64,000 nt of DNA, taken from assembly GCF_000760115.1 (NCBI RefSeq), contig NZ_JNAS01000002.1, positions 186,001 through 250,000 of the forward strand, read 5' to 3'. Positions 1 to 64,000 of the stretch are shown piece after piece (position 1 is the first letter of the stretch; the number at the start of each line of letters is the position of its first letter). Made by a program: the position numbers and the translations under genes. Below the pieces are notes generated by a model. The model worked only from the letters and a program-made list of their open reading frames with translations. It was not told where the DNA came from and searched no databases. The stretch comes from Prochlorococcus marinus str. SB. GTDB lineage: Bacteria; Cyanobacteriota; Cyanobacteriia; PCC-6307; Cyanobiaceae.

Positions 1-483
1 AAAGAAATAGTTTTCCCTGTACTTTCCCCTGATCCATCCACTAATAAAGAATATCACTATGGAAAATACTCATTACATATCGGAGGCAATAGAGGTAGAG
101 GTCAGGTATACCCTACTGGAGACAAAAGCAATAATGTAGTTTTCACTTCTTCCACCTCAGGAACTATAAACTCAATAGAAACAATTGAAGATGGTAGCTA
201 TAAGGTCAATATAGAAAACGATAATGGTGAGATAACTACTGAAGCAGTGCCTGTTGGTCCTCAACTTATAGTAAAAGCACAAGACAAAATTAATGCAGGT
301 GACCCTCTTACTAATGATCCCAACGTTGGAGGCTTCGGACAATTAGATGCTGAGGTTGTGCTTCAGAGCCCTTATAGAGTTATTGGCTTAATTGCATTCT
401 TCATTGGTGTAGGCCTAACACAAATACTTTTAGTATTGAAGAAAAAACAAGTAGAAAAAGTTCAAGCAGCAGAGGGTATCTAA
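1..483 (+). CDS. petA: Cytochrome f, C-terminal part (gene begins before the window)
   Basis: Cytochrome f is the c-type haem subunit of the cytochrome b6f complex and passes electrons from the Rieske protein to plastocyanin or cytochrome c6 on the lumenal side of the thylakoid. Frame 1 is open from base 1 to the TAA at 481-483, giving 160 residues of the C-terminal half. Visible hallmarks are the [14 protein letters not shown] stretch, the GPQLIVKAQ segment and a single C-terminal membrane anchor ([20 protein letters not shown]) with a short basic stromal tail. The haem-binding CxxCH lies upstream of the window. lgt follows after 10 bp, so the two may be cotranscribed. Confidence 0.96.
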
Positions 484-493
484 CTTTCCTTAG

Positions 494-1387
494 ATGCTTA
501 CATTTCAAGCTTTTATACAATCTCCAGGAGAAACTTTTTTAAATTTAGGCTTTATAACTATTAGATGGTACGGATTACTTATTTCGGTTTCAGTCTTAAT
601 AGGTCTATTTATTTCTAAAAAACTAGCAAAGGCAAGGAATATTAACCCCGAATACATTAGTGAAATACTTCCATCATTAATAATCTTTTCAATAATTGGA
701 GCAAGAGCTTATTACGTAATTTTTGAGTGGAGGCAATATATCGGGGAGAACTTTTTTACCTCTTTAGAACTATTCAACAACGCCATAAAAATGCCTTCTT
801 TTCTTGCAGTTTGGGAAGGAGGCATAGCAATCCATGGAGGTCTTATTGGAGGTTTAATATCCATTATCTTTTTTTGCAAGTCAAAAAAAATTCATTTAAA
901 AACTTTTATAGATATTTTAATACCCTCAATTATTCTTGGACAATCCATAGGAAGGTGGGGCAATTTTTTCAATAATGAAGCCTTTGGGGTTCCGACAAAT
1001 TTGCCTTGGAAATTATTTATTCCTATCCAAAATAGACCTTTAGAATTTATTAATTACGAATTTTTTCATCCTACTTTTCTTTATGAGTCATTGTGGAATC
1101 TCTTAATTTTCATCCTCCTTATTTTTATTTTTAATAAACAAAGTAAAACAGATTTTTTCAGGCCTGGCATTATTAGCTGTCTTTATTTGATAAGTTATAG
1201 CTTTGGAAGATTCTGGATTGAAGGTTTAAGAACTGACCCACTATGCATTGGTGGACTTCCGCCTTTCTGTGATGGCGGAATTAGAATGGCTCAATTTATA
1301 AGTATTTTTCTATTTTCTTCTGGATTAATTGGAATATTTTTTTTAAGATTGAGAACATATATTGGAAAAAATAGAAAGAATGGATAA
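494..1387 (+). CDS. lgt: Prolipoprotein diacylglyceryl transferase
   Basis: Lgt moves a diacylglyceryl group from phosphatidylglycerol to the lipobox cysteine of prelipoproteins in the plasma membrane, the first step of lipoprotein maturation. The 297-residue protein is strongly hydrophobic with several membrane spans. It carries the Lgt signature around residue 155 ([13 protein letters not shown]), the HPTFLYES motif and the [12 protein letters not shown] motif near the C-terminus. Length matches the family. The ATG lies 10 bp after petA. The 3' end overlaps the likely cobM start (ATG at 1380) by 8 bp, which suggests translational coupling. Confidence 0.95.
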
Positions 1388-2135
1388 TAAAATATCCTTT
1401 ATTGGTGTTGGTCCTGGCGATCCAGAATTATTAACTTTAAAAGCATTAAAAAAGATAAAAATTGCAGATGTCATTATTTGGACTGATTCTCTAATTCCTG
1501 AAAAGATTTTAGATTTTTCTAAAGAAGGTTCTGAAAAAATAAAAACGAGTGCGCTCAACTTAGAGCAAATCACCTCAATTATGATAGAAAAATTTCAGGC
1601 AGGGAAAACTGTTGTAAGGTTGCATGATGGAGACCCTTGCCTTTTTGGAGCAATTAGAGAGCAAATCGAAATTTTAAAAAACAAAAAAATTGAAATCGAG
1701 GTTGTTCCAGGAGTAAGTGCTTTTCAAGTTGCTGCAGCATATCATGAAGCTGAGTTAACCATCCCTAACATAACGCAAACAATAATTTTAACTAGAGCAG
1801 GAGGTCGAACAGGGATGCCCGAAAAAGAATCTCTGAAAGATCTTGCGAAACACAATTCCTCTATATGCCTATATCTAAGTGCTAGGCATGTGAAAAGGTC
1901 TCAAGAAACTTTACTAGAGTTTTACCCTCCAGAGACTAAAGTGATTGTTGGATTTAGAGTATCTTGGGATGATGGTTGGACATCATTAATAGAATTAAAA
2001 GATATGGAAAAATTTTCTATTGAGAAAAAACTAATTAGAACAACCATTTACATAATTAGCCCAGCAATTAGTAATTCTCAAAAAAGATCTAATCTTTATA
2101 ATCCATCTTATAAGCATCTCTTTAGGAATAAATAA
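1380..2135 (+). CDS. cobM: Precorrin-4 C11-methyltransferase
   Basis: CobM methylates C-11 of precorrin-4 using S-adenosylmethionine in corrin ring synthesis. The 251-residue protein has the tetrapyrrole methyltransferase fold: the N-terminal [14 protein letters not shown] loop, the [10 protein letters not shown] motif near residue 85 and the [13 protein letters not shown] segment that follows. I chose ATG 1380 (MDNKISF) over the in-frame ATG at 1362, because the six extra residues precede the conserved start and lie deeper in lgt. It overlaps lgt by 8 bp. A second corrinoid-related gene, the CobT-like protein, lies at 20946-22118. Confidence 0.9.
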
Positions 2136-2190
2136 TCTTAAAGTTGATAGAAAGATATTAATTACTATAATTAGTAAAAATTTATTTGCT

Positions 2191-2685
2191 TTGAAAGAAA
2201 TAAAATCTGTATCTAGAATCAACAATAAAGGAGGAGATTCCTCTTTAAAGAGAATCGGAAATTTCATTAAAGAGGCTAGGTCAAGTAAAAATCAATCAAT
2301 TGAAGAATTGGCTTCTGATTTAAAAATTGGAGCTCATCAACTTGAAGCCATAGAGGAAGGTAATGAAGAAAAACTACCTGAAAAAGTATTTATCAAAGCA
2401 ATGATTAGAAGGATTTCACAGAAGCTAAAACTTGATACAGAATTTTTAATGGAAGAATTCAAGACAGAGAGGAAAGAAGTGAAAATTGAAGAAATAGTTG
2501 AAGAAGTTTCCCAAAAAAACCATAAAACTAGTGAATCTAAGAATTTTAATCCAATAGGATTCCTAATATTTATTTTAATTTCAGGCTTTCTCGGACTAAT
2601 CGCCTCGTCCTTAATTTTCAATTTATTTTCAGATTCTTCTCAGAATCAAACTCCAAAACAAGAACTTATTAAAAAAACTAAATAA
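2191..2685 (+). CDS. RodZ-like helix-turn-helix membrane protein
   Basis: The 164-residue protein has an N-terminal helix-turn-helix of the RodZ/HTH_25 type (about residues 21-85, with IKEARSSKNQSIEELASDL), an acidic/basic linker and one membrane helix at about 121-146. The periplasmic part is very short, whereas classical RodZ has a long one. RodZ links MreB to the cell-shape machinery; a role in morphology here is inference. The start is a TTG at 2191. A strong AGGAGGAG sequence sits inside the frame at 2230-2237, but no usual start codon follows it closely, so the start is uncertain. The last 8 bp overlap the convergent ppx gene. Confidence 0.72.
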   Translation: MKEIKSVSRINNKGGDSSLKRIGNFIKEARSSKNQSIEELASDLKIGAHQLEAIEEGNEEKLPEKVFIKAMIRRISQKLKLDTEFLMEEFKTERKEVKIEEIVEEVSQKNHKTSESKNFNPIGFLIFILISGFLGLIASSLIFNLFSDSSQNQTPKQELIKKTK

Positions 2686-4273
2686 CTTTTAATTCCAAAT
2701 TCTTTAGTTCTTTTATTACATTACGGCATAATCCTAAGTTCCATTTTTCAAGAAGAAGATCGTGGTTTCTATCTAAAGGTAAAAGTTGAAATGAAAGATT
2801 ATTTTCCTGCAATTTTATTTGAACTGAGGAGATCACCTTGTCAGGTCTTTGATCAAGGGCTGCTGCTAGTCTCAGGATTAATGACATTTCAAGAACTAAT
2901 GTTTTATCTTCTTTGGATATTAAATTTTGCCAAGACTCATGTCTTTTCTTGGGTAGAGTCTTTCTATGGTACCTAGCAATTGAAGCAATAATATTTGTTT
3001 CTGCTTCAGAATATCCCAACAACTCACAATTTTTTATTAAGTACCAAGAGTGTTTGTGATATGAACCAACATTCACATATTTCCCACAATTATAAAGATT
3101 AGAAGCTGCCCAAAGAAGTTCTTTAGCTTTAGGGTCATTATCGCTATGAAAGATATTTTTAGTCTGATCATAGATTTGAAAGGCAATATCAATAACTTTC
3201 TCAGCTCTTGTATTATCTACTCCAAACTTTCTGGCCTGATGAACTATAGTTGTTTTTCTAATATTTCCTTGAATATTTAACTCATTTTTAATTATCCCTT
3301 TACGAAGCATCCAATCCACAACCAAACCCTCTCGAAGCGCCCTCTCACTTATTATTAATTCATCAAAGTTCAACATCTCCATTGCGGTGTTTAATATCAA
3401 TGCTCCTGGAATAATTATTTCTGCTCTTCTCTCACTTAATGAAGGTATTTTCTTGATTTCCGAAACTGGCAATTTAATTAGTTTTTCCAATACATTTTGT
3501 AAATTTTCCCTTTTGAATTTATAACCATGCAACTTTTGTTTAGATTCTCCCAAATCATCTGAAATCAAATTTCCTAATGAGGTTGCAGTTCCACTGGTTG
3601 CAATCATAGACAAAGGCTTATCTCCCTTAGATCTACTTTTGATTTTTCGAACAGATGGTTCTAAAGATCCTTTAATAAAAGTTGTTAAAAAACTCGATCT
3701 TCCTGAAGTTATAGACCCTTTATTTAAAAAATCATTTTTAAGTCTTACCGCACCAATTCTCGAACTGGTAAGAGCTATAGCATCTTTTTTATCTGCAAGT
3801 ATTAATTCTGTAGATCCTCCTCCAATATCTATGATTATAAAAGACTGATCTTCAAAAGACATCCCAGAAAGAACACCAAGGTAAATTAATCTGGCTTCCT
3901 CAGAACCACTTATCATTTCTATTTGAATATCAGTTTCATCAAGAACTCTTCTAATAAAATCTTGACCGTTTGGAGCTTCCCTAACTGCACTTGTTGCTGC
4001 TGTTACGATTTGTTTAACTCCATTACTTTTACAATATTCCTTAAATCGCTTAAGAGTAACTAATGCCCTTTGGATTGATTCTTCGGTAAGATTACCCTCC
4101 TCATCTCTTTCTCCAAGACGAGTAGTTGATTTATCAGTAAATTTTATTGAAAATGATTTTAATCCTAGATTAATTTCTGCTACCAAGAGATGCGTAGAGT
4201 TAGTTCCAATATCTATAGAAGCTACTAAAATTTGCTTTTCTTGAAAATATCTTAAATCTTGTTTCAGTATCAT
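2678..4273 (-). CDS. ppx: Exopolyphosphatase, Ppx/GppA family
   Basis: Ppx removes terminal phosphates from polyphosphate; some family members hydrolyse pppGpp. The 531-residue protein has the actin-like ATPase fold with VASIDIGTNSTHLLVAE at residues 17-33 and the second phosphate loop IDIGGGSTELI near residue 148, followed by a C-terminal HD-like helical domain (SIARYHRK). Polyphosphate turnover matters in phosphate-poor ocean water. It is convergent with the RodZ-like gene (8-bp overlap) and divergent from ubiA across 104 bp, which must hold both promoters. Ppx versus GppA specificity cannot be read from the sequence. Confidence 0.9.
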   Translation of the reverse strand: MILKQDLRYFQEKQILVASIDIGTNSTHLLVAEINLGLKSFSIKFTDKSTTRLGERDEEGNLTEESIQRALVTLKRFKEYCKSNGVKQIVTAATSAVREAPNGQDFIRRVLDETDIQIEMISGSEEARLIYLGVLSGMSFEDQSFIIIDIGGGSTELILADKKDAIALTSSRIGAVRLKNDFLNKGSITSGRSSFLTTFIKGSLEPSVRKIKSRSKGDKPLSMIATSGTATSLGNLISDDLGESKQKLHGYKFKRENLQNVLEKLIKLPVSEIKKIPSLSERRAEIIIPGALILNTAMEMLNFDELIISERALREGLVVDWMLRKGIIKNELNIQGNIRKTTIVHQARKFGVDNTRAEKVIDIAFQIYDQTKNIFHSDNDPKAKELLWAASNLYNCGKYVNVGSYHKHSWYLIKNCELLGYSEAETNIIASIARYHRKTLPKKRHESWQNLISKEDKTLVLEMSLILRLAAALDQRPDKVISSVQIKLQENNLSFQLLPLDRNHDLLLEKWNLGLCRNVIKELKNLELKVI

Positions 4274-4377
4274 TTCTTTTTATAAGACGAAGATATCTTT
4301 AATCCATTAATTAATATACCCAACATTGATTATTAAATAATAGAAATCATTTAATCCTAGTAAGATTATTTAAAGTT

Positions 4378-5286
4378 ATGAAATATACAATAGGTCATAT
4401 GCAAAATAAAAATCGACAAATTAAATTAAGTACTTTTTTTGAATTATTAAGGTGGAATAAGCCGACTGGAAGAATGATCTTACTTATTCCTGCTGGATGG
4501 AGTTTATATTTAACCCCAGATGCTAATCCAACATTTTTTATGTTGCTAAGAATAATACTGGGAGGACTACTAGTAAGTGGATTAGGCTGCGTGGTTAATG
4601 ATATTTGGGACAAAAAAATTGATCAAAGAGTTGTTAGGACAAAAAATAGACCTCTAGCTGCAAATAAAATCAGTCTTAAAACAGCTTATTCAATTCTTTT
4701 CTTTTTAATTTTATGTAGCTTTTTTCTAACTTTGTCACTACCTCAGCCTGGGAGAATCCTTTCAATTTCACTTGCTTTTTTAGCTTTACCTATCATTTTA
4801 ATTTATCCTTCTGCTAAAAGATGGTTTAAATATCCTCAATTAATCTTATCCATATGCTGGGGTTTTGCTGTCTTAATTCCATGGGCCGCAAATGAAGGCA
4901 ATTTAAAAAGTATTGTTTTACTATTTTGCTGGCTAGCTACCATTTTTTGGACTTTTGGCTTTGACACGATTTATGCTTTAGCAGATAAAAAATATGATAT
5001 AAAAATTGGAATTAATAGTTCTGCAGTTAACCTCCATAACAACACAAGAATAACCATTCAAATTTGTTATTTTTTAACTTCTTTTTTTCTCGCAATATGC
5101 GGATTTATTAATCAAATGGATTTTATTTTTTGGCCAATTTGGTTTGCAACGTCAATCTTAATGCAGAAAGATATACTAAAAGTATTTCCTGAGGAAAAGC
5201 AATCAATAAAAAATATTGGCAATCACTTCAAAAATCAAGCAATTTATGGAGGAGTCATTTTATTAGGAATTATTATTGCTTCATAA
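4378..5286 (+). CDS. ubiA: 4-hydroxybenzoate polyprenyltransferase (UbiA family)
   Basis: This membrane prenyltransferase attaches a polyprenyl chain to 4-hydroxybenzoate, the committed ring-prenylation step of cyanobacterial plastoquinone synthesis. The 302-residue protein has multiple membrane spans and the first Asp-rich motif NDIWDKKIDQRVVRTKNRPLA near residue 78, plus the second region DTIYALADKKYDIKIG near residue 199, both typical of UbiA. An in-frame ATG at 4399 (MQNKNRQ) could be the true start. The next gene begins 9 bp downstream. ChlG and CtaB in this window belong to the same superfamily but have distinct motifs. Confidence 0.88.
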   Translation: MKYTIGHMQNKNRQIKLSTFFELLRWNKPTGRMILLIPAGWSLYLTPDANPTFFMLLRIILGGLLVSGLGCVVNDIWDKKIDQRVVRTKNRPLAANKISLKTAYSILFFLILCSFFLTLSLPQPGRILSISLAFLALPIILIYPSAKRWFKYPQLILSICWGFAVLIPWAANEGNLKSIVLLFCWLATIFWTFGFDTIYALADKKYDIKIGINSSAVNLHNNTRITIQICYFLTSFFLAICGFINQMDFIFWPIWFATSILMQKDILKVFPEEKQSIKNIGNHFKNQAIYGGVILLGIIIAS

Positions 5287-5295
5287 ATTCTAAAT

Positions 5296-6165
5296 ATGGT
5301 TTTTAGATTAAAAAAAGGGGATTTAATAGATATATTAGCTCCAGGCTCCTTTATTGATGAAGACGAAAACTTTCAAAAAGGCATAGAAATCTTAAAAAAC
5401 TGGGGTTTGGAAATTAATGAAAATAATTCTCTATCAAAAAAATTTGGTTATTTTGCAGGCGATGATCTAACTAGATTTGAAGAACTTGAAAAAGCACAAA
5501 ATAGTAAGCTAATCATTTTTGCAAAAGGAGGCTGGGGTTCGGCAAGACTTTTAGAAAAAGAACCTTCTTGGCAGCATGGTTTAATGCTTGGATTCTCAGA
5601 TACATGTTCTTTATTACTATCAAAATATTCTCAAGGATTTATAGGTTCTATTCATGGCCCCATGGTTACTAGCCTTTTCAAAGAACCAGAGTGGAGTCTT
5701 GAGAGATTAAGAAATTTACTTTTTGAGGGATATGTTGAGGACATAATAGGAATCCCTTTAAGAAGTGGGAAAGCGAAAGGAGAGATAATAGTTTCTAACT
5801 TAACTATTGCTACTTTTTTAATTGGTACTAATCACTTTCCAGATTGCAAAGGGAAAATAATAATTTTTGAAGACATTAATGAAGATATTTATAAAATTGA
5901 TCGCATGTTAACTTACCTTAGGATGACTAAAACAATTTCTGAAATTGCGGGTATTGGATTCGGAAGTTTTTCTAATGATTCCTGCGACCTTGAATTGAAA
6001 GATTTACTAAAAAACTGCATTATTGAAAGACTTCAAGAGTTCGATTTTCCTATTCTTTTTGATCTCCCAATAGGCCACATATCAGGGAATGCATGCATCC
6101 CGTTAGGGTATGAAGCAACCTTAAATGGTGACAACGGCATTCTTAGTATCGATAAACCTTTTTAA
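5296..6165 (+). CDS. S66 family LD-carboxypeptidase-like protein
   Basis: S66 peptidases include LdcA, which trims the terminal D-alanine from murein tetrapeptides during cell-wall recycling, and MccF, which inactivates microcin C. The 289-residue protein carries the nucleophile elbow GFSDTCSLLL near residue 97, GSIHGPMVTSL just after it, the acidic FEDINEDIYKIDRML region near residue 194 and the late histidine motif GHISGNACIPLG, matching the Ser-Glu-His triad layout. It follows ubiA by 9 bp. Its stop codon directly abuts the stop codon of the convergent ispD with no spacer. The physiological substrate is inferred only from the family. Confidence 0.85.
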   Translation: MVFRLKKGDLIDILAPGSFIDEDENFQKGIEILKNWGLEINENNSLSKKFGYFAGDDLTRFEELEKAQNSKLIIFAKGGWGSARLLEKEPSWQHGLMLGFSDTCSLLLSKYSQGFIGSIHGPMVTSLFKEPEWSLERLRNLLFEGYVEDIIGIPLRSGKAKGEIIVSNLTIATFLIGTNHFPDCKGKIIIFEDINEDIYKIDRMLTYLRMTKTISEIAGIGFGSFSNDSCDLELKDLLKNCIIERLQEFDFPILFDLPIGHISGNACIPLGYEATLNGDNGILSIDKPF

Positions 6166-6837
6166 CTAGGAGTTCTTCACAAAAAGTTTTGCTATTTTCA
6201 AATCTATAGGGGATGTAATTTTTATATTTGAATAAGTTCCTTCAATAATCTTCACTTTCCAATTAAGCATTTCGAATAAAGAAGCATCATCTGTGACTTT
6301 CCAGTTTTTATCAATTGCCATCTCATGAGCTTTTTTTAATCTATCTACTAAAAAGCCCTGAGGAGTTTGCGCTGCCCATAAATAATTTCTGTCTGGTGTT
6401 TCTTTAATAAAACCTTCATTATCAACAATCTTTATAGTGTCTGTTACCCTAGTAGCTAAAATTATAGCTTCATTTTCATCTAATTGCTTGGCACAAAGGT
6501 CTATCAATTCAGGATTAATTAGACATCTAGCGCCATCATGTATTAAAACTTTTTCAGCATCTTTTGGTAACGCTTTTAAACCATTAAAAACTGACTGTTG
6601 TCTGGTGTCACCACCATTAATCCAATGAACTTTATGGGCAAAATCCTTAGCTGAATTTAGTAATAAGTTTTTATCTTTCGGTTGCCCAATTATTCCAACC
6701 CAGTTTGTCGAGCTTGCAGAAAATACAGATTTAAGTGTCCAATAAATCAAAGACTCTCCCTCTAAATCAATAAGTAATTTATTTTTTCCAGCTTTCATTC
6801 TGCTACCACTTCCTGCAGCTGGTATTAAAAAGTGCAC
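6166..6837 (-). CDS. ispD: 2-C-methyl-D-erythritol 4-phosphate cytidylyltransferase
   Basis: IspD joins CTP and methylerythritol phosphate in the MEP pathway, which supplies isoprenoids for carotenoids, the phytyl chain of chlorophyll and quinones. The 223-residue protein has the nucleotide-binding N-terminus [26 protein letters not shown] near residue 100, a TRVTDTIK segment and the late TDDASLFE motif. Family length is about 230. It is divergent from fabG across 92 bp and abuts the S66 peptidase gene tail to tail. Confidence 0.94.
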
Positions 6838-6929
6838 AATAGAAGGACTTAATATTTTCTAGACAATTATAAATAAAAGCAATATCTTTACACAAATAGT
6901 ACTACGATTGAAAATTATAAAATTTCATA

Positions 6930-7679
6930 ATGTCCAATACAGATTCATTATCAGGCAAAGTTGCTTTAATCACTGGAGCTAGCAGAGGAATTGGTAAAGA
7001 AATTGCTTTAGAACTAAGCCGCTTAGGAGCACAAGTTTTTATTAATTACTCTTCTTCTGATGAAAAAGCTGAAGAAGTTGTAAATTCAATAAAAAATTCG
7101 GGAGGTAAAGCTCATAAATTAAAATTTGATGTATCAAGAGAGGATTCTGTCAGTTCAGCTTTTGAAGAAATCATAAAAATTAATGGTTCCATTGATATTC
7201 TTATTAACAATGCTGGTATTACTAGAGATGGACTATTGATGAGAATGAAATCGGAACAATGGGATGATGTATTAAATACAAACTTAAAAGGGGTTTTTCT
7301 TTGTACAAAATATGCTTCAAAATTTATGATGAAAAAAAGAAGTGGTAGTATCGTAAATATTTCATCTGTTGTTGGAATAATTGGTAATCCCGGTCAAGCA
7401 AATTATTCTGCTGCTAAAGCAGGAGTTATTGGATTCACCAAAACTTGTGCTAAAGAATTTGCTTCAAGAGGTATAAACGTAAATGCAATAGCTCCAGGCT
7501 TTATAAAAACAGAAATGACTGAAAAACTTAATACTGAAGAGATACTTAAACTTATCCCTTTAGGAAAATTAGGAAGTTGTACTCAAATTGCAAACTTAGT
7601 GTCATTTTTAGTTTCAAGTGATGCAGGAAGTTACATTACAGGCCAAACAATCAGTATAGACGGGGGTATGAGTATTTAG
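6930..7679 (+). CDS. fabG: 3-oxoacyl-ACP reductase
   Basis: FabG performs the first NADPH-dependent reduction of each fatty acid elongation cycle. The 249-residue SDR protein shows the cofactor motif ITGASRGIG at residues 15-23, NNAGITRDGLL with the catalytic-site Asn region, and the Ser-Tyr-Lys triad in NISSVVG and YSAAKAG. The C-terminus ends in the usual ITGQTISIDGGMSI. It is followed immediately, on the other strand, by the stop of a 59-residue membrane protein gene. Confidence 0.95.
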   Translation: MSNTDSLSGKVALITGASRGIGKEIALELSRLGAQVFINYSSSDEKAEEVVNSIKNSGGKAHKLKFDVSREDSVSSAFEEIIKINGSIDILINNAGITRDGLLMRMKSEQWDDVLNTNLKGVFLCTKYASKFMMKKRSGSIVNISSVVGIIGNPGQANYSAAKAGVIGFTKTCAKEFASRGINVNAIAPGFIKTEMTEKLNTEEILKLIPLGKLGSCTQIANLVSFLVSSDAGSYITGQTISIDGGMSI

Positions 7680-7859
7680 TTATGTACTTTCATAAGGCTG
7701 GCCCAATTCATCTCTCAACCTTCTAATTTTTTGTAAAAGTTTTAGCCTTCGACTTCTAGCAGTTAATGTTAAGAAAAATCTTAAAGGAAAGTATATTAGT
7801 GTCATAGCAATCGCGAGGATTGCGGTAAGAGTAAAAATAAGATTATTTGTTTCTTCCAT
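7680..7859 (-). CDS. Small single-pass membrane protein, 59 residues
   Basis: This short frame starts at ATG 7859 (MEETNNLIFTLTAIL) and ends at the TAA whose complement begins at 7680, the base after the fabG stop. The predicted protein has a short acidic N-terminus, one hydrophobic helix (about residues 7-30) and a strongly basic amphipathic tail (TARSRRLKLLQKIRRLRDELG), a layout seen in small cyanobacterial membrane proteins. It fills an otherwise unexplained gap of more than 300 bp and runs divergent to groEL. I do not recognise a named family; function is unknown. The exact fit between fabG and the groEL promoter region supports it as real. Confidence 0.68.
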   Translation of the reverse strand: MEETNNLIFTLTAILAIAMTLIYFPLRFFLTLTARSRRLKLLQKIRRLRDELGQPYEST

Positions 7860-7990
7860 AACTTAAAGATACTCTTATTTGAGTTAATTTGTATGTCCTA
7901 TTAAAAGAAATTCGGCTTTCCCCACTTAATTAAATATCCCTTAAAAATGATTCTATGGGAGATTAGAATAAGACAAAAGATCGAGCAAAC

Positions 7991-9784
7991 ATGGCTAAAC
8001 AGTTAAGTTTTTCTAATGAATCAAGAGAAGCGCTAGAAAAAGGTGTTAATTTCGTAGCTAATGCGGTTAAGGTTACTATTGGGCCGAAGGCAAAAAACGT
8101 TGTAATAGAAAAGAAATTTGGTTCGCCAGATATAGTAAGAGATGGATCTACAGTTGCTAAAGAGATCGAGATTGAAAACCCTATTTCTAATTTAGGCGCG
8201 AAATTAATAGAACAAGTTGCATCCAAGACAAAAGAGAGTGCTGGTGATGGAACAACAACAGCAACCATTTTGGCTCAGAAGATGGTTCAGGAGGGATTAA
8301 AAAATATTGCTTCTGGAGCCAACCCTATGGAGTTAAAAAAAGGTATGGAGGCGGGCCTAGCTTTTGTCTTAGAAAAATTAAGTTCCAAAAGTATTTCATT
8401 AAATGGTTCTGATATCCAAAAAGTTGCAACAGTTAGTGCTGGAGGTGATGAAGAAATTGGATCTATAATTTCGAAAGCAATGGATATTGTTACTTCAGAT
8501 GGTGTAATAACTGTCGAAGAATCTCAATCACTAGAAACAGAATTAGATATAACTGAAGGTATGTCTTTTGATAGAGGTTATAGTTCTCCATATTTCGTAA
8601 CAGACCAAGAAAGACAAGTTTGTGAACTTGAAAATCCTAAAATATTAATAACTGATCAAAAAGTCTCAACTTTAGTTGATCTTGTTCCAATACTTGAAGA
8701 AATTCAGAAGTCAGGCTCACCTTTTCTAATCCTTGCTGAAGATATCGAAGGAGAGGCTTTAACCACTTTGGTTTTGAATAAGAATAGTGGAGTTTTAAAT
8801 GTAGCTTCCGTAAGAGCTCCGTTATTTGGTGAGAGAAGAAAAGCTGCCCTTGAAGATATTGCAATTCTTACAGGGGCTAAGTTAATTAGCGAAGATAAAT
8901 CGATGACACTTGATAAATTATCGATTAATGATTTAGGCAAAGCAAAAAAAATAACTATCACAAAGGATAAAACTACAATTGTTGCCTTCGAAGACACTAA
9001 AGATTTAGTTAAAGCTCGAGTAGAGAAATTAAAGAGAGAAGTTAACATAACTGAATCTGATTATGATCAGGATAAAATCAATGAAAGGATAGCCAAACTA
9101 GCCGGAGGAGTAGCTCTTATAAAAGTAGGAGCTGCTACAGAAACAGAGATGAAGTTTAAAAAGTTGAGAATCGAAGATTCCCTTAATGCCACGAAAGCTG
9201 CTATTGAAGAGGGTGTTGTTTCTGGAGGAGGACAAACTTTAATTGAAATATCGGATGACCTTTTAAAATTAAGTGAAACATCTTCAGATGATTTAAGAAC
9301 GGGGATAAATATAGTTAAAGAAGCCCTTTTGGAACCTACCAAACAAATAGCAAAAAATGCTGGTTTTAATGGTGATGTAGTTGTCGCTGAAATTCAAAGG
9401 CTTAACAAAGGCTTTAATGCTAATTCAGGACAATATGAGGATTTAAAAGATTCAGGAATATTAGATCCAACCAAAGTAATAAGATTAGCTCTTCAAGATT
9501 CAGTATCTATTGCGGCTATGCTCCTCACAACAGAAGTTGCGATGGCTGACATCCCAGAACCTGAAGCCGCAGCCTCTGGAGGGCCAGGTGGAGATCCAAT
9601 GGGAGGAATGGGTGGCATGGGAATGCCAGGAATGGGTGGCATGGGAATGCCAGGAATGGGTGGCATGGGAATGCCAGGAATGGGTGGCATGGGAATGCCA
9701 GGAATGGGTGGCATGGGAATGCCAGGAATGGGTGGCATGGGAATGCCAGGAATGGGTGGTATGGGAATGCCGGGTATGATGTAA
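7991..9784 (+). CDS. groL: 60 kDa chaperonin GroEL, stand-alone copy with long Gly-Met-Pro tail
   Basis: GroEL forms the double-ring folding chamber driven by ATP and GroES. The 597-residue protein shows the GroEL nucleotide site ([11 protein letters not shown] near residue 87) and the EEGVVSGGG segment near residue 405. No groES lies upstream and I see no CIRCE element (TTAGCACTC-N9-GAGTGCTAA), so it looks like the second, non-operon cyanobacterial GroEL type. The usual short GGM tail is replaced by seven exact 8-residue units GMGGMGMP (residues 539-594), making it about 50 residues longer than E. coli GroEL. The downstream gene converges on it within 3 bp. Confidence 0.95.
9605..9772 (+). 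repeat. Seven tandem 24-bp units encoding the GroEL tail
   Basis: Seven consecutive 24-bp units of the form GGAATGGGTGGCATGGGAATGCCA (written here as unit G-M-G-G-M-G-M-P) occupy codons 539-594 of groEL. The first six copies are identical at DNA level; the last differs at two third-codon positions. The unit is a multiple of three, so copy-number change keeps the frame. It is much richer in G than the surrounding DNA. Confidence 0.95.
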
Positions 9785-9802
9785 AAGCTAACTAGCTTTT
9801 TT
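9783..9802. terminator. Bidirectional terminator shared by two convergent genes
   Basis: A 7-bp stem AAAAGCT/AGCTTTT with an AACT loop covers 9783-9800 and is followed by more T on the plus strand and preceded by A-rich sequence, so it can act in both directions. It overlaps the groEL stop codon (9782-9784) and the stop codon of the minus-strand repeat gene (9788-9790). Confidence 0.6.
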
Positions 9803-10429
9803 ATCGTTGTTAATCCACTTTCTTAAATTTTTAATATAAGGTAGGGGTAATTTTGGGGTTTCAGTAAATTGATTTATTTTATTAGAATTTTGATTTTTGC
9901 TAGATATTTCATTGTTTCTAGCAGTTTTAAGGCCATCTGATTCCATCTTTGTTTCTTCAATATTTTCAAAAGTTTTTGATAATTCAAGCTTAATTTGTTC
10001 TTGATTTTCTTCATGCACTTCATCAATTAAAGATATATGTTCTTGATTTTCTTCATGCACTTCTTCAATTAAAGAGATCTGTTCTTGATTTTCTTCATGT
10101 ACTTCATCAATTAAAGAGATCTGTTCTTGATTTTCTTCATGTACTTCATCAATTAAAGAGATCTGTTCTTGATTTTCTTCATGTACTTCATCAATTAAAG
10201 AGATCTGTTCTTGATTTTCTTCATGTACTTCATCAATTAAAGAGATCTGTTCTTGATTTTCTTCTTCACCCTGATTTTGTTTTTGTAGTGAACTATGGAT
10301 TAATAAATCATTTAATGAATCAATCCCAAATCTATGGACCCACTTAAGAACAACATTTTCTTTAAGCAAAAAATTATTTTCTAAAGAGGCTTTTTTAAAA
10401 ACTTCTATTAAATGATTTTTTAAAAGCAT
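9788..10429 (-). CDS. Hypothetical protein with 14-residue acidic tandem repeats
   Basis: I do not recognise this 213-residue protein. Residues 1-50 are a mixed helical region (FKKASLENNF, KWVHRFGIDSLNDLLIHSS). Residues 56-139 are six tandem copies of EENQEQISLIDEVH, a strongly acidic unit likely to form coiled coil or an extended rod, and a seventh partial copy follows. The C-terminal part ends with LPLPYIKNLRKWINNDKKAS. The N- and C-terminal blocks look like folded segments joined by the repeat spacer. No signal peptide or membrane helix is seen. It lies 7 bp after the ABC permease gene on the same strand and converges on groEL. Confidence 0.75.
   Translation of the reverse strand: MLLKNHLIEVFKKASLENNFLLKENVVLKWVHRFGIDSLNDLLIHSSLQKQNQGEEENQEQISLIDEVHEENQEQISLIDEVHEENQEQISLIDEVHEENQEQISLIDEVHEENQEQISLIEEVHEENQEHISLIDEVHEENQEQIKLELSKTFENIEETKMESDGLKTARNNEISSKNQNSNKINQFTETPKLPLPYIKNLRKWINNDKKAS
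9989..10264 (-). repeat. 42-bp tandem repeats, six full copies plus a partial one
   Basis: The array encodes EENQEQISLIDEVH units. Copies 1-4 (from the gene's 5' side) are identical at protein level; copy 5 has IEEVH in place of IDEVH and copy 6 has EHISL in place of EQISL. A seventh copy decays into EENQEQIKLE. DNA copies differ at a few bases, for example ATGTACT versus ATGCACT, so the outer copies are older. Period 42 keeps the frame. Confidence 0.93.
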
Positions 10430-10436
10430 AAAATTT

Positions 10437-11261
10437 CTAATTTAACTTTCTATTTAACAGAGGTCTTATAATAATCAAGGAAAAAACTGTTAAAGAAAAT
10501 AAAATTGAGATACAACTCTTACAAGTTAAATCACCATAAGGGGCATGTAAAGCCACAAATTCTAAATCCATTGTTTGTGTATAGGCAGTCCTAATTGGTT
10601 CAATAGCAAAAGTTAATGGATTTAATGAAGCTAACCATCCCAGCCAATTTGGCATAAAAGAGATTGGAGCTAAAGCAGTACTCGCAAATAGAAGAGGTAA
10701 ATTTATTACGAATATAAGAGCGATTAATTCAATATGTCCCGGCAAAACAAACGCTAAACATAAACTTATTGATGTCACAAAAAGAACTAATAAAATTAGT
10801 GTTGTAAATACAATTCCTAAACCATATAAGTTGGGCCATCCATAACCCAAAATGTATGAAACAATCATTATTACAATACTTTGAACAAAGCTCAAGATTG
10901 TTATGTAAAAGAAAGAAGATAAAACTATGGATAATCTACTGGTTAAAGGAGCCACAAGTAATCTATTAAGAAATCCAAACTCTCTATCAAACATTAAAGG
11001 AAGACCAGAGTTTAGGGCTCCGCTAAAAGCAGTAAAAACAATAAGTCCTGCTCCTAAAAAATTCCCATAAGAATCAACTCCTGGTAAAAAACCTTCAGGA
11101 GCTTTAGAGAATAATGCCCCAAATAAAAAAAGCCAAATTATTGGTTGTAATATTCCTGCTAAAAGAGTTGATGGTCTCCTTTTTAATTGAATAAATAATC
11201 TCTTTGTTAAGGCAAATGTTTCTTGATATAAAAAAAATAAATTATACTGTTGTAATTCCAT
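10437..11261 (-). CDS. ABC-2 type exporter permease
   Basis: This 274-residue protein is an ABC-2 type permease of the DrrB/daunorubicin-resistance-like family. It has a cytoplasmic N-terminus (ETFALTKRLFIQLKRRPSTLL) followed by about six membrane spans, and the family hallmarks LQPIIWLFLFGALF and the late SFMPNWLGWLASLNPLTFAIEPIR motif. It pairs with the ATPase gene 48 bp upstream. The pair sits directly downstream of ctaA-ctaB on the same strand. Substrate is unknown; a link to respiratory membrane assembly would be inference from position only. Confidence 0.85.
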   Translation of the reverse strand: MELQQYNLFFLYQETFALTKRLFIQLKRRPSTLLAGILQPIIWLFLFGALFSKAPEGFLPGVDSYGNFLGAGLIVFTAFSGALNSGLPLMFDREFGFLNRLLVAPLTSRLSIVLSSFFYITILSFVQSIVIMIVSYILGYGWPNLYGLGIVFTTLILLVLFVTSISLCLAFVLPGHIELIALIFVINLPLLFASTALAPISFMPNWLGWLASLNPLTFAIEPIRTAYTQTMDLEFVALHAPYGDLTCKSCISILFSLTVFSLIIIRPLLNRKLN

Positions 11262-11309
11262 AATTAGCAGTAATTACTTTTCATTATAGTTAGTTAACCA
11301 AAATTTTTT

Positions 11310-12329
11310 TTATCGCATGGATTGCTTTGATTCTTTTTTTAGGTCTCTTTTCCCTGCCATAGAAATTTCAGCATCCAATAATGTTTTCCCAGTCGCCTGA
11401 AGATATACATCATCCAAGCTTGGCTGACTTTGGGTAAGAGAAAAAATTTCAAACTTTGAGAAGGCCAATTCCACTTTTAGCTTCGTAAGTAAATCTTTTT
11501 GCTTATCCGCTACGAAATTTATCGAGAAACCTTGAGCTTCATTTATTATAATCTGACTAATTCCATCTATAGAAGATAAAATTTTACATATATTTTTTGC
11601 TTCTTCCTGATTACTAAATTCTCTTACTTTCAAAGTTACTCTATCTCCTCCTAATTTATTTTTGAGCTCTGCAGGAGTCCCTTTTGCTATAACTCTTCCA
11701 TCATCAATTATCACTAATCTGTCAGCCAATTTATCTATTTCATCAAGATAGTGGCTACTTAAAATAATGGTCATTCCATTATTTCTCAAATCTTTCAAAA
11801 GTTGCCATATAATATTTCTACTCTCAATATCTAAACCAACTGTAGGTTCATCCAAAATTAATACTTGGGGCAAATGTAAAAGTCCAGCTGCCAGATCAAT
11901 TCTTCTTTTCATTCCCCCTGAATAAGTTCCGCACTTACGATCAATCCAATCATTCATTTCTAATTGATCTATTAATTTCTTAATCCTTTCAAATTTTTTG
12001 TTTTTGTTGATGTGATATAAATCTGATTGAAAATCCAAAAGCTCTCGCCCAGTCAATATTTTATCAAGTGCAATGTCTTGGGCAACATAACCAATTAATT
12101 CTCTAATTTTCCTTGAATTTTTTATCAGATTAATATTATTTATAAAAACTTCTCCACTATCAGGCTCTATTAAAGTAGCGAGTATTTTTATTAGTGTTGA
12201 TTTGCCCGCACCATTTGGACCTAGTATTCCAAATAATGTGCCAGCTTCAATTTCCATCGATAAATTTTTTAATGCATTGATATCTGAATAAGATTTTGAG
12301 AGCCCTTTAACTTTTATATAATTCATCAA
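11310..12329 (-). CDS. ABC-2 type exporter ATP-binding protein
   Basis: The 339-residue ATPase has Walker A GILGPNGAGKSTLIK near residue 34, the Q-loop (GYVAQDIAL), the signature YSGGMKRRIDLAAGLLH, Walker B VLILDEPTVGLD and the switch histidine SSHYLDE. A C-terminal domain of about 110 residues typical of DrrA/CcmA-like exporter ATPases follows, ending with QPSLDDVYLQATG. It is 36 bp downstream of ctaB and 48 bp upstream of its permease, so the four genes may form one unit. Transported substrate cannot be told. Confidence 0.9.
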   Translation of the reverse strand: MMNYIKVKGLSKSYSDINALKNLSMEIEAGTLFGILGPNGAGKSTLIKILATLIEPDSGEVFINNINLIKNSRKIRELIGYVAQDIALDKILTGRELLDFQSDLYHINKNKKFERIKKLIDQLEMNDWIDRKCGTYSGGMKRRIDLAAGLLHLPQVLILDEPTVGLDIESRNIIWQLLKDLRNNGMTIILSSHYLDEIDKLADRLVIIDDGRVIAKGTPAELKNKLGGDRVTLKVREFSNQEEAKNICKILSSIDGISQIIINEAQGFSINFVADKQKDLLTKLKVELAFSKFEIFSLTQSQPSLDDVYLQATGKTLLDAEISMAGKRDLKKESKQSMR

Positions 12330-12365
12330 ACTTACTATTTACTTAAAAAACATTTTACATCTAAT

Positions 12366-13367
12366 TTAATTACTAAGCAGAGATACTATAGATAAAAATA
12401 TTTGCATAGATTGCTGCTCAAATTCTACGGATAGTTGGGTTCTGGAAATTAATAACAAAAGACAAATGCCAAACATGTAGAGAATAGACCACCTAAAAAG
12501 AGACTTTGCTCTTGAAAGATCATCAGGAGATTTCTTTAAATCATTTATTAATTGCAAAAATCTTCCATTAAATGGCAATAACATAATTCCGTATAAGAAA
12601 CCCCCTTCAGGTAAAGCAAAGACTCCCATAATACTCATTAAAACTGTTGCCCATCCGTAACGAGAAATCGCTTTAGCAGTAAAAACAGATCCTTTAACAG
12701 AAGGAAGCATAGGAATACCAACAGATGCGTAATCATCCTTCAACAAAATTGCAAGTGCCCAAAAATGAGCTGGAGTCCATAACATCACTAAACCAAACAA
12801 CCACCAACCACTAAGACCTACATGCCCTGTGGCGGCAGACGCTCCAACTAAGGGTGGTATTGCACCAGCAACTCCTCCGAAAACAATGTTTTTTGTTGTA
12901 CGAGGTTTCAAAATAACTGTATATAAAATTACGTAGCTAAATAAACCAAGAAGAGTTAATCCCGCAGCCAAATAATTTACACCACTTACTAAAAGCATCG
13001 AAGCTGCCAAGGTACATGATACGGCGGCTAAAAATACAGTCTCAGATGACAACTTTCCTGCTGGCAAGGCTCTTTTGCTAGTTCTTGTCATCCTCTTATC
13101 TAATTCCATTTCCCACAAACAATTAAGAGCTCCTGCTGCTGCTGCGGCCAAAGCGCCTCCTCCTAAAGTACAGATAAGTTTCGGGGAAGACAAAGGCCAT
13201 TCTTCTGTTAAAGCCATTCCTCCCAAAGTTGTGGCCAGTAAAAGTGGGATTAATCTAGGTTTTGCTACTTCAAGCCAAGGAGGCAAAGTTAATCTTTTTC
13301 TTGAAGGTACAACTTCGTCCCTAATTGAAGATTGATAGTTCAATTTTTCTAAGTTATTACTGTTCAT
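12366..13367 (-). CDS. ctaB: Protohaem IX farnesyltransferase (haem O synthase)
   Basis: CtaB attaches farnesyl to haem B to make haem O, the precursor of haem A in cytochrome oxidase. The 333-residue membrane protein shows the UbiA-superfamily Asp motif [20 protein letters not shown] and the second motif [15 protein letters not shown], with about eight or nine spans. Its start overlaps the last base of the ctaA stop, so the two are likely translated together. The oxidase structural genes ctaC-E lie just beyond on the other strand. Confidence 0.93.
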
Positions 13368-14338
13368 TAGTTGATACTGACCGTTTGGGGATTAAGGGAG
13401 TGATTTAGATTTTTTTTGGTAAAAGGATTTCTAAAAATTAATGTTGTTAATATCGCTATAAATAAAGAGGCGTTTAGTTGATGACCGATAATAAAAATAG
13501 GTTCATTCAAATTTGTTTTAAGACTTAAAACACCCAAAGTAATTTGAGAAAATAAGAGAAAAATAAGTGTTGTGAGATATTTCCAATTTTCATTAAGCAA
13601 ACTTCTCTTATAAATTGCAGTAGCAATAATCAACAAAATTGAAAAAGCAATTGGAAAAGCAAATAATTTATGAGTATTTAGAATTAGACATTGTTTATTA
13701 AAAGATAAGCAAATATGTGCTGACCAGGTTGATGAAAGCCTTACGCCAATAAAAGATTGAATCAGAGTAAGTAAAAGAGGAACAAACAATAATAATCTCC
13801 ACCAAATTAACGGCTCTTCTATGTCTTCATTTTCTAAATTTTGATTTATTGAAATTGTCGTAATTAGAAGTAGAAAAGCTATCAAAAGATGGCCAGTAAC
13901 AGTATATGAATCAAGCAGATTTATTACTGTTAAAGCTCCAAAGGATCCTTGGACAATAACGAGAAAAAGTAATAATGAATAAGTTTTAGGTAACCAATTT
14001 GGAATTTCATTTTTCCAAATAATTGAAAGCGCAAATTTAAAAAGAATTAATATTCCAACCAGAAAAGCATCTAGACGATGAAACCATTCTAGAAATACTC
14101 TTAGGTTCATATGTTTAAAAGGCAAAAAAGATCCATAACATAATGGCCAATCTGGACAGGCAAGTCCTGCCTCCATGACTCTCGTAGCACCTCCAATTAC
14201 GATTAGTCCTATAAGTGCAAATACACTATGACTTCCCAACCTTTTAAAAATTGTCAGATATTTTGATTTATATAATTGGTTATTAATCAAATGGATAAAA
14301 CCTATTATTTTGCATAATAAATTAGATTCAAAAACCAA
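13367..14338 (-). CDS. ctaA: Haem A synthase
   Basis: CtaA oxidises the C8 methyl of haem O to formyl, giving haem A. The 323-residue membrane protein has [21 protein letters not shown] near residue 48, [11 protein letters not shown] with a haem-ligand histidine, [13 protein letters not shown] and late histidines in [11 protein letters not shown] and GHQLNASLF, in the positions expected for the two four-helix halves. The start used is a TTG at 14338. The N-terminal 30 residues are less conserved in character, so the start may be further in. It is divergent from ctaC across 215 bp. Confidence 0.9.
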
Positions 14339-14553
14339 ACATTAATTAAAAATTAATATGTTTAATTTAAAAAATAATTTACTAATTTAATCTTTTTTCC
14401 CTGACAATTAACTCTAAAAAGTTATTAATAATACTCCTTTTATTTCATAAATCTTAAGAAGTTGTGAATTTAAATGTTTTTCTTTTAACAAAGGATGCAG
14501 GATTGGAAAAATTGAATATCTTGAGGATATAAATACAAATTTTTAGAGATCAA
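14339..14553. other. Divergent intergenic region between ctaA and ctaC
   Basis: These 215 bp separate the haem A synthesis genes (minus) from the oxidase structural genes (plus) and must contain promoters for both. The DNA is extremely AT-rich. I cannot single out one reliable -35/-10 pair, and I see no clear NtcA-type GTA-N8-TAC site. Confidence 0.5.
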
Positions 14554-15357
14554 TTGTTAAATAAAAACATTTATTTAATACTAATTATTTCACTCGTTTT
14601 TGCTATATCTTTTTGGATTGGTTTTAATGTAAATTTGCTCCCAGCAGAAGCAAGTATCAATGCACCAATTTACGATGAACTTTTTAAAATTCTTTTCATC
14701 ATTGGATTAATTATTTTTATAGGAATGACAATAGCAGTTATTTATAGCTTATTTAAGTTTAGGAAAAGAAATGATCAGATAGGCGATGGAATAGCTTTGG
14801 AGGGAAATTTAAGCTTAGAAATTGTATGGACAATTATCCCTTCAATAATTGTTTTATTAATAGGTTTATATAGCTACAACATCTACGATCGAATGGGAGG
14901 GATGAAAGAACTTAATCATAATCACGAAATGATGACTTCTAACACTGAAAAAATATGGGCAGGAATAAGTCAAATTTCTGATAATGAAATAGCAATGAAT
15001 AATTTATCAATTGAAGTCTCAGCTATGCAATTTGCATTTCTATTCAATTATCCCAAGGGCAATTTCATATCAGGAGAACTACACGTTCCTGTTGATCAAA
15101 AAGTATCAATGAAAATGGAATCCAAAGATGTAATTCATGCTTTTTGGGTACCAGAGTTCAGAATTAAACAGGATATTATTCCTGGACAACCTACAATTCT
15201 AAATTTCACTCCTACAAAAGTAGGAAAATATCCAATAATTTGTGCAGAATTATGCGGACCATATCATGGAGGGATGAGAGCCTCCATAATTGTTGAAGAA
15301 GAATCTGATTACAACGAATGGTTTAACAAAAATAAAAAACCAGAGGTAAATTTATGA
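14554..15357 (+). CDS. ctaC: Cytochrome c oxidase subunit II
   Basis: Subunit II takes electrons from cytochrome c or plastocyanin at its CuA centre. The 267-residue protein has an N-terminal hydrophobic segment, a second membrane helix pair and a lumenal or periplasmic cupredoxin domain with the CuA ligands in DVIHAFWVPEF and CAELCGPYHGGMR. The start is a TTG at 14554. The 3' end overlaps ctaD by 4 bp (ATGA), indicating translational coupling. This is the aa3-type respiratory terminal oxidase. Confidence 0.94.
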   Translation: MLNKNIYLILIISLVFAISFWIGFNVNLLPAEASINAPIYDELFKILFIIGLIIFIGMTIAVIYSLFKFRKRNDQIGDGIALEGNLSLEIVWTIIPSIIVLLIGLYSYNIYDRMGGMKELNHNHEMMTSNTEKIWAGISQISDNEIAMNNLSIEVSAMQFAFLFNYPKGNFISGELHVPVDQKVSMKMESKDVIHAFWVPEFRIKQDIIPGQPTILNFTPTKVGKYPIICAELCGPYHGGMRASIIVEEESDYNEWFNKNKKPEVNL

Positions 15358-16973
15358 CAATATCAATTGATCCACAAAAAACTAGTAATGAAAGCCTTCA
15401 ACCTAAAGGTTGGCTTAGATACTTTAGTTTTAGCCTTGATCATAAAGTAATTGGGATACAGTATTTAGTTTGCGGTTTTCTTTTCTATTTAATTGGAGGA
15501 ACATTAGCGAGCGCTATAAGAATTGAACTAGCTAGTCCAATGTCTGATTTTATGCCAAGAGATGTTTATAACCAAGTTTTAACTTTACACGGAACAATAA
15601 TGATATTTCTTTGGATAGTTCCTGTAGTAAACGGTGCTTTTGGAAATTATTTAATTCCATTTTATGTAGGCGCGAGAGATATGGCATTCCCAAGATTAAA
15701 TGCCGTAGCTTTTTGGTTAATTCCTCCTTCAGGTTTGATGCTAGTAGCAAGTTATTTTGTAGAGGGTGCTGCTCAGGCTGGATGGACGGCTTATCCACCT
15801 TTGAGCATAACTACTCCTCAATCGGGCCAAATTATTTGGATACTTAGCGTTTTATTACTTGGAGGCAGTTCTATATTTGGTGGAATAAACTTTATCGCGA
15901 CCATTATAAAATTAAGAAGGCCAGGATTAAAACTTATGCAATTGCCAATGTATTGTTGGGCAATGCTTGGGACAAGTCTACTAGTTGTTTTGTCAACTCC
16001 TGTTTTAGCAGGCACTTTAATTCTACTTAGCTTCGATATCATCGCTAATACAGGTTTTTTCAATCCTGTTTTAGGAGGCAATGTCGTAGTTTATCAGCAT
16101 TTATTTTGGTTTTATTCTCATCCAGCTGTATACATTATGGTCCTTCCTGCCTTTGGTTTAGTTAGTGAAATACTTCCTGTACATGCTAGAAAACCACTTT
16201 TTGGATATACAACAATGGTTTTTTCAATAATGGGGATAGTAGTTTTAGGTTTAGTTGTTTGGGCGCATCATATGTTTACGAGTGGAACTCCCCCTTGGAT
16301 GAGATTATTCTTTACTATTGCCACAGCATTTATTGCTGTTCCAACAGGTATAAAATTTTTCAATTGGGTTGCAACATTATGGGGAGGTAAAATTTCCATC
16401 AATAGTGCAATGCTATTCTCTTGCGGGTTTATTATAAATTTTGTTTTTGGAGGTATTACAGGAGTTGCTTTGGCACAGGTACCTTTTGATATTCACGTAC
16501 ATGATACCTATTTCGTTGTAGCCCATTTTCATTACATAGTTTATGGAGGGACTGTTTTTATTATTTTCTCTTCAATTTATCATTGGTTCCCCAAAGTAAC
16601 TGGAAAAATTCTCAATGAAAAATTAGGAATTTTACATTTTATCATTACCTTTATTGGATTTAACTTATGCTTTGCTCCTCAACATTGGCTTGGTTTAAAT
16701 GGAATGCCCAGAAGAGTTGCAGAATATGATCCTCAATTCCAGTTCGTTAATCAAATTAGTAGCCTTGGGGCTCTTTTGATGGCTATAAGTACAATTCCTT
16801 TTTTGATTAATGTATTCCTTAGCGTGAGAAATGGCAAAGATGCTGGCGATAACCCTTGGAATGCTCTTACACCTGAATGGTTAACATCTTCTCCACCTCC
16901 AGTTGAAAATTGGAAAGGAGAAGCTCCATTAGTTGAAGAACCTTATGGTTATGGTAAAGAAATTTCTGAATAA
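15354..16973 (+). CDS. ctaD: Cytochrome c oxidase subunit I
   Basis: Subunit I holds haem a and the haem a3-CuB site where oxygen is reduced. The 539-residue, 12-helix protein shows the haem-a histidine in LTLHGTIMIFLW, the CuB region FWFYSHPAVYIMVLP with the His-Tyr pair, VWAHHMFTSG, and HDTYFVVAHFHYI near residue 380. The motif reads YSHPAV rather than GHPEV, the signature of A2-type haem-copper oxidases in which the D-channel glutamate is replaced. ctaE follows after 11 bp. Confidence 0.96.
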   Translation: MTISIDPQKTSNESLQPKGWLRYFSFSLDHKVIGIQYLVCGFLFYLIGGTLASAIRIELASPMSDFMPRDVYNQVLTLHGTIMIFLWIVPVVNGAFGNYLIPFYVGARDMAFPRLNAVAFWLIPPSGLMLVASYFVEGAAQAGWTAYPPLSITTPQSGQIIWILSVLLLGGSSIFGGINFIATIIKLRRPGLKLMQLPMYCWAMLGTSLLVVLSTPVLAGTLILLSFDIIANTGFFNPVLGGNVVVYQHLFWFYSHPAVYIMVLPAFGLVSEILPVHARKPLFGYTTMVFSIMGIVVLGLVVWAHHMFTSGTPPWMRLFFTIATAFIAVPTGIKFFNWVATLWGGKISINSAMLFSCGFIINFVFGGITGVALAQVPFDIHVHDTYFVVAHFHYIVYGGTVFIIFSSIYHWFPKVTGKILNEKLGILHFIITFIGFNLCFAPQHWLGLNGMPRRVAEYDPQFQFVNQISSLGALLMAISTIPFLINVFLSVRNGKDAGDNPWNALTPEWLTSSPPPVENWKGEAPLVEEPYGYGKEISE

Positions 16974-16984
16974 AAATAAAACAT

Positions 16985-17587
16985 ATGACAACTCTAGATA
17001 GCTCAAAAGAAATTCAAAAAAATAATTCTGAAGTTAATGAAACTCATGAAGACTTCAGAATGTTTGGTCTTATAACTTTCCTAATTGCGGACGGAATGAC
17101 TTTTGCCGGATTCTTTGCTGCTTATTTAACTTATAAAGCAGTTAATCCATTACCTGATGGTGCTATTTATGAATTAGAACTGCCAATACCTACACTAAAT
17201 ACAATTTTGTTACTTGTTAGTAGTGCAACTTTCCATAAAGCAGGCAAAGCACTTTTAAAAGATAAAAACTCTGATTCCCAAAAATGGTTATTTATTACTG
17301 CTTTTCTTGGAATTTTATTTTTAATATGTCAATTATTTGAATATTTTCATTTACCTTTTGGATTAACCGATAACTTATTCGCAAGTACTTTTTATGCTCT
17401 TACTGGGTTTCATGGATTACATGTAACTTTAGGCACTTTAATGATTTTAATTATTACTTGGCAATCAAGAATCAATGGAGGAAGATTAACTAGTCAAAAT
17501 ATGTTCCCATTGGAAGCTGTTGAATTGTACTGGCATTTTGTAGATGGAATATGGGTTATTTTGTTCATTATCTTATATCTTTTATAA
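16985..17587 (+). CDS. ctaE: Cytochrome c oxidase subunit III
   Basis: Subunit III stabilises the oxidase core. The 200-residue protein has five membrane spans, as in short bacterial subunit III proteins, with the motifs RMFGLITFLIADGMTFAGFF, ALTGFHGLHVTLGTLM and the C-terminal ELYWHFVDGIWVILFIILYLL. It ends the ctaC-ctaD-ctaE operon. A fully A/T stretch follows, without a strong hairpin. Confidence 0.94.
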   Translation: MTTLDSSKEIQKNNSEVNETHEDFRMFGLITFLIADGMTFAGFFAAYLTYKAVNPLPDGAIYELELPIPTLNTILLLVSSATFHKAGKALLKDKNSDSQKWLFITAFLGILFLICQLFEYFHLPFGLTDNLFASTFYALTGFHGLHVTLGTLMILIITWQSRINGGRLTSQNMFPLEAVELYWHFVDGIWVILFIILYLL

Positions 17588-17662
17588 AAAAACTAAATTT
17601 AAAAAATTAAATATATTTTTTATTAATTTATATTGCCACAGTTCTCCTTTTTAGTAAGAATA

Positions 17663-17668
17663 TATAAT
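17663..17668 (+). promoter_or_regulatory. Probable -10 box for the cyAbrB gene
   Basis: A perfect TATAAT lies 17 bp upstream of the ATG at 17686. A TTGCCA at 17633-17638 is too far upstream (24 bp) for a normal -35. If used, the -10 box predicts a very short 5' leader of about 10 nt. Confidence 0.45.
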
Positions 17669-17685
17669 TAGAAATTTGTCAGATA

Positions 17686-18039
17686 ATGCTTGAAGGAAAA
17701 GAACTTCTTGAAAAAGCAAAATTATTAAGTAAAAAATCTGAAGAAGAGATAGCAAAAGGTTGTGGGTACGTTGGTCCTAGCGGAAGAATCTTAAGAAAAA
17801 GTTTTTATAGGGCGCTTATCGAAGCTAAGGGTTACAAAATAGGAAATGGTCGTCAGGGGAAAAATGGTAATAGAGCTTCAAGAGGCAGACAGACAGAATT
17901 CAAAACCAGAGTTCATGGTAATGGAAACCTATTAATTGGTAATGCTTACACCAAAAAATTAGGTCTAGAACCTGGTCAGGAATTTAAAATTGATCTTAAA
18001 AGAGAGTCTAAAACAATTTATCTAATTCCATTAAATTAA
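17686..18039 (+). CDS. AbrB-like (cyAbrB) transcriptional regulator
   Basis: cyAbrB proteins are cyanobacterial DNA-binding regulators of carbon/nitrogen balance and other global responses. The 117-residue protein has the N-terminal helical part LEGKELLEKAKLLSKKSEEEIAKGCGYVGPSGRILRK... typical of this family and a C-terminal beta-rich AbrB-like domain (VHGNGNLLIGNAYTKKLGLEPGQEF). Length fits the family. It stands alone with its own likely promoter and converges on ribE with a gap of 10 bp. Confidence 0.87.
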   Translation: MLEGKELLEKAKLLSKKSEEEIAKGCGYVGPSGRILRKSFYRALIEAKGYKIGNGRQGKNGNRASRGRQTEFKTRVHGNGNLLIGNAYTKKLGLEPGQEFKIDLKRESKTIYLIPLN

Positions 18040-18049
18040 AAAATATATT

Positions 18050-18703
18050 TTACCAACCGTTTTCTTTAAGCCATTCCGAAGAAATATTATTTGAAGATAA
18101 ATCTTGATTATTATTTTTATTAAATAAAAGTAATTTCTCTACATATTTAATAAGTGCATCTGCCTCGAGGTTTACGCTGTCACCGACATTTAATTTATTC
18201 AGATTTGTGTTATGCCAAGTATGAGGAATTATCGCAATAGTAAATATTTCTCCTTCCTGCTCATATTTTGCAATTGTAAGACTTATACCATTGATACAAA
18301 TACTGCCTTTATTAACTACATATTTCGAAAAATTATTATTTTTCCACTTTATAGATAAAAGCCATGATTTCTCAAATTTTTCTATATTCTCAACTGTTCC
18401 AAGGCCATCAACATGTCCACTAACTATATGTCCTCCTAGACGGTCAGACACTCTAAGAGCGGGCTCCAAATTAACAATCTGATTCAGGTTCGACTTTACT
18501 CCTAAAGTTGTTTTTTTTAATGTCTCCTCACTAACATCAACAGTAAATTTATTTTGAAAAATCTCTTTAACTGTCAAACAAATTCCATCAACAGCTATGC
18601 TGTCACCGATTGCCATGTCAAATAAATTATCTAGAATTTCAATTTCTAAAAAATTTTTTTCTTGTCTTAGTTTTCCAACTGATTGAATTATTCCTGTAAA
18701 CAT
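18050..18703 (-). CDS. ribE: Riboflavin synthase (alpha subunit)
   Basis: This enzyme dismutates two 6,7-dimethyl-8-ribityllumazine molecules to riboflavin. The 217-residue protein consists of two similar lumazine-binding halves: MFTGIIQSVGKL...GDSIAVDGICLTV...VSEETL in the first and GGHIVSGHVDGLGTV...KGSICINGISLTI...NVGDSVNLEADALIKYVE in the second. Length matches the family. It is divergent from the aldo/keto reductase gene across 112 bp. Confidence 0.94.
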   Translation of the reverse strand: MFTGIIQSVGKLRQEKNFLEIEILDNLFDMAIGDSIAVDGICLTVKEIFQNKFTVDVSEETLKKTTLGVKSNLNQIVNLEPALRVSDRLGGHIVSGHVDGLGTVENIEKFEKSWLLSIKWKNNNFSKYVVNKGSICINGISLTIAKYEQEGEIFTIAIIPHTWHNTNLNKLNVGDSVNLEADALIKYVEKLLLFNKNNNQDLSSNNISSEWLKENGW

Positions 18704-18815
18704 AGATTTAAGAAAAATATTTTTGCAAAATTTTGTATTTACTTTAATTTACTTTAAATGATTTTCAACTATAAATAAATTAAAGAATAAATAAAAAGAA
18801 ATTGATCATATTTAG

Positions 18816-19958
18816 ATGATTATAAATTCACAAAAAAGATCATTTGGTAGAGGGGCGAAAGTGAGCTTATTCACTTTAGGGACAATGCGAGCAACTGAGA
18901 GTATCGAAAAAATGTATAGCATAATAAAAAATGCATATTATGTAGGAATTAACCACATAGAAACCGCACCCTCTTATGGTGATGCTGAATCACTTATTGG
19001 AAATTCAATAAAAAAATTAGCAATAGAAGAGAATATAAAAGAAAAGAATTGGGTGATTACTTCCAAAGTTTTACCAAAGGGTGATTTTGACTTTTTAAAA
19101 AATAATTTTAAAAAGTCTCTTAAAAATTTAAATCGTAAGAAAATTAATAATCTTGCAATTCACGGACTCAACTTAAAACAACATTTAGATTGGGTTCTTG
19201 CTGGAGAGGGGAAGAAATTCATATCTTGGATACTTGAGAAGGAACTAGTTGATCAAGTTGGTTTTAGTTCTCACGGAAGTTATTCATTAATTAAAGATGC
19301 AATTAACTGTGAAGTTTTTACTTTTTGTAGTCTTCATTTACATTATTTAGATCAATCTAAGATTGCTTTAGCAGAGGAAGCTATAAAAAAAGGTATGGGA
19401 GTTTTAGCAATATCACCTGCTGATAAAGGCGGCAGATTGTATTCTCCAAGTGATATTTTGATAGAGGCCTCTAAGCCTTTTCATCCATTAGAGTTAGCGT
19501 ATCGATTTCTGTTGGCAAAAGGCATTACAACTTTATCCTTGGGAGCGACAAACAAAAAAGATTTTGAATTTGCGCATAAACTTAGAAACTCATTCGAGAA
19601 GCTTACAAAACTTGAAAAAAGCGCCCTGAATAAAATTGAGGAAGTTTCTAATGAAAGATTAAACTCAACCAAATGTGAACAATGTAGATCTTGTCTTCCA
19701 TGTCCAAATGAAGTGCCTATTCCAGAAATACTTCGTTTAAGAAATATATCTATTGGTTATGGCCAATTAGAATTTTCAAAAGAAAGATACAATTTAATAG
19801 GAAAAGCTGGCCACTGGTGGGAAGAAAAAAATTCCTCATTTTGTGAAGAATGTAATGAATGTGTTCCTAGATGTCCTACTAAATTAGATATACCAAATTT
19901 ATTAAAGGAAACTCATAACTTATTAATTGAAAATCCTACAAAAAGATTATGGGGATAA
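18816..19958 (+). CDS. Aldo/keto reductase with C-terminal 4Fe-4S domain
   Basis: The 380-residue protein joins an aldo/keto reductase TIM barrel (about residues 1-275; INHIETAPSYGDAESLIG holds the Asp-Tyr active-site region) to a ferredoxin-like tail with two cysteine clusters, CEQCRSCLPCP near residue 288 and CEECNECVPRCP near residue 347. This fusion is known in bacteria and archaea as an iron-sulfur aldo/keto reductase; its substrate is unknown. The last 12 bp overlap the convergent solute-binding protein gene. Confidence 0.87.
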   Translation: MIINSQKRSFGRGAKVSLFTLGTMRATESIEKMYSIIKNAYYVGINHIETAPSYGDAESLIGNSIKKLAIEENIKEKNWVITSKVLPKGDFDFLKNNFKKSLKNLNRKKINNLAIHGLNLKQHLDWVLAGEGKKFISWILEKELVDQVGFSSHGSYSLIKDAINCEVFTFCSLHLHYLDQSKIALAEEAIKKGMGVLAISPADKGGRLYSPSDILIEASKPFHPLELAYRFLLAKGITTLSLGATNKKDFEFAHKLRNSFEKLTKLEKSALNKIEEVSNERLNSTKCEQCRSCLPCPNEVPIPEILRLRNISIGYGQLEFSKERYNLIGKAGHWWEEKNSSFCEECNECVPRCPTKLDIPNLLKETHNLLIENPTKRLWG

Positions 19959-20945
19959 GGACTCATTCCAGATATTTTTAAGATTAATTTTTTGTTCATT
20001 TGTTAAGACAGGGAAAGACCAACTATTTTGCCAACATTTCTCAGAAGGTCCTGAGGTGGGTAGCATTTCAGATTTATATTTACTTTGCAAATAATCACTA
20101 CTGAATGGAAGATACCAACCCTGGCTTACTAATTTATCTACTATTGATTTATTTTCTAAAGATTTAATCCATTGAATTAATATTGCATTATTTAGATTTG
20201 ATCGGCTAAGTAGAAAATGCCACATCAAAGGTACGCCTTGGCTTGGAAAAACTAAAGAAAGCCTTGGATCTATTTTTAAATATTTTGAACAAAGACTATA
20301 AGGAACTATTGCGACACAAGCATCGGAATTAATCAGCCAATTGAGCATATTTTTATCATCAAATATCATTGCTTGGCTTTTGAGTTTTTTTAAAGAATTA
20401 GATGTATTAATTTTTTTAGCAATTGACAATATTATTCTGGGACTTTGCGGAAAAATTATTTTTCCAGTTAATTTTTTGGAAAGAAGAAAATCCCAAGATG
20501 TTCTGGCTGAATTTATTAAGTCTTTATTATTTTTAATGATAATTGCATAGGGTACTACTCCAATAGGAAATAATTTACTCCTCTGATTTTGATTAAAACT
20601 TCCCAAAAAATCTATCGATCTCTTATCCAAATTTTCGAACAGTGCATATACATTTATTTTTTCAAATACTGAAAAATCTATACTAGAAATCCATCCATCA
20701 TTTATTAAAGTAAAGTCAGAATTGAAAATTGTGTTTCTATTTTTTTGTAGCCGAATATTTTCAAAATTAATTTTTTCCTGCTTCCAATCTTTTGGAATCG
20801 TATCTTTAAAAGATTCTGGATAAAAAGAATTTTGTAATGCAATTTTTACTTTATTAGGTATATTACTGCAAGAGTTTAAAAAAAATAAAAGCGAAAGCTT
20901 ACCACAATTTAAAAATTCTCTTCTGGATGCAAATTTTGAAAACAT
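19947..20945 (-). CDS. Putative Tat-exported solute-binding lipoprotein (polyamine/iron type)
   Basis: The 332-residue protein resembles family 1 extracellular solute-binding proteins of ABC importers (PotD/FbpA-like). The N-terminus has a twin-arginine-like motif SRREFLNCG followed by a hydrophobic stretch and a lipobox-like LNSC near residue 27, suggesting folded export and lipid anchoring. SWDFLLSKKLTGKIIFPQSPR is a typical hinge-domain segment. No permease or ATPase gene is adjacent, so it may serve transporter genes elsewhere or have another role. It overlaps the aldo/keto reductase gene by 12 bp and abuts the CobT-like gene upstream. Confidence 0.7.
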   Translation of the reverse strand: MFSKFASRREFLNCGKLSLLFFLNSCSNIPNKVKIALQNSFYPESFKDTIPKDWKQEKINFENIRLQKNRNTIFNSDFTLINDGWISSIDFSVFEKINVYALFENLDKRSIDFLGSFNQNQRSKLFPIGVVPYAIIIKNNKDLINSARTSWDFLLSKKLTGKIIFPQSPRIILSIAKKINTSNSLKKLKSQAMIFDDKNMLNWLINSDACVAIVPYSLCSKYLKIDPRLSLVFPSQGVPLMWHFLLSRSNLNNAILIQWIKSLENKSIVDKLVSQGWYLPFSSDYLQSKYKSEMLPTSGPSEKCWQNSWSFPVLTNEQKINLKNIWNESLSP

Positions 20946-22118
20946 TCAGCAATCCTTCTCTAAAGAAATTTGACCTAGGCCCCTCATCATTTCCAGATTT
21001 TGTTGACACAATGAAACTATTTCTTCATTTTTAAATCCATCTAAGAAAGCAAGCAATGATATTCCACCGGCACCTACACCTTCTTTTACATGACCTAATT
21101 CATAATCCCTCAATTCTTTGTATTTTGAAGATTTGAAATTTAAAGGACTTGCTAAACCTAATAATTTGACATCATATTTTTCATTAATTAGATTTACTAG
21201 ATCATTTAGAGAATTATCTTTCACAAGCCACCCAGTTGTCGCAATAAAAACATCTTCAATAAATTGATTTTTATTTTTTTCATCTAATAATTCTAATACA
21301 AGCAAAATGACTGCTAACATCTGACTTCCGCCAGACAATATTACAGGTTGTTTTGCTAACCTTGCACCAATTAATAGACCCATTGAAAAAGCTTGGAAAG
21401 GATCACCTACCGCCGCGACAACATCAAAAGAGTCGAAATCAGCCTTGAAATTTGCATTGAAAAGTCCTCTTTTAACTACTTGTCTTCTCAGTTCTCTTGG
21501 CGCTTTAAATAAACTACTGCCAACTAAATTAGACACCTGCAACCCAAAAGCTTCCATTACAGCCTGAGCAGTTGTGGTGCCTCCGGGTACAGATTCAGAA
21601 ATTAAAACTGATTGTTTTAAGGATTTTCCTATCGCAAGACCTTTTTCAAAGAGATTTAAAACTCTCTCTCTAGTCATCGATTTACCAGTAGTAAGACAAT
21701 TTGATGGGCCCATATCTCTATCTTCTACAACCAAATGATTAAAATAAGGCTTTGCTCCTATTCCCAGAGGAACAACAACTGGATAAATATTTATGAGCTT
21801 TGAACAAACATGACTGATTAGGGCAGGAGTTACTCCTGCATTTAGAAGAGGCAATTTATATTTATGATCTTTTGAAGCACCCTCAAGCAAAAATTCGGCA
21901 TCTGCGAGCGCGGTTGTTCTCCTTGATTTTGCACTAATACCTGCAGCAGAAATACCTGGAATTTGAGAAGTATTAGTGCCTGCAATTACAAGAAATATTT
22001 TTAAATTTTTAATATTCTTTTTTAGTATTTCTAACTTATTAAATTTTCTTTTTTTGTTGGATTCATTTCCAAAAAAATTTATACCTAATTCTGTACTGTA
22101 CATTTTTACTTTTTTCAA
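20946..22118 (-). CDS. UPF0284 / CobT-like phosphoribosyltransferase family protein
   Basis: The 390-residue protein belongs to the TIGR00303/UPF0284 family, distantly related to CobT, which transfers ribose phosphate to the lower-ligand base of cobalamin. Visible features are IAGTNTSQIPGISAAGISAKSRRTTALADAEFL, the Gly-rich VPGGTTTAQAVMEAFG near residue 183 and AAVGDPFQAFSMGLLIGARLAKQPVILSGGSQM near residue 233. CobT activity is inferred from the family. Its start overlaps the DUF2232 gene by 4 bp and it abuts the solute-binding protein gene downstream. Picocyanobacteria are known to make pseudocobalamin with adenine as lower ligand. Confidence 0.78.
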   Translation of the reverse strand: MKKVKMYSTELGINFFGNESNKKRKFNKLEILKKNIKNLKIFLVIAGTNTSQIPGISAAGISAKSRRTTALADAEFLLEGASKDHKYKLPLLNAGVTPALISHVCSKLINIYPVVVPLGIGAKPYFNHLVVEDRDMGPSNCLTTGKSMTRERVLNLFEKGLAIGKSLKQSVLISESVPGGTTTAQAVMEAFGLQVSNLVGSSLFKAPRELRRQVVKRGLFNANFKADFDSFDVVAAVGDPFQAFSMGLLIGARLAKQPVILSGGSQMLAVILLVLELLDEKNKNQFIEDVFIATTGWLVKDNSLNDLVNLINEKYDVKLLGLASPLNFKSSKYKELRDYELGHVKEGVGAGGISLLAFLDGFKNEEIVSLCQQNLEMMRGLGQISLEKDC

Positions 22119-22753
22119 TTATTAAAATCAACTAAGCCATTTAATAATCTTGGAGGATCTGGGATATTTAATTTAAATTTTGGAAACAGAGAATATGCAA
22201 CTACATGTACCGTTAAAACATAAACTATTTCTTGAAAAATTATTAAAAAAATTGCACCTAATTGGATACTTAAAATTGAGGGTGAAAAAGGTAAATTTAA
22301 TAATCCAATGAATTTTTCTAGTAGACCATAACTTGCTCTAGTAATTAAAACCCAAAGATTATCACCGACCAACGTAGATAATGCTATTACTCGTACGAAA
22401 AAGCCAAGGGTTCCAATAAAAACTCCTACAGTTAGACTAAATCTCCAACTTTTTTCTCTAAACCAACACCAGCCCAACCAAAAAGCCAAGATCCCATAAG
22501 GAAATAAAAATAAAGTTCCTCTAACAGGACCCATAATTATGAATAAAAGTAGAAATTGTATTAGGAGTCCTTCCAATGCAGTTTTAGTTCCTCTTCTCAA
22601 GTGCAACAGTATCATTGGGAGGGGTAAAATCAATCTTAATAAAGCTCCTCCAATTGGCAAATAATATAATGCAACCCATAATAAAGACGAAAGAGATGCT
22701 AAATAAGAGGTCTCGACAATATTTAATGCTTCAGTTTTTGTTGTTATTTTCAT
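22115..22753 (-). CDS. DUF2232 membrane protein
   Basis: The 212-residue protein has about five to six membrane spans and matches what I know of DUF2232 proteins, which resemble the integral membrane S or YybS-like proteins. Recognisable segments are YYLPIGGALLRLILPLPMILLHLRRG and RGTLFLFPYGILAFWLGWCWFR. No function is established. It overlaps the start of the CobT-like gene by 4 bp (ATGA), so the two are probably translated together, which raises the possibility of a vitamin-related transport role; that is inference. Confidence 0.75.
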   Translation of the reverse strand: MKITTKTEALNIVETSYLASLSSLLWVALYYLPIGGALLRLILPLPMILLHLRRGTKTALEGLLIQFLLLFIIMGPVRGTLFLFPYGILAFWLGWCWFREKSWRFSLTVGVFIGTLGFFVRVIALSTLVGDNLWVLITRASYGLLEKFIGLLNLPFSPSILSIQLGAIFLIIFQEIVYVLTVHVVAYSLFPKFKLNIPDPPRLLNGLVDFNN

Positions 22754-22773
22754 TTTTTGTTGAGTATTTTTAA

Positions 22774-23373
22774 TTAATTTTTATTCATATTTTTTTTTGA
22801 ATCAAAGATACGTTCAATCTTTTCTATTTCAAAATTTACCTCAGAATTACTCAATATGTTACTTAACTCTTCAGTGGGATCTTTTGGATCTACATCTTTT
22901 AAAATGAATATTATCTTGTAAGATTGAAGCTCAATTTTTCTTTTTTTTGATAGATTCTTAATTTTTTTATTTTTTTTATCATCAAATTTTTTATTTTCTT
23001 TTTCTAAATTTATATCGTTTTTATTTTCTGGAACATTTTTTTGCTTTTCTACTTTTTTTATTTTTTTATTTTTTTTATCATCAAATTTTTTATTTTCTTT
23101 TTCTAAATTTATATCGTTTTTATTTTCTGGAACATTTTTTTGCTTTTCTACTTTTTTTATTTTTTTATTTTTTTTATCATCAAATTTTTTGTTTTCTTTT
23201 TCTAAATTTGTATCGTTTTTATTTAATAAGTTATTTTGTAAATCTTCATTTTTGCTTGTTTTTTCTAAATCATTAAAACTACTTTCAAGAAAATTTCCAA
23301 TCCTCCCTCCAGAGCATGATTGCAAGAAAATTAAAAAAATTAATAAAAAAAATTCTTTTTTTTTAAAAATCAT
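22774..23373 (-). CDS. Putative lipoprotein with Lys/Asn-rich tandem repeats
   Basis: The 199-residue protein begins with a lipoprotein signal (basic KKK, hydrophobic stretch, lipobox LQSC at residues 17-20). Residues 53-139 are a highly charged repeat region: two full 33-residue copies and one 21-residue partial copy, with NLEKENKKFDDKKNKKIK as the core. The C-terminal 50 residues (YKIIFILKDVDPKDPTEELS...) look like a small folded domain. The likely layout is a lipid anchor, a spacer of variable length, and a head domain. I do not recognise a named family. It lies 6 bp after topA on the same strand. Confidence 0.72.
   Translation of the reverse strand: MIFKKKEFFLLIFLIFLQSCSGGRIGNFLESSFNDLEKTSKNEDLQNNLLNKNDTNLEKENKKFDDKKNKKIKKVEKQKNVPENKNDINLEKENKKFDDKKNKKIKKVEKQKNVPENKNDINLEKENKKFDDKKNKKIKNLSKKRKIELQSYKIIFILKDVDPKDPTEELSNILSNSEVNFEIEKIERIFDSKKNMNKN
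22957..23217 (-). repeat. 99-bp tandem repeat, two full copies plus a partial copy
   Basis: The repeat starts at codon 53 of the lipoprotein gene. The unit is 33 codons long, from NDTNLEKEN to VPENK. Copies 1 and 2 differ mainly by T to I at the third residue, and copy 3 stops after 21 residues. The DNA is nearly all A/T and the copies are almost identical, pointing to recent duplication or ongoing homogenisation. Confidence 0.93.
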
Positions 23374-23379
23374 AATTTT

Positions 23380-25986
23380 CTAACTTTTCATTTTCCTTCT
23401 ACTTTTTTTATTACTTATCTTCGTTTTTTTTAAAGTAGAACCTTTTTTATCTTTTAGTTTTTCTTCTAAAAGAGATACAGCATCATCTATGGTAAATTTT
23501 TCTAAGTCAGTATCTTTTGCAAGCGAAACGTTAGTTTTACCACATTTTAAATAGACGCCATATCTTCCATTTAATATTTGAATTTTTTCGTTAAATTCTT
23601 TTGGTTTTCCAAAGTCTTTAAGTACTTCTTGACCACCTCTACCCATTTTTGGCATCGCAAGAATTTCTAATGCTCGTTCTATATCAACTGTAAAAACATC
23701 ATCCTCTTTCTTTAAGGATCTGTTTTCAGATTCATTTTCATTTTTAATCCATTTGATATATGGGCCAAATCTTCCTCTATCAGCCTCAACAACTCCTCCT
23801 TCAGGATGAACTCCTAACAATCTAGGCAAACTTAAAAGTACAAGAGCCTCATCTAGAGTTAGATCATCAGTTTTCAACTCCTTGGGTAATGAAGCTCTTC
23901 TTGGTTTAGCTTTATCTTGATCATTATTTCCCAATTGTACGTAAGGTCCATAAGGGCCAAATCTTAAAAAGACTTTTTCCCCAGTTTTTGGATCAGTTCC
24001 AAGATCCGATGGGCCACTTAAGATTTGATCAACTTGTTTTAAATCTAAATCTCCAGGAGTAATATCCATTGGAAGATTACCTTTAGCCTGTATTTCATTA
24101 CCAGATTCATCAATTTTTGTACCCTCTAGCCAAGGTCCGTTAGAGCCTATTCTGACTACGCAAGGAAGGTCTTCGAAATCAACTTGTCTATAAGCTTTCC
24201 CATCAATATCACCCTCTGTTTTCTGAACCTTTACCTCCAAACCATTTTTACCTTTGTAGAAAGTTTCAAGGTATGGTAGCCACTCAAGATTGCCTGAAGA
24301 TATTTCATCCAATGAAGATTCCATTTTTGCAGTAAAAGTAGTATCAACCAGATCAGGAAAATGTTCTTCTAATAGAGCAGTAACAGCAAAAGCTGTAAAT
24401 GTTGGAGCCAAAGTATTGGAAGATATATTCGCATAACCTCTATCAACTATGGTCCCAATAATGCTTGCATAGGTAGAAGGTCTTCCAATCCCTTCTTTTT
24501 CAAGAACTTTAACTAATGCAGCCTCTGTATATCTTGCTGGTGGTTTAGTTTCATGAAAAGTAGATTCCTTATTAGTAACTTCAAGACATGTTCCAGTTGT
24601 TAAGTTTGGGAGAATAATTTCTTGTTGTTCAAGGGATGAACTTGGGTCATCACTTCCCTCGACATAAGCTCTGAAGAATCCTGCGAAATCAATACTTTTC
24701 CCGCTCGATTTAAATAATCCATCCCCTACGCTAATTTCAGCATTAATCATTGTTAGCCTAGCTTCCGCCATTTGACTTGCTACTGTTCTTTTCCAAATTA
24801 AATCGTAAAGTGATAAGTCTCTACCAGTTAGATTAGTTTCCTTTGGTGTTTTAAATACCTCACCTGCCGGCCTAATAGCTTCGTGAGCTTCTTGAGCATT
24901 TCTTGCAGTTGAATTAAATTGTCTTGGTGAGTTAGATAAATATTCTTTTCCATACATTGAACTGACACATTCCCTTGCAGCTCTTGTGGCTTGTTCGGAG
25001 AGATGAACTGAATCAGTTCTCATATATGTAATGAAACCTCTCTCATATAGCCCTTGAGCACATCTCATAGTTTCTCTTGCAGACAAACGAAGCTTCCTAT
25101 TTGCTTCTTGTTGTAATGTGCTAGTTGTAAATGGAGGAACTGGCTTGCGAGTGGATGGCTTTTTTTCGATTTTTGAGACTCTCCAATCCTCGGAGGAAAA
25201 AGTCTTCAATAAATCATTAACTTTATCTTCTCCAATTATTAGAGATTTATTTCCTTGTTTTAATTTGCCGGTCTGTTCATTGAAATCAGAACCATTAGAA
25301 ATTCTTTGACCTTTTAAACTAAATAATTTAGTTTCGAAAGTAACATTATCTTTTACAAGTAAAGCTTTTATCCCCCAGTAACTAGCTTTTTTAAAAGATC
25401 TTCTTTCTCTCTCTCTTTTAACAAGAAGTCTTACAGAAACCGATTGAACACGACCAGCAGATAATCTGGGGGCTACCTTCTTCCAAAGTAAAGGAGATAA
25501 TTCATATCCAAAAAGCCTATCCAAGATTCTTCTGGTTTCTTGAGCCTGAACAAGTTCCATATCAATTTCTCTTGTTTTATCTAAAGCTTTATTAATTGCC
25601 TTTTTTGTAATTTCATGAAAAACCATTCTCTTAGTTGGTATTTTAGGCTTCAGTATTTGAAGAAGATGCCAGCTAATACTCTCTCCTTCTCTATCTTCAT
25701 CAGTTGCCAGTAAAAGTTGGGTAGCACCTTTCAAAGCATCTTTCAGCTCTTTAACAACCTTTTTCTTATCTTTTGGAACTATATAAAGTGGTTCAAAATC
25801 CTCTGTTGTATTAACTCCTATCCTTGACCATTTTTCCTTTTTAACCGCAGCAGGTATTTCAGCAGCTCCTTTTGGAAGATCTCTTACGTGTCCCATTGAA
25901 GCGAGAACTTCATAATTAGAGGGCAAAAACTTTCTTATAGTTTTTGCTTTGGTGGGACTTTCAACAATAACAAGTGTGTGATCCAA
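23380..25986 (-). CDS. topA: DNA topoisomerase I
   Basis: TopA relaxes negative supercoils through a covalent tyrosine-DNA link. The 868-residue protein has the N-terminal Toprim domain (VIVESPTKAKTIRKFLP and LATDEDREGESISWHL) and the active-site tyrosine in GFITYMRTDSVHLSE near residue 320. The C-terminal region has several cyanobacterial-type repeats (RFGPYGPYVQLG, RFGPYIKWI, RYGVYLKCG) in place of the Cys4 zinc fingers of E. coli TopA, followed by a very basic tail. It is divergent from ndhB across 175 bp. Confidence 0.95.
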   Translation of the reverse strand: MDHTLVIVESPTKAKTIRKFLPSNYEVLASMGHVRDLPKGAAEIPAAVKKEKWSRIGVNTTEDFEPLYIVPKDKKKVVKELKDALKGATQLLLATDEDREGESISWHLLQILKPKIPTKRMVFHEITKKAINKALDKTREIDMELVQAQETRRILDRLFGYELSPLLWKKVAPRLSAGRVQSVSVRLLVKRERERRSFKKASYWGIKALLVKDNVTFETKLFSLKGQRISNGSDFNEQTGKLKQGNKSLIIGEDKVNDLLKTFSSEDWRVSKIEKKPSTRKPVPPFTTSTLQQEANRKLRLSARETMRCAQGLYERGFITYMRTDSVHLSEQATRAARECVSSMYGKEYLSNSPRQFNSTARNAQEAHEAIRPAGEVFKTPKETNLTGRDLSLYDLIWKRTVASQMAEARLTMINAEISVGDGLFKSSGKSIDFAGFFRAYVEGSDDPSSSLEQQEIILPNLTTGTCLEVTNKESTFHETKPPARYTEAALVKVLEKEGIGRPSTYASIIGTIVDRGYANISSNTLAPTFTAFAVTALLEEHFPDLVDTTFTAKMESSLDEISSGNLEWLPYLETFYKGKNGLEVKVQKTEGDIDGKAYRQVDFEDLPCVVRIGSNGPWLEGTKIDESGNEIQAKGNLPMDITPGDLDLKQVDQILSGPSDLGTDPKTGEKVFLRFGPYGPYVQLGNNDQDKAKPRRASLPKELKTDDLTLDEALVLLSLPRLLGVHPEGGVVEADRGRFGPYIKWIKNENESENRSLKKEDDVFTVDIERALEILAMPKMGRGGQEVLKDFGKPKEFNEKIQILNGRYGVYLKCGKTNVSLAKDTDLEKFTIDDAVSLLEEKLKDKKGSTLKKTKISNKKSRRKMKS

Positions 25987-26161
25987 GGTTTATTTCAAAA
26001 GTTGGTGTTTTTGTTCAGTTAGGGCATATTATGATTATTTGAAGCTTTTTCAAGTAATTTCTTCTGAAAATTTCAAAAATCATACCCACAAATTATAATC
26101 AAATTAAGATTAACTCTTAGACCCTTACAATCAAACATCTAATTTAATCCAATTTAATAAA

Positions 26162-27682
26162 GTGCCCAACGAAATCTTTACAATTAATTTAAATGCTCAA
26201 GCCATTATTCCAGAGGCTTTTATTTTACTAGGTATTGTTGGAACACTTCTTGTAGATTTAGCAGGAGAAAAAACTGCATCAAAATGGGCACCAATAATCT
26301 GCTATTTATCAATTGGGAGCTCTCTTGTTAGTTTGGCATTGCAATGGAGTAATCCGGCAGAAAGCGCATTCCTTGGGTCCTTTAATTCAGATAATTTAGC
26401 AATCGCATTTAGAGCAATAATATCTTTATCAACCTTAGTATCTTTACTTATAAGTTGGCGGTATACAGAACAAAGTGGTAGCCCTATTGGCGAGTTTGCT
26501 GCAATAGTTCTTTCAGCCACCCTTGGAGCAATGCTTTTGTGTGGATCTACTGACCTTATTAGTGTATTTATATCTCTGGAAACTTTATCTGTAGCAAGCT
26601 ACTTACTTTCTGGTTATCTCAAGAGAGATCCAAGAAGTTCAGAAGCGGCCTTAAAATACCTTCTTGTTGGATCTGCTGCTGCTGCTGTTTATTTGTATGG
26701 ATCCTCTTTTCTTTATGGATTAAGTGGTTCAACAAACCTAGCGACAATAGGCTTAGAGATTATAAATAAGCCATCCTTCATTACTTCACTAGCTCTTGTA
26801 TTTGTCTTATCAACAGTTGCATTTAAAATTGCTGCTGTTCCCTTTCATCAATGGACTCCTGATGTATATGAGGGTTCACCTACTCCTGTAGTAGCTTTTT
26901 TATCTGTTGGTTCAAAAACGGCGGGCTTTGCATTTGCAATAAGAATATTAAGCACAACTTTCTCTTCTTTTGACGAAGAATGGAAACTTTTATTTACTAT
27001 TTTGGCCATATTAAGCATGGCTCTAGGAAATGTTGTAGCTCTAGCTCAAACCTCAATGAAAAGGATGCTAGCTTACAGTTCTATTGGACAAGCCGGATTT
27101 GTAATGATTGGGATAGTATCTGGCACACAAGATGGTTTATCAGCAGCTGTTTTATATTTAGCTGCATATTTGTTTATGAATTTGGGTGCATTTTCTTGTG
27201 TAATACTTTTCTCTCTGAGAACTGGTTCTGACAGAATTCTTGATTACTCAGGACTTTACCAAAAAGATCCTCTCATTACATTAGGCTTAAGCCTTTGTCT
27301 TCTATCTCTTGGAGGTTTACCTCCAATGTTAGGATTTTTTGGAAAGATATACTTGTTCTTTGCAGGTTGGGCAAATCATCAATATCTATTAGTAATAGTT
27401 GGATTAGTAACTTCAGTTATATCTATTTATTACTACATTTCAGTGATAAAAATGATGGTAGTTAAAGAACCACAGGAAGCTTCTGAAATAGTCAAATCAT
27501 ATCCCCCAATTAATTGGGGAATTGTAGGATTACCTCCCCTGAGAATTGCACTTTATACTTGTGTCGCAGTAACTGCTCTTGGAGGAATCCTGTCTAATCC
27601 TCTTTTTAAATTAGCTAATACAGCAATTTCAGAAACTCCTTTCTTACAAGATATTATTGCTACAGCAAATAATATTTCCTAG
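26162..27682 (+). CDS. ndhB: NAD(P)H dehydrogenase (NDH-1) subunit 2
   Basis: NdhB is an antiporter-like proton-pumping subunit of the photosynthetic NDH-1 complex, which works in respiration, cyclic electron flow and CO2 uptake. The 506-residue protein has about 14 membrane spans and a conserved core with [33 protein letters not shown] near residue 220 and the [19 protein letters not shown] segment. The start is a GTG at 26162. The ABC ATPase gene follows after 16 bp. Confidence 0.95.
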
Positions 27683-27698
27683 AAGAATTCTTCAATAA

Positions 27699-28385
27699 AT
27701 GTCTAAGAAAGTCGCGAGTTTAAAAAATATATCTAAAACATATGGGAAAGAAGATCTAACTGTTAAAGCCTTAGACAGCATAAACTTAGAAATTTATAAA
27801 GGTGATTATTTAGCTGTAATGGGAGCTAGTGGCTCAGGCAAAAGTACAGCTATGAATATTATTGGATGTCTAGATAGACCATCTGAAGGTATTTATAAAT
27901 TAAATGATATTCCTGTTGAGAATTTATCTGATGATGAGCTCGCAGAAATACGCAACCAAAAATTAGGCTTCGTTTTTCAACAATTTCATCTTCTTTCGGA
28001 TGCAACTGCACTTGAAAACGTAACTTTGCCAATGATTTATGCTGGTATTGAGCCTGAGCAAAGATTAGAGCGAGGTAAGAATGCCTTAAAAAAAGTTGGC
28101 CTTTCAGAAAGAATGAATAATCGCCCAAACCAATTATCCGGAGGCCAACAACAACGAGTTGCTATAGCGAGGGCTATTATCAATAACCCCGCAATTTTGT
28201 TAGCAGACGAACCTACTGGAGCACTAGATTCAAAAACCACTGAAGATGTATTAGATCTTTTTGACAAACTGCATGAATCTGGAATAACTATAGTTTTAGT
28301 TACTCATGAAGATGAAGTTGCAAATCGCGCAAAAAAAATAGCCAGATTTAAAGATGGAAGAATAGTTGAATTAAAAGTTAATTAA
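27699..28385 (+). CDS. ABC transporter ATPase, MacB/LolD/DevA type, without adjacent permease
   Basis: The 228-residue ATPase has Walker A MGASGSGKSTAMN, the Q-loop FVFQQFHLL, the signature LSGGQQQRVAIARA, Walker B ILLADEPTGALD and the switch histidine VTHEDEVA. The sequence and length place it in the LolD/MacB/DevA group, which works with FtsX-like permeases in lipoprotein release, drug export or glycolipid export. No permease gene lies nearby. It follows ndhB by 16 bp and converges on birA with a 2-bp gap. Confidence 0.88.
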   Translation: MSKKVASLKNISKTYGKEDLTVKALDSINLEIYKGDYLAVMGASGSGKSTAMNIIGCLDRPSEGIYKLNDIPVENLSDDELAEIRNQKLGFVFQQFHLLSDATALENVTLPMIYAGIEPEQRLERGKNALKKVGLSERMNNRPNQLSGGQQQRVAIARAIINNPAILLADEPTGALDSKTTEDVLDLFDKLHESGITIVLVTHEDEVANRAKKIARFKDGRIVELKVN

Positions 28386-28387
28386 AT

Positions 28388-29137
28388 TCAAAACCTTCTA
28401 ATTACCTTCAGTTGAGTTTCATTTTCAATTCTTAAATTCCCATTTGAATCAATATCTCTAATTTTCCATGAATGAGGACAATAACCACTAGGTAAAAAAC
28501 TTTTAGTAAGAAACTTATTTGCAGATTTAATTACATATTCTTTTTTCTTATTACATTCAATTGCATCATTAAAAGCTTTAAGAACTTTGGCTGTCCAATA
28601 ATGATGATTAATATTTTTAGTTTGAAGTACTTTTGATAATGAAATACCTTCTGATGGAGTGTAATTTAAAACATTCATGCCAATTCCTACTCTTACATAG
28701 ATAATTTCTTTGCCTCTTGTTATCACCCTTGGTAAAAATCCAATCAACTTTTTTGAACCAAAAAAAATATCATTTGGCCATTTCAAAGAAACATTTATAT
28801 TCTCTTGTCTGAGCATTTCACATAACTTAATACCTAAAGACAAATTAAATATTTGACATGCAAATTCTTTTGAAAATATTGGGTAAGCTGCACTTAACCA
28901 AATCCCGCCTTTTGGAGAAACCCAAGTTTTTGAGTTTTGGCCAACACCTGAGAACTGTTCTCTTGCGATTATCGCTAATGGCTGATTTTTCTTTATTTCA
29001 GAATATTCAAGCAAGTTTGATAGCTCATTTTCGGTACTTTTACATTTTATTTTGTGATGAAGTGTCCAGGTTGGATATTGACCCTGAATTTTTTTTAAAT
29101 AAAAAACTGTCTTAGCTGTAGGTCCAATAACTTTCAC
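28388..29137 (-). CDS. birA: Biotin--[acetyl-CoA-carboxylase] ligase, without DNA-binding domain
   Basis: BirA adds biotin to the carboxyl carrier subunit of acetyl-CoA carboxylase. The 249-residue protein has only the ligase and C-terminal domains: IIAREQFSGVGQNSKTWVSPKGGIWLS corresponds to the biotin/ATP loop (GRGRRGR in E. coli) in a diverged form, and SLKWPNDIFFGSKKLIGFL carries the conserved KWPND lysine. The N-terminal winged helix used for repression in E. coli is absent, so it is a monofunctional ligase. It is divergent from the DUF721 gene across 75 bp. Confidence 0.88.
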   Translation of the reverse strand: MKVIGPTAKTVFYLKKIQGQYPTWTLHHKIKCKSTENELSNLLEYSEIKKNQPLAIIAREQFSGVGQNSKTWVSPKGGIWLSAAYPIFSKEFACQIFNLSLGIKLCEMLRQENINVSLKWPNDIFFGSKKLIGFLPRVITRGKEIIYVRVGIGMNVLNYTPSEGISLSKVLQTKNINHHYWTAKVLKAFNDAIECNKKKEYVIKSANKFLTKSFLPSGYCPHSWKIRDIDSNGNLRIENETQLKVIRRF

Positions 29138-29212
29138 AAATTCTTTATTAAAACAACGAGCATCTTTTAGAAGATTAGATTAACTTTAGTCTTAATAAGT
29201 AAATTTTACAAA

Positions 29213-29698
29213 TTGGACAAAAAGTATTTGCCAAGAGTTAATAGAAGAAATCCACACCCATTAAAAATTTGTCTTGATAATTTCAAAAAATCCTGCGGAG
29301 ACTTAGATAAACTCTCTAAAATCAACGAAAACTGGAAGAACTTAATCGGATTAGAACTATTTCAAGAATGTAAACCATTAATTATTGAAAAAAAAATACT
29401 TACTATTGCAGTAAATCATCCACAATGGCGCCAAGCTTTAATTTATAACAAGCACAAATTAAGAGAAAGAATCGAGAAAATTGGAGTAACTTTGAATGAA
29501 ATAAAAATAATACAAAATTATGAAATTAAAAATAAAAATATCAAAGCTACTAACGCAAAGATAGTTTGGGCAAAGCATCCAAGCAGAATCAATCAAAATA
29601 ATATGTGCATTTGTACTCTTTGTAATTCCCCTACTCCTGAGGGCGAAATCAAAAGATGGGGAAAGTGTTCTTTTTGTTGGAGAAAAATAAAAAACTAA
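29213..29698 (+). CDS. DUF721 (DciA-like) protein with C-terminal zinc ribbon
   Basis: The 161-residue protein has an N-terminal DUF721 domain (residues 15-105; WKNLIGLELFQECKPLIIEKKILTIAVNHPQWRQAL). In other bacteria this domain defines DciA, the ancestral loader of the DnaB helicase. A basic linker follows, then a short C-terminal module CICTLCNSPTPEGEIKRWGKCSFCWRK with two CxxC pairs that may bind zinc. The start is a TTG at 29213. It converges on the menG/ubiE gene with a 5-bp gap. The helicase-loading role is inferred from the family. Confidence 0.8.
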   Translation: MDKKYLPRVNRRNPHPLKICLDNFKKSCGDLDKLSKINENWKNLIGLELFQECKPLIIEKKILTIAVNHPQWRQALIYNKHKLRERIEKIGVTLNEIKIIQNYEIKNKNIKATNAKIVWAKHPSRINQNNMCICTLCNSPTPEGEIKRWGKCSFCWRKIKN

Positions 29699-29703
29699 AT
29701 TCT

Positions 29704-30405
29704 TTATTTAACTAAAATTAGTATTCCCATTTGCCCCCCCCAAATAGTCCTATATTCAGCTTTTTTAAATCCAACTGCCTTAGCAATATTTATAAGCTCA
29801 TTTTTCTTTGGAAAATTACTAATACTTTTTTCAATATATGCGTACTCTGGACCTAAATTAAAAAGCCGCGAAATGGTTACTACAATTAATCTCAAATAAA
29901 TTTTCTGAAAAATATTGGATAAAGAATTTCTTGTTGAGTGATTAAAATCCAAAAATCCTGCCCTTCCCTTATCCTTCAAAAGATCAAAAACTTTTTTTAT
30001 TCCTTCTTCAACATTATTTAAGTTTCTAAGTCCATATGACATGCAAATTCCATCAAAATTTTTTGAATAATCATTAATTTCTAATACATCTTTAATTTCC
30101 CACTTAATAAATTTATTTTTTTTAAGCTCTGATTTTTTTTTTGCAATATTTAAGATATCCTCTGCACTGTCAATCCCAGTAATTGAACCCCTTGGACTAA
30201 CTCTCTCATAAATTAAGAATGCTAAATCTCCAGTTCCACAGCATAAATCAGCCCAATCTTCACCATTTAGAGGTTTCAATAAATTAACTAATTTCCTTTT
30301 CCATAATCTGTGCAGCCCAAAACTTAATAGATTATTTAAAAAGTCATATTTATAAGAAATTTTATTAAATATATTTTTAACTTCGATAGTTTTTGTGAAT
30401 TTCAT
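29704..30405 (-). CDS. menG: Demethylphylloquinone / quinone C-methyltransferase (UbiE/MenG)
   Basis: This SAM-dependent enzyme methylates the quinone ring; in cyanobacteria the ortholog methylates demethylphylloquinone, the photosystem I A1 cofactor. The 233-residue protein shows YDFLNNLLSFGLHRLWKR at the N-terminus, the SAM motif WADLCCGTGDLAFLI, MSYGLRNLNNVEEGIKK and a C-terminal TIWGGQMGILIL, typical of UbiE/MenG. It lies 43 bp after hisF on the same strand. Confidence 0.9.
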   Translation of the reverse strand: MKFTKTIEVKNIFNKISYKYDFLNNLLSFGLHRLWKRKLVNLLKPLNGEDWADLCCGTGDLAFLIYERVSPRGSITGIDSAEDILNIAKKKSELKKNKFIKWEIKDVLEINDYSKNFDGICMSYGLRNLNNVEEGIKKVFDLLKDKGRAGFLDFNHSTRNSLSNIFQKIYLRLIVVTISRLFNLGPEYAYIEKSISNFPKKNELINIAKAVGFKKAEYRTIWGGQMGILILVK

Positions 30406-30448
30406 TTTTAAATTTTTAACTTATTTTTTTTGGTATTAAATTAAATTT

Positions 30449-31219
30449 TTATTCATATGGTCTAATTGGAAGATTTTTTTCGAGAAGAAAAGTTTTTATC
30501 TCTTGTAGAGTAAGTTTCTTATCATGAAGTAATGATGCTAAAAGTGCGGCAGATGCCCTGCCTTCATTGAAAACATCATAGATATCTTCTAAACAACCTG
30601 CCCCTCCGGAAGCAATTACTGGGATATCAACAATATTTGCAACAGATTCTGTCAAATTTAAATCATATCCATTCTGTGTTCCATCACCATCCATTGAAGT
30701 AAGCAATATTTCCCCTGCGCCTAACTCCTCAACTTTCTTTGCCCAACTTAATACATCTATACCAGTATTTTCTCTCCCTCCTTTCACATAAACCTCCCAC
30801 TCTCGAACATTATCAACTTTTCTTCGAGCATCAATTGCTATAACGATGCATTGATTACCAAATTCTCTAGAACTTTCAGAAATTAAATAGGGATTTCTTA
30901 CGGCTGAGGAATTCAAACTCACTTTATCTGCTCCTGCTCTTAAAAGATCATTAATAGAAGAAACAGAATCTATACCTCCACCTACTGTAAAAGGAATTTT
31001 TACTGATTTTGCTGTCCTAGAAACAAGGTCAACTAATGTATTCCTATTTTCCACGCTTGCTCTAATATCTAAAAATACCAATTCATCTGCACCTTCATCA
31101 GAGTACCTACAAGCCAATTCAACAGGATCACCAGAGTCTCTCAAGTTAACAAAATTCACACCTTTAACCACTCTGCCATTGGCGACATCTAAACAAGGAA
31201 TTAAACGAAGAGCTACCAT
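30449..31219 (-). CDS. hisF: Imidazole glycerol phosphate synthase subunit HisF
   Basis: HisF is the cyclase half of imidazole glycerol phosphate synthase; it uses ammonia from HisH to make IGP and AICAR in histidine synthesis. The 256-residue half-barrel protein has the catalytic Asp in [14 protein letters not shown] (residue 11) and in IAIDARRK, plus the phosphate-binding VGGGI and ASGGAG loops. Length matches the family. It is divergent from the DUF2862 gene across 59 bp. Confidence 0.96.
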
Positions 31220-31278
31220 TTTAGTAAAAATTGTCCAAATGCTGTTAATCTTGCATAATAGCTTCCATTTTACCTCTT

Positions 31279-31503
31279 ATGGCTGAAACAAAATTATTAC
31301 CCAAAATCGGCAGTAAAATTAAAATTAACATTAACAAAGTAAAAGATAGACTACCATCTAAATTAATTGATCAAATATCCTCTAATCCGAAAGCCGTAAT
31401 AACAGGCTATAAAATGACAGACGGTAGAAGTATTGGGATCACCGCAAAATTTCAGAATGGTGAGCAAAATTGGTTTTTCCCAGAAGAAATTGAGAAAGGT
31501 TAA
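31279..31503 (+). CDS. Small conserved cyanobacterial protein (DUF2862-like)
   Basis: The 74-residue basic protein has an N-terminal IGSKIKININKVKDRLP stretch and a C-terminal SH3-like small beta part (AVITGYKMTDGRSIGITAKFQNGEQNWFFPEEI). I place it in the DUF2862 group of short cyanobacterial proteins from memory. No function is known. It is followed by chlG after 8 bp and may be cotranscribed with it. Confidence 0.75.
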   Translation: MAETKLLPKIGSKIKININKVKDRLPSKLIDQISSNPKAVITGYKMTDGRSIGITAKFQNGEQNWFFPEEIEKG

Positions 31504-31511
31504 AGAGTAAC

Positions 31512-32459
31512 GTGAATGATCCAAAACAACTATTAGGAATTAAGGGTGCCTCTGAAACATCAAGCATATGGAAACTCCGCATACAGTTAATGAAACCCAT
31601 AACGTGGATCCCTTTGATATGGGGGGTTATTTGTGGAGCCGCTGCAAGTGGGAATTTTGAATGGACATTTAGTAATGTTCTAGCTTCATTGGCATGTATG
31701 TTGATGAGTGGACCACTTTTGGCTGGTTATACCCAAACCATAAATGATTTTTTTGATAAAGAAATTGATGCAATTAATGAACCAAATAGACCAATTCCTT
31801 CTGGCAAAATTTCAATTAAAGATGTAAAAATACAAATCTGGGTATTACTTATAGCAGGTTTAATAGTTGCTTTTCTATTAGATTTATATGCTAAGCACAG
31901 CTTCCCCTCCGTCTTACTTTTGGCATTAGGAGGTTCCTTTGTTAGTTATATATATTCTGCTCCACCACTCAAATTAAAACAGAATGGTTGGCTTGGAAAT
32001 TATGCATTAGGAGCATCTTATATAGCTTTACCTTGGTGGGCAGGACAAGCCTTGTTTGGGAAATTAACTATCGTAACGGCGATACTAACACTTGCTTATA
32101 GCCTATCAGGACTTGGAATTGCTGTTATTAATGATTTCAAAAGTGTTGAAGGAGACTCAAAGCTAGGCTTAAATTCTCTACCAGTAGTATTCGGAATTAA
32201 AAATGCAAGTAGAATAAGTGCAGGACTAATTGACATTTTTCAATTAGCAATGGTTGTAGTACTTGTGATTATTGGTCAACATTTAGCCTCTGTAATTTTG
32301 GTTTTATTGGTAATTCCACAAATTACATTTCAAGATATGTGGTTACTAAGAGATCCTTTAAAGTTTGATGTCAAATATCAAGCAAGTGCCCAACCGTTCC
32401 TTATAACTGGAATGTTAGTTACAGCTTTAGCGATAGGACATAGTTTTTTAGTTGCTTAA
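31512..32459 (+). CDS. chlG: Chlorophyll synthase
   Basis: ChlG esterifies chlorophyllide with phytyl or geranylgeranyl diphosphate, the last step of chlorophyll synthesis. The 315-residue membrane protein of the UbiA superfamily has the first Asp motif NDFFDKEIDAINEPNRPIPSG near residue 79 and the second NDFKSVEGDSKLGLNSLPVVFG near residue 210, both specific to chlorophyll synthases. The start is GTG 31512. The gene overlaps the TTG start of the downstream penicillin-binding protein by 8 bp. Confidence 0.95.
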   Translation: MNDPKQLLGIKGASETSSIWKLRIQLMKPITWIPLIWGVICGAAASGNFEWTFSNVLASLACMLMSGPLLAGYTQTINDFFDKEIDAINEPNRPIPSGKISIKDVKIQIWVLLIAGLIVAFLLDLYAKHSFPSVLLLALGGSFVSYIYSAPPLKLKQNGWLGNYALGASYIALPWWAGQALFGKLTIVTAILTLAYSLSGLGIAVINDFKSVEGDSKLGLNSLPVVFGIKNASRISAGLIDIFQLAMVVVLVIIGQHLASVILVLLVIPQITFQDMWLLRDPLKFDVKYQASAQPFLITGMLVTALAIGHSFLVA

Positions 32460-34230
32460 GGTGCAAAAGATTAAATTCAAATCTTTTGTTTTAATAATTC
32501 CAATATTATTTTTTTCTGGAATATCTTTTTATTTTTTTAGTCTAATATTTAGTACCTTAAAATTTGACGTTTCTAAAAATAAAAAGTCTAGGGAAACCAA
32601 ATATTCTTACTTAATATCATCTTCTGATAATAAGATACTAAGCAAATTAAGCCGCAAATTTGAAATAGATAATAGTTATCATAAAATTCCATTTTTTCTT
32701 AAACATTCTTTTATATCTTCTGAGGATAAAAGATTTTATAAACATAATGGAATAGATTTTAAAAGTATTTCTCGTGCCCTTATTAAAAATATTAGAAGTG
32801 GTTATGTTAAAGAGGGAGGAAGTACGATTACACAACAAGTTGCTAGATTACTTTTTCTAAATAATGATTTAAGTTTTCAAAGAAAAATCAAAGAAATATT
32901 TATATCACTCATACTTGAATTTAGATATAACAAAAATCAAATTTTAAAATTATATTTAAATAATATTTATCTAGGATCAGGAGCATTCGGGGTAGACGAG
33001 GCTGCCCAAGTTTATTTTGGAAAATTTATAGAAGAATTGACATTATCAGAGATCGCATTAATTGCAGGATTAGCTCCAGCTCCATCAATTTATTCACCTT
33101 ATCAAAATTTAGAACTAGCTATTAAAAATAGAAATAAAGTTCTTGAATCAATGTATGTTGATGGATATATTTCTCTTGCAAATAAGAATAAGGCTATTAA
33201 AGAAAAAATAAAGTTAAATTATCAAACAGCTGATAATTTTTTAGATGATAAATTACTAATAAACTTTATTCTTCAGGAAACAGATAAAAAAATTGGAAGT
33301 GAAAATGATTATAAGTTTTTAAGAATTAAATCTTCTATCAACAAAGATTGGCAAGAAAAAGGTCAAAAAATATCAAGATACGCAGGACCTAAAGAACTTG
33401 AATTTAGTCTGTTATCTATCGAATCAAACACAGGACTAATTAGGACAATGATAACCAGCAAAAATCCATCAATTAATGAATACAATAGAGTTATTTCATC
33501 TGTAAGACCTTTAGGTTCTACTTTTAAAATAATCCCTTATGCTGCTGCATTAATAGAAGGAATAAAATTAAGCGATAAATTTGAAGACTTACCAATATGC
33601 TGGGAAAGTTATTGCCCAAAAAATTTTTCAGAAGACTATAGAGGTTCAATATCTTTGATTGAATCATTTAAAAGTTCATCAAATATCGTTCCAATATCAA
33701 TAACAAAAAAAATCGGCTTAAAAAATATTATTAATTTAGCGAATTCATTTGGACTAGGTTTCGAGCAAGAGTTTGAGGAATTCCCATCATTAGCTATTGG
33801 TGCCTACGGAGATAATCTTTTAAACATCACAAATGCATACTCTGCAATAAACAATAATGGGAAGATTCAAAACCCTGAAATCATAGAAAAAATAGAATCA
33901 TTTAAAAAACAACCCATTTGGGAAAATAAATCTATTTCCAAGAAAATATTAGATTTCAAAATAAACAAGAAAATAAATAAACTTCTTGAAAAATCTGTAA
34001 AAGAAGGCACTTCAAAAGCAGCCTCTATAAAAGGAAAGAAAATTTATGGGAAAACAGGCACATCTGATGGAAATAAAGATCTCTGGTTTATTGGTTCCAT
34101 TGATAACCTTACAACAGGGATCTGGATAGGTTACGACAATAATAAGGAATCTGAATTATCTAGTGGGAATGCAGCTTATTTATGGAAGAAGTTCATATCT
34201 GAAATTTATAAAATTCCAATTAAAAAATAA
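32452..34230 (+). CDS. Class A penicillin-binding protein (transglycosylase/transpeptidase)
   Basis: This bifunctional enzyme polymerises and cross-links peptidoglycan. The 592-residue protein has an N-terminal membrane anchor, a GT51 transglycosylase domain with the catalytic Glu in SSEDKRFYKHNG near residue 89 and GGSTITQQVAR, then a transpeptidase domain with STFK near residue 355, SSN in FKSSSNIVP and KTGTSDG near residue 532. The start is TTG 32452, overlapping chlG; a GTG at 32461 is an alternative. The carboxy-terminus lacks extra domains. Exact PBP1 subclass is not assigned. Confidence 0.9.
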   Translation: MLKVQKIKFKSFVLIIPILFFSGISFYFFSLIFSTLKFDVSKNKKSRETKYSYLISSSDNKILSKLSRKFEIDNSYHKIPFFLKHSFISSEDKRFYKHNGIDFKSISRALIKNIRSGYVKEGGSTITQQVARLLFLNNDLSFQRKIKEIFISLILEFRYNKNQILKLYLNNIYLGSGAFGVDEAAQVYFGKFIEELTLSEIALIAGLAPAPSIYSPYQNLELAIKNRNKVLESMYVDGYISLANKNKAIKEKIKLNYQTADNFLDDKLLINFILQETDKKIGSENDYKFLRIKSSINKDWQEKGQKISRYAGPKELEFSLLSIESNTGLIRTMITSKNPSINEYNRVISSVRPLGSTFKIIPYAAALIEGIKLSDKFEDLPICWESYCPKNFSEDYRGSISLIESFKSSSNIVPISITKKIGLKNIINLANSFGLGFEQEFEEFPSLAIGAYGDNLLNITNAYSAINNNGKIQNPEIIEKIESFKKQPIWENKSISKKILDFKINKKINKLLEKSVKEGTSKAASIKGKKIYGKTGTSDGNKDLWFIGSIDNLTTGIWIGYDNNKESELSSGNAAYLWKKFISEIYKIPIKK

Positions 34231-34239
34231 ATTATATTT

Positions 34240-35556
34240 TTAAGATTTATAAGAAATTATTGCAGAATAAAATCCATCACCAGGATAATCAAAGCTAGGT
34301 AAAATTTGCTTTTGGCTAACCAATTTTAAAGTTTTGTTTTTTTCAATAAATCGTTCAATTAATAGATTATTTTCATCGGGACAAATAGTACAAGTTGAAT
34401 AAACTAAAGTACCATCTTTTTTCAAAAGAGGTAAGATACTCTCCAAAAGTTTTTCCTGTAATAAAGTTAAAGATTTTATTTTTTCTTTACTTAAAGACCA
34501 TCTAGAATCTGGATTCCTGGAAAGAGTTCCAATGCCCGAACATGGAGCATCTAATAAAATCTTATCAAAATAAGATATAAACTTAGGATTTAATTCAATC
34601 AAACTCGTAGCATCAGCCTTAAGTGTAATAACAGATTTCAAATTTAACCTTTCTAAATTTGATTGCAGTATTTTCAATCTTTTTGCTGATCTATCTACGG
34701 CAATGATTTCAGCACTATCATTTGTTAATTCTGCAAGGTGGGTAGACTTACTTCCTGGCGCTGCACAAGCATCTAAAATCTTTTCACCTTCTTTTGGATT
34801 TAAGAGAGGTGCTATCCACTGAGAAGATCTATCTTGAATTGTCCAAAGTCCATCACTATATCCTGGTAAATTTTTTATAGATCTTGGATTAGATTTTAAA
34901 GTAATTCCATTATGTAAATCATTAATAATTTCAGCATCAATTTTATTTTCATGAAGTACTTTCAAAAAGTTATCTAAATTAGTTTTTAATTGATTAATTC
35001 TCAAATCTATTGATGGTTTTTTATTAAATGCCTTAATGATATTTTCACCCTCGCTATTGCCGACCCATTTATAAAGATCCTGCACAAGCCATAATGGGAA
35101 TGATTCAAGATATGAAATTCTTTCTTTTCTATCAGAAGATAATTCCGGAAAGATTTTTTGTTCTATTTTTCTTGATGCATTTCTCAATATCGCATTTACA
35201 GTTCCCGCCAAACCATTTAAATCTGTTTTTTTAGCTACTTCTACAGTGGTAGAAATAGCAGCAGGAAATGGGATTTTATCCATTTTCAATAGTTGATACA
35301 AACCTATATGTAGAAGCCATCTTAATTTTGGAGGCTGCTTTTTATGAGTAATTTTTGATGTATGATCCGTCCAAAGATCAAGAAATTTTCTATACCTTAT
35401 GCATCCAAAAGATAATTCCGTAATAAAAGCTATATCAAGAGGATTAAATTGATAATTTTTTAAAACCTTTTCAAGAGCATGATCAGAAAAATCACCATAA
35501 CTAACTTTTAATAAAATTTCCCAAGCTGCCTTTCTTTGTAAATATCCTATGCTCAA
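34240..35556 (-). CDS. rsmB: 16S rRNA m5C967 methyltransferase
   Basis: RsmB (Sun) methylates cytosine 967 of 16S rRNA with SAM. The protein has an N-terminal NusB-like RNA-binding domain (RKAAWEILLKVSYGDFSDHAL) and a C-terminal catalytic domain with the SAM loop DACAAPGSKSTHLAEL and the two catalytic cysteines in DAPCSGIGTL and YSTCTICPDENN. I chose TTG 35556 (MSIGYLQRKAAWE, 438 residues). The frame is open to a further possible start at 35604, but those 16 residues are only hydrophobic filler and lie against the small gene upstream. Confidence 0.9.
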   Translation of the reverse strand: MSIGYLQRKAAWEILLKVSYGDFSDHALEKVLKNYQFNPLDIAFITELSFGCIRYRKFLDLWTDHTSKITHKKQPPKLRWLLHIGLYQLLKMDKIPFPAAISTTVEVAKKTDLNGLAGTVNAILRNASRKIEQKIFPELSSDRKERISYLESFPLWLVQDLYKWVGNSEGENIIKAFNKKPSIDLRINQLKTNLDNFLKVLHENKIDAEIINDLHNGITLKSNPRSIKNLPGYSDGLWTIQDRSSQWIAPLLNPKEGEKILDACAAPGSKSTHLAELTNDSAEIIAVDRSAKRLKILQSNLERLNLKSVITLKADATSLIELNPKFISYFDKILLDAPCSGIGTLSRNPDSRWSLSKEKIKSLTLLQEKLLESILPLLKKDGTLVYSTCTICPDENNLLIERFIEKNKTLKLVSQKQILPSFDYPGDGFYSAIISYKS

Positions 35557-35608
35557 AATATAAATAATTTTTTTAAAGATAACTTTAATATACAAAAAAT
35601 TCAAAAAT

Positions 35609-35752
35609 TTAAACTACTTTTTCAATTGCAGAATTAAACCAAATAAAACCTAAGATAGAAATAAGTGAAAGATTAAATCCTAAAAAAAGAAAGATATTTA
35701 AAGAATGGATTCTTTCCCGAAAAAATATTTTTTTCTCTTTTTGATACTTCAT
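35609..35752 (-). CDS. Small membrane protein, 47 residues
   Basis: This short frame starts at ATG 35752 (MKYQKEKKIFFRERIHSLN) and stops at TAA 35609-35611. The product has a strongly basic N-terminus, one hydrophobic helix of about 22 residues (IFLFLGFNLSLISILGFIWF) and a short tail SAIEKVV. The layout is typical of small cyanobacterial single-pass proteins. It runs in the same direction as rsmB, and its stop lies 52 bp before the preferred rsmB start. I cannot name a family. Confidence 0.6.
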   Translation of the reverse strand: MKYQKEKKIFFRERIHSLNIFLFLGFNLSLISILGFIWFNSAIEKVV

Positions 35753-35771
35753 TATTAAAATAAAAACTTTT

Positions 35772-35951
35772 TCAGGATTTCAAACGGCAACCAATATTGA
35801 TAGATCCTGTATCAAGCATTCTGCCTAATTTAATTGCTATGGATTCCTCCAACCTAGTAAAATTAGATTGATGGGTGGTTATCCAATCTAATTCAGAAAA
35901 AGTGATAATTCCAGTCGAATTACTTTTTAAAAAAAGTGTTCCAATTTCCAT
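35772..35951 (-). CDS. Small hypothetical protein, 59 residues
   Basis: The frame starts at ATG 35951 (MEIGTLFLKSNSTGIITFSEL) and stops at TGA 35772-35774. The product looks globular and soluble, with a beta-strand-like start and a helix in the middle (FTRLEESIAIKLGRMLDTG), and ends INIGCRLKS. Codon use matches its neighbours. It lies 19 bp upstream of the 47-residue membrane protein gene on the same strand. I recall similar short conserved proteins in marine picocyanobacteria but cannot give a function. Confidence 0.62.
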   Translation of the reverse strand: MEIGTLFLKSNSTGIITFSELDWITTHQSNFTRLEESIAIKLGRMLDTGSINIGCRLKS

Positions 35952-36056
35952 TAGATAAATCTAATATTTTCTAAGTTAACATCCTTACTTAATATTTCTT
36001 CATAACATAATATTCTTTTAATTTTTCAAGGAAAACTGTAGGTTTTTACTCTTAAT

Positions 36057-37547
36057 TTATTGAATATCCCTTAAAAATTTATCGGCCGTTTTTAAATGAT
36101 TATTTAATTTTTCCTCTGACATTTTATCGAGATTTCTCGTTAACATTGCCAGACGATATTGCTTTCTAAAAAAGCTTTCATTATCTTTAATAAATTTCCA
36201 AAATAAGCCATCCCATATTTCACACCATGAGCCACTTTTAAAATTAGACATTTTTTTTACATAATTAGAGCTTGATATATATGGCTTTGTTGAAAAGATA
36301 CCACCATCACTAAACTGACTCATTCCGTAAACATTTGGGACCATAACCCAATCATAGGAATCAATAAACATTTCCATAAACCATTTATAAACTTGATTGG
36401 GGTGAATTCTACATAGAAGCATAAAGTTGCCAATAATCATTAGCCGCTCAATATGATGACAATAACCAAATTTAATAATATTTTTTATAACAACGTCTAC
36501 TGGTTCAATTCCTGTATTTCCTTGATAAAAGGATTTTGGAATTGGCTTATCTTCAAAATTCCAAAAATTACTATTTCGCATCTTTGTTCCATACTTTTTA
36601 TAGACGAGGCAAATAAATTCTCTCCATCCAATAATTTGACGAATAAAACCCTCTAAAGAGTTAATAGGAACATTATTATTTTTTGCAAAAAGTAATGCTT
36701 TATTTACTACTAAATCTGGGGTTAATAAGCCGCTATTTAAAAGAGGAGAAAGTAAACTGTGCCATAAAAAAGAATTTTCTTTAGAAATAGCATCCTCATA
36801 ATCTCCAAATAAGAAAAATCTATGTTTAAAAAAATCATTTAACCAATCATCTGACTCTTCAAAATTAGTTGGATATAAAAAGTTATTACTTTCTCCAATA
36901 AACTCAATATCAAAATTGGCTAATGACCTTTCTGCATTAACTACAAATTTATTTTTTTGTAATTTAGGTATATCGGGTATATTTATTTTTTTTGGTAATT
37001 TTTTTCTGTTCATTTCATCGAAACTCCATTTACCACCTTCAGGTGTATCATCAGGATTGACTAATATCTTTTGGCTTTTTCTTTGATTCTCATAAAATCT
37101 CCCCATAAGAGGTTTTTTTGTATTTGATACAAATAAATTTTTTAAATCTTCACTGCTCATAAACATAGGAGAAGGCAAAATATTTAAAGCTAAATTATTA
37201 CTTTCAACAAAATTATTAATCCTCTTCATTATTAAAAAATCATGAGGGTCAATCAGATTTATTTTCTGATATTTATTTTTAATAAATTCCGATAAATAAT
37301 CAACTGTAGAAACATTATTCTTGTTTTCGATATATAAAACTTTAAAGCCAGATATTTCTAAATAATTTTTATATGCGAGCATAGATGCTCTATGAAAAAC
37401 TAACTTATTTTTATGGTTAATTAATTTATGAAATTTATCATTTCCAAAAAATAATGAGTCTTCCAAAATCAAAACTTCACAATTTATTTTTAAGATTGGG
37501 CTTTCTCTAAAAAGTTGATTCGGGAAAATAATTGATACTTGTTTCAT
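36057..37547 (-). CDS. Photolyase/cryptochrome-like protein of the FeS-BCP group, apparently without the Fe-S cluster
   Basis: The 496-residue protein belongs to the deoxyribodipyrimidine photolyase-related group (PhrB/CryB type), which includes prokaryotic (6-4) photolyases. The N-terminus (SIIFPNQLF) is the antenna domain; the C-terminal FAD domain shows [68 protein letters not shown]. The four cluster cysteines known for this group are not seen: the position near residue 349 reads IEPVD, and the usual YCxxC...CPFN segment is replaced by [15 protein letters not shown] near 434-448, with a shortened loop. ATGA overlap couples it to the DUF2256 gene upstream. Confidence 0.85.
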
Positions 37548-37675
37548 CTTTGCGACTTCCTATTACTGCATCTTTTTGAACAGTAGATAACATCATCCCA
37601 ACAGTTTTTCCATTTTTTACGCCACTCAAATGGCCTATTGCAAACAGGACAAGTTTTAGTAGAAAGATTTTTCAA
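37544..37675 (-). CDS. DUF2256 zinc-finger-like small protein
   Basis: This 43-residue frame starts at TTG 37675 and ends with a TGA that overlaps the photolyase-like start as ATGA. The sequence has the pattern [19 protein letters not shown] followed by [10 protein letters not shown]: cysteines at 9, 12, 25, 32 and 36, as in DUF2256, which probably binds zinc. The family is small, basic and often found next to photolyase-like genes (from memory). It begins 3 bp after the stop of the TIGR03643 gene. Function is unknown. Confidence 0.8.
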
Positions 37676-37678
37676 AAT

Positions 37679-37915
37679 TTATAATTTTCTTTTATGAGTA
37701 GACTTAAATCTGGTTGAATCTTTAAGAGCCATATGTTTTGTATTTCTTCCCGAAACTCTCTTTCTCCAGACTTTGAAAGATTTGGGTTTTAAATTTTGAC
37801 GCATAATTTTTATCGCATCCTCCTCTTTTAAACCAAATTGATACTCGATAGCTTCAAAGGGTGTTCTATCTTCCCAACACATTTCTATTATTCTGTCTAT
37901 ATCGATACTTTCCAT
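37679..37915 (-). CDS. TIGR03643 family (DUF2805) protein
   Basis: The 78-residue basic protein matches the TIGR03643 family: IIEMCWEDRTPFEAIEYQFGLKEEDAIKIMRQNLKPKSFKVWRKRVSGRNTKH is the conserved core. It looks like a helix-turn-helix fold with a basic tail, so nucleic acid binding is possible but unproven. It lies 2 bp after the DUF393 gene and 3 bp before the DUF2256 gene, clearly in one operon with the photolyase-like gene. Confidence 0.85.
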   Translation of the reverse strand: MESIDIDRIIEMCWEDRTPFEAIEYQFGLKEEDAIKIMRQNLKPKSFKVWRKRVSGRNTKHMALKDSTRFKSTHKRKL

Positions 37916-37917
37916 AT

Positions 37918-38322
37918 TTATTGTTCACATTGTGAGGTACAAATTTTTTCAATATCGGATCTACCTGTAATTTGAAGTCTATATTTTGCCCAATATCTGT
38001 AAACCAATCTCAATAATGGAGACAATAGCTTAATTTTCAAGGGATAATAAACCCAACCTAAACCAACTAATTCATAAGAATATGCAAGTACATCTAGTCC
38101 CCTAATAATTTCACCATTTTCAATAATCCCATGCAGGTTTGACATAGCTTCTGAATATGAGATGTCATAAAAGAGACTTTGATCATAATCCTTACTATTA
38201 ATATCTATAAATGCAATTTGATTTAAGGTATCTCTTTTTTTAAGAAAATTTGTTTCTCTCAAACAAAGTGGACAACCACCATCGAATAAAAAGGTTAATT
38301 TATTTTTCATATTTTTATTCAA
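37918..38322 (-). CDS. DCC1-like thiol-disulfide oxidoreductase family protein (DUF393)
   Basis: The 134-residue protein has the DUF393 signature LFDGGCPLCLRETNFLKKRD near residue 13, a CxxC motif in a thioredoxin-like beginning, and the later IRGLDVLAYSYELVGLGW. Family members are called DCC proteins after this motif (DxxCxxC). A second possible start is the internal Met at residue 5. It heads the operon DUF393-TIGR03643-DUF2256-photolyase-like. The C-terminus (ICTSQCEQ) carries two further cysteines. The redox partner is unknown. Confidence 0.86.
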   Translation of the reverse strand: MNKNMKNKLTFLFDGGCPLCLRETNFLKKRDTLNQIAFIDINSKDYDQSLFYDISYSEAMSNLHGIIENGEIIRGLDVLAYSYELVGLGWVYYPLKIKLLSPLLRLVYRYWAKYRLQITGRSDIEKICTSQCEQ

Positions 38323-38428
38323 ATATAGAAATTAAATAACTTTTTTGTGGAATAAAAAATTTTTTTTAGATTACAAGCTTTATAAAGCCTTAATAATTGC
38401 CAGTTCTAATTTAGTGAAATTATATTAT

Positions 38429-38470
38429 CTTATTAATTAATAAGCCATTGATTAAGGGATACATCAATGG
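38429..38470. repeat. Adjacent palindrome and inverted repeat
   Basis: A perfect 16-nt palindrome (CTTATTAATTAATAAG) at 38429-38444 is directly followed by an inverted repeat CCATTGAT/ATCAATGG (8-bp stem, 10-nt loop) at 38445-38470 and, on the plus strand, by TTTAAAACTTTTT. The block lies downstream of the 67-residue minus-strand gene and upstream of DUF393. It may act as a terminator or regulatory site; AT-rich chance structure is possible. Confidence 0.4.
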
Positions 38471-38487
38471 TTTAAAACTTTTTGTAA

Positions 38488-38691
38488 TCAATCATCTAGA
38501 AGATGCACTCCTTCTCCTATGTCAGGAGTAAATTTACAATATTTTTCAAAAATAAGTCCAACACCTCTCATTTTTTCTCCTAATTCATCGTTAAATTTAT
38601 TCCATTCTTCGGACTCACGATCAGGTAAATCCCACCCTTGTTTTTCTACCATACTTGTTATTACTGTATAGTCCCATTCTATGTATGCCAT
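38488..38691 (-). CDS. Hypothetical protein, 67 residues
   Basis: The acidic 67-residue protein (MAYIEWDYTVITSMVEKQGWDLPDRESEEWNKFNDEL...) is well formed but matches no family I can name. It has no signal peptide or membrane helix and is rich in Trp, Asp and Glu. It is divergent from trmH across 96 bp and separated from the DUF393 operon by 165 bp containing the inverted repeat, so it is probably its own unit. Confidence 0.65.
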   Translation of the reverse strand: MAYIEWDYTVITSMVEKQGWDLPDRESEEWNKFNDELGEKMRGVGLIFEKYCKFTPDIGEGVHLLDD

Positions 38692-38787
38692 TGAGTTAAT
38701 TTAAACTACCAAAATATTATAAACCAAGAGATTTAATAGGTAATCAATATTTTTTGAATATAATTTAAAAGTGTGAAAAAATTATAA

Positions 38788-39459
38788 ATGTCAATTTTGC
38801 CAAGAAGATTTGAACGAATCAAAGGAGTTTTAGATTGCAGAATGAAAAACTTGACTGTTTTAGTTGAGGATGTAAATAAACCACATAATTTATCTGCGAT
38901 ATTAAGGACATGTGATGCAGCAGGAGTTTTCGAAGCAAATTTTATTAGTAAAACGAATGCCGTTAAAACTTTTAATAGTACTGCTCAAGGAAGTCAAAAA
39001 TGGGTAAAACTGAATAATCATGAAAACACTATCACGGCAATATCTGATTTAAAAAATAAGGGTTTTAAATTATATGGAACGACTCTTAATAGTGAATCAG
39101 TAGATTATAGAAATTTTGATTATTCTCAAAATACATGTTTTGTTTTAGGAGCAGAAAAATGGGGACTAAGTAATGAACTTATATCAATGGTTGATCAATC
39201 AATTTTTATACCTATGAGAGGTATGGTTCAATCTCTGAATGTTTCAGTTGCTGCTTCTATATTATTATTTGAAGCTGTTCGCCAAAGAAAAAATAAAGGT
39301 ATATTGCCTGCTAATGGAGAAGGATTAAATATGGATGAATATCAAAAAACTCTTTTTGAATGGTGTTACCCAGAATTAGCTGCGGTGTATAAAAAATCAG
39401 CTAAAGAATATCCAAAGTTGAATGATCAAGGAGAACTTGACCCTATTACGGATAACTAA
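38788..39459 (+). CDS. trmH: tRNA (guanosine(18)-2'-O)-methyltransferase
   Basis: TrmH methylates the ribose of G18 in tRNA. The 223-residue SpoU-family protein has the N-terminal RRFERIKGVLDCRMKNLTVLVEDVNKPHNLSAILRTCDAAG, and the knotted SAM-binding motifs FVLGAEKWGLSNE near residue 115 and IPMRGMVQSLNVSVAASILLFE near residue 140. The short C-terminal extension (YQKTLFEWCYPELAAVYKK) is characteristic of TrmH. It converges on the permease gene with a 2-bp gap. Confidence 0.92.
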   Translation: MSILPRRFERIKGVLDCRMKNLTVLVEDVNKPHNLSAILRTCDAAGVFEANFISKTNAVKTFNSTAQGSQKWVKLNNHENTITAISDLKNKGFKLYGTTLNSESVDYRNFDYSQNTCFVLGAEKWGLSNELISMVDQSIFIPMRGMVQSLNVSVAASILLFEAVRQRKNKGILPANGEGLNMDEYQKTLFEWCYPELAAVYKKSAKEYPKLNDQGELDPITDN

Positions 39460-39461
39460 AT

Positions 39462-40307
39462 TTATTCAGAATTTTGACTATCAAAAATTTCTTCAAGGTC
39501 CTCTCCTATAAAAGAAAGACCTAAAACTAAAAAAAACATTGCCAAACCTGGGAACAAAGCCGTCCACCAGATACCTGTAGGTAAAGCGGCAAGAGCCAGA
39601 TTTAAATCACTTCCCCACTCTGGGACATCTGCAGGAACGCCAAGGCCTAAAAATCCTAAACTTCCTAATACCAAAACAGCATCTGCAGCATTTAGGGTAA
39701 GCAGAATAGGCAATGGTGTTATTACATTTGGGAGAATATATTTAAAAATAATTTTTTTAACATCAGCTCCTGCAACTTGAGCTGCCTCCACATAAGTTTC
39801 GGATTTAACCAATATTGTCTGATTTCTGATTAATCTAAAATATTGAGGAGAGTAAACAATACACAACGCCAAAGCCGCGTTAAGGATACCCTTACCCAAT
39901 ACAAAAGCCACAACAACTGAAAGCAAAATTACAGGTATTGAAAAAATAGTATCCATTATTAGTGATAAGCATTTATCAAAAAACCCACCAAAATATCCAC
40001 TTAATAATCCCAATGGCAAACCCAAACTTAATGAAAAAAGAATAGCTAAGAACACAACTTCTATCGCTAATGATGATCCTTGCAAAGTTCTTAAGCAAAC
40101 ATCTCTTCCTAATCTATCTGTGCCACAAAAATGATTAAGAGAAGGAGGGGCAAAGATATCATTGCTTAACATTGAAAATGAATAGCCAAAAAAATTATTG
40201 GCCTCTAAAAATTTCATTATTAAAACAACAAGAAGATAAAAAAGTACAATTAAAAATCCAGCTTTTCTGATATTTGCGCCGACACGATTAAATGAGTTAA
40301 TATCCAA
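39462..40307 (-). CDS. DppC/OppC-type ABC permease
   Basis: The 281-residue permease of the dipeptide/oligopeptide/nickel family has an N-terminal helix, the HFCGTDRLGRDVCLRTLQGSS motif near residue 57, the EAA loop EAAQVAGADVKKIIFKYILPN near residue 177 and about six spans in total. A DppB partner, ATPase and binding protein are not adjacent, so the other components must lie elsewhere. The exact substrate is unknown. It is 79 bp downstream of lepA. Confidence 0.86.
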   Translation of the reverse strand: MDINSFNRVGANIRKAGFLIVLFYLLVVLIMKFLEANNFFGYSFSMLSNDIFAPPSLNHFCGTDRLGRDVCLRTLQGSSLAIEVVFLAILFSLSLGLPLGLLSGYFGGFFDKCLSLIMDTIFSIPVILLSVVVAFVLGKGILNAALALCIVYSPQYFRLIRNQTILVKSETYVEAAQVAGADVKKIIFKYILPNVITPLPILLTLNAADAVLVLGSLGFLGLGVPADVPEWGSDLNLALAALPTGIWWTALFPGLAMFFLVLGLSFIGEDLEEIFDSQNSE

Positions 40308-40386
40308 AATCTTTTTTTAAAGATATAAATGAAATATACCCAATTCTTTTAAAAATAAATAGCTGAAAATTTTAAATTAAAAGAAA

Positions 40387-42195
40387 TTACTGGTTTAATT
40401 TCAAGACTGCCATAAAAGCTTCTTGAGGGACTTCAACTTTACCCATTGCCTTCATCCTCTTTTTACCTTTGGCTTGTTTCTTTAAAAGTTTCTTTTTCCT
40501 AGAAATATCTCCTCCATAACATTTAGATAAAACATCTTTTCGCAAAGCACTTATGCTTTCACTTGCAATAATCCTGCTACCGATTGATGCTTGAATAGGT
40601 ATTTTAAATTGTTGTTTTGGAATAAGTTCTTTTAATTTCTCAACTAAACTTCTGCCAATTCCATAAGCCTTATCTTTATGAACAATAGAAGTTAATGGAT
40701 CTGCTCTTTCTGAATTTATTAGAAAATCTAATCTAACAAGGTCATTTTTTCTATAGCCAATCAAATGATATTCCATTGATGCATAACCTTGGGTTCTACT
40801 TTTCATTTGATCAAAGAAATCTGTAACAACTTCTGCTAATGGAATTTCATAAATCAAGGTAACTCGATCTGTTGTTATGTACCTCATATCTATAAATACT
40901 CCTCTTCTTTCCTGACATAAACCCATTAATGTTCCATTAAATTCATTGGGAGCATAAATTTCCATTTTCACATAAGGCTCTTCTATTGATTCTCTAAGTT
41001 GTGGATCAGGAATTGTAGAAGGGTTATCAATAAAGATATGTTCCTTCTGATTTAAATTAACTTTATAAATAACTGATGGTGCCGTTACGATTAAATCCAA
41101 GTCATATTCTCTTTCTAATCTTTCTTGAACAATCTCCATATGAAGAAGTCCAAGGAATCCGCACCGAAATCCGAAGCCCATTGCGCTACTGGTTTCGGGC
41201 TCATATTTTAAAGCTGCATCAGATAATTGTAATTTTTCTAGTGATACTCTTAAATCTGGGAATTGATCAGCATCAGTTGGGAATAAGCCACAAAAAACCA
41301 TAGGATTTGCTGTCTTATATCCAGGCAAAGGTTCATTGGCAGGTGAATTTAAAAGAGTAATCGTATCTCCCACTCTGGCATCAGCAACTGATTTTATAGA
41401 AGCAGCTAAATAACCAACTTCTCCTGCATGTAATTCATCAACTTGCTGCTGATCAGGCGCCATTATTCCTATCTCATCTAATTCATAATTTTTCTTACTT
41501 GCCATTAATAATATTTTTTCTCTCTTATTTAGAGACCCAGATATCACCCTGAAATAAACAATAACTCCCCTGTACGGATCATAATAAGAATCAAAAATCA
41601 GTGCCTTTGTAGGTAGTTTAATTTCATCTTGAGGAGGAGGTACTCTTCTTACGATTGCTTCCAAAATATCTTTAATACCAACTCCAGTTTTTGCTGAACA
41701 ATTTATTGCATTAGATGTATCAAGTCCAATAATTTCCTCTATTTCTTGTTTTATTTTTTCAGCATCAGCCCCTGGCAAATCAACTTTATTTAAAACTGGA
41801 ATTATTTCAAGATTATTTTCTAAGGCAAGATAAACATTAGCTAAGGTTTGAGCTTCTACTCCTTGACTTGCATCAACAACGAGTAAAGCGCCTTCACAAG
41901 CTTGAAGAGATCTACTAACCTCATAAGAGAAATCAACATGCCCTGGAGTATCTATTAAGTTCAAAACATATTCTTGGGAATCGTCAGCTTTATATTTCAT
42001 CCTAGCGGCCTGTAACTTGATAGTAATTCCTCTCTCTCTTTCAAGATCCATGCTGTCCAAAAATTGTTCTTGCATATCCCTTTGCTGAACAGTACCAGTA
42101 TCTTGAAGCAACCTATCTGCAAGGGTAGATTTACCATGGTCAATATGAGCGATTATGCAGAAATTTCTAATTTTTGAAACCGATATATCAGTCAT
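40387..42195 (-). CDS. lepA: Elongation factor 4 (LepA), ribosome back-translocase
   Basis: LepA is a ribosome-bound GTPase acting on stalled or misassembled ribosomes. The 602-residue protein has G1 [18 protein letters not shown]2 [11 protein letters not shown]3 [17 protein letters not shown]4 NKVDLPGA and G5 CSAKTG, followed by EF-G-like domains and the LepA-specific C-terminus with [25 protein letters not shown]. Length matches the family. It lies between mqo and the permease gene on the same strand. Confidence 0.97.
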
Positions 42196-42250
42196 ATAGA
42201 AAGAAAAATTCTCCTCTTTTTACATCTTGATTAATATTAGCTAATTAGAA

Positions 42251-43747
42251 TTATGGATGGAAACCAAAAATGGAATTGTTTCTTTTTTTAATTTCATTTA
42301 TGAAGGTACTGTTTTTTTCAGAGGCTGTTCGTTCTGGATAAATTAAGTCATATATTTTTTTCTTTAGATTATGCTTGTCGTTTAAAAATAAGACTGATTT
42401 TTCTAGAACCTCAACCATAATTGAGACCGCAGTACTTGCTCCGGGAGATGCTCCTAACAAAGCAGATAATGATCCATCAGATGAATTCACAATCTCAGTT
42501 CCAAATTTCAAAGAGCCACCGCCTTCAGTTTTTTTAATTATTTGGACTCTTTGACCAGCATTCTTTAAATACCAATCAGAAGGATTAGCTGATGGCATCA
42601 TATTCTTTAAATTCTCAACTCTTGAGTTATGGCTCTTTAATGATTGTGATATGAGGTAATTAATTAAATCGTTATTCTTGAAACCAACGTCTAACATAGA
42701 AAATATATTATTCTTTTTAATTGAACTAAATAAGTCAAAGTATGAACTTTGTTTTAAAAATTTCGTTGTAAATCCAGCAAAAGGTCCATATAAAAGAAGT
42801 TTTTTATTATTAATCCATCTGGTGTCTAGATGAGGCACAGACATTGGTGGCGATCCAATATCAGCTTTACCATAAACTTTTGAGTTATGTTTTTCTGTTA
42901 GATCTTTTTTCTCGCAAATAAGCCATTTCCCACTAACAGGAAATCCACCATAACTTTTTGCTTCTGGAATTTTTGATTTTTGCAAATAATTAATTGTTTT
43001 TCCACCAGCACCAAGAAAAACATAGCCAGTTCTAATTGAAGTTTTTCTACCTTCAGAACTAATTTCTAGTTCCCATTGTTTTTTATCAATTTTCTTTAAA
43101 TCTATTAATTCTGTTTTGTATCTAATTTCAACATTTTTGTTTAAGGAAACTAATGACAAATACTCTTTAGTTAAAGCCTCAAAATTAATATCAGTTCCTC
43201 TGCCTATTCTGGTAGCTGCAATTTGAGTAGATGGATTTCTATCTTTTGTTATTAGAGGAGCCCATGATGAAATTTCATCAAAAGATGAAGAAAATTCCAT
43301 ATCGATAAATTCAGGATTTTCGGTCATTTTCTGAAATCTTTTTTTTAAAAAAGAAATATTATCCTGACCAGACACAAAGCTAATATGAGGAATAAATTTT
43401 AGAAATTTCTTAATATCAATTTTCCCTGCTTCATACAATGAGGCCCATAAAGACATGGATGTTTCAAAAGAACGATTTATTGAGAGCGCTTTATCTATTT
43501 TTAGATTTCCTTTTTCATCTAAAGGAGTATAGTTTAATTCGCAATTAGCCGCATGTCCTGTACCTGCATTATTAAAAGCGCCAGTACTTTCACTTCCTGG
43601 AGCATTTAATTTTTCTATAATAAGAAATTTTATATCTGGTAAAACTTCTGAAATTAGGAGGGCTAGAGTACTACTCATTATCCCTCCTCCTACTAAGACT
43701 GCATCAAAGTGGCTATTGTCATTAGTGGGATTTTTAGATGAAGTCAC
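42251..43747 (-). CDS. mqo: Malate:quinone oxidoreductase
   Basis: Mqo is a peripheral membrane FAD enzyme that oxidises malate to oxaloacetate and reduces quinone, feeding electrons directly into the membrane pool. The 498-residue protein has the FAD motif [16 protein letters not shown] at the N-terminus, [14 protein letters not shown] near residue 62, [29 protein letters not shown] and the C-terminal [17 protein letters not shown], all typical of Mqo. It runs divergent to the nfu gene across 70 bp. Confidence 0.93.
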
Positions 43748-43817
43748 AACAGAAAATTATCTTTTTTGCAATTAATCAGATTTCTTTCTAGGCTTATTAT
43801 AAAGTTAATCCAAAATT

Positions 43818-44063
43818 ATGAGTACTGAAACACTCTCGCTGACAAACGAAAATGTAGAAAAAGTCCTTGACGAGCTAAGACCTTTTTTAATTTCTGATGG
43901 AGGTAATGTAGAGATTGCAGAAATAGATGGTCCAATTGTCAAAGTCAGACTTCAAGGAGCATGTGGTAGTTGCCCAAGTAGCACTATGACTCTCAAAATG
44001 GGTATTGAAAGAAAGTTAAAAGAAATGATTCCTGAAATAAGCGAAGTTGTCCAGGTTTTATAA
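43818..44063 (+). CDS. nfuA: NFU-domain iron-sulfur scaffold/carrier
   Basis: The 81-residue protein is a stand-alone NifU C-terminal (NFU) domain that assembles or carries a [4Fe-4S] cluster for delivery, for example to photosystem I. It contains [22 protein letters not shown] and the cluster-binding CxxC motif in [20 protein letters not shown]. Length fits cyanobacterial NfuA-type proteins. It is followed by a convergent small gene 21 bp away. Confidence 0.92.
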
Positions 44064-44084
44064 AAATTTTTTAACTGAAATATA

Positions 44085-44342
44085 TTATTTAGTTTTTAAT
44101 TCCTTCAACAAAGATGATTCCATATCAAGGCAATCAATTGGAAGTCCTTGACCAATAGCTATTAAAAGAGGTGCAAGAATTCCTAAAGTAAAAACTAAAT
44201 TTGATTGGCTTACATCATATTTACTCAAAGTAAAAGTTATCAAATAAATAATTGAAAAATAAGCATGTAGTGAAAAAAATTCTTTTGGCTTTAACACTGG
44301 CCACCTTAAAGTATTTCCCAAGAAATATAAAAAACCTGTCAT
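44085..44342 (-). CDS. Small hypothetical membrane protein, 85 residues
   Basis: The 85-residue protein has two or three hydrophobic segments (FLYFLGNTLRWP, YFSIIYLITFTL, LVFTLGILAPLLIAIGQGL) and a short acidic, soluble tail. I do not recognise a named family beyond short cyanobacterial membrane proteins. It converges on nfuA and is divergent from the DUF4278 gene. The region between it and 44469 is AT-rich and shows no other gene. Confidence 0.62.
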   Translation of the reverse strand: MTGFLYFLGNTLRWPVLKPKEFFSLHAYFSIIYLITFTLSKYDVSQSNLVFTLGILAPLLIAIGQGLPIDCLDMESSLLKELKTK

Positions 44343-44468
44343 AAATAAATAGTTACATGAAGATTAAACCAAATATAAACATAATCCTTTTTAGAGACTA
44401 TTTATAAAAAAATTTACCTAAGATAATAATTAAAAAAACATTAAATCTTCGTTTCTATTTGTAAAAGC

Positions 44469-44498
44469 TAGACATGCAGTTAAAAAAACGCTTATAAT
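44469..44498 (+). promoter_or_regulatory. Probable sigma-70-type promoter of the DUF4278 gene
   Basis: TAGACA at 44469-44474 and a perfect TATAAT at 44493-44498 are separated by 18 bp, close to the ideal -35/-10 layout. The predicted start of transcription is near 44505, giving a leader of about 90 nt before the preferred ATG. Confidence 0.6.
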
Positions 44499-44504
44499 AA
44501 TTTT

Positions 44505-44597
44505 GTAGCAATCGCTACTTTTTCGTTCACCCTCATTTGAGGGCGCAGTTCGAGTCATACCATGGAACGGGGGATGGCCGTGTTGTCACATCGAAAC
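44505..44597 (+). promoter_or_regulatory. Structured, relatively GC-rich 5' leader
   Basis: The predicted transcript begins with a hairpin GTAGC-AATC-GCTAC (44505-44518) directly followed by TTTTT, then a second hairpin CCCTC-ATTT-GAGGG (44530-44543), then a purine-rich GGAACGGGGGATGG segment that includes a CCAT/ATGG pairing. The block is far richer in G+C than neighbouring DNA. The first hairpin with its T run could act as an early attenuator. It may also be a small RNA gene. No known riboswitch was recognised. Confidence 0.45.
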
Positions 44598-44771
44598 ATG
44601 ACTACTTTAACTTACAGAGGTAAAAACTACGTTCAAAACAAAGAAGCTGCTAAAAAGCAACTTGTTGAACTTACCTACAGAAGAAACGTATACACCAACA
44701 GAATGGATGACGCTTCTTCAAGTAATGAAAAAGCAGAATTAAATTACAGAGGTGTTAATTACACTAAATAA
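44562..44771 (+). CDS. DUF4278 protein with YRG motifs
   Basis: The product belongs to DUF4278, short cyanobacterial proteins with repeated YRG/YRR motifs: LTYRGKNY, LTYRRNVY and LNYRGVNYTK are visible. Three in-frame ATGs exist, at 44562, 44574 and 44598. The last (MTTLTYRGKNY, 57 residues) starts directly before the conserved part and may be the true start, making 44562-44597 leader. The function is unknown. A strong promoter and a strong terminator frame it as a single-gene unit. Confidence 0.8.
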   Translation: MERGMAVLSHRNMTTLTYRGKNYVQNKEAAKKQLVELTYRRNVYTNRMDDASSSNEKAELNYRGVNYTK

Positions 44772-44787
44772 TTTAATTAAACAAATT

Positions 44788-44817
44788 AAAAGCCCCTTTT
44801 TCAGGGGCTTTTTTTTT
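44788..44817 (+). terminator. Strong intrinsic terminator after the DUF4278 gene
   Basis: A perfect 9-bp stem AAAAGCCCC/GGGGCTTTT with a 7-nt loop (44788-44812) is followed by a run of T to 44817. This is the clearest terminator in the window. Confidence 0.92.
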
Positions 44818-44848
44818 GGCTATATTTATCAAGAGTCCTTTAAAAAAT

Positions 44849-45643
44849 ATGTCTGAAAGTTGCTGTAATACAAACACATCGAATAAAGCATCTAATCAAT
44901 TCGATCATAAAGATGCGATTCAAGAAAGATATGGTTCAGCCGCACTTGAAAAAGAAAGTTGTCTTTGTACACCAGTTGGTTTTAATCCCGTATTACTTGA
45001 AGCAATTCCTCAAGAGGTTATAGAAAGAGACTATGGATGTGGTGATCCAACAAAATATGTTCAAAAAAATGATATAGTCTTAGACCTTGGAAGTGGTAGC
45101 GGCAAAAATGCTTTTATTTGTGCGCAAATTGTTGGAAAAAAAGGGAAAGTTATTGGAGTTGATCAGAATCCTGACATGCTTTGTTTATCAAGATCAGCCT
45201 CTAAAGAAGTTACAAAAAATATAGGTTTTAACAATACAGAATTTCTTGAAGGATCAATTGAAAAACTTGATGAATTAGATGAAGATTTAAATCCATTAAT
45301 CGCCGACAAATCAGTCGATATTATTTTAAGTAATTGCGTTTTAAACTTGGTAAGTCCAGAATCTAGAAATAACCTTCTAAGAAATATAAAAAGAGTTTTA
45401 AACGATAATGGAAGAATTGCAATTAGCGATATTGTCTCTAACAAAAAAGTACCTTTAAGATTGCAAAATGATCATGATCTATGGACAGGATGTATTAGTG
45501 GAGCATGGTATGAACCAGACTTTATAAGTGATTTTAAAGAACTAGGATTTAAAAATTTAGAATTTGCAGAAAGAAGTGCTGACCCTTGGAAAGTAATTGA
45601 GGATATTGAATTTAGAACAGTAACTTTAGTGGGCAATATTTAA
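44849..45643 (+). CDS. arsM: Arsenite S-adenosylmethyltransferase-like protein (ArsM)
   Basis: ArsM methylates trivalent arsenic with SAM. The 264-residue protein has the family layout: RYGSAALEKESCLCTPVGF, the SAM motif VLDLGSGSGKNAFICA, the ISNC-like ILSNCVLNLV and GCISGAW. The three cysteines used by ArsM for arsenic binding thus appear to be present. I chose ATG 44849 (MSESCCNT) over a TTG at 44816, because the latter lies inside the terminator T run. The class V aminotransferase gene follows after 30 bp. Other methyl acceptors cannot be ruled out. Confidence 0.78.
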   Translation: MSESCCNTNTSNKASNQFDHKDAIQERYGSAALEKESCLCTPVGFNPVLLEAIPQEVIERDYGCGDPTKYVQKNDIVLDLGSGSGKNAFICAQIVGKKGKVIGVDQNPDMLCLSRSASKEVTKNIGFNNTEFLEGSIEKLDELDEDLNPLIADKSVDIILSNCVLNLVSPESRNNLLRNIKRVLNDNGRIAISDIVSNKKVPLRLQNDHDLWTGCISGAWYEPDFISDFKELGFKNLEFAERSADPWKVIEDIEFRTVTLVGNI

Positions 45644-45673
45644 AAAATTCAAAAGTTTAAAATATAAATTTCC

Positions 45674-46849
45674 ATGAGAAATAATCTAAGAGATCAAATA
45701 CCCGCATTAAAAAATAAGTATTATTTTAACTATGGTGGTCAAGGACCATTACCAAAATCTTCTCTAGAAGCAATAGTTAAAACTTGGGAAATTATCCAAG
45801 ATTTAGGACCATTTACTAATGATATGTGGCCTTTTATTTATAAAGAAATATTGACCACAAAAAGAATCATTGCACAAAAATTAGGTGTCAATTCAAAGAA
45901 TGTAGCTCTTACCGAAAACATCTCTTCTGGTATGATTTTGCCCTTCTGGGGAATAAAAGTAAAAGAGGGAGAAGAGTTGTTAATAAGTGACTGTGAACAT
46001 CCTGGAGTAGTGGCTGCAAGTCGTGAATTTTGCAGGAGAAATAAATTAATATTCAAAATTTTGCCAATCCAAAAAATTAAAAATCTAAACGAAGAAAATA
46101 TAATTTTAGAGATTTTGAAAAATCTAAATAGTAAGACTAAGATCCTAATTATTTCTCATATCTTATGGAACTTTGGATATAAAATCCCTTTAAAAAAAAT
46201 TTCTATCGAATTAAAAAATAATCGAGAAGATTCTTATTTACTTGTTGATGGTGCTCAAACCTTTGGTCACATAAATATTGAAAAAGAAGTTTTTTATTCC
46301 GATTTATATTCAATAACTTCTCATAAATGGGCATGTGGACCAGAAGGACTTGGAGCCATTTATGTCTCAGATAGATTTATTCATGAAACAGATCCAACAA
46401 TAATTGGTTGGAAATCATTAAAAAAAGAACAAGGTATTTATAAGCCTTCAGATAATCTTTTTCATGATGATGCAAGGAAATTTGAAATAGCTACCTCTTG
46501 TATTCCTTTACTTGCTGGGCTTCGGAATTCTTTAGATCTTTTGGATAAAGACTGCCATGAAAAAGAAAAAAACAAAAATATCAAAAAATTAAGTGGAAAA
46601 CTTTGGGATGAATTAAATCAATCAAAGGGAGTTGAATTAGTTTTAGAAAAAAAATATTTAAATGGGATTGTTAGTTTTAATATCGAAAATATTAAAGATA
46701 AGGATAAATATGTAAAGAAACTTGGAGAAAAGAAAATTTGGATTAGAGTTTTAGAAGATCCAAAATGGTTTAGAGCATGCGTACATCAAATGACTACAGA
46801 AGCTGAGATTGATTTACTTGCTAGAGAAATAAAAAAAATATTGACTTAA
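45674..46849 (+). CDS. Class V aminotransferase / cysteine desulfurase-like protein
   Basis: This 391-residue PLP enzyme is in the class V family (cysteine desulfurase, isopenicillin N epimerase-like). LLVDGAQTFGHI near residue 190 is the PLP-Asp region and ITSHKWACGPEGLGAIYV near residue 215 contains the PLP lysine. NGIVSFNIEN and VHQMTTEAEIDLL match the C-terminal domain. The loop cysteine of SufS/IscS cannot be assigned, so desulfurase activity is uncertain. It may be cotranscribed with arsM. Confidence 0.8.
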   Translation: MRNNLRDQIPALKNKYYFNYGGQGPLPKSSLEAIVKTWEIIQDLGPFTNDMWPFIYKEILTTKRIIAQKLGVNSKNVALTENISSGMILPFWGIKVKEGEELLISDCEHPGVVAASREFCRRNKLIFKILPIQKIKNLNEENIILEILKNLNSKTKILIISHILWNFGYKIPLKKISIELKNNREDSYLLVDGAQTFGHINIEKEVFYSDLYSITSHKWACGPEGLGAIYVSDRFIHETDPTIIGWKSLKKEQGIYKPSDNLFHDDARKFEIATSCIPLLAGLRNSLDLLDKDCHEKEKNKNIKKLSGKLWDELNQSKGVELVLEKKYLNGIVSFNIENIKDKDKYVKKLGEKKIWIRVLEDPKWFRACVHQMTTEAEIDLLAREIKKILT

Positions 46850-46877
46850 AGATCTATTGATATAAAAAAAATTTAGT

Positions 46878-47582
46878 CTACCATGGTATCTCCGAATTGT
46901 CCCATGCAATAAATTTTCCTGTGGATTCTGGTGATTGATTTTTAATAATATTTATCAGGAATTGGGAGGATTTTTCTTTACTAAATAATTTATGTTCTGG
47001 AACAAATTTATGAAAAGGTCTAGATAAATCAGTATCTACTGTTCCTGGATGAAGCAATGTGATAGCAGCCTTTGGGAAACGTCTTGCCCATTCAATACTT
47101 AAAGATTTAAAAAATTGATTTTGCGCAGATTTTGCAGCTCTGTATGAATACCAACCTCCAGTTTGATTATCTCCAATGCTACCAACTCTTGCACTTATAC
47201 TTGCAAAATTAAAATCGCAATCTTTTGGTATAAATTCTTCAATCGCTTTAGCTAATAAAATAGGAGAAAAGGCATTGATTGAAAAACTTTCCATCATATT
47301 CTTTTTATCAAGATGTTGTAATCTTTTTTCCGGTTGAAGAGAATCACTATGAAGTCTACCTGTAGCATTAACAACTAGCCTTAATTTTGAAGGATGATTT
47401 GATATTTTATTTTTCAACTGCAAAAGGGATTGAGAATCCTCTATATCTAATTCCCAAAAAGGATTAAATTCACTTTTTCTTCCACACAAAACAACATCTA
47501 AATCTTTTTCACTTTCATTCAGATCTTTAGCTAGTTGTGTTCCAATTCCGCCTGCGCCTACAACTAAGGCTAAGCCTTTCAT
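46878..47582 (-). CDS. Short-chain dehydrogenase/reductase (C-factor-like)
   Basis: The 234-residue SDR protein has the cofactor loop VVGAGGIGTQLAKDL at the N-terminus, NATGRLHS, the serine in NFASISARVGSIGD and the YxxxK pair in WYSYRAAKSAQN. SIEWARRFPKAAITLLHPGTVDTDLSRPF is typical of C-factor-like SDRs. The substrate is unknown. From memory, SDRs of this kind accompany photolyase-like/DUF2256/TIGR03643 genes in some marine proteobacteria; here it lies about 9 kb from that cluster. Confidence 0.85.
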   Translation of the reverse strand: MKGLALVVGAGGIGTQLAKDLNESEKDLDVVLCGRKSEFNPFWELDIEDSQSLLQLKNKISNHPSKLRLVVNATGRLHSDSLQPEKRLQHLDKKNMMESFSINAFSPILLAKAIEEFIPKDCDFNFASISARVGSIGDNQTGGWYSYRAAKSAQNQFFKSLSIEWARRFPKAAITLLHPGTVDTDLSRPFHKFVPEHKLFSKEKSSQFLINIIKNQSPESTGKFIAWDNSEIPW

Positions 47583-47663
47583 TTTATTAAAAATAACTCC
47601 AATTATTCTAAGAAACTTTTCTTGTGATTTGCGTAAAAATCTTTCTTATTTGATTGGGAAATT

Positions 47664-49199
47664 TTATTGAGATTTATTTTTTTCTTTTAATAATTTATAA
47701 GCTATTTTTCTATCATCAAAATTAATAACTTTATCATTGAGAATTTGGTAGTCTTCATGTCCTTTTCCTGCAATTAAAATAATATCTTTTTTATTGGCAA
47801 ATTTAATAGATTCATTTATTGCTTTAAATCTATCAATTTCAATTGTTATTTTTTCTCTTTTTTTTATACCCATCAAAATATCATTCACTATCTTTTGGGG
47901 TTCTTCTGATCTTGGATTATCTGAAGTTATAAAAAGTTGATCAGACAACTCTTCAGCTATTGATCCCATCAAAGGCCTTTTACTACGATCACGATCTCCG
48001 CCACAGCCAAAAACAGTTATTAGTTTCCCTTCACAAAGTTTTTTAATTGATTGCAAAACTTTTTTTAATCCATCAGGAGTGTGGGCATAATCAACAATTA
48101 CTGTTGGAAGAGATCTTGAAACGTCACTATCATCAATCTGTATTTTCTCCATTCTCCCAGGAGCACCAGGGAAAGATTGTATTAGCTTTGATAAATCTTT
48201 TAAAGAAAAATTCAGTTTATACAAAATTGTTATTGCTTGAGTCGCATTCATTAAATTAAATTCACCGACAAGTGGAACAAACAGTTGAATTTTTTCCCTA
48301 GGTGTATGAAAAATACAGGTGGAACCACTTTCAGTAAATTTTTTATCTGTTACGAAAAAAAAATCATCATTTTCAAATTCACTTTCAGTAATCTTTGTAG
48401 ACACTAATGAAGATCTTTTTTCAAGATCAGACGATAATTTAGATATCCAATGGTCATCATGATTTAATACAGAAATTCCATCCTTTTCTTTTAAATAAGG
48501 TGGGAAAAACAATTTTCTTTTTGTTTGAAAATAAGATTCCATATCTAAGTGATAATCAAGATGATCTTGAGTTAAATTAGTAAAAATAGCCGCCTCAAAT
48601 TCGCATCCTGATATCCTCTTTTGAGCAATAGAATGAGAACTTACCTCTAATATCGCGAATTCAGATTCAGCCTCAACAGCAGCATTTAATTTCTTTTGAA
48701 GTTTATCGGCGAAATCAGTTGTATGAGAAGACACTTCTGAGAAGCCAGGCCATCTATTAAACAAGGTCCCAAATAATGCAGTCTTTTTCCCTAATTTTTT
48801 TAAAAGATATTCCAATAAGAAAGTAATTGTCGTTTTTCCATTAGTACCAGTAACACCAATAAGTTTAAGTTTTCTTGAAGGCCTATTCCAAAACTCAGCG
48901 ACAATTTGACCAAAAATATAATCTAAATTATCCTCAATAACCAAAATCCTTTCTCGATCAATAGATCCAATTTTCTCTTTTGCAGCAAACCCAATAATGG
49001 CAGCCTCAGCACCATTTTCAATTGCCTCAATACAAAATTTTCCTCCATCAACATTTAAACCAGGCATTCCTAAAAATAAAGTTCCTTTTTGTACTTCTTT
49101 AGAGTTAAAAGAAATATTATTGATTTCATGATCGATTAAATCTAATGAAGGAATAATTCCTACTAAATCTAAAAGTTTATGTAATTTTATAGATTTCAT
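47664..49199 (-). CDS. murE: UDP-MurNAc-tripeptide synthetase (meso-diaminopimelate adding)
   Basis: MurE adds the third amino acid to the peptidoglycan precursor. The 511-residue protein has the ATP loop GVTGTNGKTTITFLLE near residue 115, the carbamylated-lysine region, the HTPDGLKKVL/HxPDG segment and the DNPRSEEP motif near residue 410, which marks meso-diaminopimelate specificity. The C-terminal LIAGKGHEDYQ motif is typical. The glutaredoxin-like gene lies 10 bp downstream on the same strand. Confidence 0.95.
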   Translation of the reverse strand: MKSIKLHKLLDLVGIIPSLDLIDHEINNISFNSKEVQKGTLFLGMPGLNVDGGKFCIEAIENGAEAAIIGFAAKEKIGSIDRERILVIEDNLDYIFGQIVAEFWNRPSRKLKLIGVTGTNGKTTITFLLEYLLKKLGKKTALFGTLFNRWPGFSEVSSHTTDFADKLQKKLNAAVEAESEFAILEVSSHSIAQKRISGCEFEAAIFTNLTQDHLDYHLDMESYFQTKRKLFFPPYLKEKDGISVLNHDDHWISKLSSDLEKRSSLVSTKITESEFENDDFFFVTDKKFTESGSTCIFHTPREKIQLFVPLVGEFNLMNATQAITILYKLNFSLKDLSKLIQSFPGAPGRMEKIQIDDSDVSRSLPTVIVDYAHTPDGLKKVLQSIKKLCEGKLITVFGCGGDRDRSKRPLMGSIAEELSDQLFITSDNPRSEEPQKIVNDILMGIKKREKITIEIDRFKAINESIKFANKKDIILIAGKGHEDYQILNDKVINFDDRKIAYKLLKEKNKSQ

Positions 49200-49209
49200 A
49201 TAAAAAAAA

Positions 49210-49512
49210 TTATTTCTCCAGAATGGTACTAATATTTTTTTTAAACCAATTCTTTAATTGATCATCTTTTAATCTTGGAGAAATGCGAGGCAATTCTATG
49301 ATCTCCTCAGACCTAATTCTTTCAATAGCAATAACAGGTACTTCATAATCATATTTTTTATATTTATCTTTATATAAATCGAACCTATCAATATCAATTT
49401 CTTTAAGCTCTTCTAGATTAGGGAATAACTCATTAAGATTTATTTTTGCCAGTTTGTTTTTTAATGAATCACAAAGGCAACATCCCTGCCTAACAAAAAT
49501 AAATATTTTCAT
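49210..49512 (-). CDS. Glutaredoxin-like protein (DUF836 type)
   Basis: The 100-residue thioredoxin-fold protein has VRQGCCLCDSLKNKL near residue 10 (CxxC) and the cis-proline loop YEVPVIAI near residue 58. It resembles the DUF836 glutaredoxin-like group. It lies between murE and yidD, 4 bp after yidD, so the three probably form one unit. Redox partner is unknown. Confidence 0.85.
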   Translation of the reverse strand: MKIFIFVRQGCCLCDSLKNKLAKINLNELFPNLEELKEIDIDRFDLYKDKYKKYDYEVPVIAIERIRSEEIIELPRISPRLKDDQLKNWFKKNISTILEK

Positions 49513-49516
49513 TCAT

Positions 49517-49753
49517 TTAGTCAGGCACAGGGTCACATCCACAGGGAGTTAAAGGATGACATCTGCTTAATCTTTTTAAAGTTAACCACCCTCCCTTCCA
49601 AGGACCATGTCTAGTAATTGCCTCATATCCATAAGAGCTGCAACTTGGAATAAATCTGCATTTTGGTCCAAAAAAAGGAGAAAACCACTTTTGATAAAAC
49701 GAAATCATAAAAAGAAGTATAGAAGTAATTGATTTATTAATAGTTTTGAACAC
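49517..49753 (-). CDS. yidD: Membrane protein insertion efficiency factor
   Basis: YidD is a small membrane-associated protein aiding insertion of membrane proteins by YidC. The 78-residue protein has the hallmark PKCRFIPSCSSYGYEAITRHGPWKGGWLTLKRLSRCHP and ends CGCDPVPD, with the usual conserved cysteines. It runs divergent to rpsD across 95 bp. Confidence 0.94.
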   Translation of the reverse strand: MFKTINKSITSILLFMISFYQKWFSPFFGPKCRFIPSCSSYGYEAITRHGPWKGGWLTLKRLSRCHPLTPCGCDPVPD

Positions 49754-49848
49754 TTTAATGATGTAAAATAATATTTCGAGTAGTAATTAGTTTAATTGAA
49801 TTTAATCAATTATCCAATTTATTGCAAATTTCTATTTAATTTAAAATT

Positions 49849-50457
49849 ATGTCAAGATACCGCGGCCCCAGATTAAGGGTTACGCGTCGCTTGGGAGAAC
49901 TACCAGGTCTCACCAGGAAAGCTTCAAAGAAGTCTAATCCTCCAGGTCAGCACGGCCAAGCCCGTCGCAAGCGATCAGAATATGCAATTCGTCTAGAAGA
50001 AAAGCAGAAACTTAGGTTTAATTATGGAGTTTCTGAAAAACAACTAGTTCGTTATGTAAAAAAAGCTAGAGCTCAAGAAGGATCTACAGGAACTAACCTA
50101 CTAAGACTTTTGGAAAACAGACTTGATAATGTTTGTTTTAGATTAGGTTTTGGAGGTACCATTCCAGGCTCAAGACAATTAGTAAATCATGGCCATGTAA
50201 CCGTTAATGGAAAGGTTCTTGATATTGCTGGTTATCAATGCAAATCAGGCGATGTAATCGGAATTAAAGAAAACAAAGCAAGCAAAAAACTTGTTGAAGG
50301 TAATATAGAATTCCCTGGCTTAGCAAATGTTCCACCTCATCTTGATTTAGACAAACCTAAATTAACGGGAAAAATAAATGGGAAATGCGATAGAGAGTGG
50401 GTGGCTCTTGAAATAAACGAACTACTAGTTGTTGAATATTATTCAAGAAAAGTTTAA
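49849..50457 (+). CDS. rpsD: 30S ribosomal protein S4
   Basis: S4 nucleates 16S rRNA folding and can regulate its own synthesis. The 202-residue basic protein starts [21 protein letters not shown] and contains the S4 RNA-binding domain [12 protein letters not shown]...[15 protein letters not shown]-like region near residues 88-125. Length matches the family. Its opening codons use a noticeably GC-richer set (CGC, CGT) than neighbouring genes, as expected for a highly expressed gene. A strong terminator follows. Confidence 0.97.
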
Positions 50458-50476
50458 TACTACTTTTCTTTGGATT

Positions 50477-50517
50477 ATTAAATCTCTCATTAAAAAAAAT
50501 GAGAGATTTAATTTAAT
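50477..50517 (+). terminator. Strong hairpin terminator after rpsD
   Basis: A 15-bp stem (centred on AAATCTCTCATT/AATGAGAGATTT) with a 6-nt A loop spans 50477-50512 and is followed by a T-rich stretch. It separates rpsD from the sulfur amino acid genes. Confidence 0.85.
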
Positions 50518-50534
50518 TCTTATTTTTAAAAATA

Positions 50535-51698
50535 ATGGGAAATAAGGAAAATAATATCAAAAAGCCAGGTTTTAAGACCCTATCTATTCACCATGGGGAA
50601 ACTTTTGCAGAAGACACCGGATGCGTTATGCCTCCTATTTTTTCTACATCTACTTTTAAACATGGAAATAAAGATAATTTCGACTACACCAGATCAGGCA
50701 ATCCAAACTTTAGAATTCTAGAAAACATCCTTAAATCAATAGAAGATTCTAAATACTGTACAGTTTTTGGATCTGGAATTAGCGCGGTAACTGCAATTTC
50801 ATCAACACTAAAATCTGGTGACAAGATACTCTGCGAGTCAAATCTCTATGGTTGTACAGTGAGGATGTTCGAAAAAGTTTTCAAGAAATTTGGGCTAGAA
50901 GTTTTATACACAGATTTTACAAACGAAAATGATATCAAAAAGATTTCAAACTTCGAGCCAACCTTGATATGGCTAGAAAGTCCAACTAATCCACTTTTGA
51001 AGGTACTTGATATTAAGGCGATTTGTGATGAAGCGAATAAACTCGAAATACCAGTAGTTGTAGACAACACATTTTCTACAGCGCTTATTCAAAAACCATT
51101 GGACCTTGGTGCAACACTATCGGTTGTAAGCACCACAAAATTCATTAATGGACATAGTGACGCACTTGGCGGAGCAGTACTGACAAATAATGAGGAATGG
51201 AATAGTAAGATGCTTTTCTCTCAAAAAGCTCTCGGGCTTCAACCATCTCCTTTTGATAGTTGGCTCATTACGAGAGGAGTAAAAACTCTTCCTTTAAGAA
51301 TCGAACAACAAACTAAAAGTGCACAATTTATTTCTGAAGAATTAGGGAATTATAAAATAATTAGTAAAGTAATTTACCCTTTTAATCAAGAACATCCGCA
51401 ATTTAATTTAGCAAAATCGCAAATGAAATCTGGAGGTTCAATGATCACCCTAAAATTAAATTTAAATAAAGAGGATACTTTTAAATTTTGCAAATCTCTC
51501 AAATATTTCTCTCTAGCAGAAAGCCTTGGAGGAGTTGAAAGTTTAATTTGTCACCCTGCAACGATGACTCATGCTTCTGTTGATGACAAAACAAAAAATC
51601 TGCTAGGGATAGATGATGCTCTTGTCAGATTATCAATTGGATGTGAAGATACAAACGATTTAATTTCGGACATTTTATTTGCTTTAAATAAATTCTGA
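50535..51698 (+). CDS. Cystathionine gamma-synthase/lyase-like PLP enzyme
   Basis: This 387-residue member of the Cys/Met metabolism PLP family has FDYTRSGNPNFRILE near residue 50, the PLP-stacking region, VVDNTFSTALIQKPLDLGATLSVVSTTKFINGHSDALGG near residue 175-208 with the PLP lysine in TTKF, and a normal C-terminal domain (ESLGGVESLICHPATMTHA). It could be cystathionine gamma-synthase, gamma-lyase or O-acylhomoserine sulfhydrylase. A second family member and cysK follow, forming a sulfur amino acid block. Confidence 0.88.
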   Translation: MGNKENNIKKPGFKTLSIHHGETFAEDTGCVMPPIFSTSTFKHGNKDNFDYTRSGNPNFRILENILKSIEDSKYCTVFGSGISAVTAISSTLKSGDKILCESNLYGCTVRMFEKVFKKFGLEVLYTDFTNENDIKKISNFEPTLIWLESPTNPLLKVLDIKAICDEANKLEIPVVVDNTFSTALIQKPLDLGATLSVVSTTKFINGHSDALGGAVLTNNEEWNSKMLFSQKALGLQPSPFDSWLITRGVKTLPLRIEQQTKSAQFISEELGNYKIISKVIYPFNQEHPQFNLAKSQMKSGGSMITLKLNLNKEDTFKFCKSLKYFSLAESLGGVESLICHPATMTHASVDDKTKNLLGIDDALVRLSIGCEDTNDLISDILFALNKF

Positions 51699-51701
51699 AA
51701 A

Positions 51702-53171
51702 TTGAGAGATTTACTTAAAAAACCTATATGGAAAAATTTAGAGTTGGGATATGCAATTCCTGATAGTATTCATGCCGTTTCTGTAGCATTACCAACTTGG
51801 AATGATGTAATAAATTACGAGGAAAAAGATCAAGAATGCATGAATTTATTGAAGTCCATTTACCCACGATTCGGGCTAAACCCCATAGTGAAAAGATTAT
51901 GCGAAAAAGTAAAAAAGCAAAATTACTACAACAATAAAAGTATCTGGCCATATCCGAATGAAAGAATAGCTTTTAAAGCTAAACAATACATTGATAGAAA
52001 TACTTCTGAACAATTCTCCTTAGTAGAAAAAAAAGATAATTTAGCTTTCTTAATAACTGAAAAAGAAGGAAGTATTTATGCAAAATATTTTTGGCAACAT
52101 ACTGGTCTTGGTCTATCTTCAAGAGCTGCCGCTATAGAGCTAGGTCTTGAAGATTGCCCTCCAAAATCTTACGTAAATGAATGTTCTCAACGAATAAAAA
52201 ATAGAATTTCTAAATCTACAAAAATTAACTCTAATGATATTCACTTAACTTCATCTGGAATGTCTGCATTGCATACATCATTAGAAATCATATATAAATT
52301 ATTTCCTGCTAAACCAACACTCCAAGTTGGGTTTCCATATGTAGATGTACTTAAATTACCAATGAAAATCTTTCATGGAGCAAAGTTAATTACAGAAGAA
52401 AATTGCGCGGATATTGAATTAGAAATCAAAAGAATAGATCCATCAGCATTAATTATTGAACTTCCAAGTAATCCAATGCTCAAATGCGTAAACATTAAAA
52501 AAATTTCAAAAATTGCAAAAAAGCTAAATATTCCGTTAATTGTTGACGATACAATTGGTTCGAATTTAAATATAAATTCTCTGGAACATGCAGATATAGC
52601 TTTTACTTCACTTACAAAAATTTTTTCAGGTAGTGGCGATATTCTTGCCGGATCATTAATACTAAATCCAAAAAGCAAATGGATTGATCAGTTTAGAAAT
52701 GTATTAAACGAGATTAATCTTCCAATACTTTCCGATGGAGATATAGTTTATCTAGAGAAGGTTAGTAGAGATGTAAATGAAAGAGTTTTTGAACAAAATA
52801 AAGCATGTTTAGAATTAAAAAAAAGATTAGAGACCCATAGCGAGATTAAAAATATTTTCCATCCTGAAAATTGTCCAAATTATAATTCTTTACTTACTTC
52901 TGATGGAGGATACGGTTGCTTATTATCATTTGAATTAAATGGAGGATTAAACAAAGCTAAGAAATTTTATGATTCTCTACAAGTATCTAAAGGACCTAGT
53001 TTAGGTACAAAATTTACTCTAGTTTGTCCTTATGTTTTACTAGCTCATTATGACGAGTTGGATTGGGCTGAAAGTTTTGGTATACCTACGCACCTTATTA
53101 GAGTATCAGTTGGATTAGAAGACCAAGATCAATTATGGAAAACCTTTTCTGAAGCATTAAATAATTTCTAA
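51702..53171 (+). CDS. Second Cys/Met-family PLP enzyme with N-terminal extension
   Basis: The 489-residue protein starts 3 bp after its paralog at a TTG. It has about 100 additional N-terminal residues (MRDLLKKPIWKNLELGYAIPDSIHAVSVALPTW...) before the PLP domain, an arrangement that I recall from fungal-type cystathionine gamma-synthases. The PLP lysine is in AFTSLTKIFSGSGDILAGSLIL near residue 305, and IVDDTIGSNLN precedes it. The pairwise identity with the gene upstream is visibly low, so this is not a recent duplicate. Its exact reaction is uncertain. Confidence 0.82.
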   Translation: MRDLLKKPIWKNLELGYAIPDSIHAVSVALPTWNDVINYEEKDQECMNLLKSIYPRFGLNPIVKRLCEKVKKQNYYNNKSIWPYPNERIAFKAKQYIDRNTSEQFSLVEKKDNLAFLITEKEGSIYAKYFWQHTGLGLSSRAAAIELGLEDCPPKSYVNECSQRIKNRISKSTKINSNDIHLTSSGMSALHTSLEIIYKLFPAKPTLQVGFPYVDVLKLPMKIFHGAKLITEENCADIELEIKRIDPSALIIELPSNPMLKCVNIKKISKIAKKLNIPLIVDDTIGSNLNINSLEHADIAFTSLTKIFSGSGDILAGSLILNPKSKWIDQFRNVLNEINLPILSDGDIVYLEKVSRDVNERVFEQNKACLELKKRLETHSEIKNIFHPENCPNYNSLLTSDGGYGCLLSFELNGGLNKAKKFYDSLQVSKGPSLGTKFTLVCPYVLLAHYDELDWAESFGIPTHLIRVSVGLEDQDQLWKTFSEALNNF

Positions 53172-53255
53172 ATTCCTAGTATTTACCGTATAGAAACTTA
53201 TATACTCTTTTTCTAAATAATAGTTAGTATTAAAATATATTTTCTCAATATATAA

Positions 53256-54242
53256 ATGGCAAAAATTTATGAGGACAACAGTTTTGCTATTGGAAACACT
53301 CCATTAGTAAAATTAAAATCAGTTACTAAAAACGCGAAAGCTACAGTACTTGCAAAAATTGAAGGTAGAAACCCTGCTTATAGTGTCAAATGTAGGATTG
53401 GCGCAAACATGATCTGGGATGCAGAGAAAAGTGGGAAGCTTACAAAAGATAAAACTATTGTTGAGCCAACTTCTGGAAATACAGGAATCGCCCTAGCTTT
53501 TACTGCTTCAGCAAGAGGTTATAAACTCATCCTTACAATGCCAGAATCCATGTCAATTGAAAGAAGAAGGGTTATGGCAGTATTGGGTGCAGAAATTGTT
53601 TTAACAGAAGCATCTAAAGGTATGCCTGGAGCAATAGCTAAGGCTAAAGAAATTGCAGAGAGTAATCCTTCTCAATATTTCATGCCAGGTCAATTTGATA
53701 ATCCAGCAAACCCTGAAATTCATTTCAAAACTACTGGACCAGAAATCTGGGATGATTGCGATGGTGAAATTGATGTCCTAGTTGCAGGGGTTGGAACTGG
53801 CGGAACAATTACAGGAGTTTCAAGATACATTAAGCAAGAGAAGGGCAAGAATATTACTTCTGTAGCTGTAGAACCATCACACAGTCCTGTTATTACACAG
53901 ACAATGAATGGAGAAGAGGTTAAATCTGGACCTCATAAAATTCAAGGAATTGGAGCAGGATTTATTCCTAAGAACCTTGATTTATCAATTGTTGATAAGG
54001 TTGAACAAGTAACAAATGATGAGTCAATCGAGATGGCTCTTAGATTAGCAAAAGAAGAAGGTCTATTAGTAGGAATATCTTGTGGGGCTGCTGCTGCTGC
54101 TGCTGTTAGATTAGCTGAACAAGATGAATATGCAGGGAAGACAATCGTAGTTGTTCTACCTGATTTAGCAGAGAGGTATTTATCATCAATTATGTTTACT
54201 GAAGTTCCAAGCGGAATCATTCAAGAACCAGTCAAAGCCTAA
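53256..54242 (+). CDS. cysK: Cysteine synthase A (O-acetylserine sulfhydrylase)
   Basis: CysK makes cysteine from O-acetylserine and sulfide. The 328-residue PLP enzyme has the E. coli CysK-type lysine motif [19 protein letters not shown] near residue 37, [32 protein letters not shown] and the C-terminal [15 protein letters not shown]. It lies 84 bp after the second PLP gene and converges on queA with a 2-bp gap. Confidence 0.95.
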
Positions 54243-54244
54243 AT

Positions 54245-55369
54245 CTATTTTTTCTCCAGTAGTGAATCTGGTGAAATATACATCGCATCGCCATAAGAGA
54301 AGAATCTAAATTTTTCTTTTATGGCTTTTTTATATAGATCTAATAATCTTTCTCTACCAATCATTGCACTTACTAAAAGTAATAATGAACTTTTAGGGAG
54401 ATGAAAATTAGTTAATAATCCATCAACTACCTTAAATTTATAACCTGGCTTAATTACTAAATCTACGTATTTAGCTATGGGAGTAAAGTCACTAATTTCG
54501 TGAGAATAACAACTTTCAAGAGCTCTTACGCTAGTTGTACCAATAGCAATTATTTTTCTATCTGTTTTCTTTATTCTTTTTATTTCCTCCACTACTTCCT
54601 TATTAACACTTACCCATTCTTTGTGAAGTTTTAAGTTACTTAAATCTTCTTGATCAATTGGTTTGAATGTTCCATAACCCACGTGCAAAGTTATCGGTAA
54701 GATTATTACGCCTTTTTTTTTTAGATTGGAAATAAGACTTTTGCTTAAGTGTAAACCAGCTGTTGGTGCAGCAACTGCCCCCGGATTTGTTGCATACTCA
54801 GTTTGATAACTTTTCTCATGAAAAGATTCTTCTTCGGAATTTTTTATATAAGGAGGAAGAGGGATTTCCCCGTATTTATCAAGAAGTTCATTCATTGAAT
54901 TGAGACAAGTTATATTTTCCGGAAATTTAATAAATCTCCCTCCAGTTTCTTCATCAACTCCATCAACAATCAAATTAATATCTTGTGCTAATGGAGATTT
55001 TAATTTTAATTTTCTATTTATTTTTAACTTTTTTGCTGGCTTTGCCAAACATAACCAAACACATTCATGGGATCTTTCTAAAACTAATAATTCGACTAAT
55101 GTCTTATTTTCTAATTCAACCTTTAACCTAGCTTTCATAACTTTGGTATTATTTACAATTACAAGATCCCCTTCTCTAAATTCATCTAAAAGATTCTTAG
55201 TAAATTTATTAGTTAAACAGTCTTCTTCTAAAAAACTATTTCTAACTATCATCAATCTTGATTCATGCCTAATTGCAGAAGGTTTACTAGCAATTAATGA
55301 AGGATCAAGTAAATAGTCATAAGCTTCAAGCTTAAAATCTCTTTCTTCATTATTAATTTGAGAAATCAA
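54245..55369 (-). CDS. queA: S-adenosylmethionine:tRNA ribosyltransferase-isomerase
   Basis: QueA transfers and isomerises the ribosyl part of SAM to preQ1-tRNA, giving epoxyqueuosine. The 374-residue protein has YDYLLDPSLIASKPSAIRHESRLMIV near the start, KVMKARL, PPYIKN, YATNPGAVAAPTAGLHLSKSL near residue 200, HVGYGTFKPI and NFHLPKSSLLLLVSAMIG, all family hallmarks. It abuts the E2 gene by 6 bp on the same strand. Confidence 0.95.
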   Translation of the reverse strand: MISQINNEERDFKLEAYDYLLDPSLIASKPSAIRHESRLMIVRNSFLEEDCLTNKFTKNLLDEFREGDLVIVNNTKVMKARLKVELENKTLVELLVLERSHECVWLCLAKPAKKLKINRKLKLKSPLAQDINLIVDGVDEETGGRFIKFPENITCLNSMNELLDKYGEIPLPPYIKNSEEESFHEKSYQTEYATNPGAVAAPTAGLHLSKSLISNLKKKGVIILPITLHVGYGTFKPIDQEDLSNLKLHKEWVSVNKEVVEEIKRIKKTDRKIIAIGTTSVRALESCYSHEISDFTPIAKYVDLVIKPGYKFKVVDGLLTNFHLPKSSLLLLVSAMIGRERLLDLYKKAIKEKFRFFSYGDAMYISPDSLLEKK

Positions 55370-55375
55370 TTAAAT

Positions 55376-56743
55376 TTAGGATACAAGAGTCTCTGGCACA
55401 TCTTCAATTAGGGAAGCCAAGTCTTTTAAGAATGAAGCTCCATCAGCTCCATAGATCACTCTATGATCAGCTGTTAGATTTACTTGCATTATTTTTTTAA
55501 CAGATATTGAACCATCACTATTAGCAACAACGGTTGGTTTCGATGATGCTATGGCTAAAATAGCACCGGTACCTGGAGGAAGAATTGCGTCAAATCTATC
55601 AACTCCAAACATCCCAAGGTTAGATAAAGTGAAGGTTCCCGTTGAGTATTCATCAGGTTCTAATTGTTTTGATCTTGATCTTTTTACGAGATCTTTCCAT
55701 TCCCTAGACAATTCAAATAAATCAGTATTGCATGGTTCTTTTAAAACTGGAGTTATTAGTCCACCATCTTCCATCGCAACAGCAACAGCAATATTTATAT
55801 TTTCTGGATAAGAAATTCCATTCTCTGAAAAACTTGAGTTAACTTGAGGATGTTTCTTTAGTGTCTTTGCAACTGCCTTTACTAGTAAAGCAGTCATAGT
55901 AACTCCGTTCTGTTTTACTTTTTTGTAGAAATTATCTAATTTATCTGTGTTAATGGAATAACCCACCCTAAAACATGGCACATCTAAACTAGATTCCATA
56001 TTTTTATTTACCGCTTTTTGAAGAGTATTAAATTGAACTGTTTCTCCGGGATTACCAAAACTATTTCCTGAAGTTTCTGGTTTACTTTCAACTCCCAAAT
56101 TTGCACCAGGTATACTTGCAGGAGAACCACCTTCACCTATCCATGGTATAGAGACTGGTTGGCCATTAGCTTTTAAAATATCATCGGCTTGAATCCTTCC
56201 GTGAGGTCCGGATCCATGAACCTTTGCTAAATCAACGCCCATTTGAGAGGCAAGTTTTTTAGCTCTTGGAGATGCAATCACCCTCGAAGAAACATTAATC
56301 GTAGCAGCATTTATTTGATCACTATTAAAAGATGAGGCTGCCTTTTCACTCATTAATACGACTTCTTTTTCTTGTTTTTCAACAATTTCACTTTGAACCA
56401 CAGGTTTTTCTTCAGTTTTATTGCTTACCAATTCAAGTTGATCCGAACTAGAAACTTCGGGTTGTATTCCTTTATTTTGTTCTTGAACAGAAGCTATCTC
56501 GTCCTCATTTTCTACAATAAGACCGATAGTCTCTCCTACTGGTGCAGTGCTGCCAGCAGGCATTAAAACAGCCGCAAGATATCCATCTTGAAAAGATTCA
56601 ACATCCATATCTGCCTTGTCAGATTCAACAACCAAGACAGATTCACCTCTTTCAACTTTATCTCCTGGATTTTTCAACCATTCCACAATCTTGCCCTCTG
56701 TCATAGTAGAACTCAAGGCAGGCATGAATATTTCGTGAGACAT
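55376..56743 (-). CDS. pdhC: Pyruvate dehydrogenase E2 (dihydrolipoyl acetyltransferase)
   Basis: E2 forms the core of the pyruvate dehydrogenase complex and transfers acetyl groups to CoA. The 455-residue protein has one N-terminal lipoyl domain with the lipoyl lysine in VVESDKADMDVESF near residue 43, an E3-binding peripheral domain (SPRAKKLASQMGVDLAKVHGSGPHGRIQADDI), a Gly/Pro-rich linker, and a catalytic domain ending NLTADHRVIYGADGASFLKDL. The HRVIYGADG form resembles cyanobacterial/plastid E2. Confidence 0.94.
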   Translation of the reverse strand: MSHEIFMPALSSTMTEGKIVEWLKNPGDKVERGESVLVVESDKADMDVESFQDGYLAAVLMPAGSTAPVGETIGLIVENEDEIASVQEQNKGIQPEVSSSDQLELVSNKTEEKPVVQSEIVEKQEKEVVLMSEKAASSFNSDQINAATINVSSRVIASPRAKKLASQMGVDLAKVHGSGPHGRIQADDILKANGQPVSIPWIGEGGSPASIPGANLGVESKPETSGNSFGNPGETVQFNTLQKAVNKNMESSLDVPCFRVGYSINTDKLDNFYKKVKQNGVTMTALLVKAVAKTLKKHPQVNSSFSENGISYPENINIAVAVAMEDGGLITPVLKEPCNTDLFELSREWKDLVKRSRSKQLEPDEYSTGTFTLSNLGMFGVDRFDAILPPGTGAILAIASSKPTVVANSDGSISVKKIMQVNLTADHRVIYGADGASFLKDLASLIEDVPETLVS

Positions 56744-56961
56744 AAGAAAATTGTTATTGCATAAGTTTCAAGGGATTTCTACCAAACTTCCTAAAGTTTT
56801 TATGGTTAAGAACCCTTTAACCTCTTATTTTAATTATACGAAATCATGTTCACAGTGGGAACTCTTAAAACTTAAGAAAGTAATAATTTAGATCGATTAG
56901 AATTTAAAACTTTTCGAAATTAAGATTTACTTATATTTATCAAAAATACTAAATCTTCTCT
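56744..56961. other. Intergenic region with a tiny possible gene
   Basis: These 218 bp lie between the E2 gene and the YlqD-like gene, both minus strand. On the plus strand a frame from TTG 56757 or ATG 56802 to TAG 56889-56891 could encode about 29-44 residues (core MVKNPLTSYFNYTKSCSQWELLKLKKVII), amphipathic and basic at the end. No other structure is clear. Confidence 0.35.
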
Positions 56962-57405
56962 TTAATTATTATCTATAGATTGAATAACTCCATCCTTAAC
57001 CGTAATCGATACTTGCATTTTTTCAATAAGATTGTCTCCCACAGTGACATCACAGAAACTATCCACTTGCCCTTGATCAACAATTTCGTCCATTTTTAAT
57101 TCGCGAACTTGACTCTGTTGTTGAAGAAGATTTCTTTTTTGTTCTTCAATTTCATTTCGTTTTGCTGCGACTTGTTGTTGCACCTGACTAACCTGTTCTT
57201 GGACTCTTGGATCTAGGGGATTAACCGATTGGGATCTAATATTATTTACTATTTGCTGCCCCTCTTGCTCCAGTTGCGATAATTGCTGATCAATGTTTGA
57301 AATTGCTTTACTTAATTCTTTTTCAGCATCTTCCTTCCAAGTTGGAGTAACTACAGCTTTAATAGCTATTGAGCGCTTTATAGATATTGAGTTTTTTGTT
57401 TCCAT
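56962..57405 (-). CDS. YlqD family protein
   Basis: The 147-residue protein is mostly long coiled coil (residues 25-105, SKAISNIDQQLSQLEQEGQQIVNNIR...QVQQQVAAKRNEIEEQKRNLLQQQ), with a short N-terminal IAIKAVVTPTWKEDAEKEL and a small C-terminal beta part VGDNLIEKMQVSITVKDGVIQSID. This layout matches YlqD of Firmicutes and cyanobacteria, whose function is unknown. It is 38 bp after the acyl-activating enzyme gene. Confidence 0.82.
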   Translation of the reverse strand: METKNSISIKRSIAIKAVVTPTWKEDAEKELSKAISNIDQQLSQLEQEGQQIVNNIRSQSVNPLDPRVQEQVSQVQQQVAAKRNEIEEQKRNLLQQQSQVRELKMDEIVDQGQVDSFCDVTVGDNLIEKMQVSITVKDGVIQSIDNN

Positions 57406-57443
57406 AAAAAATTAAATTTCCTTTTCAATATAGATAGAACAAA

Positions 57444-59387
57444 TCAAATTTTCTTACTAAATTTGTTTTCATACATATTTTCTATTTGTAATGAATACTT
57501 TTTTTCTATTTCTTTTCTTTTTTGTTTAAGAGTTTGTGTTAATAACCCATTTTCTAGAGTAAAGGCATCAACAAAATAACAATCTAATATTTGTTCTTCT
57601 GATCTTGCTCCTAATCGACTTTTAAGCAAATTATTAATTTGTGATTTGAAAAATGTACCAATTTTCTTATTCAGGTTTAATTTTGAAAGGTCTTCTTCCA
57701 AAAACTTGCTTTTAACCATTTCGACATTAGGAACTACGAGAGCTGTTAAACATTTCTTATCTTGTCCTACTAATTGAATCTGATTAATAAATTCTGAACT
57801 AAGAATTTCAGTCTCTAGGGGATTCGGTTCTATATTTTCACCACTTGATAGCACTATTGTATCCTTGGCTCTTCCGGTTATAAAGAGAGAACCATTTGGT
57901 ATTAGAAAACCTAAATCACCAGTATCAAACCAACCATCCTTGGATAAAACATCATTTGTAGCTATTTCATTATTAAGATAACCTTTCATTACTTGCGGCC
58001 CCCTAACAAGAATTTTTCCGACTTCTCTGAACTTAAGAATCTTTTTTTTATCATCATTCACTATTTTGATTTCAGTAAATGAAAGAGGCTGCCCAGATGA
58101 TCCTCTAACATTTAATTCTCTTCTCCTACAAGTTAATACTGGACTAGTTTCTGTGAGTCCATATCCCACCAAAACATCTACACCTAAAGATTCAAAAAAA
58201 AGATCTACATGTTCTGGCAATGCACCTCCACCATTAATAGGAAATTTCAGTTTTTCTCCGCATAGTTGTCTAAGAATATTCGGCCATAAAAAAATAGTTG
58301 ACAATTTATGTAAAGGGTATCGGCTAATAACAGAACCCAGTAAGGGGATTTTTGATTTAAAAGTTATTTGATTTATATCTATATTTCTTATCTTTCTAAG
58401 ACTTCTTTTAAAAACCGAACTATTACTTATCAAAAACTTAATAAGTTTTTGCTTTTTGGAAGGCATTTTTTTCAAAGCCTGAAAAAAACCATCATGTATT
58501 GCTTCCCATAGTCTCGGTACAGTAGCCATGACAACAGGTTTTATTTGTGTAATATCATCTTTAAGAAATTTTGGAATTGTATAGTATTGAGAACAACCGC
58601 ATGAAAAAAAGAAGTATTCAGCACTTCTCTCATAAGAATGCCAGATAGGCAAAACGCTTAATACAGAGGTCCCTGGTTCTGGATCAGCGATATAGGCTAA
58701 ATTGATTATTTGATGTAAAAAATTTGCATGAGTCAAAGGCACACCTTTGGGTTTTCCGGTCGTCCCAGAAGTGTAAAGAATAGTAGCGACGTCATCAATT
58801 TCTGGATTAAATTTTTCAAGATTATTATTTTGTGAATTTTCTTTTTCTACTGAACTTATGAATGTACTCCAACTTATTAAACTTTCAAATTGTTCATCTT
58901 CTAAATTGATTATAAATTTCAGTCTTTTTTTTAATTCTTCTTTGTTGTTTAACTTTAGCCAAATTTCCTTAGATTGAACTATTAGTCCTACTGAATTAGA
59001 GTGCCCAATAATATAGTCTAATTCTACTGAAGGAGAATTAATACCTCGCACTGCATTTATAGCTCCTAAACGCATTAAGCCTTGATCTACTGCTAGCCAT
59101 CTTGGAGAATTTTCAGATATTACAGTAACTACATCCCCCTTTTTTAAACCATAATTTTCAAAAGAAGAAGAGACTGTTTTTATTAAATCAGCCAGCTCAG
59201 AATAAGAAAATTTTTCTTTGTATTTCCCTCTTAAATCGCAAACAGCTAAAGTATCACCACATTTAAATTTTAATTTTTCCCAAATTTGATCTATATGATC
59301 AAGGTTCTTAATAAAATCTCTATTTTTGGCAAATGTATTTTTTTTAGAAAGAGGTTTGGCTGCAGGCCAATACGCTAAATCACCCAT
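57444..59387 (-). CDS. aas: Long-chain acyl-CoA/acyl-ACP synthetase (AMP-forming)
   Basis: This AMP-forming enzyme activates fatty acids; in cyanobacteria the related Aas loads free fatty acids onto ACP for recycling. The 647-residue protein has YTSGTTGKPKGVPLTH near residue 208, GYGLTETSPVLT near residue 415, WFDTGDLGFLIPNGSLFITGRAKDTIVLSSGENIEPNPLE near residue 480 and a typical C-terminal domain. The symbol reflects the cyanobacterial context; CoA versus ACP use cannot be read. lipB lies 27 bp upstream. Confidence 0.87.
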   Translation of the reverse strand: MGDLAYWPAAKPLSKKNTFAKNRDFIKNLDHIDQIWEKLKFKCGDTLAVCDLRGKYKEKFSYSELADLIKTVSSSFENYGLKKGDVVTVISENSPRWLAVDQGLMRLGAINAVRGINSPSVELDYIIGHSNSVGLIVQSKEIWLKLNNKEELKKRLKFIINLEDEQFESLISWSTFISSVEKENSQNNNLEKFNPEIDDVATILYTSGTTGKPKGVPLTHANFLHQIINLAYIADPEPGTSVLSVLPIWHSYERSAEYFFFSCGCSQYYTIPKFLKDDITQIKPVVMATVPRLWEAIHDGFFQALKKMPSKKQKLIKFLISNSSVFKRSLRKIRNIDINQITFKSKIPLLGSVISRYPLHKLSTIFLWPNILRQLCGEKLKFPINGGGALPEHVDLFFESLGVDVLVGYGLTETSPVLTCRRRELNVRGSSGQPLSFTEIKIVNDDKKKILKFREVGKILVRGPQVMKGYLNNEIATNDVLSKDGWFDTGDLGFLIPNGSLFITGRAKDTIVLSSGENIEPNPLETEILSSEFINQIQLVGQDKKCLTALVVPNVEMVKSKFLEEDLSKLNLNKKIGTFFKSQINNLLKSRLGARSEEQILDCYFVDAFTLENGLLTQTLKQKRKEIEKKYSLQIENMYENKFSKKI

Positions 59388-59414
59388 ATTAAATTGATTT
59401 TGAAATTTTAATTT

Positions 59415-60065
59415 CTATTTTGATATAAAATCAAAATTAAATTCTTCCTCGATGGTTTTTTTAACAATTCTCTTGACTTCTTGAATATTTAAATTTTTGT
59501 TGTAATCAATCATATTTGCCATAAGACAATTTTCTATTCCGCAAGGAACAATCTTATTAAAGTTTTCTAATTCGCAGTCAATATTGATTGAAAATCCATT
59601 TATAGTAATCCATCTTTTACACCCAATCCCAATTGATGCGATTTTCTTATTTCCTATCCAAACACCAGTAAACCCTTCTCTAGAGTGACAATCTATATTA
59701 AAAGCTCCAAGGATTTTTATAATAATTTCTTCAATTTTTCTTAAGTACCAATTTAAATCTTTATTAAAATTTTTCAAATCTAAAACCAAATACGTTACTA
59801 ATTGTCCTGGCATATGACAAGTTACCTCACCACCTCTATCAATCTTAAAAACATCATATTTAGCATCATTTAGAGAAAATAATAAGTTATCGTAATTAGA
59901 TCCTCTCCCCAATGTATAACAGAGTTGATGCTCCCCTATCCAAATAAAATCAGGGTTAGAATTATCTAAAATCAATGCCTCCTGATATTCTTTTTGTAAT
60001 TTATAAACATCATTAAAAGAAGAAATATTATCAGGTTGTTTAATTATTGCTGTTCTATTATCCAT
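59415..60065 (-). CDS. lipB: Octanoyl-ACP:protein octanoyltransferase
   Basis: LipB moves octanoyl from ACP to lipoyl domains such as the E2 encoded just downstream at 55376. The 216-residue protein has [16 protein letters not shown] near residue 40, [20 protein letters not shown], the lysine in [10 protein letters not shown] and the catalytic cysteine in [14 protein letters not shown]. Family length is about 215. It is divergent from the hpf/lrtA gene across 44 bp. Confidence 0.93.
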
Positions 60066-60109
60066 ATTTAAGTAGATTTAGAAAGTAAGTAAATATTTTT
60101 AGATTTGTT

Positions 60110-60694
60110 ATGAAAATTTTAATCCATGGAAAGAATCTTGAGCTCACTGGAGCATTAAAAGAATATACTGAGGCAAAGATAGAAAAAGCAACACATCACT
60201 ATAAGGATATCGTTAAAGAAGCTGACATACACCTTTCAATTGAAAAGAATCCAAGAGTCTCGTTCCAAACTGCAGAAGTTACTATTTTTGCAAATGGTAC
60301 CGTAATTAGAGCTGAAGAAAAAACTGAAAATCTATACTCAAGCATTGATTTAGTTTCAAATAAACTTTGTAGAAAATTACGCAAATACAAAGAAAGAAAC
60401 AATAAAACAATTCATAATAAACAATTTAAAAATAAAGATTCTTTACCAATTGAAAGTATGGAATCAAATTTTTTAGATAAAGCTTTTTTTAAAGAAGGAA
60501 CTGAAGCAAGTCTGCCTGAGCCATCTATAAAAAATAAATACTTTGAAATGACTCCAATTTCATCAGGCGAAGCTAGAAAACAATTAGATCTAATTGATCA
60601 TGATTTTTATGTTTTTCGAAACAAGAAAAATAATGAACTTCAAGTTATATATAAAAGGAATCATGGAGGTTATGGATTGATTCAATCTAAATAA
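60110..60694 (+). CDS. hpf: Ribosome hibernation factor (long HPF/LrtA type)
   Basis: Long HPF (LrtA in cyanobacteria, light-repressed transcript) dimerises 70S ribosomes in slow growth or dark. The 194-residue protein has the N-terminal S30AE domain (MKILIHGKNLELTGALKEYTEAKIEKATHHY, PRVSFQTAEVTIFANG, RKLRKYKE) and the short C-terminal dimerisation domain (ARKQLDLIDHDFYVFRNKKNNELQVIYKRNHGGYGLI). A DeoC-like gene follows after 7 bp. Confidence 0.94.
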   Translation: MKILIHGKNLELTGALKEYTEAKIEKATHHYKDIVKEADIHLSIEKNPRVSFQTAEVTIFANGTVIRAEEKTENLYSSIDLVSNKLCRKLRKYKERNNKTIHNKQFKNKDSLPIESMESNFLDKAFFKEGTEASLPEPSIKNKYFEMTPISSGEARKQLDLIDHDFYVFRNKKNNELQVIYKRNHGGYGLIQSK

Positions 60695-60701
60695 GTTTTA
60701 A

Positions 60702-61358
60702 ATGCCCAATATTGAATATGAATTAAACGAGAAAATTCATGCGATTATTATTAACCCCTATTTATCATGGGAAGATTTCAGTGTGAATTGCGATTTAATA
60801 AGAAAATACAATATCAAAAATATTTCTACTTCACTAAATTATTTAACTGATCTTAAAAACTGTTTAGGTAATTACAGTGCGGATATAAACGCACTTATTT
60901 CTTACCCTTTAGCAGATTTACCAGTTTCATTTATTGAAGAATTAGTTTGTTTTGCAAAAGATAAGGGTGCAAAAGGAATTGAATATATCCCAAACTTTAT
61001 CAATTTATCCAAAAGAAATTTAGAAACTTTCGCTGCTGAAATTGAGCAAGTTAAATTATCTGGATTACCAGTTTCAATAATCATAAATAAATCAAAACTA
61101 CAAGAAGAAGTTTTTATTAATGCGATAGAAATATGTTTGGAATTAGGAATAAAAAATTTTCAATTCGGGGACGGGTTTGGATCTCCTCTTACATCTAATG
61201 ATGTCCCCGAAATACTAAAAATAACAGGCTCTCAAAATCAAATAAAAGTTGTAGGTGGTATAAAAAAACTGACACAAGTTATTGATTTGTTTGATAATGG
61301 AATTAGTTGCGTTGGAACTTCTAATTTTTGTGAGATTTTCCAAGAAGTAAATTTTTAA
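60702..61358 (+). CDS. DeoC-family aldolase-like protein lacking the Schiff-base lysine
   Basis: The 218-residue protein resembles deoxyribose-phosphate aldolase (DERA). It has a TIM-barrel pattern with SYPLADLPVSFIEELVCFAKDKGAKGIEYIP and a C-terminal IKVVGGIKKLTQVIDLFDNGISCVGTSNF. The equivalent of the second DERA lysine (IKVVGGI, near residue 182) is present, but the segment that carries the Schiff-base lysine (FVKTSTGFG in DERA) reads NFQFGDGFGS near residue 150, with no lysine. Aldolase activity is therefore doubtful. It sits between hpf and recO; recO begins at the base after its stop. Confidence 0.75.
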   Translation: MPNIEYELNEKIHAIIINPYLSWEDFSVNCDLIRKYNIKNISTSLNYLTDLKNCLGNYSADINALISYPLADLPVSFIEELVCFAKDKGAKGIEYIPNFINLSKRNLETFAAEIEQVKLSGLPVSIIINKSKLQEEVFINAIEICLELGIKNFQFGDGFGSPLTSNDVPEILKITGSQNQIKVVGGIKKLTQVIDLFDNGISCVGTSNFCEIFQEVNF

Positions 61359-62144
61359 ATGTCTGGTTCTGGTGAGTGCAGACTAGAGGGTCTCTGTATT
61401 AAAGCTTCTCCATTAGGCGAGAATGACAGATTAATAACTATTCTTACTGATGAGCAGGGGATTGTTCGATTAGCGGTACCTGGTGCTAGACGGCCTAAAA
61501 GTAGTCTTGCCGCAGCTACTCCATTAACATATTTAAGTCTGCAAATTTTTGGGAAAAGAAATCTTAAATCTGTACGTCAAATTAAAATATTAAAAAGCTA
61601 TTCTGGTATAGGGAAAAATATTGAATGTCTTGCAGCCGCGCAAGCAATAACTGAATTAACTTTTTTATTAGTAGGTAATAATGATAAGCAACAAAACTAT
61701 TTAACTTGTGTACTCGCACATCTAGATAGGATTTATTTGTATGAAGAATCTAAAGAAGAAGATATTAAAATGCTCTCAATGAGTATTCAATCTTTAATCC
61801 ATCTATTAGCCATTGGAGGTATAAATTTACCAATTCATCATTGCTGTAAAACTGGAGAACCTATTATTCCGCCTTTAGGAAATTGGGCATGGAGTTGTTA
61901 TTATTTGCCAAGTGAAGGGTTTTCGTCAATTGAAGATCCTCAAAGTAATCTAAAAATAAATGCATCTGAAGTTGCTCTATTACAGAGACTTCTTTTCCCA
62001 GAATTACCAATAAAATCTAATGGAGAGTTGTTGGGTCCCAAAAAAGTCTGGCTTAAAATATTATTCATTATTGAGACATGGATCTCTACTCAATTAGAGA
62101 AGGAGCTATCCTCACTAAAAATGTTGAGAGAAATATATAGTTAG
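61359..62144 (+). CDS. recO: DNA repair protein RecO
   Basis: RecO helps load RecA on single-stranded DNA in recombinational gap repair. The 261-residue protein has the N-terminal OB fold (CRLEGLCIKASPLGENDRLITILTDEQGIVRLAVPGARRPKSSLAAATPL) and a helical C-terminal part with cysteine residues in HHCCKTGEPIIPPLGNWAWSCYY that may bind zinc. Its ATG directly follows the stop codon of the DeoC-like gene, so translation is probably coupled. Confidence 0.88.
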   Translation: MSGSGECRLEGLCIKASPLGENDRLITILTDEQGIVRLAVPGARRPKSSLAAATPLTYLSLQIFGKRNLKSVRQIKILKSYSGIGKNIECLAAAQAITELTFLLVGNNDKQQNYLTCVLAHLDRIYLYEESKEEDIKMLSMSIQSLIHLLAIGGINLPIHHCCKTGEPIIPPLGNWAWSCYYLPSEGFSSIEDPQSNLKINASEVALLQRLLFPELPIKSNGELLGPKKVWLKILFIIETWISTQLEKELSSLKMLREIYS

Positions 62145-62229
62145 CATTTTCATGAAGCATTAAAAAATTTAAAAAATATGATCATGGCGCCTTTGCCTGT
62201 TAACTTAATTAATAGTTAATTTAATTAAT

Positions 62230-63387
62230 GTGGTTCATATTGCCTGGTTGGGGAAAAAATCCCCTTTTTGTGGAAATGTAACTTACGGTAATTCAACTAC
62301 TCATGAATTAAAGGCCAGAGGGCATAAAATTAGTTTTATTCATTTCGACAATCCCTCTAGTTCAAATTCATCAAACCCATTATTTCTTGCAAATGATCCT
62401 GATGTAAGTCTCCCATATTTAATTAAATCTCAAGTTTATACAATACCCTCGCCAAGGGCAGAAAAAGAGCTAAGGCTATCATTGGGAAGATTAAAACCTG
62501 ACATAGTACATGCAAGCCTAACTTTATCTCCTTTAGACTTTAGACTTCCAGAGCTTTGTAATGAAATTAATGTTCCTCTAATAGGAACATTTCATCCACC
62601 ATTTGATGCAAAAAATAGAAATCTAACTGCGAGCACTCAACAATTAACATATCAACTTTATGCTCCCTCTTTAGCAAAGTTCGATAAAATAATTATTTTT
62701 TCTGAACCTCAAAAAAATGTTCTTGAGAAATTAGGAGTCCCTAAAGAAAAACAAATAATTATTCCAAACGGTGTTGATGAGAATGTTTGGAGACCTTTTT
62801 ACAAAAAAAGTAAAAAATATAATCAAGTTAAAAACAAACTTGGAAATGAAAGAATCTTTTTATACATGGGAAGGATTGCAAATGAAAAAAATATAGAGGC
62901 ACTTTTACGTTCTTGGCGCCAAACAAGAACTCAAAATTGCAAATTAGTTATTGTTGGGGATGGACCAATGAAGCCAACACTTGAAAATAGTTTTTCTAAC
63001 CTTGGTAATGAGAAATTAATTTGGTGGGGTGCCGAATTAGATTTAGAAACTAGGATAGCAATAATGCAAATAGCAGAAGTATTTTTCTTGCCAAGCTTAG
63101 TAGAAGGTTTATCATTATCACTTTTAGAGGCAATGTCGGCTGGTACTGCTTGTGTAGCTACAGATGCCGGAGCGGATGGTGAAGTTTTAGATAACGGAGC
63201 AGGAATAGTAATTTCAACTGATAATGTGGCTGCACAATTAAAAACTATAATCCCAATTCTTGTAGAACACCCTGCATTTACAAAAGATCTTGGAGAAAAA
63301 GCTAGAGAACGTGTACTTGAGAGATACACAATTACTAAAAATATAAATTCACTTGAAAAAGTTTATATGAACTTAAAAGATAATTGA
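62230..63387 (+). CDS. GT4 family glycosyltransferase
   Basis: The 385-residue GT-B glycosyltransferase has the acceptor-side N-terminus VHIAWLGKKSPFCGNVTYGN, GTFHPPFD near residue 122, the donor-side IIPNGVDENVWRP, YMGRIANEKNIEALLRSW near residue 214 and the E(x7)E motif EGLSLSLLEAMSAGTACVATDAGADGEV near residue 294. The start is GTG 62230. In cyanobacteria similar GT4 enzymes make galactolipids such as DGDG (DgdA); that identity is a guess from memory and not supported further here. Confidence 0.82.
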   Translation: MVHIAWLGKKSPFCGNVTYGNSTTHELKARGHKISFIHFDNPSSSNSSNPLFLANDPDVSLPYLIKSQVYTIPSPRAEKELRLSLGRLKPDIVHASLTLSPLDFRLPELCNEINVPLIGTFHPPFDAKNRNLTASTQQLTYQLYAPSLAKFDKIIIFSEPQKNVLEKLGVPKEKQIIIPNGVDENVWRPFYKKSKKYNQVKNKLGNERIFLYMGRIANEKNIEALLRSWRQTRTQNCKLVIVGDGPMKPTLENSFSNLGNEKLIWWGAELDLETRIAIMQIAEVFFLPSLVEGLSLSLLEAMSAGTACVATDAGADGEVLDNGAGIVISTDNVAAQLKTIIPILVEHPAFTKDLGEKARERVLERYTITKNINSLEKVYMNLKDN

Positions 63388-63392
63388 AAACA

Positions 63393-64000
63393 CTAACCAA
63401 ACTCTTTACTTCGATTACTAGCTGAAACTATTGATTCAATTAATGCTGACCTTACACTCTTTTTTTCTAAAACCCTTAAAGCAGAGATAGTTGTTCCACC
63501 TGGAGAGGTTACTAAATTTTTAAGCTCAGAAGTAGTAAGTTTATTTTCCTTTATTAAACAAATAGTCCCTAAAATCATTTCCATAACAAGTTCCTCTGAA
63601 ATTTTTTTTGGTAATCCCCCGCTTAATCCTCCATCACTTAATGCTTCTATGATCAAAGCAATAATTGCAGGGCCTGATGAAGTTAAAGCTAAAAATATAT
63701 CAAGGTAATCTTCAGTAAATTCATAAATTTTACTAGTATTTTCAAATAATTTTTTTGTGAATTGTTTCTGATCTTCTGTAATTTCTTCTCCCCAAGAAAC
63801 CCCTGTTAAACCTTTTCCAATAGTTATTGGAATATTTGTAACCACCCTCACACATTTATGATTAGGAAACTTTTGAGCAAGTCTATTTATTGAAACTCCG
63901 GCAAGAATAGAAACTATTAAATTGTCCTTATTTTTTATATGATGGGCCTCACTTATGTCATTTAATTGTTGGGGTTTTATCGAAAGAAGTTTATATTTAC
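63393..64000 (-). CDS. proC: Pyrroline-5-carboxylate reductase, partial (5' end beyond the window)
   Basis: ProC makes proline from pyrroline-5-carboxylate. The frame is open on the minus strand from 63393 to the right edge without a stop, about 202 residues. Beyond the internal Met at 63851 it continues upstream with SIKPQQLNDI and LIVSILAGVSINRLA, typical of ProC. Further in are TNIPITIGKGLTGVSWGEE, the SGPAIIALIIEALSDGGLSGGLPKK region and TSPGGTTISALRVLE near the C-terminus. The N-terminal NADPH motif lies outside the window. Confidence 0.93.
   Translation of the reverse strand, partial: KYKLLSIKPQQLNDISEAHHIKNKDNLIVSILAGVSINRLAQKFPNHKCVRVVTNIPITIGKGLTGVSWGEEITEDQKQFTKKLFENTSKIYEFTEDYLDIFLALTSSGPAIIALIIEALSDGGLSGGLPKKISEELVMEMILGTICLIKENKLTTSELKNLVTSPGGTTISALRVLEKKSVRSALIESIVSASNRSKEFG

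Follow-up and report, generated by a model that had tools for sequence, protein, structure and literature searches.

Photolyases are generally regarded as single-polypeptide enzymes that need just light and cofactors. The closest described counterpart of the enzyme studied here is the picocyanobacterial Phr2/PromaPL, which likewise combines a DPRP and a FAD domain and has no Fe-S ligands. Light-dependent repair of (6-4) photoproducts is stated for PromaPL (PMC9178010, PMC9426592), and in Synechococcus RS9916 the disruption of phr2 lowered UV-B survival about 1000-fold, while the same gene raised the UV survival of repair-deficient E. coli (PMC9426592). The available parts of these accounts do not, however, mention the protein families DUF2256 and TIGR03643 (PMC9178010, PMC9426592), and the only neighbour of RS9916 phr2 named there is uvrC (PMC9426592). 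The FeS-BCP/CryPro/PhrB photolyases (PDB 4dja, 8ijy, 3zxs, 7ykn) have the same two domains as our enzyme (E 3e-57 to 2e-66) but possess four cysteines and a [4Fe-4S] cluster, of which our enzyme retains 0/4 cysteines; one of these Fe-S relatives, SePhrB, was active when produced in E. coli, with FAD and Fe-S cluster (PMC9178010). Photolyases encoded in short operons are described from Prochlorococcus MED4 (mutT-phr; PMC2955971) and from Synechococcus PCC 7335, where a short UV-B-inducible operon encodes two photolyases (PMC9649867), but both, as far as these sources describe them, involve other photolyase classes and other partners.

A compact cluster with an Fe-S-free photolyase

The window that we analysed is a stretch of 64,000 nucleotides of Prochlorococcus marinus str. 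SB. An earlier note on this DNA had described a compact cluster of four minus-strand genes at 36057-38322, with gaps of 2 and 3 bp and a final ATGA overlap, and the ORF coordinates bear this out exactly:

37918-38322, minus strand: DCC1-like (DUF393) thiol-disulfide oxidoreductase-type protein, 134 aa, TTG start, CPLC motif
37679-37915, minus strand: TIGR03643 (DUF2805) protein, basic, helix-turn-helix-like, 78 aa, profile match
37544-37675, minus strand: DUF2256 protein, CxxC...YCSxxC zinc-finger-type, 43 aa, TTG start, profile match
36057-37547, minus strand: Fe-S-free prokaryotic (6-4) photolyase-type flavoprotein of the Phr2/PromaPL branch, 496 aa, DPRP and FAD-binding domain

The DUF393 and TIGR03643 genes are 2 bp apart, the TIGR03643 and DUF2256 genes 3 bp, and the DUF2256 and photolyase genes overlap by 4 bp (37544-37547). 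Order and gaps of all four genes are kept in 4/4 other sampled genomes of the genus (L054-L057), with the sole exception of L056, where 2 bp separate the DUF2256 and photolyase genes instead of an overlap. From this tight spacing, the four genes may be co-transcribed. Promoter and terminator scans gave chance levels (22 promoter-like sites for 21.2 expected and 1 terminator-like site for 0.9 expected) and speak neither for nor against it. An Rfam search of the window returned one, unrelated riboswitch.

The photolyase matches PF04244/DPRP with 147.3 bits (curated cut-off 22.1) and PF03441 with 31.4 bits (cut-off 27), and its closest solved structure is 8ijy (E 1.8e-66). All four Fe-S ligand positions are lost, with the pattern P, gap, gap, E. 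Of 88 DPRP proteins, 51 keep all four Fe-S cysteines and 37 have none, the first cysteine being replaced by proline in 37/37 of the latter. These 37 Fe-S-free sequences form one side of a single branch (SH-aLRT 100) that includes the window enzyme, in a tree without PromaPL itself; frames shorter than 400 aa, duplicates, the truncated L024 and L001 (the window itself) were left out. Members of the Fe-S-free clade come from the window's group, from Bacteroidota and from Pseudomonadota. By its sequence, the window enzyme is thus a member of the Fe-S-free branch of prokaryotic (6-4) photolyases (subgroup M, Phr2/PromaPL), neither new nor an Fe-S enzyme. The earlier note had looked to FeS-BCP-type flavoproteins; in the strict sense the window enzyme is not one, since it belongs to the Fe-S-free sister branch and the four cluster ligands are missing. 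Of the candidate “undescribed system” named there, the photolyase has already been described as PromaPL/Phr2, but its link with the two small families seems undescribed.

DUF2256 and TIGR03643 follow DPRP photolyases

We surveyed 249 genomes of Pseudomonadota (69 with DPRP and 180 without), 121 from the window's own family, of which 76 reach a completeness of 90% or more, and 14 control genomes. In Pseudomonadota, DUF2256 occurs in 59/69 genomes with DPRP and 9/180 without (odds ratio 112), and TIGR03643 in 23/69 and 1/180, respectively (odds ratio 90), both by Fisher tests that ignore shared ancestry. Only 22 of these TIGR03643 matches exceed the curated cut-off, 21 of them in genomes with DPRP and 1 without. 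The same trend appears in the window's family, where 54/62 DPRP genomes encode DUF2256 (1/59 of the others) and 19/62 encode TIGR03643 (0/59 of the others), again with a test that ignores shared ancestry. The companionship has exceptions. TIGR03643 is missing from 46/69 Pseudomonadota DPRP genomes, and the control genome of Haloferax has DPRP without DUF2256; that of E. coli has neither DUF2256 nor TIGR03643.

Independent genes for the response to sunlight and UV might simply reside in the same organisms, clustered for co-regulation only and not acting on the photolyase, a possibility that we consider unlikely. The general family DUF393 also co-occurs with DPRP in Pseudomonadota (53/69 with DPRP and 50/180 without, odds ratio 8.6 in a Fisher test that ignores shared ancestry), and habitat by itself therefore produces a degree of association. 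Genes of both small families are also found beside class I and DASH-type photolyases. However, the odds ratios of the two small families are about ten times that of DUF393, and their association with DPRP persists among the 147 genomes bearing PF00875 photolyases (DUF2256 in 59/69 with DPRP vs 9/78 without; TIGR03643 in 23/69 vs 1/78), implying that light exposure alone does not account for it. Neither family was found in any of the 102 Pseudomonadota genomes without a PF00875 photolyase.

Association in gene content is accompanied by physical linkage, mostly for DUF2256. In 34 of the 59 Pseudomonadota genomes with both genes, it is found no more than 5 kb from DPRP, against an expected number of about 0.16; for TIGR03643 this is so in only 5 of 23. 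A photolyase gene stands within 6 kb at 24 of 80 TIGR03643 loci (DPRP in 13 cases, a distance of at most 300 bp in 11), and the other 56 have none in that range. For the nine DUF2256 genomes without DPRP, the surrounding 7 kb contains no photolyase in eight. An earlier expectation, set in advance as a test, was that the small families would be found near photolyases beyond cyanobacteria; they recur far outside, in several gene orders. The order is TIGR03643-DUF2256-DPRP in the window, TIGR03643-DPRP-DUF2256 in Polynucleobacter and DUF2256-TIGR03643-DPRP in Leucothrix; Acinetobacter plasmids carry DPRP-DUF2256 with a convergent TIGR03643 gene, and in Marinicella DPRP is divergent from TIGR03643. 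Such differences across lineages argue for repeated assembly. For this part of the survey, 29 genomes were chosen from the 80 TIGR03643 loci, and in some of them DPRP had already been seen next to TIGR03643. An apparent fusion of DUF2256 and photolyase in G327, which shows a long open frame, consists of two genes in two overlapping frames.

DUF393 behaves differently. The window protein is a clear member of its family (PF04134, 88.1 bits, cut-off 27.8; CPLC is its CxxC motif), and its gene adjoins the cluster partners in 5/5 genomes of the genus. It is present in 111/121 genomes of the window's family, against 62/121 for the photolyase. Of 60 Pseudomonadota genomes in which DUF393 accompanies at least one of the other three families, 6 have it near such a gene. 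It is probably a weak, mostly lineage-specific neighbour. The idea of one functional module of four families thus gains support for DUF2256 and TIGR03643, which recur with the photolyase, but hardly for DUF393.

Two small proteins likely to act at DNA

The DUF2256 protein matches PF10013 with 66.1 bits (cut-off 25; the profile of our survey was built without the L041 frame). It had been described as a five-cysteine protein and does contain five, although across 15 sequences only C9, C12, C32 and C36 are invariant, together with K7, W18, R19, K20, W22, W26, V29 and S33; a tyrosine accompanying the three invariant tryptophans is nearly so. In its AlphaFold model (pLDDT 85) the protein appears as a small zinc finger. 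The best Foldseek matches, none significant, are YacG (4tma) and an FCS finger (2w0t), with YacG chains in the top four places (E 0.26-0.53, top probability 0.91); a VIA comparison gave a Z of 3.3 and an rmsd of 2.3 over 36 residues. YacG (DUF329) is a DNA gyrase inhibitor zinc finger, and the DUF2256 protein stays below its cut-offs (12 bits vs 25.5 in Pfam, 9.7 vs 83 in NCBIfam). DUF329 and DUF2256 are placed in a common TRASH clan (PMC4047054), but the WRKxWxxxW core belongs to DUF2256. DUF2256 is also reported as highly frequent among bacterial proteins of up to 50 aa (PMC11796252). Against PHROGs, it gave an E-value of 0.0002 to an HNH endonuclease family (21.9 bits).

The TIGR03643 protein matches TIGR03643 with 123.7 bits (cut-off 66.55) and PF10985/DUF2805 with 111.2 bits (cut-off 22.5). 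Its model (pLDDT 76) has helices at 3-15, 20-27, 31-41 and 44-54, seemingly a helical, HTH-like bundle; fold matches are mostly HTH domains, weak and none significant (lowest E 3.0), and the best VIA Z, 4.1, is a level commonly reached by unrelated models. Sequence profiles of both small proteins retrieved nothing below E 0.1 from the PDB. The PHROGs search linked the window TIGR03643 protein (0.0044) to a family of unknown function.

Such a fold could suggest that TIGR03643 binds DNA and represses or activates photolyase genes, with DUF2256 as zinc-dependent co-regulator, in an operon autoregulated by light or UV. The weakly matched HTH domains include those of LsrR, sigma region 4 and TrpR, and a trans-acting role fits both the location of the gene away from photolyases in many genomes and its phage-borne copies. 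We nevertheless judge this explanation rather improbable. Over 33 sequences, with 22 invariant columns, conservation is highest over helix 1 and loop (RIIEMAWEDRTPFEAI) and at the tail, WRxRVxGRxxKH, whereas helix 31-41, the would-be DNA reader, is the variable part; the protein has just 78 aa and no sensor domain; and the presence of both families follows DPRP, not photolyase genes in general.

A role in Fe-S cluster insertion was considered and rejected because, among the genomes sampled from the window's family, DUF2256 accompanies Fe-S-free DPRP (30/34) as often as Fe-S DPRP (22/25; TIGR03643 occurs in 4/25 of the latter). A broader redox or cofactor role, whereby the small proteins and DUF393 would maintain the reduced state of the flavin or insert FAD or the antenna pigment, could draw on the aromatic residues of DUF2256 and the CxxC motif of DUF393. 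It could also draw on viruses: TIGR03643 occurs in 79 viral contigs, and 37 of these carry on the same strand, within 4 kb, a gene for a flavodoxin-fold protein (similar to the PF02525 protein in L278), in 19 cases at 30 bp or less. However, relatives of this phage gene were found in none of 80 bacterial TIGR03643 loci (phmmer E 1e-5), the DUF393 linkage is weak, the presence of DUF2256 is independent of the Fe-S cluster, and SePhrB obtained from E. coli has FAD, Fe-S cluster and activity (PMC9178010). We therefore regard it as very unlikely. DPRP lies within 4 kb of viral TIGR03643 in 1 contig, implying that TIGR03643 can work without a photolyase. PF03441 was found in 0/50 viral records (50 of the 79 were examined) and missed the one DPRP detected by our own profile, so that this null speaks only on other photolyase classes.

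We favour a light-dependent DNA-repair operon in which an Fe-S-free (6-4) photolyase has DUF2256 and TIGR03643 as accessory proteins acting at DNA, an explanation that we place at an even balance. With FAD and blue light, the photolyase would reverse UV photoproducts, an activity predicted from reports on its relatives. The DUF2256 zinc finger and the basic, HTH-like TIGR03643 protein would most likely both act at DNA, where they may help the photolyase to find, open or leave lesions on DNA occupied by replication, gyrase or RNA polymerase, a DNA-level help rather than a supply of cofactors. DUF393 would have joined the operon in this lineage, probably as a non-essential part. The co-occurrence and repeated linkage of the two small families, mainly with the DPRP class, are observed, and from them we infer their action as photolyase accessory proteins. 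More tentatively, and with some doubt, they might be dedicated (6-4) photolyase partners that jointly make lesions accessible inside living cells, a conserved, unnamed module extending from cyanobacteria to Gammaproteobacteria. Such helpers would not be strictly needed in a foreign host, as RS9916 phr2 and SePhrB work in E. coli, which lacks both families. Our literature searches found no experiment on a DUF2256 or TIGR03643 protein. If both are regular companions of one photolyase class, cellular photoreactivation has accessory factors that nobody looked for, and two uncharacterised families gain a testable role. The Fe-S-free branch in picocyanobacteria of the iron-poor ocean offers a natural control for cluster-dependent functions.

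Probable repeated pairing of the partners

We find no support for transfer of the entire cluster, which the earlier note had raised as a possibility: the TIGR03643 trees separate the genes of the window's family from proteobacterial ones, while the photolyase clade spans phyla. In Marinicella, TIGR03643 groups with other proteobacterial copies, apart from the window's family, although the adjacent gene encodes an Fe-S-free photolyase; photolyase and TIGR03643 therefore probably paired up more than once, as far as these sequences tell. Resolution is poor in the trees of this protein of 78 aa, with 10/104 and 11/103 inner branches starred; they were built without L001, L028, L046 and matches under 60 bits (80 for viral rows), and the second after removal of about three quarters of the proteobacterial rows. 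The window TIGR03643 protein is up to 67% identical to phage copies, compared with 57-65% to other genera of its family, which we do not read as transfer because the trees have few resolved forks. The GC content of the cluster is 0.281, against a window mean of 0.315, with 6% of 2.27-kb windows as low; it lies inside the range of 0.268-0.344 of four other genes measured nearby.

Cluster layout and photolyase type

Our analyses place a minus-strand run of four genes at 36057-38322 of the window, coding for a DCC1-like protein (DUF393), TIGR03643 (also DUF2805), DUF2256 and a photolyase-type flavoprotein:

37918-38322, minus strand, DUF393
37679-37915, minus strand, TIGR03643
37544-37675, minus strand, DUF2256
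36057-37547, minus strand, photolyase of the PF04244 type (hereafter DPRP)

ORF positions and spacing (junctions of 2 bp, 3 bp and then a 4-bp overlap) agree exactly with the tight packing described in the earlier note, and all four proteins exceed their curated family cut-offs in a profile search. The genus is represented by four further genomes in the sample, all of which carry the same genes with the same order and spacing except for one last junction. In another genus of the family (Cyanobiaceae), TIGR03643, DUF2256 and the photolyase adjoin in 3/3 genomes (75-103 bp before the photolyase) and DUF393 is not among them, lying ~8 kb off on the opposite strand; in the other 11 of the 19 family genomes with TIGR03643 the genes are at least 15 kb apart or on separate contigs. 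The genome carrying the window measures 1.67 Mb and the window has 31.5% GC; together with the photolyase branch, these values point to a high-light-type Prochlorococcus. Upstream of the cluster, at a distance of 165 bp, the same strand holds a 67-aa ORF (38488-38691) without a family match above cut-off in the profile search, and a Glutamine-II riboswitch is found at 44521-44578 on the plus strand (67.5 bits, gathering score 33).

The nearest solved structures to the window photolyase are Fe-S-containing prokaryotic photolyases. The window protein lacks the entire Fe-S ligand set and is not of the FeS-BCP type, the Fe-S relatives, in the strict sense. Among 88 DPRP proteins gathered, after removal of one truncated row and of frames shorter than 400 aa, all four ligand cysteines are present in 51 and none in 37, the first being proline in 37/37 of the latter. 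These 37 form one side of a single branch (SH-aLRT 100) in a tree built by a quick method with SH-aLRT and without bootstrap, with long branches flagged and the ligand columns kept in. They comprise 34 proteins from the window's family and three from elsewhere:

L072:6995-8494, Persicobacter megaplasmid (Bacteroidota)
L073:7001-8488, Persicobacter megaplasmid (Bacteroidota)
L162:8393-9901, Marinicella marina

Their occurrence in Bacteroidota and Marinicella suggests inter-phylum transfer at some time. This branch appears as "subgroup M", with 20 members including Prochlorococcus PromaPL, in PMC9178010. PMC9426592 names the picocyanobacterial gene phr2, places the four cysteines in one of two Phr2 subclades, records phr2 throughout LLI Prochlorococcus and in the majority of high-light strains but not in LLII-V, and reports a ~1000-fold lower UV-B survival upon its disruption in Synechococcus RS9916. 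The photolyase of the cluster is already known as an enzyme type. Its operon partners seem undescribed until now, because the literature found, in a search lying outside most subscription literature, ties neither DUF2256, TIGR03643/DUF2805 nor DUF393 to photolyases: the accessible parts of the accounts of RsCryB and the Acinetobacter FeS-BCP (PMC3320616, PMC4406064) name no neighbours of the DUF2256 or TIGR03643 type, and DUF393 and photolyase appear in separate heliorhodopsin-gene contexts in the accessible part of another.

Co-occurrence and linkage with photolyases

Within the window's family (121 genomes, 76 of them at least 90% complete), DPRP occurs in 62 genomes, DUF2256 in 55 and TIGR03643 in 19. 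The corresponding numbers for 249 Pseudomonadota genomes, selected for completeness of at least 90%, are 69, 68 and 24 (22 of the 24 TIGR03643 matches exceed the curated cut-off), with PF00875 photolyases in 147. Both small families are strongly concentrated in DPRP carriers.

Genomes holding each small family, with and without DPRP (all counts and odds ratios ignore shared ancestry)
Family and sample; with DPRP; without DPRP; odds ratio
DUF2256, window's family; 54/62; 1/59
TIGR03643, window's family; 19/62; 0/59
DUF2256, Pseudomonadota; 59/69; 9/180; 112
TIGR03643, Pseudomonadota; 23/69; 1/180; 90
DUF393, Pseudomonadota; 53/69; 50/180; 8.6
DUF2256, the 147 PF00875 genomes; 59/69; 9/78
TIGR03643, the 147 PF00875 genomes; 23/69; 1/78

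Neither DUF2256 nor TIGR03643 was found in the 102 Pseudomonadota genomes without PF00875. DPRP is present somewhere in 27 of 29 TIGR03643 genomes hand-picked from the best 80 listed loci. Three of 14 control genomes carry DPRP (Caulobacter, Synechococcus elongatus, Haloferax); DUF2256 matched in the first two, and TIGR03643 in none of the 14. By photolyase type (59 of the 62 family DPRP genomes were typable), TIGR03643 accompanies 15/15 members of the window's subclade, 0/19 of the other Fe-S-free subclade and 4/25 of the Fe-S type.

Linkage is also recurrent. Among Pseudomonadota genomes having both genes, a distance of at most 5 kb separates DUF2256 from DPRP in 34/59 (~0.16 expected for 4-Mb genomes) and TIGR03643 from DPRP in 5/23. 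The best 80 TIGR03643 loci from a scan of genome contigs, which by their titles are Gamma- or Betaproteobacteria (one merely "proteobacterium") and of which 54 span at least 19 kb, have within 6 kb a DPRP in 13 (11 within 300 bp), a class I/DASH-type photolyase in 15, either kind in 24 and no photolyase in 56; DUF2256 is present in 14. The 13 DPRP loci represent ~7 genera, five being Polynucleobacter species. When neighbours were clustered, with TIGR03643 and its antisense frames excluded, the two photolyase types were the most frequent families (15 and 13 loci); a further family comes next with 12 loci. DUF2256 away from DPRP can adjoin other photolyases, namely a DASH-type gene (genome G345, locus L170) or class I-type genes (G282, G280, G165); in the nine DUF2256 genomes without DPRP, a photolyase occurs in the 7 kb around DUF2256 in G345 alone. 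In two loci, DUF2256, DPRP and two further photolyase genes adjoin in a run of four:

L177:395-5208 (genome G285)
L182:2419-7000 (genome G333)

This co-occurrence and linkage in Pseudomonadota bears out the expectation that the small families recur with photolyase genes beyond cyanobacteria. The gene order is DUF393-TIGR03643-DUF2256-photolyase in the window, TIGR03643-photolyase-DUF2256 in Polynucleobacter and DUF2256-TIGR03643-photolyase in Leucothrix; on Acinetobacter plasmids TIGR03643 is convergent with a photolyase-DUF2256 pair, and in Marinicella the photolyase is divergent from TIGR03643. Such repeated assembly in differing orders makes one inherited or transferred operon hard to invoke, and the proposal that the cluster was acquired by transfer is difficult to reconcile with these lineage-specific arrangements. 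In PLSDB, whose gene table is incomplete, plasmids of Vibrio, Pseudoalteromonas CF6-2, Nostoc and Calothrix carry TIGR03643 without nearby photolyase or DUF2256, and the Pseudoalteromonas THAF3 plasmid carries it with DUF2256 and no DPRP nearby.

DUF393 is the odd one out among the four genes. Its enrichment with DPRP is far below that of DUF2256 and TIGR03643, it occurs in 111/121 genomes of the window's family, and it lies within 5 kb of at least one of the other three families in 6 of 60 Pseudomonadota genomes that hold it together with any of them (G156, G165, G199, G240, G291, G380). It is probably no essential part of the proposed module.

Possible roles of the small proteins

DUF2256 has the invariant motifs CxxC, WRKxWxxxW and CSxxC (15 sequences), and its predicted model consists of two short strands and a helix (pLDDT 85), with the gyrase inhibitor YacG (DUF329) and an FCS zinc finger as top Foldseek matches, none significant. 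DUF2256 and DUF329 are placed in one clan by PMC4047054. TIGR03643 shows 22 invariant columns over 33 sequences, concentrated in RIIEMAWEDRTPFEAI and WRxRVxGRxxKH; its model is helical (pLDDT 76, tail below 50), with weak structural matches mostly to helix-turn-helix domains. The putative recognition helix is the variable part of the protein; this would point to contact with DNA or protein in general rather than to sequence-specific control.

Our analyses establish co-occurrence in genomes, repeated linkage and independence from the Fe-S cluster. DUF2256 and TIGR03643 might both act at DNA together with the photolyase, as accessory proteins of a photorepair operon, the leading reading, which we regard as evenly balanced between right and wrong. 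They could instead be regulators; the conservation pattern argues against this, and our choice against it is not strong. A cofactor role is opposed by the independence of the association from the Fe-S cluster and by the activity published for a relative produced in E. coli. That activity shows, too, that the helpers are not strictly required.

Viral contigs cut against a photolyase-only role for TIGR03643. It occurs in 79 of them (L203-L281; several of 170-380 kb, some above 200 kb), with DPRP within 4 kb in 1/79 and other photolyases in 0/79; a flavodoxin-fold gene lies within that distance in 37/79 (median gap 2 bp) and a thymidylate synthase gene in 19/79. DUF2256 occurs in 37 viral contigs (L282-L318), accompanied by DPRP in one, and its recurrent neighbours include proteins that resemble SSB and Erf-type recombination proteins by the look of their sequences. 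The single DPRP-bearing contig is the same in both sets; 42.7 kb long and classed as viral, it unites three of the families with the layout seen on the Acinetobacter plasmids:

L264:3908-5988 (same contig as L313), DPRP, DUF2256 and TIGR03643
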